NCBI GenBank assembly: GCA_902587295.1
Contig: CACIKS010000001.1
Span: forward strand, 1-53,663
Reading direction: 5' to 3'
From: an uncultured Pelagibacteraceae bacterium
GTDB taxonomy: Bacteria; Pseudomonadota; Alphaproteobacteria; Pelagibacterales; Pelagibacteraceae
DNA: 53,663 bases
The notes beneath the pieces are model-generated. The model was given only the letters and a program-made list of their open reading frames with translations, did no database searches and was not told the DNA's origin. Within the stretch, counting starts at the first letter, position 1. Each line of letters begins with the position of its first letter. A program made the position numbers and the translations under genes. Shown piece after piece: positions 1 through 53,663 of this stretch.

Positions 1-1
1 G

Positions 2-298
2 AAAGTAATAAATGAGGGAGATTCAAATGGTGCAAAAGAAATTATGCATAACGATTTTAAATTTCTGATGCATGCATCTGGAAAAACATTATTCAAGGAT
101 GATGTAGTAAAATGGGTTGGAATGAAAGATGTTAAACTAGACAAAGAAAGAATTCTTTTTGAAAACAACGAAGTTGGATTTATGCACGCTATTGCAAGTT
201 TTAAGGACGGTAATAAAGAAGCGGTTATGTCTTATTACAAGTTTAAAGATGGAAAAATAGTACACCAAGAAACAGGCGCTACTAAATTACCAAAATAA
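2..298 (+). CDS. NTF2/SnoaL-like domain protein, 5' partial
   Basis: The reading frame is open from base 2, so the gene begins before the window; the ATG at 44 is only an internal methionine. About 98 C-terminal residues are visible. The end contains a YYKFKDGKIV-type stretch followed by a short tail, as in NTF2-like (SnoaL/DUF4440) alpha+beta barrel proteins, whose last strands look like this. The family includes isomerases, hydrolases and pure ligand binders, so no reaction can be assigned. It ends six bases before trmD and may be co-transcribed with it. The fold assignment is moderate; the function is unknown. Confidence 0.6.
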   Translation, partial: KVINEGDSNGAKEIMHNDFKFLMHASGKTLFKDDVVKWVGMKDVKLDKERILFENNEVGFMHAIASFKDGNKEAVMSYYKFKDGKIVHQETGATKLPK

Positions 299-304
299 AA
301 AATA

Positions 305-1000
305 ATGTGGAAGGCTCGAGTATTTACTTTGTATCCAGAAATTTTTCCAGGACCTTTAAACAAAGGTTTATATGGAAAAGCATTAGAAAAAAAATTGTGG
401 AATTTAGAAGTTATAAACATCAGGGACTCTGCAGAAGATAAACATAAAACAGTAGATGATACTCCATTCGGTGGTGGGAGTGGAATGTTGCTTAAACCAG
501 ATGTTTTAGGAAAATCAATAGATAATAATATAAAAAAGGGTGAAAGAATTTTTTATCTTTCTCCAAAAGGAAAAAAATTTGATCAACAAATTGCAAAAGA
601 TTTGTCGAATGAAAAAACTATTAATTTGGTTTGCGGGAACTTCGAAGGAGTTGATCAACGTATTTTGGATACAAGAAATATAGAGGAAATTAGTATTGGG
701 GATTATATTTTATCAGGCGGGGAGTCAGCTTCTTTTGTGGTTATTGATGCTGTATTAAGATTGTTGCCTAATGTTCTAGGTAATGAAAAATCGAAGTCTG
801 ATGAAAGCTTTGAAAACGGATTATTAGAGTATCCGCAATACACAAAACCTCAAATTTGGGAAAAAAAAAGTGTTCCAGAAGTGCTATTATCAGGAGATCA
901 CAGCAAAATTAAGGACTGGCGTTTATCACAATCAAAGGATATAACACGACGCCGAAGACCTGATTTATGGAAAAAATATTTAGATAAAGAAAAAAAATGA
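305..1000 (+). CDS. trmD: tRNA (guanine(37)-N1)-methyltransferase TrmD
   Basis: TrmD transfers a methyl group from S-adenosylmethionine to N1 of G37, next to the anticodon in tRNAs reading CNN and some other codons, and prevents +1 frameshifting. At 231 residues it has the usual family length. The FGGGSGML segment near residues 55-62 and the [12 protein letters not shown] segment near 129-140, which forms the trefoil-knot SAM pocket, are both intact. The C-terminal domain ends in a basic [11 protein letters not shown] stretch typical of the family. Its stop overlaps the rplS start by four bases (ATGA), which suggests translational coupling. The gene start is placed at the ATG six bases after the preceding gene. 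Confidence 0.97.
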
Positions 1001-1506
1001 AAAATATAGAAGAAATAAATAAAGCTTACGTTCAAAAAATTGTATCGAAAAGAAAAATTCCTGATTTTTTTCCAGGTGATACTATTCGTGTTGGTGTAAG
1101 AATTGTTGAAGGAAAAAGAGAGAGAATTCAGAATTTCGAGGGCGTATGTATAGCAAAAAAAAATAGAGATATTAACTCTTCGTTTACTGTGAGGAAGATT
1201 TCATTTGGAGAAGGTGTAGAAAGAACCTTTGCACTTTATAGTCCAGTAGTTGGATCAATAAAGGTAATTAGATCAGGAAAAGTCAAGAGAGCTAAATTAT
1301 ATTACTTAAGAGATCGAAAAGGGAAATCAGCTAGAATAGCTGAAAAATTGAAAAAAAATATTGGTATTGAAGTTGAGGTAAAAACTACTGAACCAATGGA
1401 AGATCAAAAAGCATTAGTTTCTGAAAATAAAGAGGAGACAAATGCAGACCAAGAAAAAAAAATTACAGAAAAAAAAGAAGTTAAAAAATCTGATAACTTA
1501 AAGTAA
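997..1506 (+). CDS. rplS: 50S ribosomal protein L19 with long charged C-terminal tail
   Basis: L19 sits at the subunit interface of the 50S ribosome. The first ~115 residues match the family: a [19 protein letters not shown] segment near residues 25-43, an [13 protein letters not shown] segment, and a [13 protein letters not shown] end near 101-113. The protein then continues for roughly 50 more residues of Lys/Glu-rich low-complexity sequence, making 169 residues against about 115 in E. coli. The pairing with trmD is the usual one. The tail is probably disordered and exposed to solvent; its role is not known from the sequence. Confidence 0.96.
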
Positions 1507-1513
1507 TTTTTTT

Positions 1514-2917
1514 ATGTCAAAAACCTTATACGATAAAATTTGGGATGAACATTTAGTACATCAACAGGATGATGGCACTTCACTTTTGTATGTAGATAGA
1601 CATCTAGTACACGAAGTTACAAGTCCCCAAGCTTTTGAAGGCCTGAGATTAAATAAAAGAAAAGTTAGAAAACCTAATTTCACTTTAGCTGTAGCAGATC
1701 ACAATGTACCTACCACTGATCGTACAAAAGGTATTAATGATCAACAATCAAAAATCCAAGTGGATACACTAAGAAAAAATTGTAAAGAATTTGGAGTTCC
1801 TTTATTTGATATGAACGATAAAAGGCAAGGAATAGTTCATATTATTGGACCAGAACAAGGTTTTACTCAACCAGGGACTATAATTGTTTGTGGCGATAGC
1901 CACACAGCAACTCACGGGGCATTTGGTGCACTTGCTTTTGGAATAGGAACTTCAGAAGTTGAACATGTTTTAGCTACTCAAACTCTTATTCAAAAAAAAT
2001 CTAAAAACTTTTTACTTAAAGTTGATGGAAGAATTCCTGTAGGTGTAACAGCCAAAGATGTCATTTTGAAAATTATAGGAACTATTGGTACTGCAGGAGG
2101 AACCGGATTTGTAATTGAATATTCAGGAGACGTTATAAGAAACTTCAGTATGGAGGAAAGAATGACCATATGTAATATGACTATAGAAGCAGGAGCACGA
2201 GCGGGATTAATCCAGCCCGATGAGAAGACTTTTGAATATTTAGAAAATAGACCTTTGTCACCCAAAAAAGATAATTGGAAAAAAGCTTTAGATTATTGGA
2301 GCAAATTAAAATCTGACATAGATTGCACTTTTGATAAAGAAATAGTTCTAAACGGGCAGGATGTAGTTCCACAAGTTACTTGGGGGACATCACCACAGGA
2401 TGTAGTTCCTGTTAATGGATTAGTACCAGATCCAAAAAAAGAAAAAAATAACGATAGACGTGTAGCAATGGAAAGATCACTAGACTATATGGGATTAAAA
2501 CCAAATACTAAAATGACAGATATTAAAATTGATAAAGTTTTTATAGGAAGTTGTACAAACGGAAGAATCCAGGATTTAAGAGAAGCAGCAAAACTTTTGA
2601 AAGATAAAAAAATAGCTGAACACGTTAATGCTATGGTTGTCCCAGGATCTGGACTTGTAAAAATTCAGGCTGAACAAGAAGGTTTAGATAAAGTTTTCAA
2701 AGATTCAGGTTTTGAATGGAGAGAACCAGGCTGCTCAATGTGTCTAGGAATGAATGAAGATCAGCTGAAGCCGAGAGAAAGATGCGCATCAACTTCAAAC
2801 AGAAATTTTGAAGGTAGACAAGGCCGTGGAGGAAGAACACATTTAGTTAGTCCAGCAATGGCAGCTGTCGCAGCTATCGAAGGACATTTGTCAGATGTTA
2901 GAAAGTTTAATAGATAA
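1514..2917 (+). CDS. leuC: 3-isopropylmalate dehydratase large subunit LeuC
   Basis: This is the iron-sulfur subunit of isopropylmalate isomerase, the second step of leucine synthesis, in which 2-isopropylmalate becomes 3-isopropylmalate. It is an aconitase-family protein of normal length (467 residues). The three cysteines that should bind the [4Fe-4S] cluster are visible: C347 in GSCTNGR, and C407 and C410 in CSMCLGMN. The [13 protein letters not shown] segment near residues 131-143 is another family signature. It begins seven bases after rplS and ends one base before leuD, so subunits C and D are made in tandem. Confidence 0.97.
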
Positions 2918-2918
2918 T

Positions 2919-3515
2919 ATGGATAAATTTAAACTTATAAGAAGTATACCTGCCTATATTCCTTTAATGAATATTGATACAGATAAAATTATTCCAAAAC
3001 AATTTTTAAAAACTATTAAAAGATCTGGACTAGGCAAAAGTTTATTTTATGAAATGAGATTTGATGAAAAAGGAAATCCAATTAAAGGTTTCATATTGGA
3101 CCAAGAACCATTTAAGAATTCAAAAATATTAATAACAGGAAAAAATTTTGGTTGTGGATCGTCAAGAGAGCACGCACCTTGGGCTTTGCTTGATTTTGGC
3201 ATTAAGGTAATCATAAGTGAAAGTTTTGCGGACATTTTCTACAATAACTGTTTTAAAAATGGAATACTTCCAATTGTTGTCAAAGACGAAACTATTAATG
3301 AACTCAAAGATTACTCTTCAAGGAAAGAAAATATCGAAGTTAAGCTTGAAGAACAAGAAATTATTTATGGAAACAAAAGTTTTAAATTTGAATTAGACTC
3401 TTTCAAAAAAAAGTGTTTGTTGGAGGGCTTGGATGATATTGCTCTATCACTCAAAAAAGTAAAAAATATAACAAATTTTGAGAGTCAAATGTCTCAAAAT
3501 AAACCGTGGTTATAA
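2919..3515 (+). CDS. leuD: 3-isopropylmalate dehydratase small subunit LeuD
   Basis: This is the small, swivel-domain partner of LeuC. I place the start at the ATG at 2919, one base after the leuC stop, giving 198 residues; an in-frame ATG at 2895 lies inside leuC and would add eight residues not expected in the family. Signatures include [13 protein letters not shown] near residues 17-29 and [15 protein letters not shown] near 76-90, the substrate-recognition segment. The length matches LeuD of other proteobacteria (about 200). Confidence 0.96.
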
Positions 3516-3516
3516 T

Positions 3517-4620
3517 ATGACAGCTAATCAAAAAAAAATATTACTTCTACCAGGCGATGGTATTGGCCCCGAGGTTGTTGGAGAAACAAAAAAAGTAATT
3601 GATTGGTTTAACAAAAAAAAATCTTTAGATTTTAAAATAGACCAAGATCTTATTGGAGGCGCAGCAATAGACAAACATGGAGTGCCTATAACTGACGAAG
3701 TATTTTATAGAGCTTTAGAAAGCGATGCAGTAATTGTTGGTGCTTGTGGCGGACCACAATATGACAAATTAGAGTTCTCAAAAAAACCCGAAAGAGCTCT
3801 TTTGAAATTGAGAAAAGAGTTAAAATTATTTGCAAATTTGAGACCAGCAATTTGTTTTAAACAACTTGTAGATTCATCTACTTTAAAATCAGAAATAGTT
3901 TCAGGTCTTGACATTTTAATTGTGAGGGAATTAACAGGTGGAATTTATTTTGGTGAACCAAGAGGAATAAAGCCTATAGAAAACGGTGAAAGAAGAGGTG
4001 TAAATACGCACGTTTACACTACAAAAGAAATTAAAAGAATTGCAAAAGTAGCTTTTGAATTAGCTTCGAAACGAAATAATAAAGTAACATCGTGTGAAAA
4101 ATCAAATGTTATGGAGGCTGGTGTTTTGTGGAGAGAAGAAGTTCAGTCGCTTAAGGATAAAGATTATAAAAAAATTGAACTAAATCATATGCTGGCAGAT
4201 AACTGTGCTATGCAATTGTTAAAAAATCCAAAACAGTTTGATGTTATATTAGCTGACAATTTATTCGGTGATATGTTATCGGACGAAGCAGCAATGCTGA
4301 CAGGGTCTTTAGGTTTATTACCTTCAGCTTCATTGGGTGATAAAGATAAAAATGGCAGAACTAGATCTTTATATGAACCTGTTCACGGATCAGCACCAGA
4401 TATTGCAGGTAAAAATATATCGAACCCAATCGCGACAATATTAAGTTTTTCAATGGCATTAAAATATTCTTTGGGTCTACAAAAAGAATCTGCAATGCTA
4501 GACAAGGCTGTTGAAAAAACCTTAGAAGACGGTTTAAGAACCCCAGATATAATGTCAAAAGGCAAGAAAAAGGTATCAACCACAGATATGGGTGATGCAA
4601 TTATATCAAATTTAAATTAA
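3517..4620 (+). CDS. leuB: 3-isopropylmalate dehydrogenase LeuB
   Basis: LeuB oxidises and decarboxylates 3-isopropylmalate with NAD+, giving 2-oxoisocaproate in leucine synthesis. The start is taken at 3517, one base past the leuD stop, giving 367 residues; an in-frame ATG at 3478 overlaps leuD and is unlikely. The protein opens with [11 protein letters not shown], the isocitrate/isopropylmalate dehydrogenase N-terminus. It contains [12 protein letters not shown], with the metal-binding aspartates, near residue 245, and [13 protein letters not shown] near residue 287, the nucleotide site typical of NAD-using members. It completes the leuCDB run. Confidence 0.97.
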
Positions 4621-4631
4621 AATAGTTTCAA

Positions 4632-5639
4632 ATGAACTTAGCTATAATTGGTGCCACCGGCAACGTTGGAAGAAAAACTATTGAGATTTTAGAAAAATCT
4701 AAAATTCAAATATCAAATTTATTTTTAGTTGCTTCTTCAAAAAGTGAAGGAAAAAAAATAAAATTTAAAGGAAAAGAAATAGAGATACAAAGTCTTGAAA
4801 AATATGACTTTTCAAATGCAAAAATAACTTTTTTTGCCGCAGGAAGTAAAATCGCAGAAGAGTGGGCATTAAAAGCAAGCAAAAAAACTATCGTAATAGA
4901 TAATTCTAAATTTTTTAGAATGGATGCTAATGTACCATTGATTGTTCCAGAGGTAAATTTGGAGCAGTTAGCAAATTATAAAAAAAAAAATATCATAGCT
5001 AATGCTAACTGTTCTACAATACAAATGGTTGTTGCTTTAAAACCTTTACATGATCACTTTAATATAAAAAGAGTTATTGTTTCTACATATCAATCAGTAT
5101 CTGGCGCAGGCAGAGCGCCAATGGATGAGTTATTAAATCAATCAAAAGATTATTTAGATGGAAAAAAAATTTATTCAAAAAATTTTACAAAACAAATTGC
5201 ATTTAATTTGATACCTCATATCGACGAATTTGTTGACCAAGGTTATACAAAAGAGGAGTTGAAAATGATCAATGAAACAAAAAAAATTCTTGATCCACAA
5301 ATACAAGTATCAGCTACTTGTGTTAGGGTTCCTGTAATGGTATCTCACTCAGAGTCAATAAATGTAGAATTTGAAAAACCATTTGATATTAAAAAAGTCA
5401 AAGAGATTTTAATCAAATCAAAAGGCTGTAAAGTTATTGATGAAAGAAAAGATGGGGGTTATATAACCCCATTAGAAGCGGAAAATAGTTACTTAACATT
5501 CATTTCTAGAATTCGTAAAGATAGTTCTAATAATAAAGCAATAAATATGTGGGTAGTTTGTGATAATTTACTGAAAGGAGCTGCATTGAATACAGTTCAA
5601 ATAGCTGAAAAACTAATAGAAAAGTATTATGGAAAATAA
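4632..5639 (+). CDS. asd: Aspartate-semialdehyde dehydrogenase
   Basis: Asd reduces aspartyl phosphate to aspartate semialdehyde with NADPH, the branch point to lysine/diaminopimelate, threonine and methionine. It has 335 residues. The GATGNVGRKTIEIL nucleotide-binding loop lies at residues 7-20, and the catalytic cysteine is C127 in NANCST. The SVSGAGRAPMDEL segment near residue 155 is characteristic. The leuCDB-asd order is common in proteobacteria. The last eleven bases overlap the sdhC start, so this gene may be transcribed into the sdh operon. Confidence 0.97.
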   Translation: MNLAIIGATGNVGRKTIEILEKSKIQISNLFLVASSKSEGKKIKFKGKEIEIQSLEKYDFSNAKITFFAAGSKIAEEWALKASKKTIVIDNSKFFRMDANVPLIVPEVNLEQLANYKKKNIIANANCSTIQMVVALKPLHDHFNIKRVIVSTYQSVSGAGRAPMDELLNQSKDYLDGKKIYSKNFTKQIAFNLIPHIDEFVDQGYTKEELKMINETKKILDPQIQVSATCVRVPVMVSHSESINVEFEKPFDIKKVKEILIKSKGCKVIDERKDGGYITPLEAENSYLTFISRIRKDSSNNKAINMWVVCDNLLKGAALNTVQIAEKLIEKYYGK

Positions 5640-5997
5640 AAATAAACCTTTGTCACCGCATCTACAAGTTTACCGGTGGCATATATCATCACTTCTATCG
5701 ATTACTCATAGAATTGTTGGAATAATAAATTTTTTCGGTATTATTTTTATTTCTTCAATTTTAATATTCAATTTTCAATTTTTTCAAATAATATCTCAAT
5801 CTTTTTTTGGCAAGTTTATAATTATATCGTTATGCTGGTCGTTTAGTTTTCAAATTGTAAATGAAATTAGACATTTGTTTTGGGATATGGGATACGGTTT
5901 TGACTTAAAGGTATCACAGATAACTGGTATTATTGCGATAGTTGGATCTTTTATTTTGACAATTTTATTTTACCTTATCGGAAGGAATGTTTTTTAA
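5629..5997 (+). CDS. sdhC: Succinate dehydrogenase cytochrome b556 subunit SdhC
   Basis: SdhC is one of two membrane anchors of respiratory complex II; it binds heme b and helps form the ubiquinone site. It has 122 residues with three hydrophobic segments, near 28-50, 58-78 and 98-118. The N-terminus carries PLSPHLQVYRWHISSLLSIT-like SdhC sequence with HRIVG near residue 27. The RHLFWDMGYG segment near residue 80 carries the likely heme-ligand histidine. The gene overlaps asd by 11 bases and is followed at once by sdhD. Confidence 0.93.
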   Translation: MENKNKPLSPHLQVYRWHISSLLSITHRIVGIINFFGIIFISSILIFNFQFFQIISQSFFGKFIIISLCWSFSFQIVNEIRHLFWDMGYGFDLKVSQITGIIAIVGSFILTILFYLIGRNVF

Positions 5998-5998
5998 A

Positions 5999-6322
5999 AT
6001 GATTAAAGCTACAAAAAAATGGTTAACGACTAAGATTTCTTCAGGATTATTAATTCCCTTTATGATATGGTTTATCATTAATTTCGTATCATTATTTGAT
6101 GCTAACAATTCTCAAATAACATCATTCTTTTCCGATATATCAACCAAAATAATATTTTCTTTATTTATAGTATTAGCTTTTACCTTTTATACCCTCACTA
6201 TAAGCGAGGTTTTTGAAGATTATATTAGCAATCCAAAAATCAAAAATGCCGCAAACAGATTCCTTGTTTTATTTAGTATAATAATCACATTAATATTAAT
6301 TTTATTTTTAATTAAAACTTAA
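5999..6322 (+). CDS. sdhD: Succinate dehydrogenase membrane anchor SdhD
   Basis: This is the second small membrane anchor of complex II. It has three hydrophobic segments in about 107 residues and is weakly conserved, so its identity rests mainly on its position between sdhC and sdhA. I prefer the ATG at 5999, one base after the sdhC stop; an in-frame ATG at 5987 would add four residues and overlap sdhC. A HYxxGxxxxxxDY-like quinone-site signature is not obvious; the family's DY-type site may be the EDYIS near residue 71. Confidence 0.85.
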
Positions 6323-6326
6323 TTTT

Positions 6327-8102
6327 ATGAGTACATATAAAATCGTAGATCATGAGTATGACGTTGTTGTCTTGGGTGCAGGTGGTTCTGGCTTGAGAGC
6401 CGCTGTAGGACTTTCAGAAGCTGGTCTTAAGACAGCTTGCATATCAAAAGTATTTCCAACTAGAAGTCATACATCTGCTGCTCAAGGAGGAATTTCTGCT
6501 GCCCTAGGAAATATGGGAGAAGATGACTGGAGATGGCATATGTATGATACAGTTAAAGGCTCTGATTGGTTGGGTGATCAAGATGCAATTGAACATTTGT
6601 GCAAGGAAGCACCAAAAGCAGTAATTGAATTGGAAAAATATGGTGTTCCATTTAGTAGAACTAAAGAAGGAAAAATTTATCAAAGAGCCTTTGGTGGGAT
6701 GACTAAAAATTACGGCAATGAATCTGTTCAAAGAACTTGTGCTGCAGCTGATAGAACTGGTCACGCAATCCTGCATACTTTATATGGGCAAGCTTTGAAA
6801 CATAATACTGAGTTTTTTATTGAATATTTTGCTTTAGACCTGTTAATGAAGGATGGAGAGTGCAAGGGGCTAATTGCTTGGAACTTAAATGATGGAACAA
6901 TACATAGATTTAGATCACATATAACAATTCTAGCCACAGGTGGTTACGGTAAAGTTTATTACACGGCAACATCTGCCCATACGTGTACAGGAGATGGAAA
7001 CGGAATGGCATTGCGTGCTGGTTTACCTCTACAAGATATGGAGTTTGTTCAGTTTCACCCAACAGGGATTTACGGAGTAGGAACCTTAATCTCAGAAGGC
7101 GTTAGAGGTGAAGGTGGTTATCTTTTAAACTCAAAAGGTGAAAGATTTATGGAAAGATATGCTCCAAAGGCTAAAGACTTAGCTTCAAGAGATGTAGTGA
7201 GCAGATCAATTGCAGTAGAAATAAATGAAGGAAGAGGAGTTGGTAAAAATAAAGATTACGTTAATTTACATTTAGATCATCTTGATCCAAAAGTAATAGA
7301 AGAACGACTGCCTGGGATTGCAGAGTCGGCAAAAACATTCTGTGAAGTTGACGTAAGAAAAGATCCAATACCAGTAGTTCCTACTGTGCATTACAATATG
7401 GGTGGAATACCAACTAATTATAAAGCTGAGGTTTTAACTCTGAATGGGAAAGAATCTACTGTGCGTGGATTAATGGCTATAGGGGAAGCTGCTTGTGTTT
7501 CTGTTCATGGTGCTAATAGACTAGGGTCAAACTCATTAATAGATTTAGTAGTATTCGGAAAATCGGCTGCAAATAGGGCCGCAGAACTCATCAAGCCAGG
7601 AACGCCTCATGAAGAAATACCACAAAGTGAAACAGATAAATGTTTAGATAGATTTGATAAACTTCGTAATGCATCTGGGTCAACAAAAACTTCCGAACTA
7701 AGATTATCTATGCAAAGAACTATGCAATCTAAATGTGCAGTTTTCAGGACTGAAAAAACTTTAAAAGAAGGAATGGATCAAATCAGAAAACCTTTTGAGG
7801 GAATGTCTGATATTTCAGTTTCAGATAAGTCTTTACTATTTAATACTGACCTTGTTGAAACTTTAGAATTTGATAATCTTATAAGACAGGCAATGACAAC
7901 AATAGACTCAGCTTATCATAGAAAAGAAAGCAGAGGAGCTCATGCAAGAGAAGACTTTAAAAATAGAGACGACAAGAAATATATGACACATACGTTAGCC
8001 TGGCAAAATGGAAATAATGTTAAGGTTTCCTATAGACCCGTTCATGCAAAAACTTTAACAAACGATGTACAATACTTTCCACCAAGAGAAAGAGTGTATT
8101 AA
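6327..8102 (+). CDS. sdhA: Succinate dehydrogenase flavoprotein subunit SdhA
   Basis: SdhA carries covalent FAD and oxidises succinate to fumarate. It has the normal 591 residues. The FAD-binding [10 protein letters not shown] lies near residues 17-26. [10 protein letters not shown] near 46-55 contains the histidine expected to hold FAD covalently. The [20 protein letters not shown] run near 246-265 forms the active site. The C-terminal GAHAREDF is typical. Its stop overlaps the sdhB start by one base (TAATG), ensuring coupled synthesis. Confidence 0.98.
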
Positions 8103-8878
8103 TGGTTCAATTTAGCCTTCCACAAAATTCTAAAATTTTAAAAGGCAATTATTACAAAGATAAAACCGGATCAAATAATTTAAAAAAAATTAATGTTTAT
8201 AGGTGGAACCCCTCCAGCAATGAAAACCCGAGAATTGATACATTTGAGGTAGATTTGAATGAGTGTGGACCCAAAGTATTAGATATTCTATTTAAAATTA
8301 AAAATGAAATTGATCCTACTTTAACTTTTAGAAGATCATGTGCACACGGCGTTTGTGGTTCGTGCGCTATGAATGTCGATGGAGTAAATACATTGTCTTG
8401 TATTAAATCTCACTCTGATATTAAAGGTGAATTAAATATTTATCCATTACCTCATTTGAAAGTAATTAAGGATTTAGTTGGTGATTTAACTACACTTTAT
8501 AAACAATATGAATCAGTGGAACCTTGGCTTAAATCTAAAGTTGGAGAAAAAACATCTACAGAAATAAAACAGTCACAAGAGGACAGAGCAAAACTTGACG
8601 GTTATTACGAATGTATACTTTGTGCATGTTGCTCAACTTCTTGCCCAAGTTATTGGTGGAATGGAGATAAATACTTAGGACCTGCAGTTTTATTACAAGC
8701 ATACCGTTGGATTACTGACAGTAGAGACGAGGAGAGAAAAGAAAGATTAAAAAAAGTTGCAGATGAACTTAAGCTGTATAGATGTCATACGATTATGAAT
8801 TGTACTAATTCTTGCCCAAAAGGTTTAAATCCCGCAAAAGCAATTGGATCTATTAAAAAAATGCTTGCATCGAGTTAA
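8102..8878 (+). CDS. sdhB: Succinate dehydrogenase iron-sulfur subunit SdhB
   Basis: SdhB passes electrons from the flavin to ubiquinone through three iron-sulfur clusters. In 258 residues it has the [2Fe-2S] site [13 protein letters not shown] near residues 80-92 with a further cysteine in LSCIKS. The [17 protein letters not shown] motif near 177-193 and [17 protein letters not shown] near 225-241 carry the [4Fe-4S] and [3Fe-4S] ligands. All expected cysteines are present. It closes the sdhCDAB operon; mmsA follows after 26 bases. Confidence 0.98.
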
Positions 8879-8904
8879 AAGCTTAATTAATCATTAATAA
8901 CAAA

Positions 8905-10398
8905 ATGAATTCAATAGAGCATTTTATTGACGGTAAAATTGTTAAAGGTTCGTCTAAAAGAACAGCAAAGGTATTTAACCCTGCCACCGGTGAGGTAAGC
9001 TCCAATGTAAATCTTGCAAACACTGCTGATTTAAATAAAGCTGTTGAAGCTGCAAAAAAAGCCTTTCCTAGTTGGTCAGAAAAAACTCCGTTATTTAGAG
9101 CCAGAGTTCTTTTTAAATTTAAAGAATTGATTGAAAAAAACTATGACGAACTTACAAAGATTATTGTTTCTGAACATGGAAAAGTCTATGAAGATGCCAA
9201 AGGTTCTTTGACTAGAGGATTGGAGGTCGTAGAATTTGCTTGTGGAATACCACAGTTGCTCAAAGGAGAATTTACAGAAAATGTTGGCACAAATGTTGAC
9301 AGCTGGTCTATGAGACAACCACTCGGAGTTTGTGCAGGCATTACCCCTTTTAACTTTCCAGCGATGGTCCCTATGTGGATGTTTCCTGTTGCAATTGCTT
9401 GTGGGAATACATTTGTTTTAAAACCATCCGAGAAGGATCCATCTTGTTCTATGAAACTAGCAGAATTATTTTTAGAAGCCGGTCTTCCTCCAGGTGTCTT
9501 TAATGTTGTTAATGGGGACAAAGAAGCTGTTGATGCAATAATTAAAAATAAGGATATTGCTGCTGTAAGTTTTGTTGGTTCAACACCGATTGCAAAATAT
9601 ATATATGAAAATTGTGCAAAAAATGAAAAAAGAGTCCAAGCCTTGGGAGGCGCAAAAAATCACTGTGTAGTAATGCCAGATTGTGATTTAGACCAAGCAG
9701 TTAACGGTTTGATGGGTGCAGCATATGGATCAGCAGGTGAGAGATGTATGGCACAATCAGTAGCTGTTGCAGTTGGTAAAATTGCAGAGCCCCTTGTCAA
9801 AAATTTATCAAAAAAAGTAGAGTCTTTAAAAGTAGGCCCAGGTTTAGATAAGAAATCGCAAATGGGTCCATTAGTTACTAAAGAACATCTAGAAAAAGTT
9901 AAAGGTTACGTTGATATAGGAGTCAAGGAAGGTGCAAAACTTGTAGTAGACGGGAGAAATTTGAAGCTTCAAGGTTATGAAAATGGTTTTTATATGGGAG
10001 GATGTTTATTTGATTATGTTAAAAAAAATATGAGAATTTATAAAGAGGAAATATTTGGTCCAGTCCTTTCAGTTGTAAGAGCAAAAGATTATAATGAAGC
10101 TTTATCTTTGGTAAATGATCATGAATTTGGAAATGGTACTAGTATATTTACAAGAGATGGAGATACGGGGAGATCGTTCGCAAGCAAGGTAAAAATTGGA
10201 ATGGTTGGCATAAACATACCAATTCCAGTTCCGATGGCGTTTCATAGTTTTGGTGGATGGAAAAGATCTTTATTTGGAGATCAAAGCATACATGGGCCTG
10301 AAGGTGTTAGGTTCTATACAAAATTAAAAACAATTACATCTAGGTGGCCATCGGGTATCAAAACAGATCCAGAGTTTGTGATGCCAACAATGAAATAA
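8905..10398 (+). CDS. mmsA: Methylmalonate-semialdehyde dehydrogenase (CoA-acylating)
   Basis: MmsA converts (methyl)malonate semialdehyde plus CoA and NAD+ to propionyl-CoA or acetyl-CoA in valine, thymine and beta-alanine breakdown. The 497-residue aldehyde dehydrogenase has the MmsA-type N-terminus ([15 protein letters not shown]), [16 protein letters not shown] near residues 145-160, and the catalytic cysteine C281 in [26 protein letters not shown] near the C-terminus is also family-specific. It sits between sdh and mdh, so its CoA products would be made next to TCA enzymes. The exact aldehyde substrate is inferred from family similarity. Confidence 0.93.
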
Positions 10399-10400
10399 AA

Positions 10401-11366
10401 ATGAAAAAAAAAATATCTTTAATTGGAGCAGGACAAATTGGCGGTACTTTAGCTCACTTAATTGCATTAAAGGAGCTTGGTAATGTAGTGCTATTTGATG
10501 TTGCAGAGGGAATTGCAAAAGGGAAAGCACTTGACATTGCCCAATCCTCGTCGGTTGATGGTTTCAATGTGAGTTTACAAGGCACAAGCAATTATGAAGA
10601 TACAAAAAATTCTGATGTTATAATAATTACAGCTGGAGTACCTAGAAAACCAGGTATGACTAGAGATGATCTTCTAGGTATAAATTTGAAAATTATTAAA
10701 CAAGTGGCTGACGGTATTTGTAAAACTTCACCAAATGCTTTTGTTATTTGTATAACAAATCCACTCGATGTTATTGTAATGGCATTACAAAGATATTCTG
10801 GTCTGAAAAAAAACAAAGTTGTTGGAATGGCTGGAATATTGGACACGTCTAGATTTACTTATTTTTTGTCAAAAGAATTAAACATTTCAACAAATAAAAT
10901 AAAATCTTTAGTCTTAGGTGGGCATGGAGACACAATGGTTGCAATGATTAAAAGTACAGAGGTTGACGGAAAGTCGCTAGAAGATTTAATTAATTCTGGA
11001 AAAATATCTAAAAAAAGATTAAATGAAATTATTTTGAGAACAAAAAATGGTGGGGCGGAAATAGTAAAATTTTTAGAGAAAGGATCAGCTTTTTATGCTC
11101 CTGCTGCATCCGGAGTTCAAATGGCTGAGAGTTATCTAAAAGATCAAAAAAAAACTTTACCCTGCGCGGCCTTCCTAAAAGGAGAATATGGAGTTAATAA
11201 TCTTTATGCAGGTGTTCCAGTAATAATTGGAAAAAATGGAGTTGAAAAAATAATTGAAGTTAGTTTATCAGACGAAGAAAAAGTAAACTTTAATAAATCT
11301 ATTCAAGCCGTAAAAGATCTTTATTCGGCTGCAGTAAAAATAGATCCTACTTTAGGTAAAGATTAA
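10401..11366 (+). CDS. mdh: Malate dehydrogenase
   Basis: Mdh interconverts malate and oxaloacetate with NAD+. It is of the LDH-like bacterial class with about 321 residues. I start it at the ATG at 10401, two bases after the mmsA stop; an in-frame ATG at 10344 lies within mmsA and would add 19 unrelated residues. The NAD-binding LIGAGQIGG is at residues 7-15. Substrate arginines occur in [13 protein letters not shown] near 75-90, and the catalytic histidine is H175 in GGHGDTMV. The next reading frame begins two bases after its stop. Confidence 0.96.
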
Positions 11367-11368
11367 GA

Positions 11369-12583
11369 GTGTTTTTAAAATATAAAATTCAAATTTATTA
11401 TTTTTTTTTAATTTTTTTATCAATATCATTCCCTATTTATTATGGAAATATTGGGGTCTTTCCAATCGATAGTTTCTTAATTTTTAATGGAGGATATAAT
11501 GTTTTTAATGGATACCATCCATTTAAAGATTATTGGTCAATAACTGGACCTATACTAGACTATTTTCAATCAATTTTCTTTTTAATATTTGGCATAAATT
11601 GGTTGAGTTATATTTTACATGCTTCGGTAATCAATTCATTATTAGTTGTAATTTCTTTTTATTTTTTTTACAAAATGAAATTAAAAGAAGAGCTCTCATT
11701 TTTATACTCTCTTTCAATCGGGATCTTAGCTTATTCACAAACAGGTACTCCATTTATGGATTATCACGCATTTATCTTTTCATTTATTTCAATAATATTT
11801 TTGCTATTAGGATTGCAATTTAAAAAAAATATATATTGGTTTTTCTCAGCATTTTTTTTATTTATTTCTTTTTTTTCCAAACAAATTCCTTCAAGTTACT
11901 TGGCAATTTTTTTAATTTTAATTTTTTTTTCATTTTTTTCTTATTTTAAAAAAAAATATTCAAGCAACCTACTTTTTTTTATGTATACCCTGATCGTATT
12001 ATTCTTAATATTTTTATTAGGTATTTTTATTGGTAAAATTCCAATGAGCAATGTTTTAAATCAATACTTTCTATATCCAATTGGAATAGGTCAGGAAAGA
12101 AGTGAACTTTTAAATTTTGATTTAAAAAATACTATATTTCAATTTAAATACCTATACTTTGCAATATTACCTTACATTATTGTATTTTCTTTTAATTTTA
12201 AAAAAATAAATAAACATAAGGAAAAATATAAAGAGCTTATTTTTTTAACACTTATTGCAGGTACTTTTGTAATTTTTATATACGCACAGCTTATTACTTT
12301 GAATCAGGTGTTAATTTTTTTTACAATACCTTTTTACCTTGCTGTTTCTCATATCTATAACGTAAAATTTTTTAAAAATATTAACTTGTCAATTTTTTTA
12401 GTCTTGCTTTTATTTTTTTCAACAACAAAATTTCATTTGAGATTCAATGTAGAAAAAAAATTTATGGAACTTTCAAATAGTAACCTAGATCTCGCTATTG
12501 ATGCTTATTCACTTGGTAATATTCTTAAAGGATTAAAGTGGATATCTCCTAAATATGATGAAAATCCTCAAAAAGAATTATAA
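11369..12583 (+). CDS. Multi-pass membrane protein, possibly GT-C glycosyltransferase-like, C-terminus probably lost
   Basis: I do not firmly recognise this 404-residue protein. It starts with GTG two bases after mdh and has about ten hydrophobic helices. An acidic, aromatic first external loop (PIDSFLIFNGGYNVFNGYH near residues 30-48, then KDYWSITGP) is reminiscent of the first loop of GT-C sugar transferases such as ArnT/PMT types. The frame stops at 12583 just after LKWISPKYDENPQ. A second frame that reads like the tail of a similar protein follows at 12555-12746, so the gene may have suffered an internal deletion or a frameshift. It interrupts an otherwise purely TCA-cycle gene run. Confidence 0.6.
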   Translation: MFLKYKIQIYYFFLIFLSISFPIYYGNIGVFPIDSFLIFNGGYNVFNGYHPFKDYWSITGPILDYFQSIFFLIFGINWLSYILHASVINSLLVVISFYFFYKMKLKEELSFLYSLSIGILAYSQTGTPFMDYHAFIFSFISIIFLLLGLQFKKNIYWFFSAFFLFISFFSKQIPSSYLAIFLILIFFSFFSYFKKKYSSNLLFFMYTLIVLFLIFLLGIFIGKIPMSNVLNQYFLYPIGIGQERSELLNFDLKNTIFQFKYLYFAILPYIIVFSFNFKKINKHKEKYKELIFLTLIAGTFVIFIYAQLITLNQVLIFFTIPFYLAVSHIYNVKFFKNINLSIFLVLLLFFSTTKFHLRFNVEKKFMELSNSNLDLAIDAYSLGNILKGLKWISPKYDENPQKEL

Positions 12584-12746
12584 AAAATTTTTTACAAAAA
12601 GTATTAAAAAACAGAATATAAAAATTATATATTTGATCGACAAAGAGCAAAAATACTTAGATAATATTTATCAAAATAGTAATTGTATTGGTTATACACA
12701 AATAAACCCGATTACCTTAAGAGCTAATATAGAAAAATGCGATTAA
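12555..12746 (+). pseudogene. Probable detached C-terminal remnant of the preceding membrane protein
   Basis: This frame overlaps the end of the preceding gene by 29 bases and lies in a different phase. It codes for 63 residues that are basic at first (KKNYKKFFTKSIKKQNIKI), then a beta-like IIYLIDKE segment, a CIGYTQINPI stretch and a terminal cysteine-containing tail. Such a pattern would suit the soluble C-terminal end of the membrane family upstream. I infer this from memory of similar SAR11 proteins, not from an alignment. The alternative is an independent small gene. It has no evident ribosome binding site. Confidence 0.35.
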
Positions 12747-12754
12747 TTATCTAT

Positions 12755-12760
12755 TATAAT
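12755..12760 (+). promoter_or_regulatory. Possible -10 box for sucC
   Basis: A perfect TATAAT lies eight bases before the sucC ATG. No good -35 box is visible 16-18 bases upstream. If it were used, transcription would begin within a few bases of the start codon, giving a nearly leaderless sucC message. In DNA this AT-rich such a hexamer can arise by chance. Confidence 0.25.
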
Positions 12761-12768
12761 TCATAACA

Positions 12769-13926
12769 ATGAATATACACGAACATCAAGCAAAAAAACT
12801 TCTGAAAGAGTTCGGTGCGCCAGTTACAAATGGAGTTGTAATTTTAAAACCTCAAGACCTATCGGAAAAAATAAAAAATCTTAAATCAGATAAACTAGTT
12901 TTAAAGGCTCAAATTCACGCAGGAGGACGAGGAAAAGCTGGAGGAGTAAAGCTTATTGATAGATCTAAAATCCAAGAGGAAGTAAAGAATATGTTTGGTA
13001 AAATTCTTATAACTCACCAAACTGGACCAGAAGGCAAAGAAGTAAAAAGAATTTATATTCAGGAAGCATATGACATAGATAAAGAATTTTACTTATCTTG
13101 TTTAGTCGATAGAGAAAGTTCAAAAATAGCATTTATTTCTAGTACTGAAGGGGGAGTAGATATAGAGACTGTTTCAAAAAAAAATCCTGAAAAAATTATA
13201 ACTACCAAAATTGAATTAAAAAAATCTCTTACAGACGAAGATATAGAGAAGGTTATAAAGATATTTTCATTTGACAATGTTCAAAAAAAAGAAGCAAAAA
13301 ATTTATTAAATGCATTATACAATATTTTAATTGATAAAGATGCTACTTTGATCGAGATTAATCCATTGATTATTACCAAACAAAAAAAAATTATTTGTTT
13401 AGATGCTAAAATGAACTTTGATGATAATGCATTGTTTAGAAGACCAGAAATTTTTAAACTTAGAGATTTAAACGAGGAAGAACAAGTAGAAACCGAAGCT
13501 AGTAAATTTGGATTAGCATATATTAAACTAAATGGCTCAATAGGTTGTATGGTTAATGGAGCAGGATTAGCAATGGCGACTATGGATATAATAAAATTAT
13601 ACGGGAAAGAGCCAGCCAATTTTCTCGATGTAGGTGGTGGAGCTTCAAAAGAACAAGTTTCAGCAGCTTTTAAATTAATTTTGTCAGACAAGAAGGTCAA
13701 AGGAATTTTAATAAATATTTTTGGTGGAATAATGCGTTGCGATGTACTTGCTCAAGGAGTTGTTGAAGCTGCTAAAGAAATTAATATTAAAGTACCTTTA
13801 GTTGTAAGACTTGCTGGTACCAATTTCGAAAAAGGTAAAGAAATTTTAGACAAATCGGGATTAAAAATATTATCTGCTATTGATCTCAATGATGCAGCTA
13901 AAAAAATTGTAGATGCAATAAAATAA
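12769..13926 (+). CDS. sucC: Succinyl-CoA ligase beta subunit SucC
   Basis: With SucD this makes succinate, ATP/GTP and CoA from succinyl-CoA. It has 385 residues. The N-terminus MNIHEHQAKKLLKEFG is the classic ATP-grasp start of SucC. KAQIHAGGRGKAGGVKL lies near residues 46-62, EINPL near 200 binds metal, and a GGGASKEQV segment near 290 and NIFGGIMRCDVLAQG near 318 form the CoA/phosphate region. The stop abuts the sucD start. Confidence 0.97.
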   Translation: MNIHEHQAKKLLKEFGAPVTNGVVILKPQDLSEKIKNLKSDKLVLKAQIHAGGRGKAGGVKLIDRSKIQEEVKNMFGKILITHQTGPEGKEVKRIYIQEAYDIDKEFYLSCLVDRESSKIAFISSTEGGVDIETVSKKNPEKIITTKIELKKSLTDEDIEKVIKIFSFDNVQKKEAKNLLNALYNILIDKDATLIEINPLIITKQKKIICLDAKMNFDDNALFRRPEIFKLRDLNEEEQVETEASKFGLAYIKLNGSIGCMVNGAGLAMATMDIIKLYGKEPANFLDVGGGASKEQVSAAFKLILSDKKVKGILINIFGGIMRCDVLAQGVVEAAKEINIKVPLVVRLAGTNFEKGKEILDKSGLKILSAIDLNDAAKKIVDAIK

Positions 13927-14802
13927 ATGTCCATTTTAGTAAATAAAAAAACGAAAGTAATATGCCAAGGATTTACCGGAACACACGGAACATTTCATTC
14001 TGAGCAAGCAATAAAATATGGAACACAATTAGTAGGAGGTGTTACACCAAAAAAAGGTGGACAAAAACATCTTGGCTTACCAGTATTTAACACTGTTAAA
14101 GAAGCAAAAGACAAAACTGGAGCAAATGCATCAATGATTTATGTTCCACCAAAATTTGCGGCTTTAGCAATATTAGAGGCTCTAGATGCAAATTTAGATT
14201 TAATAGTTTGTATAACAGAAGGAATACCTATTTTAGATATGATGAGAGTTAAAAAGGTTTTATCAAAAAGTAAAAGTAGATTGATTGGACCCAATTGTCC
14301 CGGAATAATTACTCCAGAAGAATGTAAAATTGGAATAATGCCTGGCAATATACACAAAAAAGGTTCTGTAGGAATTGTATCAAGATCAGGAACTCTTACA
14401 TATGAGGCGGTTGCTCAAACATCAAAAAACGGTTTAGGACAATCAACTTGTATAGGAATTGGAGGAGATCCTATCAACGGCACAAATTTTATTGATTGCT
14501 TAGATCTTTTTCTTAAAGATGAAGATACTCATTCAATAATTATGATAGGTGAAATTGGCGGAACTGCCGAAGAAGAAGCAGCTGAGTTTTTAAAAAGTTC
14601 AAAAATAAAAAAACCTATGGTTGGTTTTATTGCGGGACTAACCGCACCACCTGGTAGAAGAATGGGGCATGCTGGCGCGATAATATCTGGAGGAAAAGGC
14701 GGTGCAAAAGACAAAATTGAGGTTATGAAATCTGCAGGTATAACTATATCAAAATCACCAGCAGACATTGGAGAGACACTTTATTCAAAACTTAAAAGTT
14801 GA
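13927..14802 (+). CDS. sucD: Succinyl-CoA ligase alpha subunit SucD
   Basis: SucD binds CoA and carries the phosphorylated histidine of the reaction. In 291 residues, the [16 protein letters not shown] segment near 12-27 and GGVTPKKGG near 37-45 form the CoA-binding Rossmann part. [10 protein letters not shown] is near residue 120, and the active-site histidine is H248 in [14 protein letters not shown]. It begins at the base after the sucC stop. The gene ends 36 bases before sucA with no terminator between them, so the sucCD-sucAB-lpd genes may form one transcript. Confidence 0.97.
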
Positions 14803-14838
14803 AAATTTAATTTTTATGTTAATATAGAAGTATAAATA

Positions 14839-17736
14839 ATGTCTATAAATAAAAATAATAATATTTTTGAAAAAACTTCGTTTTTAGGCAACAATAGCTC
14901 TGAGTTCGTTGAGACATTGTATGCAGAGTATTTGAAAAATCCAAATAAAATTCCTGAACAATGGAGGGAATTTTTTCAAGGCCTTAATGAAAAAAAAGAG
15001 AAAATTTTAAATAATGCAAACGGTCCTAGTTGGTCACCTAAAAAAAAATTTAATCTTGTTCAAGAAAATATCTATAAAACTGAAAATAATAAAAATAGTA
15101 ATTTAATAGAAACCTTAGATAGTAGAGATGTATTAGAAGCTGCAAAAGATTCTGTGAGAGCTAATATGTTGGTTAGGGCATATAGAATTAGAGGACACTT
15201 GATATCAAATTTGGACCCCTTAGGACTTCAAAAAATTGAAAAACATTCTGAATTGAAATATGAAACTTATGGTTTTACAAAAAAAGATTTATCTAAAAAA
15301 ATATTTTTAGATGGTGTTCTCGGAATCCAAACAGCATCTCTTGAGGAAATTTTATCAATAGCAAAAAAAACTTATTGTCAAAATATTGGTTTTGAATTTA
15401 TGCATATGTCTGATCCGGAAGAAAGAAAATGGATTAGAGATAGAATTGAGGGAAGAGAAAAGGAGATCAAATTTACAGAAAATGGAAGAAAAGCGATCTT
15501 CAACAAATTAGTTGAAGCTGAAGGGTTTGAAAAATTTTTGCAAGTAAAATTTGTGGGAACAAAAAGATTTGGTTTAGACGGAGGAGAGTCTCTCATTCCA
15601 GCCTTAGAACAAATTATTAAGAGAGGCGGACACCTTGGTGTAAAAGAGGTAAAAATTGGAATGCCTCATAGAGGAAGACTAAATGTGCTTGCAAATATGA
15701 TGCAAAAACCATTTAAAGCCATCTTTAAAGAATTTTTTGGACAAAGTATAACATCAAAAAAAGATTTTGAAGGAGATGTTAAATATCATTTAGGTGCATC
15801 AGCAAATAGAGAGTTCGATGGAAATCTTGTGCACATAAGTCTTACGGATAACCCTTCACATCTAGAGGCAGTAAATCCAGTAGTATTAGGACAGGTCAGA
15901 GCAAAACAATTTTTTCATAAAGACAAAAGTAGAAAAAAAGTAGTCCCAGTACTAATTCACGGGGACGCAGCATTTGCCGGACAAGGTGTTGTAGCGGAAT
16001 GTTTTGCTATGTCAGGTTTGCCCGGACACAATACCGGTGGAACTATTCATATTATTGTAAACAATCAAATAGGATTTACAACAGCGCCCAGATTTGCAAG
16101 ATCTTCACCTTATCCATCTGATTTAGCTAAAATGGTACAGGCTCCAATTTTTCATGTGAATGGTGACGATCCGGAAGCTGTGGTCCACTGCGCAAAGATT
16201 GCTACAGAGTTTAGACAAAGCTTCAACAGAGATGTGGTGATTGATATGGTTTGCTATAGAAGATACGGCCACAATGAGGGTGACGAACCGTCATTTACAC
16301 AACCATTAATGTATAAAAAAATTAGAAAACATCCAACAACATTACAAATATATGGACAAAAATTAATTAGAGAAGGATTAATTTCATCAGAAGTATACGA
16401 AAAAACAAAAAAAGAATTTAAAGATTTTTTAAACAAAGAATTTATTGGAGCTAAAGATTATAAAGTTAAAATGAAATGGTTTGACGGCGTATGGTCAAGA
16501 TTTAAACCAGAGATAGGAAAAGACAGAAGAGGAGCAACTGGAGTAGATAAAGAGAAATTAAAATTGATAGGAAAAAAAATTACTCATTTGCCTGATAATT
16601 CTAACTTTCATAAAACTTTAATAAAGATATTTGAAAATAAAAGAAAAATGTTCACAGAGGACAAGCCAATTGATTGGTCAACTGCAGAAACACTGGCTTT
16701 TGCAACACTTTTAACAGAGGGTTTTTCCGTTCGATTATCAGGTCAAGACTCAGGCAGAGGAACTTTTAGCCAAAGACATTCCGTTTTAAGAAATCAAGAC
16801 AGTCACGAAAGATATGTTCCATTAAATAACATATCAAAAGAACAAAAGAATTTTGAGGTAATCGACAGCCTTTTGTCAGAGTTAGGAGTTTTAGGTTTTG
16901 AATTTGGTTATTCTTTATCAGAGCCTGAAACCCTGGTTCTTTGGGAAGCTCAGTTTGGAGATTTTGTAAATGGAGCACAAGTAGTTATAGATCAATTCAT
17001 TGCTTCAGGAGAGTCTAAGTGGTCAAGAGCCAGTGGATTAGTAATGCTTTTACCCCATGGTTACGAAGGACAAGGTCCAGAGCATTCTTCAGCAAGATTA
17101 GAAAGATTTTTACAATTGTGTGCCCAGGATAATTTGCAAGTAGTAAATTGTACAACTCCAGCGAATTATTTTCACGCTCTTAGGAGACAAATGCATAGAG
17201 ATTTCAGAAAACCACTAATAGTTATGACACCAAAATCTTTGTTAAGACACAAAAGATGTATTTCTAATATAAGTAATTTTACAAAAAAAAGTTCATTTCA
17301 TAGAATTCTCGAGGACGATGCTTATTTGGAAAATAATAATCTGATTAAATTAAAAAAAGATAATAAAGTAAAAAAAGTAATAATGTGTTCAGGAAAAATT
17401 TATTTTGATTTAATTGAAGCTAGAGAAAAAGCCAAAGATGATAAAACTGTTTTTCTAAGGATAGAACAATTATATCCATTTCCAGTAAAACAGTTAGGCA
17501 AACAATTAAAAAGATATGAAAACGCAAAATTCTACTGGTGTCAGGAAGAACCAAAGAATATGGGCGCGTGGAATACTGCGCGACATTATATCGATAGAAC
17601 TTTAGAAATCATTCAAGTAAAAGGCGAAAAGGTTAAATATGTTGGTAGAAATGCAGCTGCGTCACCAGCTACCGGAAATTTAAATAAACATCTTGCAGAA
17701 CAAAAAGAAATATTAGAAAAGGTTATAAATAAGTAA
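14839..17736 (+). CDS. sucA: 2-oxoglutarate dehydrogenase E1 component SucA
   Basis: SucA decarboxylates 2-oxoglutarate with thiamine diphosphate and hands the succinyl group to SucB. At 965 residues it has the normal E1o length. The N-terminal tail (SSEFVETLYAEYLKNP) is the segment that docks on the complex core. VKIGMPHRGRLNVLANMM lies near residues 272-289, HGDAAFAGQGVVAE near 375-388, and the ThDP-binding region has GDDPEAVVHCAKIA near 445. The C-terminal domain has GQDSGRGTFSQRHSV near 635. It adjoins sucB with no spacing. Confidence 0.98.
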   Translation: MSINKNNNIFEKTSFLGNNSSEFVETLYAEYLKNPNKIPEQWREFFQGLNEKKEKILNNANGPSWSPKKKFNLVQENIYKTENNKNSNLIETLDSRDVLEAAKDSVRANMLVRAYRIRGHLISNLDPLGLQKIEKHSELKYETYGFTKKDLSKKIFLDGVLGIQTASLEEILSIAKKTYCQNIGFEFMHMSDPEERKWIRDRIEGREKEIKFTENGRKAIFNKLVEAEGFEKFLQVKFVGTKRFGLDGGESLIPALEQIIKRGGHLGVKEVKIGMPHRGRLNVLANMMQKPFKAIFKEFFGQSITSKKDFEGDVKYHLGASANREFDGNLVHISLTDNPSHLEAVNPVVLGQVRAKQFFHKDKSRKKVVPVLIHGDAAFAGQGVVAECFAMSGLPGHNTGGTIHIIVNNQIGFTTAPRFARSSPYPSDLAKMVQAPIFHVNGDDPEAVVHCAKIATEFRQSFNRDVVIDMVCYRRYGHNEGDEPSFTQPLMYKKIRKHPTTLQIYGQKLIREGLISSEVYEKTKKEFKDFLNKEFIGAKDYKVKMKWFDGVWSRFKPEIGKDRRGATGVDKEKLKLIGKKITHLPDNSNFHKTLIKIFENKRKMFTEDKPIDWSTAETLAFATLLTEGFSVRLSGQDSGRGTFSQRHSVLRNQDSHERYVPLNNISKEQKNFEVIDSLLSELGVLGFEFGYSLSEPETLVLWEAQFGDFVNGAQVVIDQFIASGESKWSRASGLVMLLPHGYEGQGPEHSSARLERFLQLCAQDNLQVVNCTTPANYFHALRRQMHRDFRKPLIVMTPKSLLRHKRCISNISNFTKKSSFHRILEDDAYLENNNLIKLKKDNKVKKVIMCSGKIYFDLIEAREKAKDDKTVFLRIEQLYPFPVKQLGKQLKRYENAKFYWCQEEPKNMGAWNTARHYIDRTLEIIQVKGEKVKYVGRNAAASPATGNLNKHLAEQKEILEKVINK

Positions 17737-19059
17737 ATGTCAGAAAAAATAGTAGTTCCAGCACTAGGTGAGTCAATTACAGAGGCTACAGTTTCCAAAT
17801 GGTTAAAATCTGTTGGGGAAGAGGTGAACTCAGACGAGCCACTTGTCGAACTTGAAACGGATAAAGTTAATGTTGAAGTACCATCACCATCAAGTGGAGT
17901 TTTAGAAAAAATATCTGTTAAAGCAGGGTCGGTAGTAGAGGTAGGCGCCCTTTTAGGAAGCGTAGGAGAAAATAATTTAAATAAGAACAAAGAAATACAG
18001 GAAAAAAAATATACTCCTCCAAAATCAGATGAAAAAGAAATTTCTCTCAATGAGGAAATAAAAAAACCAAAAAAAATTAAAGAAGAGAAGAAGAAAGTGA
18101 CTAACGGAGTAAAACCAATGATTTTAAATGAGGAAAAATCCGAACCAGCATTAATTCTAGAGGACGAACATATTCCTGAAAAATTTAAACAGCCTCAAAA
18201 AAAACAAACACTATCTCCATCTGCTAGAAAAATAGCTGCCGAAAAAAATATAAACTTAGAAGAAATAAAAGGCAGTGGAAAACATGGGGTAATTCTAAAA
18301 GGTGATTTGATAGATCTTATGGGCTCTAAACCTGGTCCAAATCTAAAAAAAGCGAAAGACGGCCCCGAAGAAAGAATTAAAATGACAAGGTTAAGATTAA
18401 CCATAGCAAAAAGATTGAAGGAAGCGCAAAATAATGCAGCTATGCTTACAACATTTAATGAAGTTGATATGCATAATATAATTGAAATACGAAAAAATTA
18501 TCAAGAAGAGTTTCAAAAAAAATATTCTGTAAAATTAGGCTTTATGTCTTTTTTCGTCAAAGCATCAATAGTAGCACTCAAAAATTATCCAGCAATTAAT
18601 GCAGAAATACAAGATGAGGAAATAGTTTACAAAAATTACTATAATATAAGTTTTGCAGTTGGAACAGATAAAGGCTTGGTAGTACCGGTATTAGTAAATC
18701 CAGATGAAATGTCGTTCGCAGATATAGAAAAAAATATTGGAAGCCTGGGGGAGAAAGCGAAAAATGGAAAAATTACAATTAATGATTTACAAGGCGGAAC
18801 ATTTACTATCACCAATGGAGGGATTTATGGTTCGATGCTTTCAACTCCTATATTAAATCCACCTCAGTCAGGCGTTTTGGGTATGCACAACATAATTGAA
18901 AGACCAGTAGTTGTAAATGGTTCTATAGTAATACGTCCAATGATGTATTTGGCTTTATCTTACGATCACAGAATTGTAGATGGTAAAGAAGCTGTTTCAT
19001 TTTTAAAAAATATAAAAGATTCTTTAGAAGAACCAAGAAGACTTTTTTTAAACGTTTAA
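17737..19059 (+). CDS. sucB: 2-oxoglutarate dehydrogenase E2, dihydrolipoyl succinyltransferase
   Basis: SucB forms the core of the 2-oxoglutarate dehydrogenase complex and transfers succinyl groups to CoA. The 440-residue chain has one lipoyl domain at 1-77 with the lipoylated lysine K43 in ETDKVN. A charged linker rich in Lys and Glu spans about 85-150, a peripheral-subunit-binding domain ([15 protein letters not shown]) about 150-190, and a catalytic domain follows with H411 and D415 in YDHRIVDG. The E2o rather than E2p identity follows from its place between sucA and lpd. Confidence 0.97.
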
Positions 19060-19063
19060 AGCA

Positions 19064-20467
19064 ATGGAAGAAAATTTTGATCTATTAGTTATCGGTGGAG
19101 GGCCTGGAGGTTATGTTTGTGCTATAAGGGCAGCACAACTCGGTTTAAAAACTGGCTGTATCGAGTCAAGAGGAACTCTTGGCGGCACTTGCTTAAATGT
19201 GGGATGTATTCCATCCAAAAGTCTTCTCAATTTATCGGATATGTATAGAAAAGCACAAAAAGACTATAATAATCTCGGCATAGAAGTAGGTGAAGTAAAA
19301 TTAAATTTAAAAAAAATAATGATGAACAAAAGTAAGTCAGTTCAAGTTTTAACAAAAGGTGTAGAATTTTTATTTAAAAAAAACAAAGTTACATACATCA
19401 AAGGTAAAGGAGTTTTATTTTCAAAAAATAATGTAGTGGTTTATGAAAATGGAAAAAAAACATCATATAGCTCAAAAAATATCGTTATAGCCACTGGTTC
19501 ATCATCAAGCTCTGTTCCTGGTATTGAAATCAATGAAAAAAATATAATTTCTTCAACGGGCGCTATATCTTTAGAAAAAGTTCCAAAAAGTATGGTTGTT
19601 ATAGGAGGAGGATATATAGGTCTTGAGATGGGATCTGTGTGGTCCAGATTAGGCTCTGAAGTTACAGTAATCGAATATTTAGATCATATTACGCCAGGAA
19701 TGGATAGAGAAATTTCAAAAGAGTTTCAAAAGATTTTGACCAAGCAAGGTATAAAATTTTTATTAGATAACAAAGTTACAAAAGTAGAAGATCAAAATAA
19801 TAAAGTTATCGTTGAATTTAATAACAATACTACTAAAGCGAAAAGTAAAATTGAATGTGAGAAAGTTCTAGTTTCTGTAGGAAGGAAGCCTTATACAGAT
19901 GGTTTAAATCTGTCAAAGATTGGTATTAATAAAGATAAAAAAGGTAGAATAGACATTGATAAAGAGTTTAGGACATCAGTAAAAAATATATTTGCAATTG
20001 GCGATGTTATAAAAGGACCAATGTTAGCACACAAAGCTGAAGAAGAAGGAATAGCCGTTGCAGAAATTCTTGCAGGTCAATCTGGTCATGTAAATTATGA
20101 TGTGATTCCAGGGGTAATTTATACCTCACCCGAAGTTGCTGCTGTTGGAAAAACTGAGGAAGAATTAAAAAATTTAAACATAAATTATAAAATTGGGAAA
20201 TTTCCTTTTATGGCGAACTCAAGAGCCAAAGTTAACAATGAAACGGAAGGGTTTGTTAAAATACTAGCTGACTCTAAAACCGATAAGGTTTTAGGAGTAC
20301 ATATAATAGGACCACATAGCGGAGATATGATTGCCGAAATGGCAATTGCTATGGAATTTGGTGCAAGCTCCGAAGATATTGCTAGAACATGCCACGCTCA
20401 TCCAACGCATACAGAAGCTATTAAAGAAGCAGCTTTAGCAGTTGAAAAGAGACCGATTCATTTTTAA
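19064..20467 (+). CDS. lpdA: Dihydrolipoyl dehydrogenase
   Basis: This FAD enzyme reoxidises the dihydrolipoyl arm of SucB and passes electrons to NAD+. It has 467 residues. VIGGGPGGYVCAIRA near 10-24 binds FAD. The redox disulfide is C43/C48 in GGTCLNVGCIPSK, and VVIGGGYIGLEMGSV near 178-192 binds NAD. The C-terminal HAHPTHTEA near 446-454 carries the catalytic His-Glu pair. It is the last gene of the 2-oxoglutarate dehydrogenase run and could also serve pyruvate dehydrogenase or glycine cleavage. Confidence 0.97.
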   Translation: MEENFDLLVIGGGPGGYVCAIRAAQLGLKTGCIESRGTLGGTCLNVGCIPSKSLLNLSDMYRKAQKDYNNLGIEVGEVKLNLKKIMMNKSKSVQVLTKGVEFLFKKNKVTYIKGKGVLFSKNNVVVYENGKKTSYSSKNIVIATGSSSSSVPGIEINEKNIISSTGAISLEKVPKSMVVIGGGYIGLEMGSVWSRLGSEVTVIEYLDHITPGMDREISKEFQKILTKQGIKFLLDNKVTKVEDQNNKVIVEFNNNTTKAKSKIECEKVLVSVGRKPYTDGLNLSKIGINKDKKGRIDIDKEFRTSVKNIFAIGDVIKGPMLAHKAEEEGIAVAEILAGQSGHVNYDVIPGVIYTSPEVAAVGKTEEELKNLNINYKIGKFPFMANSRAKVNNETEGFVKILADSKTDKVLGVHIIGPHSGDMIAEMAIAMEFGASSEDIARTCHAHPTHTEAIKEAALAVEKRPIHF

Positions 20468-20488
20468 GTAAATTTATTTTTAAAAATA

Positions 20489-22441
20489 ATGAAAGTGCCA
20501 GTTCTTATACCGAGAATTTTTGATCATCCACATACTTATTCGTCTGAAAAATTTGGAAAATTGAAAATAGGATCTATCGTTTTAGTTCCATTTGGAAAAG
20601 AAGAAGAAATTGGAGTTGTATGGGACAAAGAAGAGATTACAAATAAAAATTTTAAATTAAAAAGTATTAAAGAAAAAAAACCTGTCTCATTAAATGATAA
20701 CTTAGTAAAATTTATTAATTGGTTTTCTTTATATAATTTAGCACCAAAGGGTATGGTGCTAAAGATGTGTTTAGGTGATGAAACATTTTTTTCAAATAAA
20801 AAGGAAAAATTTAATGATAGTCAAAAAATTAAAAAAAAATATATATTAAATCAGGAACAAAAAAAATGCCTAAAAGAAATAAATAATTTTGGCAATAAAT
20901 TTAGTGCTACTTTGTTACAAGGTATTACTGGATCAGGTAAAACAATTGTTTATTTTGAAAAGATAAAAGAAAATATTTTGAAAGGTAAACAATGTTTAGT
21001 TTTACTACCTGAAATTTTTTTAACAAATCAATTTAATCAAAGATTTGAAGATTACTTTGGTTTCAAGCCAGCTGTTTGGCACTCAAAAATAACCAAAAAA
21101 AATAAAAGAATTATTTGGAAAAATATTATTAACGGAGAAATTAAACTAGTAGTTGGAGCACGATCGTCATTATTTTTGCCATTTAAAAATTTGGGATTAA
21201 TAGTTGTTGATGAAGAACATGACTCCTCCTATAAACAAGATGAAGGCATCAGATATAATGCAAGAGATATGGCAATCTCAAGAGCCTCTATAGAGAATAT
21301 TCCAGTTTTACTTTCCACCTCTATCCCTTCCTTGGAGACATTTAATAATGTTAAGAATAAAAAATATAATTTTACCAAGTTAGAAAAAAGATACAAAAAC
21401 TTTTCTCTTCCAAAAGCTGAAGTGATTGATCTTAAATTAGACCGAAAGAAAAAAAATATTTGGCTTGATCCAAAAACAATAAACTTAGTAAAAAAATATC
21501 TTCAAAAAAAAGATCAAGTTCTTTTCTTTTTAAATAGAAGAGGCTATGCACCATTTATGATTTGCAAAGCTTGTGGTTCAAAACTTAATTGTCCAAATTG
21601 CTCAATCTTTTTAACTTTTCATAAACATATAAATAAAGCTATGTGTCACCATTGTGGTTACAAATCTAGTCCAAATTCTAGGTGCAAAAACACAGACAAA
21701 AGTTGTGATTATCAAATGTATGGACCAGGTGTTGAAAAAATTTATGCTGAACTAAAACAAATTTTTTCTGAGAAGAAAATCAAAATATTATCGAGCGATT
21801 TTCTAAATAAAAAAAAAGAAACTAAAAACTTACTTTCCGATATAGAAAATAATAAGGTTGATATTCTTGTTGGAACTCAATTAATATCAAAAGGATTTAA
21901 TTTTCCTAATCTTAACTGCATTGTGGTTGTAGATGCCGATTTTTCAGGAATGGGTTTTGATCTAAGATCAACTGAAAAAAATATTCAATTATATAATCAA
22001 TTAAGTGGTAGGGCAGGTAGATTTAGCAAAGACTCTCTCGTTATATATCAAACTTTTAATCCGTCAGATGAGACTTTAAAGAACATATTAGAAAATGATC
22101 CTGTCCAGTTTTTAGAGGACGAAATTAGTTTGAGAAAAGAAAAAAACCTTCCTCCATTTAAAAGATTAATAGCTTTAATAATATCGTCAAAAAATGAAAA
22201 AGATGGAATTATTGAGGCACAAAAAATTAAAAAAAATTTATCCATCCTTAAATCTGTAGAGATTATGGGCCCAGTTAGTTCTCCAATATTTAAAATTAAA
22301 AATAAGTATAGAACTAGGTTGCTTTTAAGATCTAGAAACAATCTTTTAATACAAAAAAATATTGCTAAAATACTTAAAAAAATTAATTTATCGAAAAAAA
22401 TTAAACTTGCAGTTGATGTTGACCCTATAAATTTTAGCTAA
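20489..22441 (+). CDS. priA: Primosomal protein N' (replication restart helicase PriA)
   Basis: PriA recognises stalled replication forks and reloads the replisome. It has 650 residues, somewhat shorter than the ~730 of E. coli. After an N-terminal fork-binding region (residues 1-110) come Walker A LLQGITGSGKT near 145-155 and the DEEH box near 240. A zinc-binding insert with paired cysteines lies near 360-410 (CKACGSKLNCPNC, CHHCGY and two more). Helicase motifs GTQLISKGFNFPN near 465 and QLSGRAGR near 505 are intact. It lies just upstream of atpH, as in many alphaproteobacteria. Confidence 0.95.
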   Translation: MKVPVLIPRIFDHPHTYSSEKFGKLKIGSIVLVPFGKEEEIGVVWDKEEITNKNFKLKSIKEKKPVSLNDNLVKFINWFSLYNLAPKGMVLKMCLGDETFFSNKKEKFNDSQKIKKKYILNQEQKKCLKEINNFGNKFSATLLQGITGSGKTIVYFEKIKENILKGKQCLVLLPEIFLTNQFNQRFEDYFGFKPAVWHSKITKKNKRIIWKNIINGEIKLVVGARSSLFLPFKNLGLIVVDEEHDSSYKQDEGIRYNARDMAISRASIENIPVLLSTSIPSLETFNNVKNKKYNFTKLEKRYKNFSLPKAEVIDLKLDRKKKNIWLDPKTINLVKKYLQKKDQVLFFLNRRGYAPFMICKACGSKLNCPNCSIFLTFHKHINKAMCHHCGYKSSPNSRCKNTDKSCDYQMYGPGVEKIYAELKQIFSEKKIKILSSDFLNKKKETKNLLSDIENNKVDILVGTQLISKGFNFPNLNCIVVVDADFSGMGFDLRSTEKNIQLYNQLSGRAGRFSKDSLVIYQTFNPSDETLKNILENDPVQFLEDEISLRKEKNLPPFKRLIALIISSKNEKDGIIEAQKIKKNLSILKSVEIMGPVSSPIFKIKNKYRTRLLLRSRNNLLIQKNIAKILKKINLSKKIKLAVDVDPINFS

Positions 22442-22459
22442 TATGCCTTTCAATCACAC

Positions 22460-22488
22460 TTGAACAGAGCATTTTCCTATGATAACAA
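22460..22488 (+). promoter_or_regulatory. Candidate sigma70 promoter for the atpHAGDC operon
   Basis: TTGAAC at 22460-22465 and TAACAA at 22483-22488 are separated by 17 bases in the 85-base gap between priA and atpH. This is the only gap before the ATP synthase genes. Both hexamers deviate from consensus, so the call is tentative. Confidence 0.4.
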
Positions 22489-22526
22489 ATCTCATTAAAT
22501 CAAACACAATTCATTAAGGAACTACT

Positions 22527-23084
22527 TTGAGTAAAAATAGATCATTTTCAGGCGGTATATCACAAAGATACGCTTTGGCTTTATTAGAACTTTCTAATGA
22601 AACAAACAAAACCGAGGAGAACGTTTCTACTTTAAGCTCCTTTATGAAAATTTATAATTCAGATGATAATTTAAAAAACTATATAAAAAATCCAACCAAT
22701 ACAAACCAAAATCAAAAAGAAGTATTTGAGAAAATATTAAATGTTATTAATGCTAACAAAATTATTAAAAACTTTTTCTTTATTTTAATAATGAAAAAAA
22801 GAATATTTTTTGTAGGCGAAATTATAGAAGAATTTATAAGATTGGTTTCATCCAAAAAAGGTGAAATAAGTGCAAATTTATTTTCATCAAGAAAGTTAGA
22901 CGACAGAACCATTTCAGAAATTGAAAAAGAGATTTCTGAAAATATAAAAGGAACTATCAAACTAAAATCCAAAGTAGATGAAAGTTTAATCGAAGGAATT
23001 GTGTTGCAAATTGGCAGTTTGATGATCGATACTTCAATTAAAAACAAGTTACAGAAATATAAAAAGTTGATGATAGAGGCTTAA
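22527..23084 (+). CDS. atpH: ATP synthase F1 delta subunit
   Basis: The delta subunit joins the F1 head to the peripheral stalk. The 185-residue protein starts with TTG at 22527. The choice is supported by a TAAGGA ribosome binding site about seven bases upstream and by an N-terminus (residues 11-20, [10 protein letters not shown]) that matches the family's helical start. The C-terminus has the typical [20 protein letters not shown]-type strand. It heads an F1-only gene cluster; F0 genes are not in this window, as usual in alphaproteobacteria. Confidence 0.94.
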
Positions 23085-23085
23085 A

Positions 23086-24626
23086 ATGGACATAAACCCT
23101 TCAGAAATTACAAAAATATTAAAAGAGCAAATTAAAAATTTAGGAGACAAGACAGAAGTTTCTGAGATCGGAAAGGTTCTATCAGTTGGTGACGGTATCG
23201 CAAGAGTTTATGGTCTAGACAATGTCCAAGCAGGTGAAATGGTAGAATTCAACGATGGATCAAAAGGGATGGCATTAAATTTAGAAAGTGACAATGTAGG
23301 AATTGTAATTTTTGGTGATGACAAGTCTATTAAAGAGGGCGATACAGTAAAAAGAACCGGAGCAATTGTTGACGTTCCAGTTGGAAAAGAATTACTTGGA
23401 AGAGTTGTCGATGCTCTTGGAAATCCAATTGATGGTAAAGAAGGACTTAAAAAAGATATTAAAAGAAAAAGAGTCGAGGTAAAAGCTCCAGGAATAATTC
23501 CAAGAAAGTCAGTTAATGAACCAATGCAAACCGGATTAAAAGCTATTGATAGTCTTATCCCAATTGGAAGAGGCCAGCGTGAACTTATTATTGGCGATAG
23601 GCAAACAGGAAAAACAGCTGTTGCTATTGATACAATAATAAATCAAAAAAAAATTAATGAGTCTAATGATGAAAAAAAGAAACTTTATTGTATTTATGTT
23701 GCTATAGGTCAAAAAAGATCAACAGTTGCACAAATTCTTAAGACATTGCAAGATGCGGGAGCAATGGAGTATACAATCATTGTTTCAGCAACAGCATCTG
23801 ACCCTGCTCCTCTACAATTTCTAGCACCTTATACTGGTTGCACATTTGGAGAATTTTTTAGAGATAACGGTATGCACGCATTAATTATTTATGATGATTT
23901 ATCCAAACAAGCAGTTGCTTATAGACAAATGTCACTATTATTAAGAAGACCCCCTGGCAGAGAAGCATATCCTGGAGATGTTTTTTATTTACATAGTAGA
24001 TTACTTGAAAGAGCTGCAAAACTTAATGATGATAATGGGGGAGGTTCGCTTACAGCTTTACCAATTATTGAAACACAAGCTGGAGATGTTTCGGCATACA
24101 TTCCAACTAATGTTATATCAATAACAGATGGTCAAATATTTTTAGGAACTGAATTATTTAATCAAGGAATTAGACCAGCAGTTAATGTTGGGCTTTCTGT
24201 TTCACGAGTAGGGTCTGCTGCCCAAACAAAAGCTATGAAAAAAGTTGCAGGCTCAATTAAACTTGAATTAGCTCAGTATCGTGAAATGGCGGCTTTTGCA
24301 CAATTTGGTTCTGACCTAGATGCCTCAACACAAAAACTTTTAAATCGAGGGTCTAAATTAACTGAATTATTAAAGCAAAATCAGTACAGTCCTATGACAG
24401 TAGCTGAACAGGTAGTTGTAATATATGCAGGAGTAAAAGGTTATTTGGATACTATTGATACAAGCGCAATTGGTTCTTTCGAAAAAGGCCTGTTAGAGTT
24501 GGTAAAAAGTGAAAAACCAGAGATTTTAGAGTCTATTCAAAAAAGCGGAAAAATAGAAGAAGACATAGATAAAACTTTGTCGGAGATTATTACTAATTAT
24601 AAACAAACAAATTTTGAGAAAAAATA

Positions 24627-24627
<1 letters not shown>
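23086..24627 (+). CDS. atpA: ATP synthase F1 alpha subunit
   Basis: The alpha subunit alternates with beta in the catalytic hexamer and binds ATP without hydrolysing it. It has 513 residues. The N-terminal beta-barrel has [20 protein letters not shown] near 27-46. The Walker A is GDRQTGKT near 169-176, and the ATP synthase alpha/beta signature is visible late in the chain ([17 protein letters not shown] near 364-380). The start follows atpH by one base and the stop overlaps the atpG start (TAATG). Confidence 0.98.
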
Positions 24628-26923
<2,296 letters not shown>

Positions 26924-27310
26924 ATGAGTGAAAATTTTAATACAGAAATTATTTCTCCGGAAAAAGTTTTACTAAGAGATAAAACCGAGTCTGTCACAAT
27001 ACCTTCATTTGAGGGTGAAATGACAATTTTAGCAAATCATATTTCGTTAATAACATTTTTAAGACCTGGAATTATTGAAATTAACGGAAGCAAAAAAGTT
27101 AAATATTTTATTGAGGATGGAACTGTTGAATTTTCAAATAATAACTTAGTAATATTGTCTTCTACAATTATTGAGACAATTAATCTCACAAAAGACAAAA
27201 TTGATAAGATCATAGAAGAAAGCAAAAGTTTTCTTAACCGAGACACATTAGATGATAAAAAACGTTACATCCTCTCACACAAAATTGACTGTTTGCAAAG
27301 AATTAACTAA
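26924..27310 (+). CDS. atpC: ATP synthase F1 epsilon subunit
   Basis: Epsilon sits on the rotor and can inhibit ATP hydrolysis. The 128-residue protein has the N-terminal beta-sandwich (ISPEKVLLRDKTESVTIPSF, residues 10-29) followed by a helical end of about 40 residues. It directly follows atpD. Its stop codon overlaps the stop of the convergent rppH gene; no hairpin terminator separates the two transcripts. Confidence 0.93.
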   Translation: MSENFNTEIISPEKVLLRDKTESVTIPSFEGEMTILANHISLITFLRPGIIEINGSKKVKYFIEDGTVEFSNNNLVILSSTIIETINLTKDKIDKIIEESKSFLNRDTLDDKKRYILSHKIDCLQRIN

Positions 27311-27780
27311 TTTATAGTCTCTTTTATTTCTGGCAAAAGATTTTCGTAAACCTTTTTTTTAAAGTCAACAATTACATTTGTTAGTTTTTCAATATCTAAC
27401 CATTTCCATTCAATAAATTCAGGTTTGTTTTTATTGAGATTTACTTCGTTATCGTTTCCTAAAAACCGCACAATAAACCATTTTTGCTTTTGACCTCTGT
27501 ATTTTCCTTTCCAAATTTTTCCCAAAAGGTGTCTCGGAAGTTCATACTCAGACCATCCTTTGATTTCTCTGATAATTTTGATATTTTTTATTCCAGTTTC
27601 TTCTTCCAATTCTCTTTTCATAGCGTCAATTAGCTGTTCTCCATCATTGACTCCACCTTGAGGCATTTGCCATTTATCAATCGGATTGTCTATTCTTTTT
27701 CCTACAAAAACCTTATTTTTTGCATTTAAAACTATTGCACCAACCCCTATTCTAAGAGGAAGTTTTTTTAAATTATTCAT
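27307..27780 (-). CDS. rppH: RNA pyrophosphohydrolase RppH (Nudix)
   Basis: RppH removes pyrophosphate from the 5' end of mRNAs and so starts RNase E-dependent decay. In 157 residues the Nudix box is complete, with GG(5X)E near residues 41-48 and RELEEETGI near 55-63 holding the metal-binding glutamates. The N-terminal RIGVGAIVLNAKNKVFVGKR and the WQMPQGGV run are typical of the RppH/NudH branch. It is the last gene of the operon that begins at rplU and overlaps ctpA by four bases. Confidence 0.94.
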   Translation of the reverse strand: MNNLKKLPLRIGVGAIVLNAKNKVFVGKRIDNPIDKWQMPQGGVNDGEQLIDAMKRELEEETGIKNIKIIREIKGWSEYELPRHLLGKIWKGKYRGQKQKWFIVRFLGNDNEVNLNKNKPEFIEWKWLDIEKLTNVIVDFKKKVYENLLPEIKETIN

Positions 27781-28916
27781 ATGGTAAGAAGACTTACAGC
27801 ATAATTTAATTGATTGTCCGATGGACTATTAAGTAAAAATTTTTCACCCTCTTCTTCAATAAAAATATCTGGTTTGACTCCAACTTCTGAAATTGAGTTT
27901 CCTGACGGCAAGTAATACTTTGAAACAGTTAATCTTATTCCACCCCCATCACTTAATGGCATTATTGATTGAACAGATCCTTTGCCGTAAGTTTCCTCAC
28001 CAAGAATTATCGCTCTTTTATGATCCTTTAAAGCTCCAGCAACTATTTCAGATGCAGAAGCGGAACCATTATTAATCAAGACAATTAGAGGCTTGCCGTT
28101 TAATTTATCACCTTTTCTTGCAAAGAACCTTCTATTCTCAATAGCTCTCCTACCTTTTGTTGAAACTATTTCTCCATCTTCCAGGAAGAAATCAGTTACA
28201 TTTATTGCTTGGGTTAATAGTCCGCCAGGATTATTTCTAAGATCAAGGATGTAACCTACAGGTTTGTCATTTATTTCAAATTTATTTATTTTTTCAACTA
28301 ATTGCTTACTACTGTTACTGTTAAACGCTTTCAATCTTAAATAAGCAATATCTTTTTTAATTATTTTTGCTTCAACTGATTTTACTTGAATTATTTCTCT
28401 TACTATAGTTTTTTGTAATGCTTTTTTTTCTCCTTTTCTTCGAATTGTTAAATCAATTTTTGAACCTACTGGCCCCCTCATTAATTTTACAGCCTCCATT
28501 AAGCTTTTTCCCTGCACCTGTGTACCGTCTATTTTAATAATATAGTCTCCAGCTTTGATACCTGCTCTTGAAGCAGGTGTATCGTCAATTGGCGAAATAA
28601 CCTTAATGACTCCAGCTTCCATTCCAACTTCAATTCCTAAACCTCCAAATTCACCCTTGGTATCTACCTCCATACTCTTAAAAATTTCTGGACTCATATA
28701 AGCAGAATAAGGATCTAAATATTGTAGCGCGCCATTAATAGCTGAGTCTATCATTTCTGATTGGTCGACGTCTTCCACATATTCTTTTTTAATTTTTTCA
28801 AGAACTTCTCCAAATAAATCAATTTTTTTATAAATATTTTCATCTGTATTGCTATGTAGGTTTGTAGAAATTAATAAAAAAAATGAAATATTCAAAATTC
28901 TTAAAATATTTTTCAT
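27777..28916 (-). CDS. ctpA: Carboxyl-terminal processing protease CtpA (S41 family)
   Basis: This periplasmic serine protease cleaves near the C-terminus of exported proteins. The 379-residue chain starts with a hydrophobic signal peptide (residues 4-22). It has a PDZ domain at about 90-165 (GGLGIEVGMEAGVIKVISPI onwards) and an S41 catalytic domain. The nucleophile lies in NNGSASASEIVAGAL near 280-295, and the lysine in EETYGKGSVQ near 310 completes the Ser-Lys dyad. It overlaps rsfS and rppH by four bases each. Confidence 0.95.
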   Translation of the reverse strand: MKNILRILNISFFLLISTNLHSNTDENIYKKIDLFGEVLEKIKKEYVEDVDQSEMIDSAINGALQYLDPYSAYMSPEIFKSMEVDTKGEFGGLGIEVGMEAGVIKVISPIDDTPASRAGIKAGDYIIKIDGTQVQGKSLMEAVKLMRGPVGSKIDLTIRRKGEKKALQKTIVREIIQVKSVEAKIIKKDIAYLRLKAFNSNSSKQLVEKINKFEINDKPVGYILDLRNNPGGLLTQAINVTDFFLEDGEIVSTKGRRAIENRRFFARKGDKLNGKPLIVLINNGSASASEIVAGALKDHKRAIILGEETYGKGSVQSIMPLSDGGGIRLTVSKYYLPSGNSISEVGVKPDIFIEEEGEKFLLNSPSDNQLNYAVSLLTI

Positions 28917-29260
28917 ACCATTACCTCTTTCTTATCTGAAGGATCTCCCCACATTTTTTCTAAATCATAAAATTTTCTTTTTTCAGGATGAAATATATGC
29001 ACAATTATGTCAATAGCATCAATCAATTTCCAATCTTTACTTGTCTTTCCTTCAATTTTACATTGACCTATGCCTTTTTCTTCAAGTTTTTTTAATAAAT
29101 TTTCTGATAAAGATTGAATATGTTTGGACGAATTGCCTGACGCAATAATCATATAGTCTGCAATTGAGGACTTTCCTTTTAAGCTGATAGATATTATATT
29201 TTTTGCTTTATTTTGATTTAAAGTTTTTTCAATTATTTTTTTTGTTTTTGAAACTTCCAT
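28913..29260 (-). CDS. rsfS: Ribosomal silencing factor RsfS
   Basis: RsfS binds ribosomal protein L14 and blocks subunit joining when nutrients are scarce. It has 115 residues, the normal length for this Iojap-family protein. ISLKGKSSIADYMIIASGNS near 24-43 and the late DWKLIDAIDIIVHIFHPEKR near 76-95 are the family's two recognisable segments. The start overlaps the end of nadD by one base, and this nadD-rsfS pairing is common in bacteria. Confidence 0.94.
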   Translation of the reverse strand: MEVSKTKKIIEKTLNQNKAKNIISISLKGKSSIADYMIIASGNSSKHIQSLSENLLKKLEEKGIGQCKIEGKTSKDWKLIDAIDIIVHIFHPEKRKFYDLEKMWGDPSDKKEVMV

Positions 29261-29814
29261 TAATTTTTGTATCTTAAATAATTTTCTCTCAATTTTGAAG
29301 AAGAAATATCAATTTTTTTCAATTTAATAAATAGTATTTTTTTTCTTCCCAAAGTTTTTAAAGCTTTACTAGTTAAAGTTTCCTTATCATATCCTGATCT
29401 TGGAAAAACCACAATTGTACATAATTTCGCAATTTCTTTCCACTTTTCCCATTTATGAAATTTTATTAAGTTGTCCGAACCCATTAAGAAGAAAATTTTT
29501 GAGTGGCTATATTTGTTGCTTATGTGCTTAATAAGTTTAATCGTTTTTGTAGATTTTATTAAATTATCAAAACTTTGAACCTTAATTTTCTTAATCTTGT
29601 TAGTTTTCATTCTGGACATAATAACTCTTTTTTTCAAAGGAAAGTGAGGTGATTTTTTAAATGGATTCTTTTTTGTAACTGCCCAAAATAATTTTGAAAG
29701 TTTAATTTTTTTTATGGCCAATTTTGAAATTTTTAAGTGCCCGATATGTGGAGGATCAAAAGTTCCTCCTAAAATCCCAATTTTATACGATCTTTTTTTT
29801 GAGATTTTCATCAA
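29260..29814 (-). CDS. nadD: Nicotinate-nucleotide adenylyltransferase NadD
   Basis: NadD joins nicotinate mononucleotide and ATP to form deamido-NAD. The 184-residue protein opens with ILGGTFDPPHIGHLKI (residues 13-28), the nucleotidyltransferase signature with the catalytic histidine pair. FLMGSDNLIKFHKWEKW near 109-125 is the second conserved block, and the C-terminal ISSSKLRE supplies the final (I/V)SSTxIR-like motif. It lies between proA and rsfS. Confidence 0.94.
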   Translation of the reverse strand: MMKISKKRSYKIGILGGTFDPPHIGHLKISKLAIKKIKLSKLFWAVTKKNPFKKSPHFPLKKRVIMSRMKTNKIKKIKVQSFDNLIKSTKTIKLIKHISNKYSHSKIFFLMGSDNLIKFHKWEKWKEIAKLCTIVVFPRSGYDKETLTSKALKTLGRKKILFIKLKKIDISSSKLRENYLRYKN

Positions 29815-31059
29815 TTATTTTCTAATAATTCCTTCTCCAGTAACAATATATTTATAAGACGTAAGCTGATTGATTCCCACTGGTCCCCTAGGTGGAAGTT
29901 TATTTGTTGAAATACCAATTTCTCCTCCAAATCCAAATTCTCCTCCGTCTGCGAATTGAGTGGATACATTTTGCATTGCTATTGCACTATTGACTTCATT
30001 AAAAAATATTTCTGCAGTTTTTTTATTATTCGTTATAATACTATCAGTATGCATTGTTCCATATTTTAAAATATGCGATATCGCTTCATGAACATTTCTT
30101 ACAGTTTTAATCGATAATATTGAATCTAAATATTCTGTTCCCCAATCTTTTTCTTTAGCCATTTTAAGTTTATTATCGTAAAGTTTGTTTATTTTCTTAT
30201 CTACTCTTACCTCACAACCAGAATTAATAAGAGAATTAATAAGAAGTTTGCCCATAGGTTTTTTAAAAAGTTTTTCGTGAATTAGTAATGTTTCCAAAGC
30301 CCCACATATACTTGTTCTTCTCATTTTAGCATTGAGTATTATTTTATTCGCCATAACAAAACTGGAGTTACTATCCAAATAAATATGACAAATACCTTCT
30401 AGATGACCAATTGTGTGTACTTTAGAAAATTTTTGAACTTTTTTAACTAAATTTTTTCCACCCCTAGGAACAATAACATCAATAAAATTACTCATTCCTG
30501 AAAGCAAATAGTTTACAATTTTCCTGTCTTTTCTATCAATAAACTGAACGCAGTTTTTGTCCAAATTGTTTTTTGAAAGAGATTTTCTGAATAAATCTGA
30601 TAAAATTTTGTTAGTGTGAAATGCTTCTGAACCACCACGAAGAATTACACAGTTTTTGGACTTAAGACATAAGGATGCAACATCCGAAGTTACATTGGGT
30701 CTACTTTCATAAATTACTCCTATTACACCTATAGGCGTTGATATTTTTTTAATATTTAATTTATTCGGTCTTTTCCATTTTTCTAAAACTTTTCCAATTG
30801 GATTTTTATAATTCGCAATTGATATAATTGATCTTCTTAAATCATTAATTCTGTTTTCATCTAAAACGAGTCTATCTATTAAATTTTTTTTCTTTGCGTT
30901 TTTAATGTCTTGAAGGTTAGCCTTAATAATTAATTTTTTATTTTTAAAAATATTTTTACTATAATCTTTTAAAACAGACTTAATTTTTTTATGTTCCACT
31001 TTTTTTAATTTTTCAAAAGCTTTCTTAGATTTATTGCCAATTTTTTTTAAATATTTCAT
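29815..31059 (-). CDS. proA: Gamma-glutamyl phosphate reductase ProA
   Basis: ProA reduces gamma-glutamyl phosphate to glutamate semialdehyde in proline synthesis. It has 414 residues. IGVIGVIYESRPNVTSDVAS near 111-130, CVILRGGSEAFHTN near 136-149 and the catalytic-cysteine segment RTSICGALETLLIH near 248-261 are intact. FGFGGEIGIST near 374 is a late aldehyde-dehydrogenase-like signature. The protein is very Lys-rich at the start. It follows proB by one base and abuts nadD. Confidence 0.96.
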   Translation of the reverse strand: MKYLKKIGNKSKKAFEKLKKVEHKKIKSVLKDYSKNIFKNKKLIIKANLQDIKNAKKKNLIDRLVLDENRINDLRRSIISIANYKNPIGKVLEKWKRPNKLNIKKISTPIGVIGVIYESRPNVTSDVASLCLKSKNCVILRGGSEAFHTNKILSDLFRKSLSKNNLDKNCVQFIDRKDRKIVNYLLSGMSNFIDVIVPRGGKNLVKKVQKFSKVHTIGHLEGICHIYLDSNSSFVMANKIILNAKMRRTSICGALETLLIHEKLFKKPMGKLLINSLINSGCEVRVDKKINKLYDNKLKMAKEKDWGTEYLDSILSIKTVRNVHEAISHILKYGTMHTDSIITNNKKTAEIFFNEVNSAIAMQNVSTQFADGGEFGFGGEIGISTNKLPPRGPVGINQLTSYKYIVTGEGIIRK

Positions 31060-31060
31060 T

Positions 31061-33132
<2,072 letters not shown>

Positions 33133-33161
33133 TTAAAAGTAGTTACAGTTGCTACTTAAAC

Positions 33162-33416
33162 TTATTTAGGAACAACAGATACTAGGGTTCTGTTTGATTT
33201 TGATTTTTTAAATTTTACTTTCCCACTTATTAATGAAAAAATTGAATGATCCTTACCCATACCCACATTACTTCCGGGATGAATTTTCGTTCCTCTTTGA
33301 CGAACAATTATATTGCCAGGTTTAACTATTTGTTCACCATATCTCTTTACTCCTAGACGGCGACCTGCACTATCTCGTCCATTTTTCGATGACCCGCCTG
33401 CTTTTTTTGTTGCCAT
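33162..33416 (-). CDS. rpmA: 50S ribosomal protein L27
   Basis: L27 reaches the peptidyl-transferase centre with its N-terminal tail. The 84-residue protein starts with [20 protein letters not shown] (residues 2-21) and includes [19 protein letters not shown] near 34-52, both nearly invariant in the family. There is no N-terminal cleavage extension of the Firmicutes type. It lies five bases downstream of rplU. Confidence 0.98.
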
Positions 33417-33421
33417 AGTTT

Positions 33422-33883
33422 TTACTTTTTGTTTTTAGTTTTAATTACTGTTTTTTTCTTAACTGTTTTTTTCGTTTCTTTTTCATTTTTAACAATTGAT
33501 TTTTTATCTGATTTTAATTCATTTGACAATTTAATTTGATTTTCTTTTATTTCGGATACTATTTTCCCACCTTTTAATATTTTAGTTATTTGGATTTTTG
33601 AGAGAAGTTGTCTATGCCCATATTTTTTTCTAGAGTTTTGTCTTCTTCTTTTCTTAAATACAATTATTTTTTTATCTTTAATATTTTCAAGCAGAAGTCC
33701 TTCTACCATAGCTCCATTTATTGTAGGGTTACCAACCTCAGTGGTTTTATCATCATTAACAAGTAATACTTTTTTAAACTCAACTTTATTTCCTTTAGTA
33801 ATATTTAATCTTTCAACTTTTAGAATATTACTGGCTGATACTTTATATTGCTTACCACCTGTTTCAATTATTGCAAAAGACAT
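33422..33883 (-). CDS. rplU: 50S ribosomal protein L21 with Lys-rich C-terminal tail
   Basis: L21 binds 23S rRNA and L20. Residues 1-103 match the family: [20 protein letters not shown] near 3-22 and [20 protein letters not shown] near 78-97. The chain then runs on for about 50 residues of Lys, Glu and Thr ([12 protein letters not shown] and similar), for 153 in total against about 103 in E. coli. The extension resembles in composition the tail on L19 in this window. rplU is the first gene of the nine-gene minus-strand operon. Confidence 0.95.
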
Positions 33884-33910
33884 AATATAATTTCTGTTAA
33901 AATTTAAGGC

Positions 33911-33938
33911 AATATAACCTGGTACTTTATCAAGTCAA
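33911..33938 (-). promoter_or_regulatory. Probable sigma70 promoter of the rplU-rppH operon
   Basis: On the minus strand, TTGACT (33933-33938) and TATATT (33911-33916) are separated by 16 bases and lie 28 bases upstream of the rplU start. This is the only gap ahead of the nine genes from rplU to rppH. Confidence 0.6.
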
Positions 33939-33949
33939 GATTAATGATG

Positions 33950-34714
33950 TTAAAATTGATCTTTTAAATTCCTTAACTTTGTAAAAACTTCTAAATTTGA
34001 GCTATTGCTCATTTTAAGGTTATTTTTAATTATTTTATTATCACATCTCAAGAATATATTTGTCTCTAATTCATCACTTAAAGACACAGGTAGAGTTGGA
34101 AGTTTTTTTTCTATTTTATTTTTCACATCCTGAATTCTATTTTTTAGTTTTTTGTTATCTTTATCAATACTAATACAGAATCTTCCGTTACTGTACGTAT
34201 ATTCGTGGCCACAATAAATCATTGTTTTCTTTGCTAATTTTTTTAATTTTTCTAAAGACGTAAACATTTGTTTAAATGTACCCTCAAAAATTCTACCACA
34301 GCCAAGAGAGAAAAGGGTATCTCCGGTAAAAATAGCACCAGCTTTTTCAGAATAGAATGCAATATGTCCAAGGGTGTGTCCAGGAATATGAATAATTTTA
34401 AAATCTGTTTCCCCCAAACTGAATTGTTCACTATCACTTTTTTTTATATCTGCCCCTGGGATTTTTTCACTCTCATAGCGTGAGCAAATAATTTTTGCAT
34501 TATATTTTTTTTTAAGATTAATATTTCCATCAGTATGATCATTATGATGGTGTGTATTTAAAATAAAATCTAATTTTTTATATGTTCTACTGATTTCTTC
34601 ATCTACCTCTTTAAAATCTGACGGATCAATAATTCCAACTAAATTTGTTTTTTTATCCTTAATCAAATAACTATAATTATCTGAAAGGCATTTTATAATA
34701 TTAATATCTAACAT
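33950..34714 (-). CDS. gloB: Hydroxyacylglutathione hydrolase (glyoxalase II)
   Basis: Glyoxalase II hydrolyses S-lactoylglutathione and other thioesters to free acid and glutathione. The 254-residue metallo-beta-lactamase-fold protein has NTHHHNDHTDGN near 53-64, which provides the metal ligands. Further ligands lie in HIPGHTLGHIAFY near 109-121, FTGDTLFSLGCGR near 129-141 and CGHEYTYSN near 168-176. It overlaps metW by one base, so it belongs to the SAM-responsive metX operon. The glutathione substrate is inferred from the family. Confidence 0.9.
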   Translation of the reverse strand: MLDINIIKCLSDNYSYLIKDKKTNLVGIIDPSDFKEVDEEISRTYKKLDFILNTHHHNDHTDGNINLKKKYNAKIICSRYESEKIPGADIKKSDSEQFSLGETDFKIIHIPGHTLGHIAFYSEKAGAIFTGDTLFSLGCGRIFEGTFKQMFTSLEKLKKLAKKTMIYCGHEYTYSNGRFCISIDKDNKKLKNRIQDVKNKIEKKLPTLPVSLSDELETNIFLRCDNKIIKNNLKMSNSSNLEVFTKLRNLKDQF

Positions 34715-35307
34715 TAACTTAATAAAAATATTCCTAGTTTAGAAAAAAGATTTTTCATCTCGAGATTACTTTTTGTGATTTCTGATGTTTTATCCTCATT
34801 AACACCAATAACTTTATCAATCTTAATATTTTTTTCTAAACAAAAATCAAATAAATCCTTAATGGTACACATATGAAGATTAGGAGTATTATACCAGGTA
34901 TTTGGTAAAGTTTTTGTAACTGGCATCTTGCCAAAAAATAATAATTTAGTTCTTACCTTCCAGTAACCAAAATTAGGTATAGATATAATTACCGATTTTC
35001 CAATTCTTAAAAGATCTTTTAACACTTTTTCAGGACTGTAAAATGCTTGTAGAGTTTGACTTAATATAACAAAATCAAAAGATTGATTTGGAAATTGGTG
35101 AAGCTCGGTTTCAGCGTTTCCCTCTATAACCGAAAGGCCTTTATAAATACATTTTTTCACTTTTTCTTCTACAAGTTCTAAACCACTAGCTTTTATATTT
35201 TTTTCTTTCATAAGGAGACTCATTAAAGATCCATCTCCGCAACCTACATCTAAAACCTTTACGTTTTTAGGCAACAAATCTGCAATTACTTTAAATTCTT
35301 TTTTCAT
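34714..35307 (-). CDS. metW: Methionine biosynthesis protein MetW
   Basis: MetW is a methyltransferase-fold protein that accompanies MetX and is needed for full homoserine acyltransferase activity in several proteobacteria. The 197-residue chain has the SAM-binding KVLDVGCGDGSLM near 16-28 and the MetW-specific middle (DFVILSQTLQAFYSPEKVL near 78-96, PNTWYNTPNLHMCTI near 134-148). Its start overlaps the end of metX by 17 bases, and its stop overlaps gloB. Confidence 0.93.
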   Translation of the reverse strand: MKKEFKVIADLLPKNVKVLDVGCGDGSLMSLLMKEKNIKASGLELVEEKVKKCIYKGLSVIEGNAETELHQFPNQSFDFVILSQTLQAFYSPEKVLKDLLRIGKSVIISIPNFGYWKVRTKLLFFGKMPVTKTLPNTWYNTPNLHMCTIKDLFDFCLEKNIKIDKVIGVNEDKTSEITKSNLEMKNLFSKLGIFLLS

Positions 35308-36430
35308 TTTTAAATTTTATATACATTGAGTCAATAAATCCTTTTAATGTTTTAAGAAACTCAGGTTCATTTACTAAAAAGGAGTCATGTCCTTTATCAG
35401 TTTTAATTTCAGCAAAAGAAACATCAGCTCCGGAAGCATTAAGAGCAATAACAGTATCTTTATTCTCTTTTGTTGTGTAAAGCCAATCTGAAGAAAAAGA
35501 AATAACTAAAAATTTGGTTTTCTGATCCTTAAATGCTTCTACCAGTCCTCCTTTAAATTGTCTTGATAGATCAAAATAATCCATTGCTCTAGTAATATAT
35601 AAAACAGAATTTGCATCAAATCTTTCAACAAATGTAAAACCTTGATGTCTCAAATAACTTTCAACCTGAAAATCAGCATCAAAACTAAATTCGTAATCAG
35701 CTTTTTCCTGAAGTTTTCTACCAAATTTTTCCTGCATTCCTTTTTCAGATAAGTAACTAATATGACCAACCATTCTTGCAACAGCCAAGCCATTTTTAGG
35801 TTGAACATTTTTTTTTAAATACTTTCCTTTATCCCAAACAGGATCTGCCATAATAGCTTGTCTAGCTAACTCATTAAGAGCAATATTCTGAGCGCTATGG
35901 CTTGTGCTACAAGCGATAGGTACAGCAGAAAAAGTTCTATTTGGAAATGTTGCACAAAATTGAAGTAACTGCATTCCACCCATCGAGCCCCCAGTTGCGC
36001 AAAGAAGTTTTTTTATTCCCAAATGGTCTAAAAGTGTTTCCTGTGCTTTGACCATATCTCTTATAGTTATTACTGGAAAATTTAATCCATAAGCTTGATT
36101 TGTTTTTTTGTCTACTTCTTTAGGACCCCACGAGCCCATACATCCACCAATGACATTTGCACAAATTACAAAATATTTATCTGTGTCGATAGCTTTTCCA
36201 GGACCTACAGCTGTTACCCACCAACCTTCTCTTTTCGTAATTGGATTTATCCCGCTTACGAACTGATCACCTGTTAATGCATGAAAAACTAAAATAGCAT
36301 TATCTTTAAACTCATTTAATTTTCCGTAAGTTTCGTATGCTAAAGGAAAATCTTTTACAGTTTGCTTGCAGTCAAGCAAAAGAGGTTTTGAAACGGTTAA
36401 TTTTTTAATATTTTCTAATTTTTCATTCAT
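35291..36430 (-). CDS. metX: Homoserine O-acetyltransferase (or O-succinyltransferase) MetX
   Basis: MetX acylates homoserine for methionine synthesis. I start it at the ATG whose A is at 36430, giving 379 residues; the longer frame to 36481 would translate the riboswitch. The alpha/beta-hydrolase nucleophile lies in ATGGSMGGMQLLQF near 142-155. The acid is in FSSDWLYTT near 310 and the histidine in DKGHDSFLV near 345. Acetyl and succinyl donors cannot be separated by eye. The start codon sits only two bases after the terminator U-tract and has no Shine-Dalgarno sequence, so expression looks controlled by termination within the SAM-II leader. Confidence 0.95.
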   Translation of the reverse strand: MNEKLENIKKLTVSKPLLLDCKQTVKDFPLAYETYGKLNEFKDNAILVFHALTGDQFVSGINPITKREGWWVTAVGPGKAIDTDKYFVICANVIGGCMGSWGPKEVDKKTNQAYGLNFPVITIRDMVKAQETLLDHLGIKKLLCATGGSMGGMQLLQFCATFPNRTFSAVPIACSTSHSAQNIALNELARQAIMADPVWDKGKYLKKNVQPKNGLAVARMVGHISYLSEKGMQEKFGRKLQEKADYEFSFDADFQVESYLRHQGFTFVERFDANSVLYITRAMDYFDLSRQFKGGLVEAFKDQKTKFLVISFSSDWLYTTKENKDTVIALNASGADVSFAEIKTDKGHDSFLVNEPEFLKTLKGFIDSMYIKFKNEKRI

Positions 36431-36431
36431 A

Positions 36432-36458
36432 TAAAAAAAAAGCCCAGCTAGACTGGGC
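36432..36458 (-). terminator. Intrinsic terminator in the metX leader
   Basis: Reading the minus strand, GCCCAG (36453-36458) pairs with CTGGGC (36442-36447) around a five-base TCTAG loop and is followed by nine T residues. The run ends just before the metX start codon. It is the expression platform of the SAM-II riboswitch. Confidence 0.85.
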
Positions 36459-36465
36459 AAAAAAT

Positions 36466-36518
36466 CCCTGTTTAGCTGCATTTACTTAGCGCTCGCAATT
36501 TCGGTTAAATCAGCGCTA
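36466..36518 (-). promoter_or_regulatory. SAM-II riboswitch aptamer upstream of metX
   Basis: The 53-base minus-strand segment follows the SAM-II (metA-motif) consensus almost base for base. It has stem P1 made from two AGCGCT arms (36512-36517 and 36490-36495), the conserved TGATTTAACCG loop, and the 3' pseudoknot strand TAAATG.AGCTAAA.AGGG. SAM-II aptamers bind S-adenosylmethionine and usually lower expression of methionine genes in alphaproteobacteria. The assignment is from a remembered consensus, and the match is strong. Confidence 0.93.
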
Positions 36519-36524
36519 GGCGAA

Positions 36525-36553
36525 TGTATACTAAATCGCCACAAACATGTCAA
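36525..36553 (-). promoter_or_regulatory. Consensus-like sigma70 promoter for metX
   Basis: On the minus strand a perfect TTGACA (36548-36553) and TATACA (36525-36530) are 17 bases apart. The expected start point, about seven bases downstream, coincides with the first base of the SAM-II aptamer. Confidence 0.85.
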
Positions 36554-36620
36554 TTTATTCAAATAAATTTATTTCCATTATACAAATAGAGACTCTTTTA
36601 ATATAAGACATTTAAATATT

Positions 36621-37703
36621 ATGAAATTACCAAAACCTAGAAAAATTATAGCAGAAAAATATATTGCTGGATTAAGTCTTTTTAAAAGTAGAAGAAGTCC
36701 AATAAAATTATCTGCAAATGAATCTGCATTGGGACCTAGTCCTAAAGCAGTAAAATCGTATAACTCCATAGGAAAAGGTTTTGTAAGATATCCTGACTCT
36801 GATGGAACTTTTTTTAGAAAGGTTCTTGCAAAACAATTTAATTTAAATAAAGACAGAATTATTCTTGGATCAGGCTCTGATCAAATATTTGAATTAGTTT
36901 GTAAACTTTTTCTATCCAAAGGAGATGAAGTTATCGTCCCAGAATATAGTTTTATAATTTACAGAATCTATAGCAGAATGTTTGGTGCCAAAGTTAGATA
37001 TGCTAAGGAGAAAAATTTTAAACCGTCTGTTCGGTCAATTTTAGATTGCGTTAATAAAAAAACTAAAATTGTTTTTTTAGCAAACCCAAATAATCCAACG
37101 GGAACATATTTAAATAAATTCGAGGTATTGGAACTTAGAAAAAAATTAAGATCTGATATACTCTTGATAATTGATGATGCATATTATGAATATATAAATG
37201 ATCCGAATTATTCATCAGGTTTAAAGTTATTTTCTAAAGCACAAAATGTTTTAATAACTAGAACATTTTCAAAAATTTATGGTCTCGCAGGACTTAGAAT
37301 AGGTTGGGGCTATGGACCAAAAGAAATAATAAAAAAATTATATGAAATTAAACCACCATTTAATGTTAGCAGACCGGCTTTATTTGCAGCAACTCAGGCA
37401 GTACAGGATACAAAGTGGTTAAATAAAGCTATAAAACATAATAATTTCTGGGCACAAAAAATATTTGAAGTTATAGATGAGATCGGTATTGCAACAAATA
37501 AAACACACGTAAATTTTTTTCTATTAAATTTTGATTTTGTTAATCAGAAAGCTTCTCAAGTTTTTAATAAATTAGCAAATTCAGGAATACTTGTAAGACA
37601 AATGGATGTATATAATATAAAAAATTCATTAAGAGTAACAATAGGCAATAGTAAAGAAAATAAAAAGTTTATTTATGTTTTAAGGAAAATTTTTAATGTT
37701 TGA
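36621..37703 (+). CDS. hisC: Histidinol-phosphate aminotransferase
   Basis: HisC is the PLP enzyme making histidinol phosphate; many versions also transaminate prephenate or phenylpyruvate. The 360-residue chain has KLSANESALGPSPKAVKS near 28-45, ANPNNPTGTYL near 154-164, DDAYYEYI near 184-191 and the PLP-lysine segment TRTFSKIYGLAGLRIGWGYG near 214-233. Its 3' end overlaps tyrA by eight bases. Next to tyrA a role in tyrosine/phenylalanine synthesis is possible alongside histidine; sequence alone does not decide this. Confidence 0.93.
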   Translation: MKLPKPRKIIAEKYIAGLSLFKSRRSPIKLSANESALGPSPKAVKSYNSIGKGFVRYPDSDGTFFRKVLAKQFNLNKDRIILGSGSDQIFELVCKLFLSKGDEVIVPEYSFIIYRIYSRMFGAKVRYAKEKNFKPSVRSILDCVNKKTKIVFLANPNNPTGTYLNKFEVLELRKKLRSDILLIIDDAYYEYINDPNYSSGLKLFSKAQNVLITRTFSKIYGLAGLRIGWGYGPKEIIKKLYEIKPPFNVSRPALFAATQAVQDTKWLNKAIKHNNFWAQKIFEVIDEIGIATNKTHVNFFLLNFDFVNQKASQVFNKLANSGILVRQMDVYNIKNSLRVTIGNSKENKKFIYVLRKIFNV

Positions 37704-38595
37704 TCAGATATCAATAATAGGCTGTGGTTTAATCGGCTCTTCAGTTTTGAGGCGTTTAAAAAAGAATAAATTAGCTAAAAAAGTACTAAGTTATGACAAC
37801 AATAAATCTGTAAATGAAATAATAAAAAAAGAAAATCTTTCTGATCAGGTAGCCTCTAACCTAAACGAAGCAGTAAAGAATTCCGATCTAATTTTAATTG
37901 CAACACCTTTAAGTAGTTTTGAAAATGTAATTAACTCCATAAAAGATAATTTAAAGTTTGGATCAATACTTACCGATACATGTTCAGTAAAAATAGATGT
38001 AAATAATATTGTCAGTAAGATGAAAATAAAAAACTCCACTTGGATACCGGGTCATCCTGTTGCAGGAACTGAAAATAGTGGACCTAAAGCGGGCCAATTT
38101 GATTTATTCAATGGTAGGTGGACGATACTTTGCCCAGATAAAAGTATAGAAGAGTCACAAATAAAAAAAGCATATAGTTTTTGGGAGGCGATGGGTAGCA
38201 AAGTTAAAATTATGTCAGTAGAGGATCACGACAAGATTATCTCTCTTACAAGTCACTTGCCGCATGTAATAGCTTATAATATTGTCAAAACCACAATGAG
38301 TGCTGATGAAAAAACCAAAAATGATATCATTAGATATAGTGCTGGTGGATTAAGAGATTTTACAAGAATAGCAGCATCAGACCCAACAATGTGGAAAGAT
38401 ATATTTGTAAATAATAGCAGTTTGATTATTGAGGCAATTGATAAATTTAGTGAAAGTTTAGATGAATTTAAAAAAGCTATTAAGGAGAAAAATAGTGAAA
38501 AGTTATTGGAAATTTTTGAGAAATCTAAAGAATTTAGAAAATCAATAATTAAAGCAGGTCAAGATACCGATAAGCCAGACTTTGGTAGAAAATAA
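37696..38595 (+). CDS. tyrA: Prephenate/arogenate dehydrogenase family protein (TyrA)
   Basis: TyrA oxidatively decarboxylates prephenate or arogenate in tyrosine synthesis. The 299-residue protein starts with the NAD(P)-binding IIGCGLIGSSVLRRL (residues 7-21). It has TDTCSVK near 95-101, PGHPVAGTENSGP near 117-129 with the catalytic-type histidine, and SLTSHLPHVIAYNIV near 188-202. There is no ACT or chorismate mutase domain. Prephenate versus arogenate preference cannot be seen. The stop abuts that of the convergent plsC. Confidence 0.92.
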   Translation: MFDQISIIGCGLIGSSVLRRLKKNKLAKKVLSYDNNKSVNEIIKKENLSDQVASNLNEAVKNSDLILIATPLSSFENVINSIKDNLKFGSILTDTCSVKIDVNNIVSKMKIKNSTWIPGHPVAGTENSGPKAGQFDLFNGRWTILCPDKSIEESQIKKAYSFWEAMGSKVKIMSVEDHDKIISLTSHLPHVIAYNIVKTTMSADEKTKNDIIRYSAGGLRDFTRIAASDPTMWKDIFVNNSSLIIEAIDKFSESLDEFKKAIKEKNSEKLLEIFEKSKEFRKSIIKAGQDTDKPDFGRK

Positions 38596-39303
38596 CTAAT
38601 CTATTAAATCAACTTCTTTATAAATTTCAGATTGGAGTTTTTCTAAAAACTGTTCTTTCCTTAGACCTGGTCCTATAGGATTTAAAAAAGAAATTGTGAT
38701 GTTACCAGGATATTTATTAAAACTATTTTTTGGCCAAACTTTACCGGAATTTAATGCTACTGGCACGCAAGGTAAATTTATTGCTTGATATATTTTTCCA
38801 ACTCCTTTTTTAAATGGAGGACGATCTTTATAAGGAACTCTAGTACCTTGTGGAAAAATTAACAAGGGTCTGTTAGTTTTCTTAGTTTTGTCTAAAATTT
38901 TTTCAAAAAAATTCAAATTTTCTTTTGTTGCAATTTCTCGTACAATATCAATTGCTCCAATTTTTTTTAAACACCAACCAAAAATTGGGATTTTCATCAA
39001 CTCTTTCTTCAATATAAAAATGGGTCCTGGTAGGACTGTCTGTAAAGCAAATGTTTCGAACATAGATTGATGGGCTGATGCTACAAAATATTTCTCATAT
39101 TTTTTTAAATTTTCAAGACCTCTAAATTCTACCTTTGTATTTAGAAAAATTTTTAATAAATAGACAATGTAATCCGAAAGAACTTTTCCGGCAAATATCA
39201 TATACTTATCTTTGATAAGTAAAAGAGGTATAGAAAAAATACATGCTGTTGCTATTCCAGCATATAAAAAGAAATTAAAAAAAAATGATCTTAAAAATAT
39301 CAT
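38596..39303 (-). CDS. plsC: 1-acyl-sn-glycerol-3-phosphate acyltransferase (PlsC family)
   Basis: PlsC acylates lysophosphatidate to phosphatidate in the inner membrane. The 235-residue protein has an N-terminal hydrophobic helix (residues 8-30). The acyltransferase box SAHQSMFET near 76-84 has His and Glu in place of the commoner H-x4-D, as in the KHQSxWET-type alphaproteobacterial variants. FPQGTRVPY near 150-158 is the second motif, and PCVPVALNSGKVW near 184-196 the fourth. It ends the argH-lptM-lysA-plsC operon. Confidence 0.9.
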   Translation of the reverse strand: MIFLRSFFFNFFLYAGIATACIFSIPLLLIKDKYMIFAGKVLSDYIVYLLKIFLNTKVEFRGLENLKKYEKYFVASAHQSMFETFALQTVLPGPIFILKKELMKIPIFGWCLKKIGAIDIVREIATKENLNFFEKILDKTKKTNRPLLIFPQGTRVPYKDRPPFKKGVGKIYQAINLPCVPVALNSGKVWPKNSFNKYPGNITISFLNPIGPGLRKEQFLEKLQSEIYKEVDLID

Positions 39304-39306
39304 TAA

Positions 39307-40527
39307 TTAAATGATCTCAGAAATTTTTTGTCTTCTTCTAATTATTTTAACTTTACCTTTTTTAATTAAAATTTCTGATGCCAAAGGTCGTGTATTATAA
39401 TTTGATGATAGAGAAGAACCATAGGCACCAACATTTGTAATAGCCACATAGTTATTTTCATTTAATAATGAATAATTTCTATATTTAACAAAAGTATCTG
39501 TGCTCTCGCAAATTGGTCCAACAAATTCTACATTTCCATTCATTTGTTTTTTTAATTTCAAAACAGGAATAATATTATGCTTAGCATTGTATAAAGCTGG
39601 TCTCATAAAATCATTCATTCCAGCGTCTAAAATAACAAAATTCTTATTTCTATTCTTTTTAATAAATACAATTCTTGAAATTAAAGTTCCCGTATTGCCA
39701 ACAATGAACCTTCCTGGCTCAAAAATTATTTTGCAATTAAGTTTTTTTTTGAATTTATTAACAAGCTTTGAGTAACGTCCAATATCAATTTTTTTTTGCT
39801 TATTTTGATATGGAATACCAAATCCACCCCCAAGATCAATATATTCAAAATTTATTCTACTCAATTTAATTATTTTGTATAGAACATTTAAAGTTTTCCT
39901 ATACGGGTTAATAGAAGTAATTTGACTTCCGATATGAACACTGAGAGCTTTTATTTTTAAATTTCTAAATTTTTTAAAATTTCTACATAAATTTAAAAAG
40001 TTTGATTTTGGTAATCCAAATTTACTATCTAATTTACCAGTTGATATTTTGGATAGTGTATTAGCATCAACCCCAGGGTTAATTCTGATCCCAATAGATG
40101 TTATTCGTCTCATTTTTTTTGATATTTTATCAATCAGTTTTGCCTCACTTTCTGACTCAATATTGATCAATAAAACTCTTTTTTTAATGGCAACTTTGAG
40201 TTCGTTCTCTGTTTTTCCTACTCCTGAAAAAACGATTTTATTTGGTTTAATTTTTGCTTTTAGCGCTTTTAAAAGTTCTCCCTCAGATACTACATCTGCG
40301 CCTGAACCCATTCTGCCTAATTCTGATATAATTGAAACATTTGAATTAGATTTTACAGAAAAACAAATTAATGGGCTAACTTTTTTAAAATAATTAGAAA
40401 AATTTTGATAATTATTTTTTATTTTTTTAAAAGAATAAATATAAAATGGAGTAATATTTTTCTTTGTTATATTTTTTATAGATAAATTGTCTATAAATAA
40501 GTTACTATTTTTATAGTTAAGGGTCAT
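39307..40527 (-). CDS. lysA: Diaminopimelate decarboxylase LysA
   Basis: LysA makes lysine from meso-diaminopimelate with PLP. The 406-residue protein has the PLP lysine in CFSVKSNSN near 54-62, a divergent form of YAxKAN. IDLGGGFGIPY near 228 binds the phosphate, EPGRFIVGNTG near 268 follows, and the active-site cysteine is in GPICESTDTF near 342. It has the alanine-racemase-type barrel followed by a beta domain. It starts three bases after the small lipoprotein gene, which is the usual lysA neighbour in many proteobacteria. Confidence 0.95.
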   Translation of the reverse strand: MTLNYKNSNLFIDNLSIKNITKKNITPFYIYSFKKIKNNYQNFSNYFKKVSPLICFSVKSNSNVSIISELGRMGSGADVVSEGELLKALKAKIKPNKIVFSGVGKTENELKVAIKKRVLLINIESESEAKLIDKISKKMRRITSIGIRINPGVDANTLSKISTGKLDSKFGLPKSNFLNLCRNFKKFRNLKIKALSVHIGSQITSINPYRKTLNVLYKIIKLSRINFEYIDLGGGFGIPYQNKQKKIDIGRYSKLVNKFKKKLNCKIIFEPGRFIVGNTGTLISRIVFIKKNRNKNFVILDAGMNDFMRPALYNAKHNIIPVLKLKKQMNGNVEFVGPICESTDTFVKYRNYSLLNENNYVAITNVGAYGSSLSSNYNTRPLASEILIKKGKVKIIRRRQKISEII

Positions 40528-40530
40528 AGT

Positions 40531-40647
40531 TTACCTATTAATAATAATGTTTTCGTCAAATTTTTTTGATTGGTACTCAGGATTAGATTTTCTTCCACAA
40601 CCAAAAAAAACAATTATAATTAATGAAAAGAATAAAATTTTTTTCAT
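40531..40647 (-). CDS. lptM: Small LptM/YifL-like lipoprotein
   Basis: This 38-residue gene overlaps the end of argH by four bases (ATGA) and ends just before lysA. The product has MKK, a hydrophobic stretch at residues 4-15, then GCGRKSNPEY. C17 would be lipidated, and the CGRK-x-x-P segment resembles the CGxKGPLxxP of LptM/YifL lipoproteins. In E. coli LptM helps assemble the LptD LPS transporter. The argH/lysA position is where this gene sits in other proteobacteria. The lipobox is loose (FFGC), so I am sure of a lipoprotein and fairly sure of the family. Confidence 0.75.
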   Translation of the reverse strand: MKKILFFSLIIIVFFGCGRKSNPEYQSKKFDENIIINR

Positions 40648-42032
40648 TTTATCTGGTTTTTATATTTTGCAATCATTCTTTTAACATTTTTGGGTGCTGT
40701 ACCCCCAAAAGATGTTTTAGAATTCATAGAATTCGATACATCAAATATTTTAGGTATATTTATTTTAGATTTTTTTACAAACTTGTTTATTTCTTTAATA
40801 GAAAGCTGATCTAATCTAACTCCTTTTTTTTCAGCGTAATTAACTAATTTTGAAGATATTATATAGCCTTCTCTAAAGGGAAATTTTTTTTTCATTACTA
40901 GGTAATCAGCAAAATCTGTAGCAGTGGTATATCCTTTTTTTGCCATTTCTTTCATATTATTTTTTTTTGAATTTAGGTTTTCAATTAATTCTATAGACAT
41001 TAATAAGCTATCTTTTAATGTATCATAACTGTCAAAAACTAATTCCTTATCATCTTGTAAATCTTTATAGTAAGATATGGGAAGTCCTTTCATTATAGTC
41101 AACATTGAATTTAGTCTCCCATAATTTATTGCGGTCTTACCTCTAATTATTTCAGCAGGGTCCGGATTTTTTTTTTGTGGCATTATAGATGATCCAGTTA
41201 ATACTTTGTCATTAAATTCAACAAAATTAAAAGCTTCCGAGTTAAAAATAATAAAGTCTTCTGCCAATCTTGAAAGATGCATAGCACAAGTTGCAGCTGC
41301 AGCTAGAAAATCAACAGCAAAATCTCTGTCTGATACAGAGTCAATCGAATTATTTGTTGGTTTTTTAAAACCAAGTTTTTTGGCAGTAAATTTTCTGTCA
41401 ATATTAAATGTAGTTCCAGCTAGGGCAGCAGATCCCAAAGGACATTCGTCAATCAAATCAATATTATTTATAAATCTTTTTTTATCTCTATTGAGCATCT
41501 CAACATAAGCCATAAGGTAGTGCGCAAAAGAGATTGGTTGTGCATTTTTTAAATGGGTAAAACCCGGCATCACTGTATTAATATTTTTCTCAGCTTTTTT
41601 TAAAATAGATTTAATTAATAAGTCTAAAATTTTTTTAATATCTAAAGATGATTTTTTAACCCACATTTTAAAATCAGTAACAACTTGATCATTTCTAGAT
41701 CTCGCAGTATGTAAATATCCAGCAGAGTCACCAATCATCTGAAATAATCTTTTCTCAATATTTTGATGGATATCCTCAAATTTTTCTTTAAATTTAAATT
41801 TATTCTTTTCAATTTCTGATTTAATTTTATTTAGTCCGGTTATAATTTTTTTTCCATTATTTTTTGGAATAATTTTTTGCTTAATAAGCATCTGAACATG
41901 AACTATAGATGCTTTAATATCCTCATTATAAAGTCTTTTGTCTATATTAATTGACGATCCAATTCTTTGAAAATTTTTAGAATTAGCTTTAGCAAATCTA
42001 TTTGACCAAACAGTTTTATTTTTATTTGTCAT
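40644..42032 (-). CDS. argH: Argininosuccinate lyase ArgH
   Basis: ArgH splits argininosuccinate into arginine and fumarate, the last step of arginine synthesis. The 462-residue chain belongs to the fumarase/aspartase superfamily. SRFAKANS-type N-terminus, HTARSRNDQVVTDFKMW near 108-124, MPGFTHLKNAQPISFAHYL near 155-173 and the signature GSSIMPQKKNPDPAE near 280 are all present. It starts 27 bases from the divergent TlpA-like gene, so both promoters must be compact or internal. Confidence 0.97.
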   Translation of the reverse strand: MTNKNKTVWSNRFAKANSKNFQRIGSSINIDKRLYNEDIKASIVHVQMLIKQKIIPKNNGKKIITGLNKIKSEIEKNKFKFKEKFEDIHQNIEKRLFQMIGDSAGYLHTARSRNDQVVTDFKMWVKKSSLDIKKILDLLIKSILKKAEKNINTVMPGFTHLKNAQPISFAHYLMAYVEMLNRDKKRFINNIDLIDECPLGSAALAGTTFNIDRKFTAKKLGFKKPTNNSIDSVSDRDFAVDFLAAAATCAMHLSRLAEDFIIFNSEAFNFVEFNDKVLTGSSIMPQKKNPDPAEIIRGKTAINYGRLNSMLTIMKGLPISYYKDLQDDKELVFDSYDTLKDSLLMSIELIENLNSKKNNMKEMAKKGYTTATDFADYLVMKKKFPFREGYIISSKLVNYAEKKGVRLDQLSIKEINKFVKKSKINIPKIFDVSNSMNSKTSFGGTAPKNVKRMIAKYKNQIK

Positions 42033-42059
42033 TTTGTATGTTAAACCTACTTTAATTAT

Positions 42060-42575
42060 ATGAATATTTTACGGTTCTCAATATTATTTATTTTTTTCAA
42101 ATTCAATTTTTTAATTGCAGCCGAACCTTTACCATTCAATAATATAGTTCTGCACAAAAATCCATTACAAGTTTCTCAAGTAAAATTAAAGGATTTTTAC
42201 TTAAAAGATATTGAGGTTAATAAAAATGATGGGAAGATCAAGATTCTTAATTTTTGGGCGACCTGGTGCGATCCTTGTAGGAAAGAGATGCCTTCCCTAG
42301 ATAATCTAGATGCTAAAAATCTTGAAATTTCAATTTATCCAGTAAATCTGGAAAAACCTAATATGGCAAAAACTAAAAAATTTTTTGAAGATTTAAAAAT
42401 TAAAAATCTAAAAATTTATTTTGACCCTGATTTTAAATTAACAAAACAATTTAAATTAAGAGGAGTTCCAACAACAATTTTACTAAATAAAGATGGAAAA
42501 GAGTTTGCAAGAATTATTGGAGATATTGATTTTACAGACGAAAAATTTTTATTTTGGATCAAAAAATTTACTTAA
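42060..42575 (+). CDS. TlpA/ResA-like periplasmic thioredoxin
   Basis: A 171-residue thioredoxin-fold protein with an N-terminal hydrophobic signal/anchor (residues 4-20) and the active site FWATWCDPCRKEMP near 65-78. The cis-proline segment is RGVPTTILL near 137. WC-x-PC with this flanking sequence is typical of TlpA/ResA-like disulfide reductases, which keep cytochrome c or CuA-site cysteines reduced. The position opposite argH is shared by tlpA in rhizobia. The exact partner is not identifiable here. Confidence 0.88.
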   Translation: MNILRFSILFIFFKFNFLIAAEPLPFNNIVLHKNPLQVSQVKLKDFYLKDIEVNKNDGKIKILNFWATWCDPCRKEMPSLDNLDAKNLEISIYPVNLEKPNMAKTKKFFEDLKIKNLKIYFDPDFKLTKQFKLRGVPTTILLNKDGKEFARIIGDIDFTDEKFLFWIKKFT

Positions 42576-42585
42576 TTTTTAAAAT

Positions 42586-43242
42586 ATGGATTATTCATTA
42601 AATACAACAGTTGTTAATTTTCAGAAATCACCTCGGCATATTATAATTCTTTGTCATGGTTATGGTGGAGATGGTAATGATATTTCATTAGTAGCAAATT
42701 ATTGGAAAAATTTTTTACCAAATACTTTGTTTTTATGCCCTGATGCCCCAGAAATATGCAAAGTAAATCCAGACGGATTTCAATGGTTCGATTTGATGGA
42801 TCAAACTGAAGATGAAATTTTTTCAAAATCTTTAATAGCAGAAAACAAGCTAAATAAATTTATTGACGATGTTGTACAAAAATATAAAATTTCTTTTAAT
42901 CAAGTAGCTTTAGTGGGGTTTAGCCAGGGTTGTATGATATCATTACAAACTGCACTTAAAAGAAAAAAAAAGATTAATTGTTTAATCGGGTACTCTGGAA
43001 AAATTATTAACCAAGCACATCTAAGTAAAAATATAGTTTCAAGACCTGAAATTTACTTGATGCATGGAGATAAGGATCAAGTGGTACCTATTGGAGATTT
43101 TTTGTCATCAAAAGAGTTTTTTTTTAAAAATAAATATAAAATTCATACAAAAATATTTGAAAAATGTGAACATCGCATACCAACCGAAGGATTAAGTTTA
43201 GGTTTAGAATTTTTAAAAAAAAATTTAGTTAATAACTATTAA
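42586..43242 (+). CDS. Alpha/beta hydrolase, phospholipase/carboxylesterase family
   Basis: A 218-residue serine hydrolase. ILCHGYGGDGNDI near 22-34 forms the oxyanion region, the nucleophile lies in VGFSQGCMISLQ near 107-118, the aspartate in MHGDKDQVVP near 165-174, and the histidine in CEHRIPTEG near 195-203. This is the acyl-protein-thioesterase/carboxylesterase 2 type. Natural substrates are uncertain. It follows the TlpA-like gene by ten bases and is probably co-transcribed. Confidence 0.88.
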   Translation: MDYSLNTTVVNFQKSPRHIIILCHGYGGDGNDISLVANYWKNFLPNTLFLCPDAPEICKVNPDGFQWFDLMDQTEDEIFSKSLIAENKLNKFIDDVVQKYKISFNQVALVGFSQGCMISLQTALKRKKKINCLIGYSGKIINQAHLSKNIVSRPEIYLMHGDKDQVVPIGDFLSSKEFFFKNKYKIHTKIFEKCEHRIPTEGLSLGLEFLKKNLVNNY

Positions 43243-43261
43243 TGTGTAACAAAATTATAAC

Positions 43262-43290
43262 TTGATAAATATTTTTCAATAAGTTAGCAT
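43262..43290 (+). promoter_or_regulatory. Possible promoter for the HNH gene
   Basis: TTGATA (43262-43267) and TAGCAT (43285-43290) are 17 bases apart in the 54-base gap before the HNH gene. The expected start point would fall on or next to the ATG at 43297, giving a nearly leaderless message. The call is weak. Confidence 0.25.
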
Positions 43291-43296
43291 TTAACT

Positions 43297-43866
43297 ATGA
43301 TTATTTCGTCAAGCACAAAAGTTCCTCTGGAAAAATGTCCTGCATTAGTTTTAAACGCAGATTTTAGACCTTTGAGTTATTATCCTTTGTCTTTATGGTG
43401 TTGGCAGGACGCCGTAAAATCTGTTTTCTTAAACAGAGTAAGTATTGTATCAAGTTACCAGAGAAAAGTTAGAAGCCCCTCTTTTGAAATGAATTTACCA
43501 AGTGTTATAGCTTTAAAAAGTTTTATAAAACCGTCTGAACATCCAAACTTTACGAGATTTAATGTTTTTCTAAGAGATAAATTTACTTGTCAGTATTGTG
43601 GAGATAAAAATGATTTGACTTTTGATCATTTGCTTCCAAAATCAAAAGGGGGAAAAACTGATTGGGAAAACGTAGTAACCGCTTGTTCTACCTGTAATGT
43701 AAAAAAAGGCGGAAAGCTTTACAACAAATGTGATCTCAAGTTATTAAAAAAACCATTTATTCCGACTGTAGACGATCTTCATAAAAATGGAAAAAATTTC
43801 CCGCCAAACTTTTTGCATGAAAGTTGGATGGATTACCTATATTGGGATATTGAACTTGAGCCTTAA
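43297..43866 (+). CDS. HNH endonuclease family protein
   Basis: The 189-residue protein has an N-terminal LVLNADFRPLSYYPLSLW segment (near 14-31). A CxxC-type HNH domain follows: CQYCGDKNDLTFDHLLPKS near 102-120, then WENVVTACSTCNVKKGGK near 127-144. This architecture is a chromosomal single-copy type common in alphaproteobacteria and cyanobacteria rather than a homing endonuclease. No partner methylase or mobile element lies nearby. A DNA repair or processing function is possible but not shown. The stop abuts that of coq7 on the other strand. Confidence 0.88.
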   Translation: MIISSSTKVPLEKCPALVLNADFRPLSYYPLSLWCWQDAVKSVFLNRVSIVSSYQRKVRSPSFEMNLPSVIALKSFIKPSEHPNFTRFNVFLRDKFTCQYCGDKNDLTFDHLLPKSKGGKTDWENVVTACSTCNVKKGGKLYNKCDLKLLKKPFIPTVDDLHKNGKNFPPNFLHESWMDYLYWDIELEP

Positions 43867-44400
43867 TTAGATTTTTTCTGAAACTTTTATAGCTACCTTT
43901 GAAGTATTCTGTATTATTTTATCTAATAAAAAATATAGACCACCTTTAGTCGCTCCTTTATCATAAGCAATATTTTTATGATCATCTTCATCTTCTCTAA
44001 ATTTTTTTATAGATTTTTTTAAATCTTTTTCGTCCTCACCAAGCTTGTCTAATTGGTCTTTATAGTGGTCGCATATGACCTCTTCAACTGAAGCCGTACA
44101 AAGCATAGCAGCTTTTTGCCCAAGCATAGTTGTTCCAAAACCGAGTGTAACTCCTAGCAGATCCCACAAAGGTAGAAAGATTGTTGGTTTTATATTTCTT
44201 TTTTGAATCTCTTTATCAAAATATTCGAAATGTTCTTTTTCATGTTCTTTCATTTCCTCAATTAATTTTTTCAATTTTTCGTCTTTTTTAAAAGTGTTTA
44301 AAGCAAGTAATTGTCCTTCGTATATTTTAATCGCACCTCTTTCCCCAGCATGATCTACTCTTATAATTTCTTCCAAAGTTTTTTTATTTGTTAACTTCAT
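43867..44400 (-). CDS. coq7: Demethoxyubiquinone hydroxylase Coq7
   Basis: Coq7 hydroxylates the demethoxyubiquinone ring late in ubiquinone synthesis. The 177-residue di-iron protein has IIRVDHAGERGAIKIYEGQ near 12-30 and EHEKEHFEYFD near 52-62 as the first E/ExxH set. SVEEVICDHYKDQL near 103-116 and EDEDDHKNIA near 135-144 form the second set, so both iron-binding sets are complete. Its first 17 bases overlap the end of dsbB. Confidence 0.93.
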   Translation of the reverse strand: MKLTNKKTLEEIIRVDHAGERGAIKIYEGQLLALNTFKKDEKLKKLIEEMKEHEKEHFEYFDKEIQKRNIKPTIFLPLWDLLGVTLGFGTTMLGQKAAMLCTASVEEVICDHYKDQLDKLGEDEKDLKKSIKKFREDEDDHKNIAYDKGATKGGLYFLLDKIIQNTSKVAIKVSEKI

Positions 44401-44866
44401 AATTTTTTAATAATTTTAAGAATATACCGAATAATGCAAATGAAAAAATAGTATTTATTGAAGCAAGAGATAAACCAAAAACTCGAAAAGTAACAGTTTT
44501 ACAACTGATGGCGCTTTCATTTAGTTGTTTTAAAATGTCCTGTTTTGATAAATCAAGTCCTAAATTTTTAGTTTCACAAATTAAAGATTCATTAAAGAAA
44601 CCTTGCTCAATACCAAAATGATAAAAACTAATTATTGATCCAAAAAGAGAAACTAATGCAAGTATTAATAATGAAAGTTTTACATATTTTTTAAAAACTA
44701 TAATATTTAGTAATAGAAAAATTGAAACAAAATATGGATAACGCTGATATATACAAAGTTTGCAAGGTTTATGTCCAAGACCATATTCAATAATGTATGC
44801 GGAGAAAATTGAAAGCAATAAAAGTGATAAAATCGATAACAAAATAATATTTATATTTTTGCTCAT
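44384..44866 (-). CDS. dsbB: Disulfide bond formation protein DsbB
   Basis: DsbB oxidises periplasmic DsbA and passes electrons to quinone. The 160-residue protein has four hydrophobic helices. The first loop has the CKLC pair in GHKPCKLCIYQRYPYF near 31-46. The second periplasmic loop has two separated cysteines (ICETK near 97 and ISCKT near 123), so the expected four-cysteine relay is present. It lies four bases downstream of the VTT-domain gene and overlaps coq7. Confidence 0.9.
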   Translation of the reverse strand: MSKNINIILLSILSLLLLSIFSAYIIEYGLGHKPCKLCIYQRYPYFVSIFLLLNIIVFKKYVKLSLLILALVSLFGSIISFYHFGIEQGFFNESLICETKNLGLDLSKQDILKQLNESAISCKTVTFRVFGLSLASINTIFSFALFGIFLKLLKNYEVNK

Positions 44867-44870
44867 TTTT

Positions 44871-45467
44871 TTATTTTAAAAAGAAATAAATTCCAATAAC
44901 AATAATTAAAATAAAAGTTGTTAAAAATATTGACCACTTAGCACCTTCTTTTTCCAAAAAAGGACCAAATTTTTGACCAAACTTATAAGTTAAAAAAGCT
45001 ACTAGAAAAAATCTCGAACCTCTTGTAAGAACACAAATTATAACAAAAAAAACTAAATTAAAATGAATAAAGCCACTTGATATTGTTAAAAGTTTAAATG
45101 GTAATGGAGTAAAACCAGCCGTAACAAGTATTCCCAACCAAGATAAAAAACCACCTTTTGTAGAAAATTTATCTTTTAGAAAATTAGGATCCTCATAACC
45201 ATACAATTCAAATATTTTAGCTCCTATCTCATTAAAAAAAACGTAACCAATCAAATAACCAAAAAGTGCTCCTAAAACAGAAAAAATAGTTGCAATTAAT
45301 GCAATGCGGATAAATTGTTTTCTGTTCGCAACAACCATTGGGATTATCATTACATCTGGTGGTATTGGAAAAAATGAGCTTTCTATAAAAGATTCAAAAG
45401 CTAAAAGTGGTTTTGCGTATCTATGTCCCGCCCAGTCCACACATTTATCATATATTTTTTTTATCAT
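44871..45467 (-). CDS. YqaA-type VTT/DedA-like membrane protein
   Basis: A 198-residue inner-membrane protein with about five hydrophobic segments. The region FFPIPPDVMIIPM near 32-44 and the glycine-rich GALFGYLIGYVF near 65-76 are characteristic of VTT/SNARE-associated (DedA, YqaA) proteins. Members are linked to lipid flipping and membrane homeostasis, but the role of the YqaA branch is unclear. It is the first gene of the coq7-dsbB unit and is divergent from tRNA-Leu. Confidence 0.85.
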   Translation of the reverse strand: MIKKIYDKCVDWAGHRYAKPLLAFESFIESSFFPIPPDVMIIPMVVANRKQFIRIALIATIFSVLGALFGYLIGYVFFNEIGAKIFELYGYEDPNFLKDKFSTKGGFLSWLGILVTAGFTPLPFKLLTISSGFIHFNLVFFVIICVLTRGSRFFLVAFLTYKFGQKFGPFLEKEGAKWSIFLTTFILIIVIGIYFFLK

Positions 45468-45475
45468 TTTTTTTG

Positions 45476-45503
45476 TTGCGTCTTAAATTAATTCAAACAT
45501 AAT
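45476..45503 (+). promoter_or_regulatory. Candidate promoter of tRNA-Leu(CAA)
   Basis: TTGCGT (45476-45481) and CATAAT (45498-45503) lie 16 bases apart. The predicted start lies near 45510, inside a perfect palindrome. The hexamers are moderately close to consensus. Confidence 0.4.
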
Positions 45504-45519
45504 GTTTGTACAAACATTA
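45500..45519. promoter_or_regulatory. Perfect 20-bp palindrome, possible operator
   Basis: TAATGTTTGTACAAACATTA reads identically on both strands. It lies in the 69-base gap between the VTT-domain gene and tRNA-Leu and overlaps the candidate -10 box of the tRNA. As an operator it could serve both directions. No repressor gene is adjacent. Confidence 0.6.
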
Positions 45520-45536
45520 ATTAATAATGAGGACTA

Positions 45537-45623
45537 GGGCGAATGGTGGAACTGGTAGACACGTTGGACTCAAAATCCAATGGTAGCAATATCTTGAGAG
45601 TTCGAGTCTCTCTTCGCCCACCA
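45537..45623 (+). tRNA. tRNA-Leu (CAA anticodon)
   Basis: The 87-base gene folds as a class II tRNA. The acceptor stem pairs GGGCGAA with TTCGCCC, and ACCA follows, so the CCA end is encoded. The anticodon stem TTGGA/TCCAA holds a CTCAAAA loop with anticodon CAA, which reads UUG leucine codons. A long variable arm follows, then a GAGAG/CTCTC T-stem around TTCGAGT. The 3' end lies four bases before the start codon of the acyl-CoA synthetase. Confidence 0.97.
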
Positions 45624-45627
45624 AAAA

Positions 45628-47310
45628 ATGAAATTATCAGAAATAAATAGTCTAGTTGAGTTATATTTTAAAAAATCCAAAGAAGTGGACGGTAAGAAAC
45701 CATTTTTAAAATGGCTAAAACCGAATAAACCAACTTATAATTGGGAGAGTATTACGGCAAGTATTTATAAACTTTCGTTTAAAATTAAATCTTTAATAGA
45801 CGAAGGAGATAGATGTTTAATTTTATCAGAAAACAGACCTTATTGGTTGATTTCTGATATTGCTATTATGAATGCTGGAGGGATATCGGTTCCAATATTT
45901 ACAACTTATTCATCAAATGACTATGAATATATTTTAAATGATTGCAAACCGTCATTGATCATTGTTTCAAATGAAACTCAATTCAAAAAAATAAAAAAAT
46001 ATATTAATAACGAAACTCAAAAGATTATATCTTTTGAAAAAATTGAGTCAGAAAGCTTATTAATAAGCGATATATTAAATGAGAAAAATTTTGAAAAAAA
46101 TATAAATAAAAATTTAAAAAGAAATATGCCAGCTTGTATAATTTATACGTCTGGCACGTCCGGCAACCCAAAAGGAGTAATTCTGAGTCACGGAGGTATT
46201 TTAGCAAATTGTGAAGGTGCTGAGGAGTTACTTAATCCATTAGTTAAAAAAAAGGAGCCAATATTTTTAACTTGGCTACCTCTTTCACATTCATATGAAC
46301 ATGCTGTACAATTTATCCAAATTTTACTTGGAGCCAAAGTTTTTTATGCAGAGAATCTAGACAAACTAATATCTAACATGTCTGTTGCAAAACCGACAAT
46401 TATGACTGCAGTACCGAGATTTTATCAGAATTTATTTAATAAAATTAATGCTAATTTAAATAAACAAAAGGGTATAAAAAAAGTATTAATAAATAAAACA
46501 ATAGAACTAGGTAAAAAAATACTAAAAAAACAAGATTTAAGATTCTATGAAAAAATAATAAATTTCTTTTGCCACTATCTAGTAAGAAAAAAAATCCAAA
46601 AACAATTTGGTGGTAATTTGCAAGCATTTGTATCCGGTGGTGGCGCATTAGATAAAAATGTTGGAGAATTTTTAAATGCGGTAGGATTACCAACTTTACA
46701 GGGCTATGGGTTAACAGAAACATCACCTGTAGTAAGCTGTAACTTACCCGGCAATATTAAAGTTGAAACTGTTGGTCCTCCTTTTAAAACTAATCAAGTA
46801 AAGATTGCAGATGATGGGGAAATTTTAGTTAAAGGAGAAAATGTTATGATTGGCTACTGGAATAAAAAAGACGAAACAAATGAAATTTTAAAAGAAGGTT
46901 GGTTACATACAGGAGATATTGGAGAAATAGATGCGAATGGTTATTTAAAAATTACTGATAGAAAAAAAGATATAATCGTAAATCACGGAGGAGACAATAT
47001 TTCTCCAAGTAAAATTGAAAATCACGTTTGTAATAATGAAAAAATAAAACAATGTTTAGTTTATGGAGATAAAAAAAATTATCTTGTAGCTATATTAGTG
47101 GTAGAAAAAGAAAATAAAAATGATTCAACCATAAGAAGTATTATTGAAAATTTAAATAAAGATTTATCAATCATAGAAAAAATAAAAAAATTTAAACTAA
47201 TAGAAGAAGAATTTACAATTGAAAATGGATTGATGACGCCGACTTTAAAATTAAAAAGAAAAAAAATTGTAGAAAAATATAAACAAGATTTAGAAAATCT
47301 TTATAAATAA
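45628..47310 (+). CDS. AMP-dependent long-chain acyl-CoA synthetase
   Basis: The 560-residue protein belongs to the acyl-adenylate superfamily: fatty acid plus ATP plus CoA gives acyl-CoA. The AMP-binding motif IIYTSGTSGNPKGVILSH lies near 171-188, QGYGLTETSP near 355-364, GWLHTGDIGEIDANGYL near 425-441 and DRKKDIIVNHGG near 445-456. It fits the long-chain fatty acid ligase group; chain length is not determined. The ATG follows tRNA-Leu after four A residues, leaving no room for a leader unless the ribosome uses unprocessed RNA. Confidence 0.92.
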   Translation: MKLSEINSLVELYFKKSKEVDGKKPFLKWLKPNKPTYNWESITASIYKLSFKIKSLIDEGDRCLILSENRPYWLISDIAIMNAGGISVPIFTTYSSNDYEYILNDCKPSLIIVSNETQFKKIKKYINNETQKIISFEKIESESLLISDILNEKNFEKNINKNLKRNMPACIIYTSGTSGNPKGVILSHGGILANCEGAEELLNPLVKKKEPIFLTWLPLSHSYEHAVQFIQILLGAKVFYAENLDKLISNMSVAKPTIMTAVPRFYQNLFNKINANLNKQKGIKKVLINKTIELGKKILKKQDLRFYEKIINFFCHYLVRKKIQKQFGGNLQAFVSGGGALDKNVGEFLNAVGLPTLQGYGLTETSPVVSCNLPGNIKVETVGPPFKTNQVKIADDGEILVKGENVMIGYWNKKDETNEILKEGWLHTGDIGEIDANGYLKITDRKKDIIVNHGGDNISPSKIENHVCNNEKIKQCLVYGDKKNYLVAILVVEKENKNDSTIRSIIENLNKDLSIIEKIKKFKLIEEEFTIENGLMTPTLKLKRKKIVEKYKQDLENLYK

Positions 47311-47439
47311 AATTTAATTGAAACAGAAAAAAATAATTAAAAAAACCTTGATTTTACTTGTTTTTCTTTAATTAGATAATAATAAGTTAAAAAATTATTT
47401 TAATTTTATTTTTTTAAAAAATACGATGTTAATTTATGT

Positions 47440-47467
47440 TTGACATCTATCCAAAAAAACTTAAAGA
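47440..47467 (+). promoter_or_regulatory. Candidate promoter of the 23-residue basic peptide gene
   Basis: A perfect TTGACA (47440-47445) is followed after 16 bases by TAAAGA (47462-47467), within the 208-base gap after the acyl-CoA synthetase. The rest of that gap (from 47311) is AT-rich and holds no other recognisable feature. Transcription would begin about 45 bases before the small ORF. Confidence 0.45.
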
Positions 47468-47518
47468 TCAAACTACTTAACGAATCACTTCGATTTGTTT
47501 AAAAAAAGGGAGATAAAG

Positions 47519-47590
47519 ATGGCTAAAAGACGTAAAAAGAAAAAAGGAAAAAAGAAGAAGGCTAAAAAAAGAAGAAGAAGAAGAAGATAA
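47519..47590 (+). CDS. 23-residue Lys/Arg micro-protein
   Basis: An ATG at 47519, preceded by an AGGGAG ribosome binding site (47508-47513), opens a 23-codon frame. Apart from the initiator it contains only Lys, Arg, two Ala and one Gly, beginning MAKRRKKKKG and ending in six tandem AGA arginine codons and TAA. A strong terminator follows 14 bases later. The net charge is about +20, which would suit nucleic-acid or ribosome binding, as in histone-like or small ribosome-associated peptides. I do not recognise a family. The polypurine tract might instead be part of a small RNA. Confidence 0.65.
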   Translation: MAKRRKKKKGKKKKAKKRRRRRR

Positions 47591-47602
47591 GTATTTTTCT
47601 CT

Positions 47603-47645
47603 AAAAACGCCCTTCACAGATCTCACGTGAAGGGCGTTTTTTTTC
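47603..47645. terminator. Strong bidirectional intrinsic terminator
   Basis: A 13-14 base-pair hairpin has arms AACGCCCTTCAC and GTGAAGGGCGTT around AGATCTCAC. It is flanked by eight or more T residues on the plus side and by five on the minus side. It ends the basic-peptide transcript and, read in reverse, the carD transcript, whose stop codon begins within a few bases of it. It is by far the strongest terminator in the window. Confidence 0.92.
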
Positions 47646-48304
47646 TAAGTTTCCAAAGACTTTTCCTCTCTACCAAGCGCTTTATTCATCTTCTTTTTAA
47701 CATCTTCATCATTAATTTTGAGTACTACCTTAAATTCACTTTCTAATCTGTCATATGCTTTTTCAAATAGCTGCCTCTCACTGTAAGATTGATCTGCTAT
47801 GGTATTTGTGTTTTTATTAAGATCTCTAACAACTTCAGCAAGCTCATAGATTTTTCCTGAGTTTATTTTTTGTTCATACTCTTGGGCTCTTCTACTCCAC
47901 ATTGTTCTTTTTACTTTTGGTTTACTTTTTAAAATAGATACACACTTATTTACTTGATGTGCCGAGCTAACACGTCTCAAGCTAGATTGTTGATTAATAG
48001 GTATGGTTAAAGTCAATTTATCTTTTTCGATAAGTACTTTATAAAAATTAATATCTATGTCTCCTATAACTGCTTTTTCAACCGACATTATTTTTCCAAC
48101 TCCATGTTTAGGATAGACGACATAATCATTAGTATTGTAGATTTTTTTTTCAGTTGGTTGCTTTTTAATTTTCTTTATTTCAATCTTTTCTTCTAAATTA
48201 CTTGTTTTTTGAACAGCCTTAACTTTTTTGTCTGTTTTATTTTTTTTTAATTTAATTTTCAAATCCTTAATTTTTTTCGGTTTTTTAATTTTTTTCCTGC
48301 CCAT
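47645..48304 (-). CDS. carD: CarD-family transcription regulator
   Basis: CarD proteins bind the RNA polymerase beta subunit and stabilise open promoter complexes. The 219-residue chain has an unusual N-terminal extension of about 57 residues, very rich in Lys. The CarD/TRCF Tudor-like domain starts at NDYVVYPKHGVGKI near 59-72. The helical DNA-interaction region includes MWSRRAQEYEQKINSG near 136-151 and LAEVVRDL near 156-163. It follows fdxA by two bases, the usual alphaproteobacterial pairing. Confidence 0.93.
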   Translation of the reverse strand: MGRKKIKKPKKIKDLKIKLKKNKTDKKVKAVQKTSNLEEKIEIKKIKKQPTEKKIYNTNDYVVYPKHGVGKIMSVEKAVIGDIDINFYKVLIEKDKLTLTIPINQQSSLRRVSSAHQVNKCVSILKSKPKVKRTMWSRRAQEYEQKINSGKIYELAEVVRDLNKNTNTIADQSYSERQLFEKAYDRLESEFKVVLKINDEDVKKKMNKALGREEKSLET

Positions 48305-48306
48305 TT

Positions 48307-48648
48307 TTATCCCCCTGGTTTTTCTGAAAAGTACTTATCGTATTTATTTTTTTCACTTTTGTATTTCTCCGCATCTTTTGGCGGCTCTTTTTTTTTGGTT
48401 ATGTTGGGCCATAGTTTTGAATATTTATTATTTATTTTTAACCATTTATTTTTGTCCTCCTGATCATATGCTGCATCTGATACTATCGCATCTACAGGAC
48501 ACTCAGGTTCGCAAACACCACAATCTATACATTCATCAGGATCGATTACTAACATATTTTCCCCTTCATAGAAACAGTCAACGGGGCAAACTTCAACACA
48601 GTCCATTAGCTTGCATTTTATACATTCATCTTTAACTAAGTATGTCAT
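48307..48648 (-). CDS. fdxA: 7Fe-8S-type ferredoxin FdxA
   Basis: A 113-residue ferredoxin that starts [20 protein letters not shown]. Its first motif [17 protein letters not shown] carries ligands of the [3Fe-4S]/[4Fe-4S] pair. The second, [15 protein letters not shown] near 40-54, holds a full [4Fe-4S] set. The C-terminal extension with a KLWPNIT segment near 77-83 is typical of alphaproteobacterial FdxA. Its electron partners are unknown. It overlaps the TerB-like gene by four bases. Confidence 0.95.
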
Positions 48649-49082
48649 AAATTTTTTCTTTTTATAATATTAGATTTTATCTCTCCACTTAATTTATCTG
48701 GTACATATAATAACCCGCAAAGTCTTCTCATTAAATTGTTTTCATAAATATCTGATTTATTATCTGACAAAATTATTTCCCACAAAAATTCTAAAACTAA
48801 TTTTTTTTTGTTCATATCCATCTTTTTTACTTCTCGAGTATATTCTAAAATTTGATTAGAATTATTTTCATACTCTTCAGCTTTTTTAAGAAGATTTAAC
48901 ATTTCTGTATCTGTCATTTCTTTTGAAGATTTTTTAATAAAATTTAATATTATTTTTTTTTCATCTTCAGAATATTTTTCGTCAATTTTTGCCGCATGGA
49001 TTAATAAAGATAGCATTTTTACTAGATCATCGTTTTTATAGCTTGTATCATTGTTTTTTTTATTTATTAAATCAAAAATCAT
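48645..49082 (-). CDS. TerB-like helical protein
   Basis: A 145-residue all-helical protein. [23 protein letters not shown] near 26-48 is the acidic, metal-binding-like motif of the TerB/DjlA N-terminal fold. A second similar segment, [22 protein letters not shown], lies near 98-119. The family is also called tellurite resistance TerB, but no ter genes are present and tellurite resistance should not be inferred. It is inserted by four-base overlaps between the SUV3-like helicase and fdxA. Confidence 0.8.
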
Positions 49083-51541
49083 TTTAAATTTAAAGACATT
49101 AGTTTTTGAAATGGAGAATCTTTTTTATAAACATATTTAGATTTATTATTATATTTTTTTGCTCCTTTATAAAAAAACATATCTTCTTTTTCTTTTTTGT
49201 AATTCATTAAAGCCATAAGAACAAAAAAATTTTCCTTTGAACAACCTAATAAATTCATCATCTCAGAGTCTGTTTGAAATTTACCACTTTTTGTTTTTTC
49301 AATAATTTTTAAAAAAAGTTTCTCTAAAATATCTACTCTAACATAGAAGTCTTTAAATTTTTCAAAACCACATAAAAGCAAAAATTTATTATTAAATTTT
49401 TTATCATTATCAACTAAAAAATTTAGACCGGATTTTGGTATTTCATTTCTTTCTGAAATATCATTATAAAATTTCCATAATAAAATTCTTAATTGCACTG
49501 CTTTAGGTTTTAACATTTTTGGAAGAAATATATGATATCTACCAATTTTTATTCCTAAATTTCTAAACTGTTTTCTTTCTTCCTTAGTGATTTTTTTTAC
49601 AATATCTTCCACTTCAATTCTTTTTAAAATTCCATTATTTTCGTAAAGTCTAAATGCTAATGCCCTTAAGTAATTATTTTTGTTTTTAAGTTTTGTCAAA
49701 TTTATCAAATCATTTAGTTCTTCAGCTATAAAATTCTTAAGCCAAATATTTAAAAAATCTAAAAGTTCTTCTTTAGTCGATAAATCAATTGCATCGTCAG
49801 AGATAACTTCAATTTCTGGAAATAGGTAATTTTTTCCTTTTTTAATTTTGGCTACAGGATTATTTTTCCAATAAATCTTGTAATCATCTTTAATTTCAAC
49901 CTCCTTTTTACTGATAATATTTCTTACTCTATTTACTAGCTCTTCAGCAATTCCTTGTCTCGCAGCTTTTTTTAATGATTTAATATCAGTTTCTAATGTG
50001 CCTGAAGTGAATTCTAAATTAAGCTTAAGTCCCTTTAATTTTCCGATTAGTTGATCATTTATTATGACTTCATTTTTTTCAGTTATATTGGTTTTTAAAT
50101 TTATATCTTGCTTTAGACCTCGAGACAAAACACTAATTCGTTTATCAATAAAACTTTTTGTTAATTCATTGTGTAATTTATCAGATAAACTATCTTCAAT
50201 ATTTTTACTCATTTGTATCCAGTAATCTGAATTTTCAACCCAATTTTTTTTATTGGATACATAGGACCAGGTTCTAACATTAGAGATTTTATTCGATATC
50301 ATATCAATACTTCCTTTATAATCATATAAACCCTTCAACTGATTTTTCATATAATCATTTGGTATTTTACTTTTTTTAGAGTTAAGAAAATTAAAAACTT
50401 TTGTCACTACGTCAATATGCGTAAACGCTTTTTTTTGAAAATCAGGTATTTGACAACATTCCCAGAGAAGCGAAAGCTTTTCATTCGAAAACTTTATTTT
50501 CTTATCACGCACAAGGTATTTTAGTACATTTTCATCAAGAGATTCGGAAATTTTATTAAATTTTTTACTTTGTGGTTTTTTTTCTAATGATTTAATTAAT
50601 AACTCTGGACTTTTGAAGTTGAAATCTGAGTTTCTCCAAAATAAAAACTTTATATCATCCAATTTATGATTTTCTATCTTTTCAATTTCGTCCGGCATAA
50701 TATTTTCACATGCACCAGTGACACCAAACATACCGTTAGTTTTGTATCTTCCAGCCCTCCCAGCAATTTGCGAAATTTCAGTTGTTCTAAGTCTTCTTGT
50801 TTTTTTTCCATCAAATTTCATTAAATTAGAAAAACTTATTTGTTCAATATCCATATTTAATCCCATACCTATTGCATCTGTAGCTACCAAATAGTCAACA
50901 TCACCAGACTGATAAACATCAACTTGCGAATTTCTCGTTTTTGGACTTAACGATCCCATAACGACAGCAGCTCCGCCTTTTTGTCTTCTTACCAGTTCTG
51001 CAATTGCGTAAACTTCTTCAATCGAAAAGGCAATTAGCGCAGTTTTTCTATCTAATCTAGAAATTTTTTTTTGTCCATTATACTTTAATTGAGAAAATCT
51101 TTTTTGTTCTATGAATTTTGTTTCAGGCACTATCTCAGATATAATATTTTTCATAATTTGTGATCCTAAAAACATTGTTAAAACCTCGCCTCTAAAATTA
51201 AGAAGTCTATCAGTAAAAATATGACCTCTCTCTCTATCACCGCACATTTGTATTTCGTCAACAGCAATAAAATCAACTACTTTGTCCTTTGGCATTGCTT
51301 CAACTGTGCAAATAAAATATTGAGCTGAGTTGGGTACAATTTTTTCCTCTCCGGTAATTAGTGATACTTTATCTGCACCAACCTTTGAAACACATTTATC
51401 GTACACCTCTCTTGCTAAGAGTCTTAATGGGAGTCCAAAAATACCTGTGTTATGTTCTAACATTTTTTCGATTGCCAAATGGGTCTTCCCAGTATTTGTT
51501 GGACCTAATACCGCAAGAATTTTATTTAAGGGAGAATTCAT
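49079..51541 (-). CDS. SUV3-like DEAD/DEAH RNA helicase
   Basis: The 820-residue protein opens with helicase motif I GPTNTGKTHLAIEKM near 13-27, then GLPLRLLAREVYDKC near 35-49. The DEAD-type box is VDEIQMCGDRERGH near 93-106. ATDAIGMGLNMDIEQISF near 218-235 and SQIAGRAGRYKTNGMFGVTG near 252-271 are motifs V and VI, and match mitochondrial SUV3. SUV3 acts with an exoribonuclease in RNA degradation; the bacterial partner is not known from this locus. The Lys-rich C-terminal half is less conserved. Confidence 0.88.
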   Translation of the reverse strand: MNSPLNKILAVLGPTNTGKTHLAIEKMLEHNTGIFGLPLRLLAREVYDKCVSKVGADKVSLITGEEKIVPNSAQYFICTVEAMPKDKVVDFIAVDEIQMCGDRERGHIFTDRLLNFRGEVLTMFLGSQIMKNIISEIVPETKFIEQKRFSQLKYNGQKKISRLDRKTALIAFSIEEVYAIAELVRRQKGGAAVVMGSLSPKTRNSQVDVYQSGDVDYLVATDAIGMGLNMDIEQISFSNLMKFDGKKTRRLRTTEISQIAGRAGRYKTNGMFGVTGACENIMPDEIEKIENHKLDDIKFLFWRNSDFNFKSPELLIKSLEKKPQSKKFNKISESLDENVLKYLVRDKKIKFSNEKLSLLWECCQIPDFQKKAFTHIDVVTKVFNFLNSKKSKIPNDYMKNQLKGLYDYKGSIDMISNKISNVRTWSYVSNKKNWVENSDYWIQMSKNIEDSLSDKLHNELTKSFIDKRISVLSRGLKQDINLKTNITEKNEVIINDQLIGKLKGLKLNLEFTSGTLETDIKSLKKAARQGIAEELVNRVRNIISKKEVEIKDDYKIYWKNNPVAKIKKGKNYLFPEIEVISDDAIDLSTKEELLDFLNIWLKNFIAEELNDLINLTKLKNKNNYLRALAFRLYENNGILKRIEVEDIVKKITKEERKQFRNLGIKIGRYHIFLPKMLKPKAVQLRILLWKFYNDISERNEIPKSGLNFLVDNDKKFNNKFLLLCGFEKFKDFYVRVDILEKLFLKIIEKTKSGKFQTDSEMMNLLGCSKENFFVLMALMNYKKEKEDMFFYKGAKKYNNKSKYVYKKDSPFQKLMSLNLK

Positions 51542-51602
51542 TCTTTTGTGTTATATTTATTTTTAAATACTATATATAGATAAGCCTTGAGAACAAAAGA
51601 GG

Positions 51603-51631
51603 ATTAAATCATGACCGAATCACTTTGTCAA
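51603..51631 (-). promoter_or_regulatory. Probable sigma70 promoter of the helicase-terB-fdxA-carD operon
   Basis: On the minus strand a perfect TTGACA (51626-51631) and TTTAAT (51603-51608) are 17 bases apart. The predicted transcript begins about 55 bases before the helicase start. The 134-base divergent gap shows no equally good promoter for the aminotransferase. Confidence 0.7.
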
Positions 51632-51675
51632 ACGTTCTATTTTAATAAATTATTTCTGTAGTAGATTATAGATTA

Positions 51676-52911
51676 GTGGACGATTATATAAAAAAAAATA
51701 TTCGAGCCTTAAGACCTTCAGCTACCTTAGCAATTAATGAAAAGGTAAAAAAATTGTTGCAAAAAGGAAAAAAGGTCTACAACTTTGGTTTTGGACAATC
51801 CCCTTTTCCTATTCCTGAAAAAATTGTCTCAGTTTTAAAAAATAATGCTCACAAAAAAACTTATCTACCAATGCAAGGCCTTTCAGAACTTAGAGAGGCT
51901 ATATCTAAGTATTTATTAAAAAGGACAGGAGTAAATTATTCCAAAGAAAATATTATAATCACTCCAGGTTCAAAAGAAGCTATGTTACTAATGCATATAG
52001 CATTTAATGGAGAAATAATTCTCCCAACGTCTAGCTGGGTTTCTTATCAACCACAAGCCCAAATTGCTCAAAATAAAGTTCACTGGCTAGAGACTTCAAG
52101 CCAAAATAATTGGTTTCCAACTTCATATGAATTAGAAAAAAAAATTAAATCTATAGGAAAAAAAAGTTATATTTTAATAATAAATTCACCAAATAATCCA
52201 TCCGGAACAACTTGTAATAATTTAAAAGAAATAGCAGATTTTGCAAAAAAAAATAACGTTAAAATTTTATCGGATGAAATCTATACTGATTTAAGTTTTG
52301 ATAATAATTATAATTCAATCTCAAAGTTTTTTCCAGAAGGTACATTTATTAGTGGTGGTTTGAGTAAATGGTGCGGTGCTGGAGGTTGGAGGTTAGGTTT
52401 TTTCGCAGTACCAAAAGAAATGTCCAATTTTTTATATGCTTTAAAAACTTTAGCAAGTGAGTCATACTCAACAGTAAATAGTCCTGTTCAATATGCTGCT
52501 GTAGAAGCTTATACTGGAGATTACAGTGACTATAAGAATAAGGTTGTCACAATCTTAAAAGCTGTTGGAAATTATGTTCATAATAATTTAAAATCAAATA
52601 AAGTTTTAATAAATTCTCCGCAAGGTGCTTTTTATTTAATGCCTGAGTTTTTAAATTCAAAATTCAAAACCTCTAGTGAGATGTGCGATGATATATTAAA
52701 TAAATCCGGAGTAGCTCTTTTACCCGGTTCTGATTTTGGTTTTAAATCTAATAAAATGCTTGCAAGATTAAGTTATACTGATTTTGATGGAAATTTATTT
52801 TTAAAAAATTTAAACGGAAGCAAAAAACTAGATAATGATCTAATTAAAGAGTATGCTCCAAATGTTGTAGAAGGTATTGAAAAACTTGCAGAATGGTCTA
52901 AAAGTCTTTGA
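51676..52911 (+). CDS. Class I/II PLP-dependent aminotransferase
   Basis: A 411-residue fold-type I aminotransferase starting with GTG at 51676. The first ~50 residues (RALRPSATLAINEKVKKL, then a GQSPFPIP segment) resemble AspC-like enzymes. NSPNNPSGTT near 173-182, SDEIYTDLSF near 200-209 and the PLP-lysine segment FISGGLSKWCGAGGWRLGFF near 223-242 are intact; the last replaces the usual SKTYAMTGWR with SKWCGAGGWR. The amino donor cannot be assigned. It runs towards a TAXI transporter gene. Confidence 0.88.
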   Translation: MDDYIKKNIRALRPSATLAINEKVKKLLQKGKKVYNFGFGQSPFPIPEKIVSVLKNNAHKKTYLPMQGLSELREAISKYLLKRTGVNYSKENIIITPGSKEAMLLMHIAFNGEIILPTSSWVSYQPQAQIAQNKVHWLETSSQNNWFPTSYELEKKIKSIGKKSYILIINSPNNPSGTTCNNLKEIADFAKKNNVKILSDEIYTDLSFDNNYNSISKFFPEGTFISGGLSKWCGAGGWRLGFFAVPKEMSNFLYALKTLASESYSTVNSPVQYAAVEAYTGDYSDYKNKVVTILKAVGNYVHNNLKSNKVLINSPQGAFYLMPEFLNSKFKTSSEMCDDILNKSGVALLPGSDFGFKSNKMLARLSYTDFDGNLFLKNLNGSKKLDNDLIKEYAPNVVEGIEKLAEWSKSL

Positions 52912-52959
52912 TTATTCTAAATCGTAATCTGTCCAATTTAAGCTATTTACTCTTACAAT

Positions 52960-52989
52960 ACTAATTGTGAATTGGTACCATTAATTAGT
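52960..52989. repeat. Inverted repeat upstream of the TAXI gene
   Basis: ACTAATT (52960-52966) and AATTAGT (52983-52989) are perfect inverted arms around 16 bases that include GGTACC. A TACAAT hexamer (52954-52959) immediately before it could be a -10 box, in which case the repeat lies at the transcript start. It could be an operator or a leader hairpin. Chance is possible in AT-rich DNA. Confidence 0.35.
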
Positions 52990-53002
52990 TAATTATATAA
53001 CT

Positions 53003-53009
53003 AAGGAGG
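53003..53009 (+). promoter_or_regulatory. Consensus Shine-Dalgarno for the TAXI gene
   Basis: AAGGAGG lies seven bases before the ATG at 53017. It is the closest match to a full anti-16S complement seen in the window, where most genes have little or no such sequence. It fixes the start and suggests high translation. Confidence 0.8.
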
Positions 53010-53016
53010 GAAGGTT

Positions 53017-53663
53017 ATGAAAAAAATAATCTCAACAATCTCAGCTGTATTAGTGTTATTCGGATTATCTTCATCGGTAATCTCAGTAGCTAAGGCAACT
53101 GAGTTCTTTACCATAGGAACAGGAGGTCCAACTGGAGTTTACTTCCAGACAGGGAACGCTATCTGTCAAATGGTACACAAAGCTGCTACAAGCGCTGATC
53201 ATGGAAGAAAAAAAGGTACATCCAAACCTTATAGATGTACTGCACCGTCAACGGGCGGTTCCACCTATAACATTGGTAAAATTATGCAGGGTGAATTTCA
53301 GTTTGGTGTAGCACAGTCAGACTGGCAGTATCATGCTTACAATGGATCAAAACCAGAAAAGGTAAAACCTTTTAATGGTTTAAGAGCAGTTTTTTCTGTA
53401 CATCCTGAGCCATTTCAAATATGGGCAAGAAAAAAAGCTAAAGTTAAAGACTTTCAAGGTTTGAAAGGAAAAGTTGTAAATATTGGTAATCCAGGTTCTG
53501 GTCAAAGAGGAACAATGGAAGTGTTAATGGAAGCAAAAGGTGTAGACAATAGTTATTTCAAGAGCACCCAAGAACTTACCTCATCTCAACAAGTAAAAGC
53601 TTTATGCGATGGAGCTATAGATGCTTTCGGTTATTCTGTTGGTTTTCCAAATGGAGCAATGGA
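53017..53663 (+). CDS. TAXI-family TRAP transporter solute-binding protein, 3' partial
   Basis: The first 215 codons of a secreted solute-binding protein. An N-terminal signal peptide (residues 1-28, cleaved near AKATEF) precedes FFTIGTGGPTGVYFQTGNAI near 29-48, the TAXI signature. CTAPSTGGSTYNIGKIMQGE near 74-93 and GFKGKVVNIGNPGSGQRGT-like sequence near 150-168 also fit. TAXI proteins deliver substrates such as glutamate or other organic acids to a fused TRAP permease. The substrate is unknown, and the gene continues beyond the window. It starts 105 bases after the aminotransferase. Confidence 0.93.
   Translation, partial: MKKIISTISAVLVLFGLSSSVISVAKATEFFTIGTGGPTGVYFQTGNAICQMVHKAATSADHGRKKGTSKPYRCTAPSTGGSTYNIGKIMQGEFQFGVAQSDWQYHAYNGSKPEKVKPFNGLRAVFSVHPEPFQIWARKKAKVKDFQGLKGKVVNIGNPGSGQRGTMEVLMEAKGVDNSYFKSTQELTSSQQVKALCDGAIDAFGYSVGFPNGAM

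Follow-up and report, generated by a model that had tools for sequence, protein, structure and literature searches.

A conserved Lys/Arg micro-protein gene beside carD in SAR11 bacteria, putatively the short extreme of a histone H1/Hc2-like protein series

Protamines are short proteins of extreme charge density whose arginine clusters are expected to act by charge-neutralising packing, and eL41 and bTHX are polypeptides of about 25 mostly basic residues. Chains of the Hc2 type are lysine-rich and of low complexity, with Ala/Pro/Thr spacers and a length that varies with the number of in-frame repeats (PMC2848022), while the KPAA-repeat C-terminal domains of the AlgP/PhaF type are disordered lysine-rich tails that bind DNA (PMC9239181). 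Here we compare these systems with a SAR11 micro-protein encoded beside carD. Protamines are sperm proteins without homology to this bacterial micro-protein, and the AlgP/PhaF domains are tails of larger proteins, whereas the SAR11 product is a free peptide. Its versions in the sister family f2 and in genus g12 are similar in composition and repeats to the Hc2/BpH1 type (HctB of Chlamydia, BpH1 of Bordetella). In contrast to Hc2, with 165–237 aa, the version in the window (the whole stretch of 53,663 nucleotides that was analysed, from an uncultured Pelagibacteraceae bacterium) has 23 aa, no Pro and one-third Arg, and its gene is convergent with carD. The f2 and g12 forms look like bacterial H1/Hc2-like proteins, a likeness of composition and repeats. 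Neither long nor short versions matched Pfam, NCBIfam or PHROGs, where HMMER bias filters may hide matches, and a PDB sequence search, which handles low-complexity sequence poorly, gave no match to a solved structure. Since no curated family matches, we do not file the protein as an H1/Hc2 family member, only as one that would work like it. The candidate structured RNAs of Pelagibacter (Meyer et al. 2009, PMC2704228) are likewise conserved SAR11 intergenic elements; the text of that paper is without carD, histones or acyl-CoA, and no flanking gene in its table matches the locus. No SAR11 histone-like micro-protein was described in the literature searched, and the available part of the Red Sea TSS paper makes no mention of the micro-protein. 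The 19–24 aa form and its HU-shared leader thus appear undescribed in the searched literature, and the long relatives resemble known H1-like proteins.

The locus in the window comprises the following features:

45628 to 47310, plus strand: AMP-binding (acyl-CoA synthetase-like) gene, 5′ of the micro-protein gene
47440 to 47445, plus strand: −35 element TTGACA, conserved order-wide
47462 to 47468, plus strand: candidate −10 region TAAAGAT, assigned by inspection, degenerate across genera and weak alone
47480 to 47498, plus strand: 5′ leader hairpin ACGAATC-ACTTC-GATTTGT, conserved, with compensatory pair changes in related genera
47508 to 47512, plus strand: ribosome binding site GGGAG, 6 bases 5′ of the ATG; GGRG in 111/111 loci
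47519 to 47590, plus strand: micro-protein gene, ATG at 47519, TAA at 47588 to 47590, product MAKRRKKKKGKKKKAKKRRRRRR
47603 to 47645, both strands: bidirectional intrinsic terminator of the micro-protein gene and the convergent carD, dG −23, z −6.4
47645 to 48304, minus strand: carD, convergent with the micro-protein gene, with CarD_TRCF_RID and CarD_C domains

The initial annotation had described a frame of 23 codons, nearly all Lys and Arg and ending in six AGA codons, and this description was borne out, with the coordinates and the GGGAG site now located. K or R occupies 19 of the 23 residues, the remainder including two Ala and one Gly, and six AGA codons stand at the 3′ end. The same annotation had taken the AGA run for a length-variable microsatellite; it does vary, only modestly, between about three and six terminal Arg codons. 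The gap from the AMP-binding gene to the micro-protein gene is usually ∼190–300 nt in Pelagibacteraceae.

To assess conservation, carD was taken as an unbiased anchor, and loci with an intact 3′ flank were counted in both the family and its sister family. In 111/111 of these SAR11 loci, a homologous frame, small and basic, stands beside carD, and every recovered carD locus of the window's own genus has a homologous 20–23 aa frame in the same place. The set contains 82 distinct ORF sequences, all with lengths that are a multiple of three and without any frame break, and nearest-pair comparison of these ORFs gave a pN of 0.042 versus a pS of 0.167 (pN/pS 0.25). Genera g6 and g13, traced via the leader motif, show the same pattern, and each SAR11 genus sampled has the frame in this one position wherever the locus is intact. 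The start MAKRRKK occurs in 192 of 397 family genomes compared with one match for the reversed control, although a minority of these matches fall at the beginning of an unrelated, longer protein. Beside carD, the basic frame was absent from 48 diverse Alphaproteobacteria loci and from 70 non-SAR11 GTDB alphaproteobacterial loci. The selection proposed earlier is therefore upheld by the 111 loci and the pN/pS of 0.25: the suggested search of SAR11 genomes between the acyl-CoA synthetase gene and carD recovered the frame with codon-level conservation, and loci that keep the RNA but lose the frame, named then as grounds for refutation, are the opposite of the outcome, the reading frame being retained. 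On these sequence grounds the micro-protein gene is a real, conserved coding frame, and it is probably translated. SAR11 bacteria rank with the most numerous cells on the planet. Their AT-rich genomes are highly streamlined, and any gene that the whole clade retains is therefore likely to matter; a micro-protein of nitrogen-rich Lys and Arg is, moreover, expensive to make where nutrients in the water are scarce.

Several genomes deserve separate mention. In the MAG G035 (L388/L365, outside the 111-locus set), an extra A in an A8 run shifts the last codons, through an assembly error or as genuine variation. Five genomes of 92–98% estimated completeness (G046, G147, G189, G086 and G019) have neither carD nor the micro-protein locus; this joint absence suggests a recurrent assembly gap or linked loss, and genomes without both are uninformative on conservation of the frame. 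One short contig (L147 of G057) carries two oppositely oriented copies of the micro-protein start region, at 2065 and 5482, probably as an assembly palindrome. Viral carriage was considered and rejected, as four viral contigs match the start motif yet encode unrelated longer proteins.

Ordering the orthologues on the CarD tree revealed a graded series in length and charge. In f2, they are proteins of 40–99 aa built of KKAAPKKKKKAAK repeats (e.g. MEELKVIFAKARKKAKKKAAPKKKRKAAKRKPAKKK...), and the f1 genera g7, g9, g12 and g5 have KKAPAKK-type forms of 29–58 aa (e.g. MAKKRKKAAKKKAPAKKKKVAKKRKPAAKKK...), those of g12 being AAKKKAPAKK forms of 34–58 aa. Orthologues of g3 measure 21–35 aa, and those of g8, g2, g1 and g4 only 19–24 aa. 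From long to short forms, net charge climbs from 0.56 to 0.83 per residue and the share of Arg from 8 to 33%, while Ala and Pro drop. The f2 and g12 orthologues are Lys-rich with Ala/Pro/Thr spacers (K 0.51–0.55, A 0.24, P 0.05–0.07), and their repeat copy number varies in frame, giving 40, 60 and 76–99 aa in f2 and 34–58 aa in g12; the window member, at 23 aa, is too short for repeats to show. The sister-family N-terminus MEELKVIFAKA is unlike that of the micro-protein, and the putative link between the f2 protein and the micro-protein rests on position, leader and the graded series, without statistical alignment. We infer that a histone H1/Hc2-like protein reaches its reduced end in the window gene, so that the free-standing micro-protein of the initial annotation gives way to the short end of an H1-like series. 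Shrinkage is the direction of change if f2 resembles the ancestor; the reverse, expansion within f2, is possible.

The region upstream of the frame has a constant layout as well. A candidate promoter had been proposed there, and TTGACA, conserved order-wide, sustains it, even though a simple promoter scan of the window did not list the site. The earlier view of this region overlooked a conserved element of TTGAC, CGAATC and a hairpin, and with it the connection to HU described below. TTGAC followed after 33–38 nt by CGAATC is present in all 109 loci with enough upstream sequence, and the TTGAC spacing places CGAATC at or a few nt after the expected 5′ end of the transcript. CGAATC opens or adjoins the hairpin, whose 3′ arm and stem register vary among genera. 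In g5, g7, g9 and g12, six sequences have UA at one hairpin pair and four have AU, a count from only ten sequences of four genera; 1/500 shuffles equalled the covariation score. Candidates for pairing with the SD are CUCC in g7, g9 and g12 and CCUC/CCC in f2. Rfam covariance models gave no match at the micro-protein locus, the whole window yielding only a tRNA.

Downstream, no other terminator-like site of the window, on either strand, is as strong as the hairpin at 47603 (arms 47603–47617/47627–47641 followed by a T-run, dG −23 kcal/mol, z −6.4). The strongest terminator had been placed here from the letters alone, although its distance from the stop codon is 12 nt and not 14. Its minus-strand side ends in T5, 3 nt past the carD stop. 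With T-runs on both sides and a right arm 3 nt from that stop, the terminator is common to the two convergent genes; of the dedicated transcript postulated before, the separate promoter stands, and the separate terminator does not. The relatives compared have an equivalent hairpin 3′ of the micro-protein frame. Many f2 loci (L198–L211) carry a second hairpin, AGCATTGATTAATCAATGCT with a T-run, between the ORF stop and the common terminator.

The leader connects the micro-protein gene with hup, the gene for HU. In 19 of 20 genomes, TTGACN{34,37}CGAATCA has one match per genome at the micro-protein gene, and the only two extra matches in the 20 genomes both lie before hup in the sister family. 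The pattern of ACGAATC followed by an HU start was found in 32/41 sister-family genomes, 2/2 of g5 and 1/3 of g12, with 0 matches in the control of 118 genomes. The −35/ACGAATC leader is thus common to the two genes in f2, g5 and g12, and the proteins are without evident sequence similarity. A second element, ACTCC...GGRG, with a predicted ability to pair with the ribosome site, also recurs in both the HU leader of f2 (...ACTCCTAAAAAAGGGGG) and the micro-protein leader of g12 (...ACTCCAAACTAAAAAGGAG). ACGAATC of the HU gene is lost or altered in the genome of the window itself and in g3, g4 and g9. The HU promoter of g1, g3, g4 and g8 (L250–L262), from which ACGAATC is gone, retains a −35 of the TTGATTT type. 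A wide ACGAATC regulon was rejected, since TTGAN{34,37}ACGAATC gave 12 matches in 7 genomes versus 11 for the reversed control; 8 of the 12 sit before the micro-protein gene or HU. Together, the leader comparison suggests that the micro-protein and HU were ancestrally under joint control.

We considered several other explanations for the locus. A frame arising by chance in A-rich DNA has practically no probability: the genome is A-rich and AAA and AGA are the main Lys and Arg codons of the gene, but among window ATG frames of 20–60 aa only this one has K+R of at least 0.5, none of 60 simulated 53.7-kb sequences (order-3 Markov) reached K+R 0.6 or anything comparable, and the frame is present at all orthologous loci, so that conservation and simulation already rule chance out. 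The short transcript with its conserved promoter, 5′ hairpin and terminator, and the pairing of CUCC with the ribosome site in some genera, would suit a regulatory small RNA with an incidental frame. This reading, or that of a leader peptide, is nevertheless very improbable, because the drift is synonymous and ORF lengths are always a multiple of three; frame conservation rules out an RNA that is non-coding only. A leader peptide is contradicted by the terminator and then convergent carD in every orthologous locus, and a stalling leader was rightly discounted at the outset, the gene past the terminator lying on the opposite strand.

Two further alternatives accept the peptide and assign it another partner. 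It is unlikely that the micro-protein is ribosome-associated and plugs into rRNA in the manner of eL41 or bTHX. Size, composition, strong ribosome site and universal conservation all fit such a role, and these proteins are similar to it in size and basicity; in contrast to them, the micro-protein has repeat-length variation and an HU-like leader. The change in repeat number from 40 to 99 aa in f2 and the drift to pure K/R misfit a structured site, the HU leader has no counterpart seen at ribosomal genes, and phmmer against all PDB chains returned nothing at E ≤ 10, a test limited by low complexity. It is just as unlikely that the peptide, as a granule organiser or RNA chaperone, has a different polyanion (polyphosphate, mRNA or nascent RNA) for its main partner. 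A charge-only peptide is not bound to select DNA, the H1-like AlgP organises polyP granules (PMC9239181), and Hc2 is an RNA-binding protein that represses translation (PMC2848022), whereas the leader common to HU indicates chromosome biology. That this promoter and leader are common to HU and to almost nothing else is our main ground for favouring the nucleoid over the ribosome or polyphosphate as the place of action.

We therefore favour, with reasonable though not full confidence, a nucleoid-associated, protamine-like micro-protein that is the short extreme of a lysine-rich histone H1/Hc2-like protein beside carD. Its own mRNA would be short and probably stable, with a conserved −35, a 5′ hairpin, a strong ribosome site and a bidirectional terminator. 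The ∼19–20 positive charges on 23 disordered residues would neutralise and bridge DNA backbones non-specifically, and the polycation would compact DNA alongside HU, the gene for which would ancestrally have had the same promoter and leader (TTGA(C), 33–38 nt, ACGAATC and, in certain lineages, a CUCC able to pair with the SD); this leader may formerly have coupled the levels of the two proteins. We infer from sequence that the peptide is made, its abundance, its binding and compaction of DNA, and a regulatory role for the leader; nucleic acid binding is likely, and a chain of only 23 residues may not compact DNA stably. A bolder proposal, which we regard as tentative and rather doubtful, is that a protamine-like peptide of 19–24 residues packages part of the SAR11 DNA, having shrunk stepwise from an H1-like repeat protein, and that an undescribed promoter/5′-leader RNA element common to it and HU enables the cell to balance the two. 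If true, the peptide would rank with the smallest bacterial nucleoid proteins. Confirmation would provide a chromosome-packing protein smaller than the usual gene-calling size limit, a rare series from a histone-like protein down to a bare charge peptide, and a gene-specific leader connecting the micro-protein with HU that is directly testable.

Finally, some neighbouring sequences are also of note. The RID domain of CarD is preceded by a lysine-rich N-terminal extension of ∼55 residues (48140–48304, minus strand), and in g3 and f2 relatives the carD open frames reach ∼280–325 aa, where the extension may be longer. Minus-strand genes for a ferredoxin, a TerB-domain protein and a Suv3-like helicase lie 5′ of carD (48307–51541). 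The SAR11 loci L107, L119, L120, L123, L125, L126, L128, L129 and L161–L163 encode a different protein of at least 300 aa with a polybasic N-terminal extension (MAKRSKKKKHKKKGKKSLRKKK...), after which the sequence resembles, by eye, the start of acetyl-CoA synthetase.
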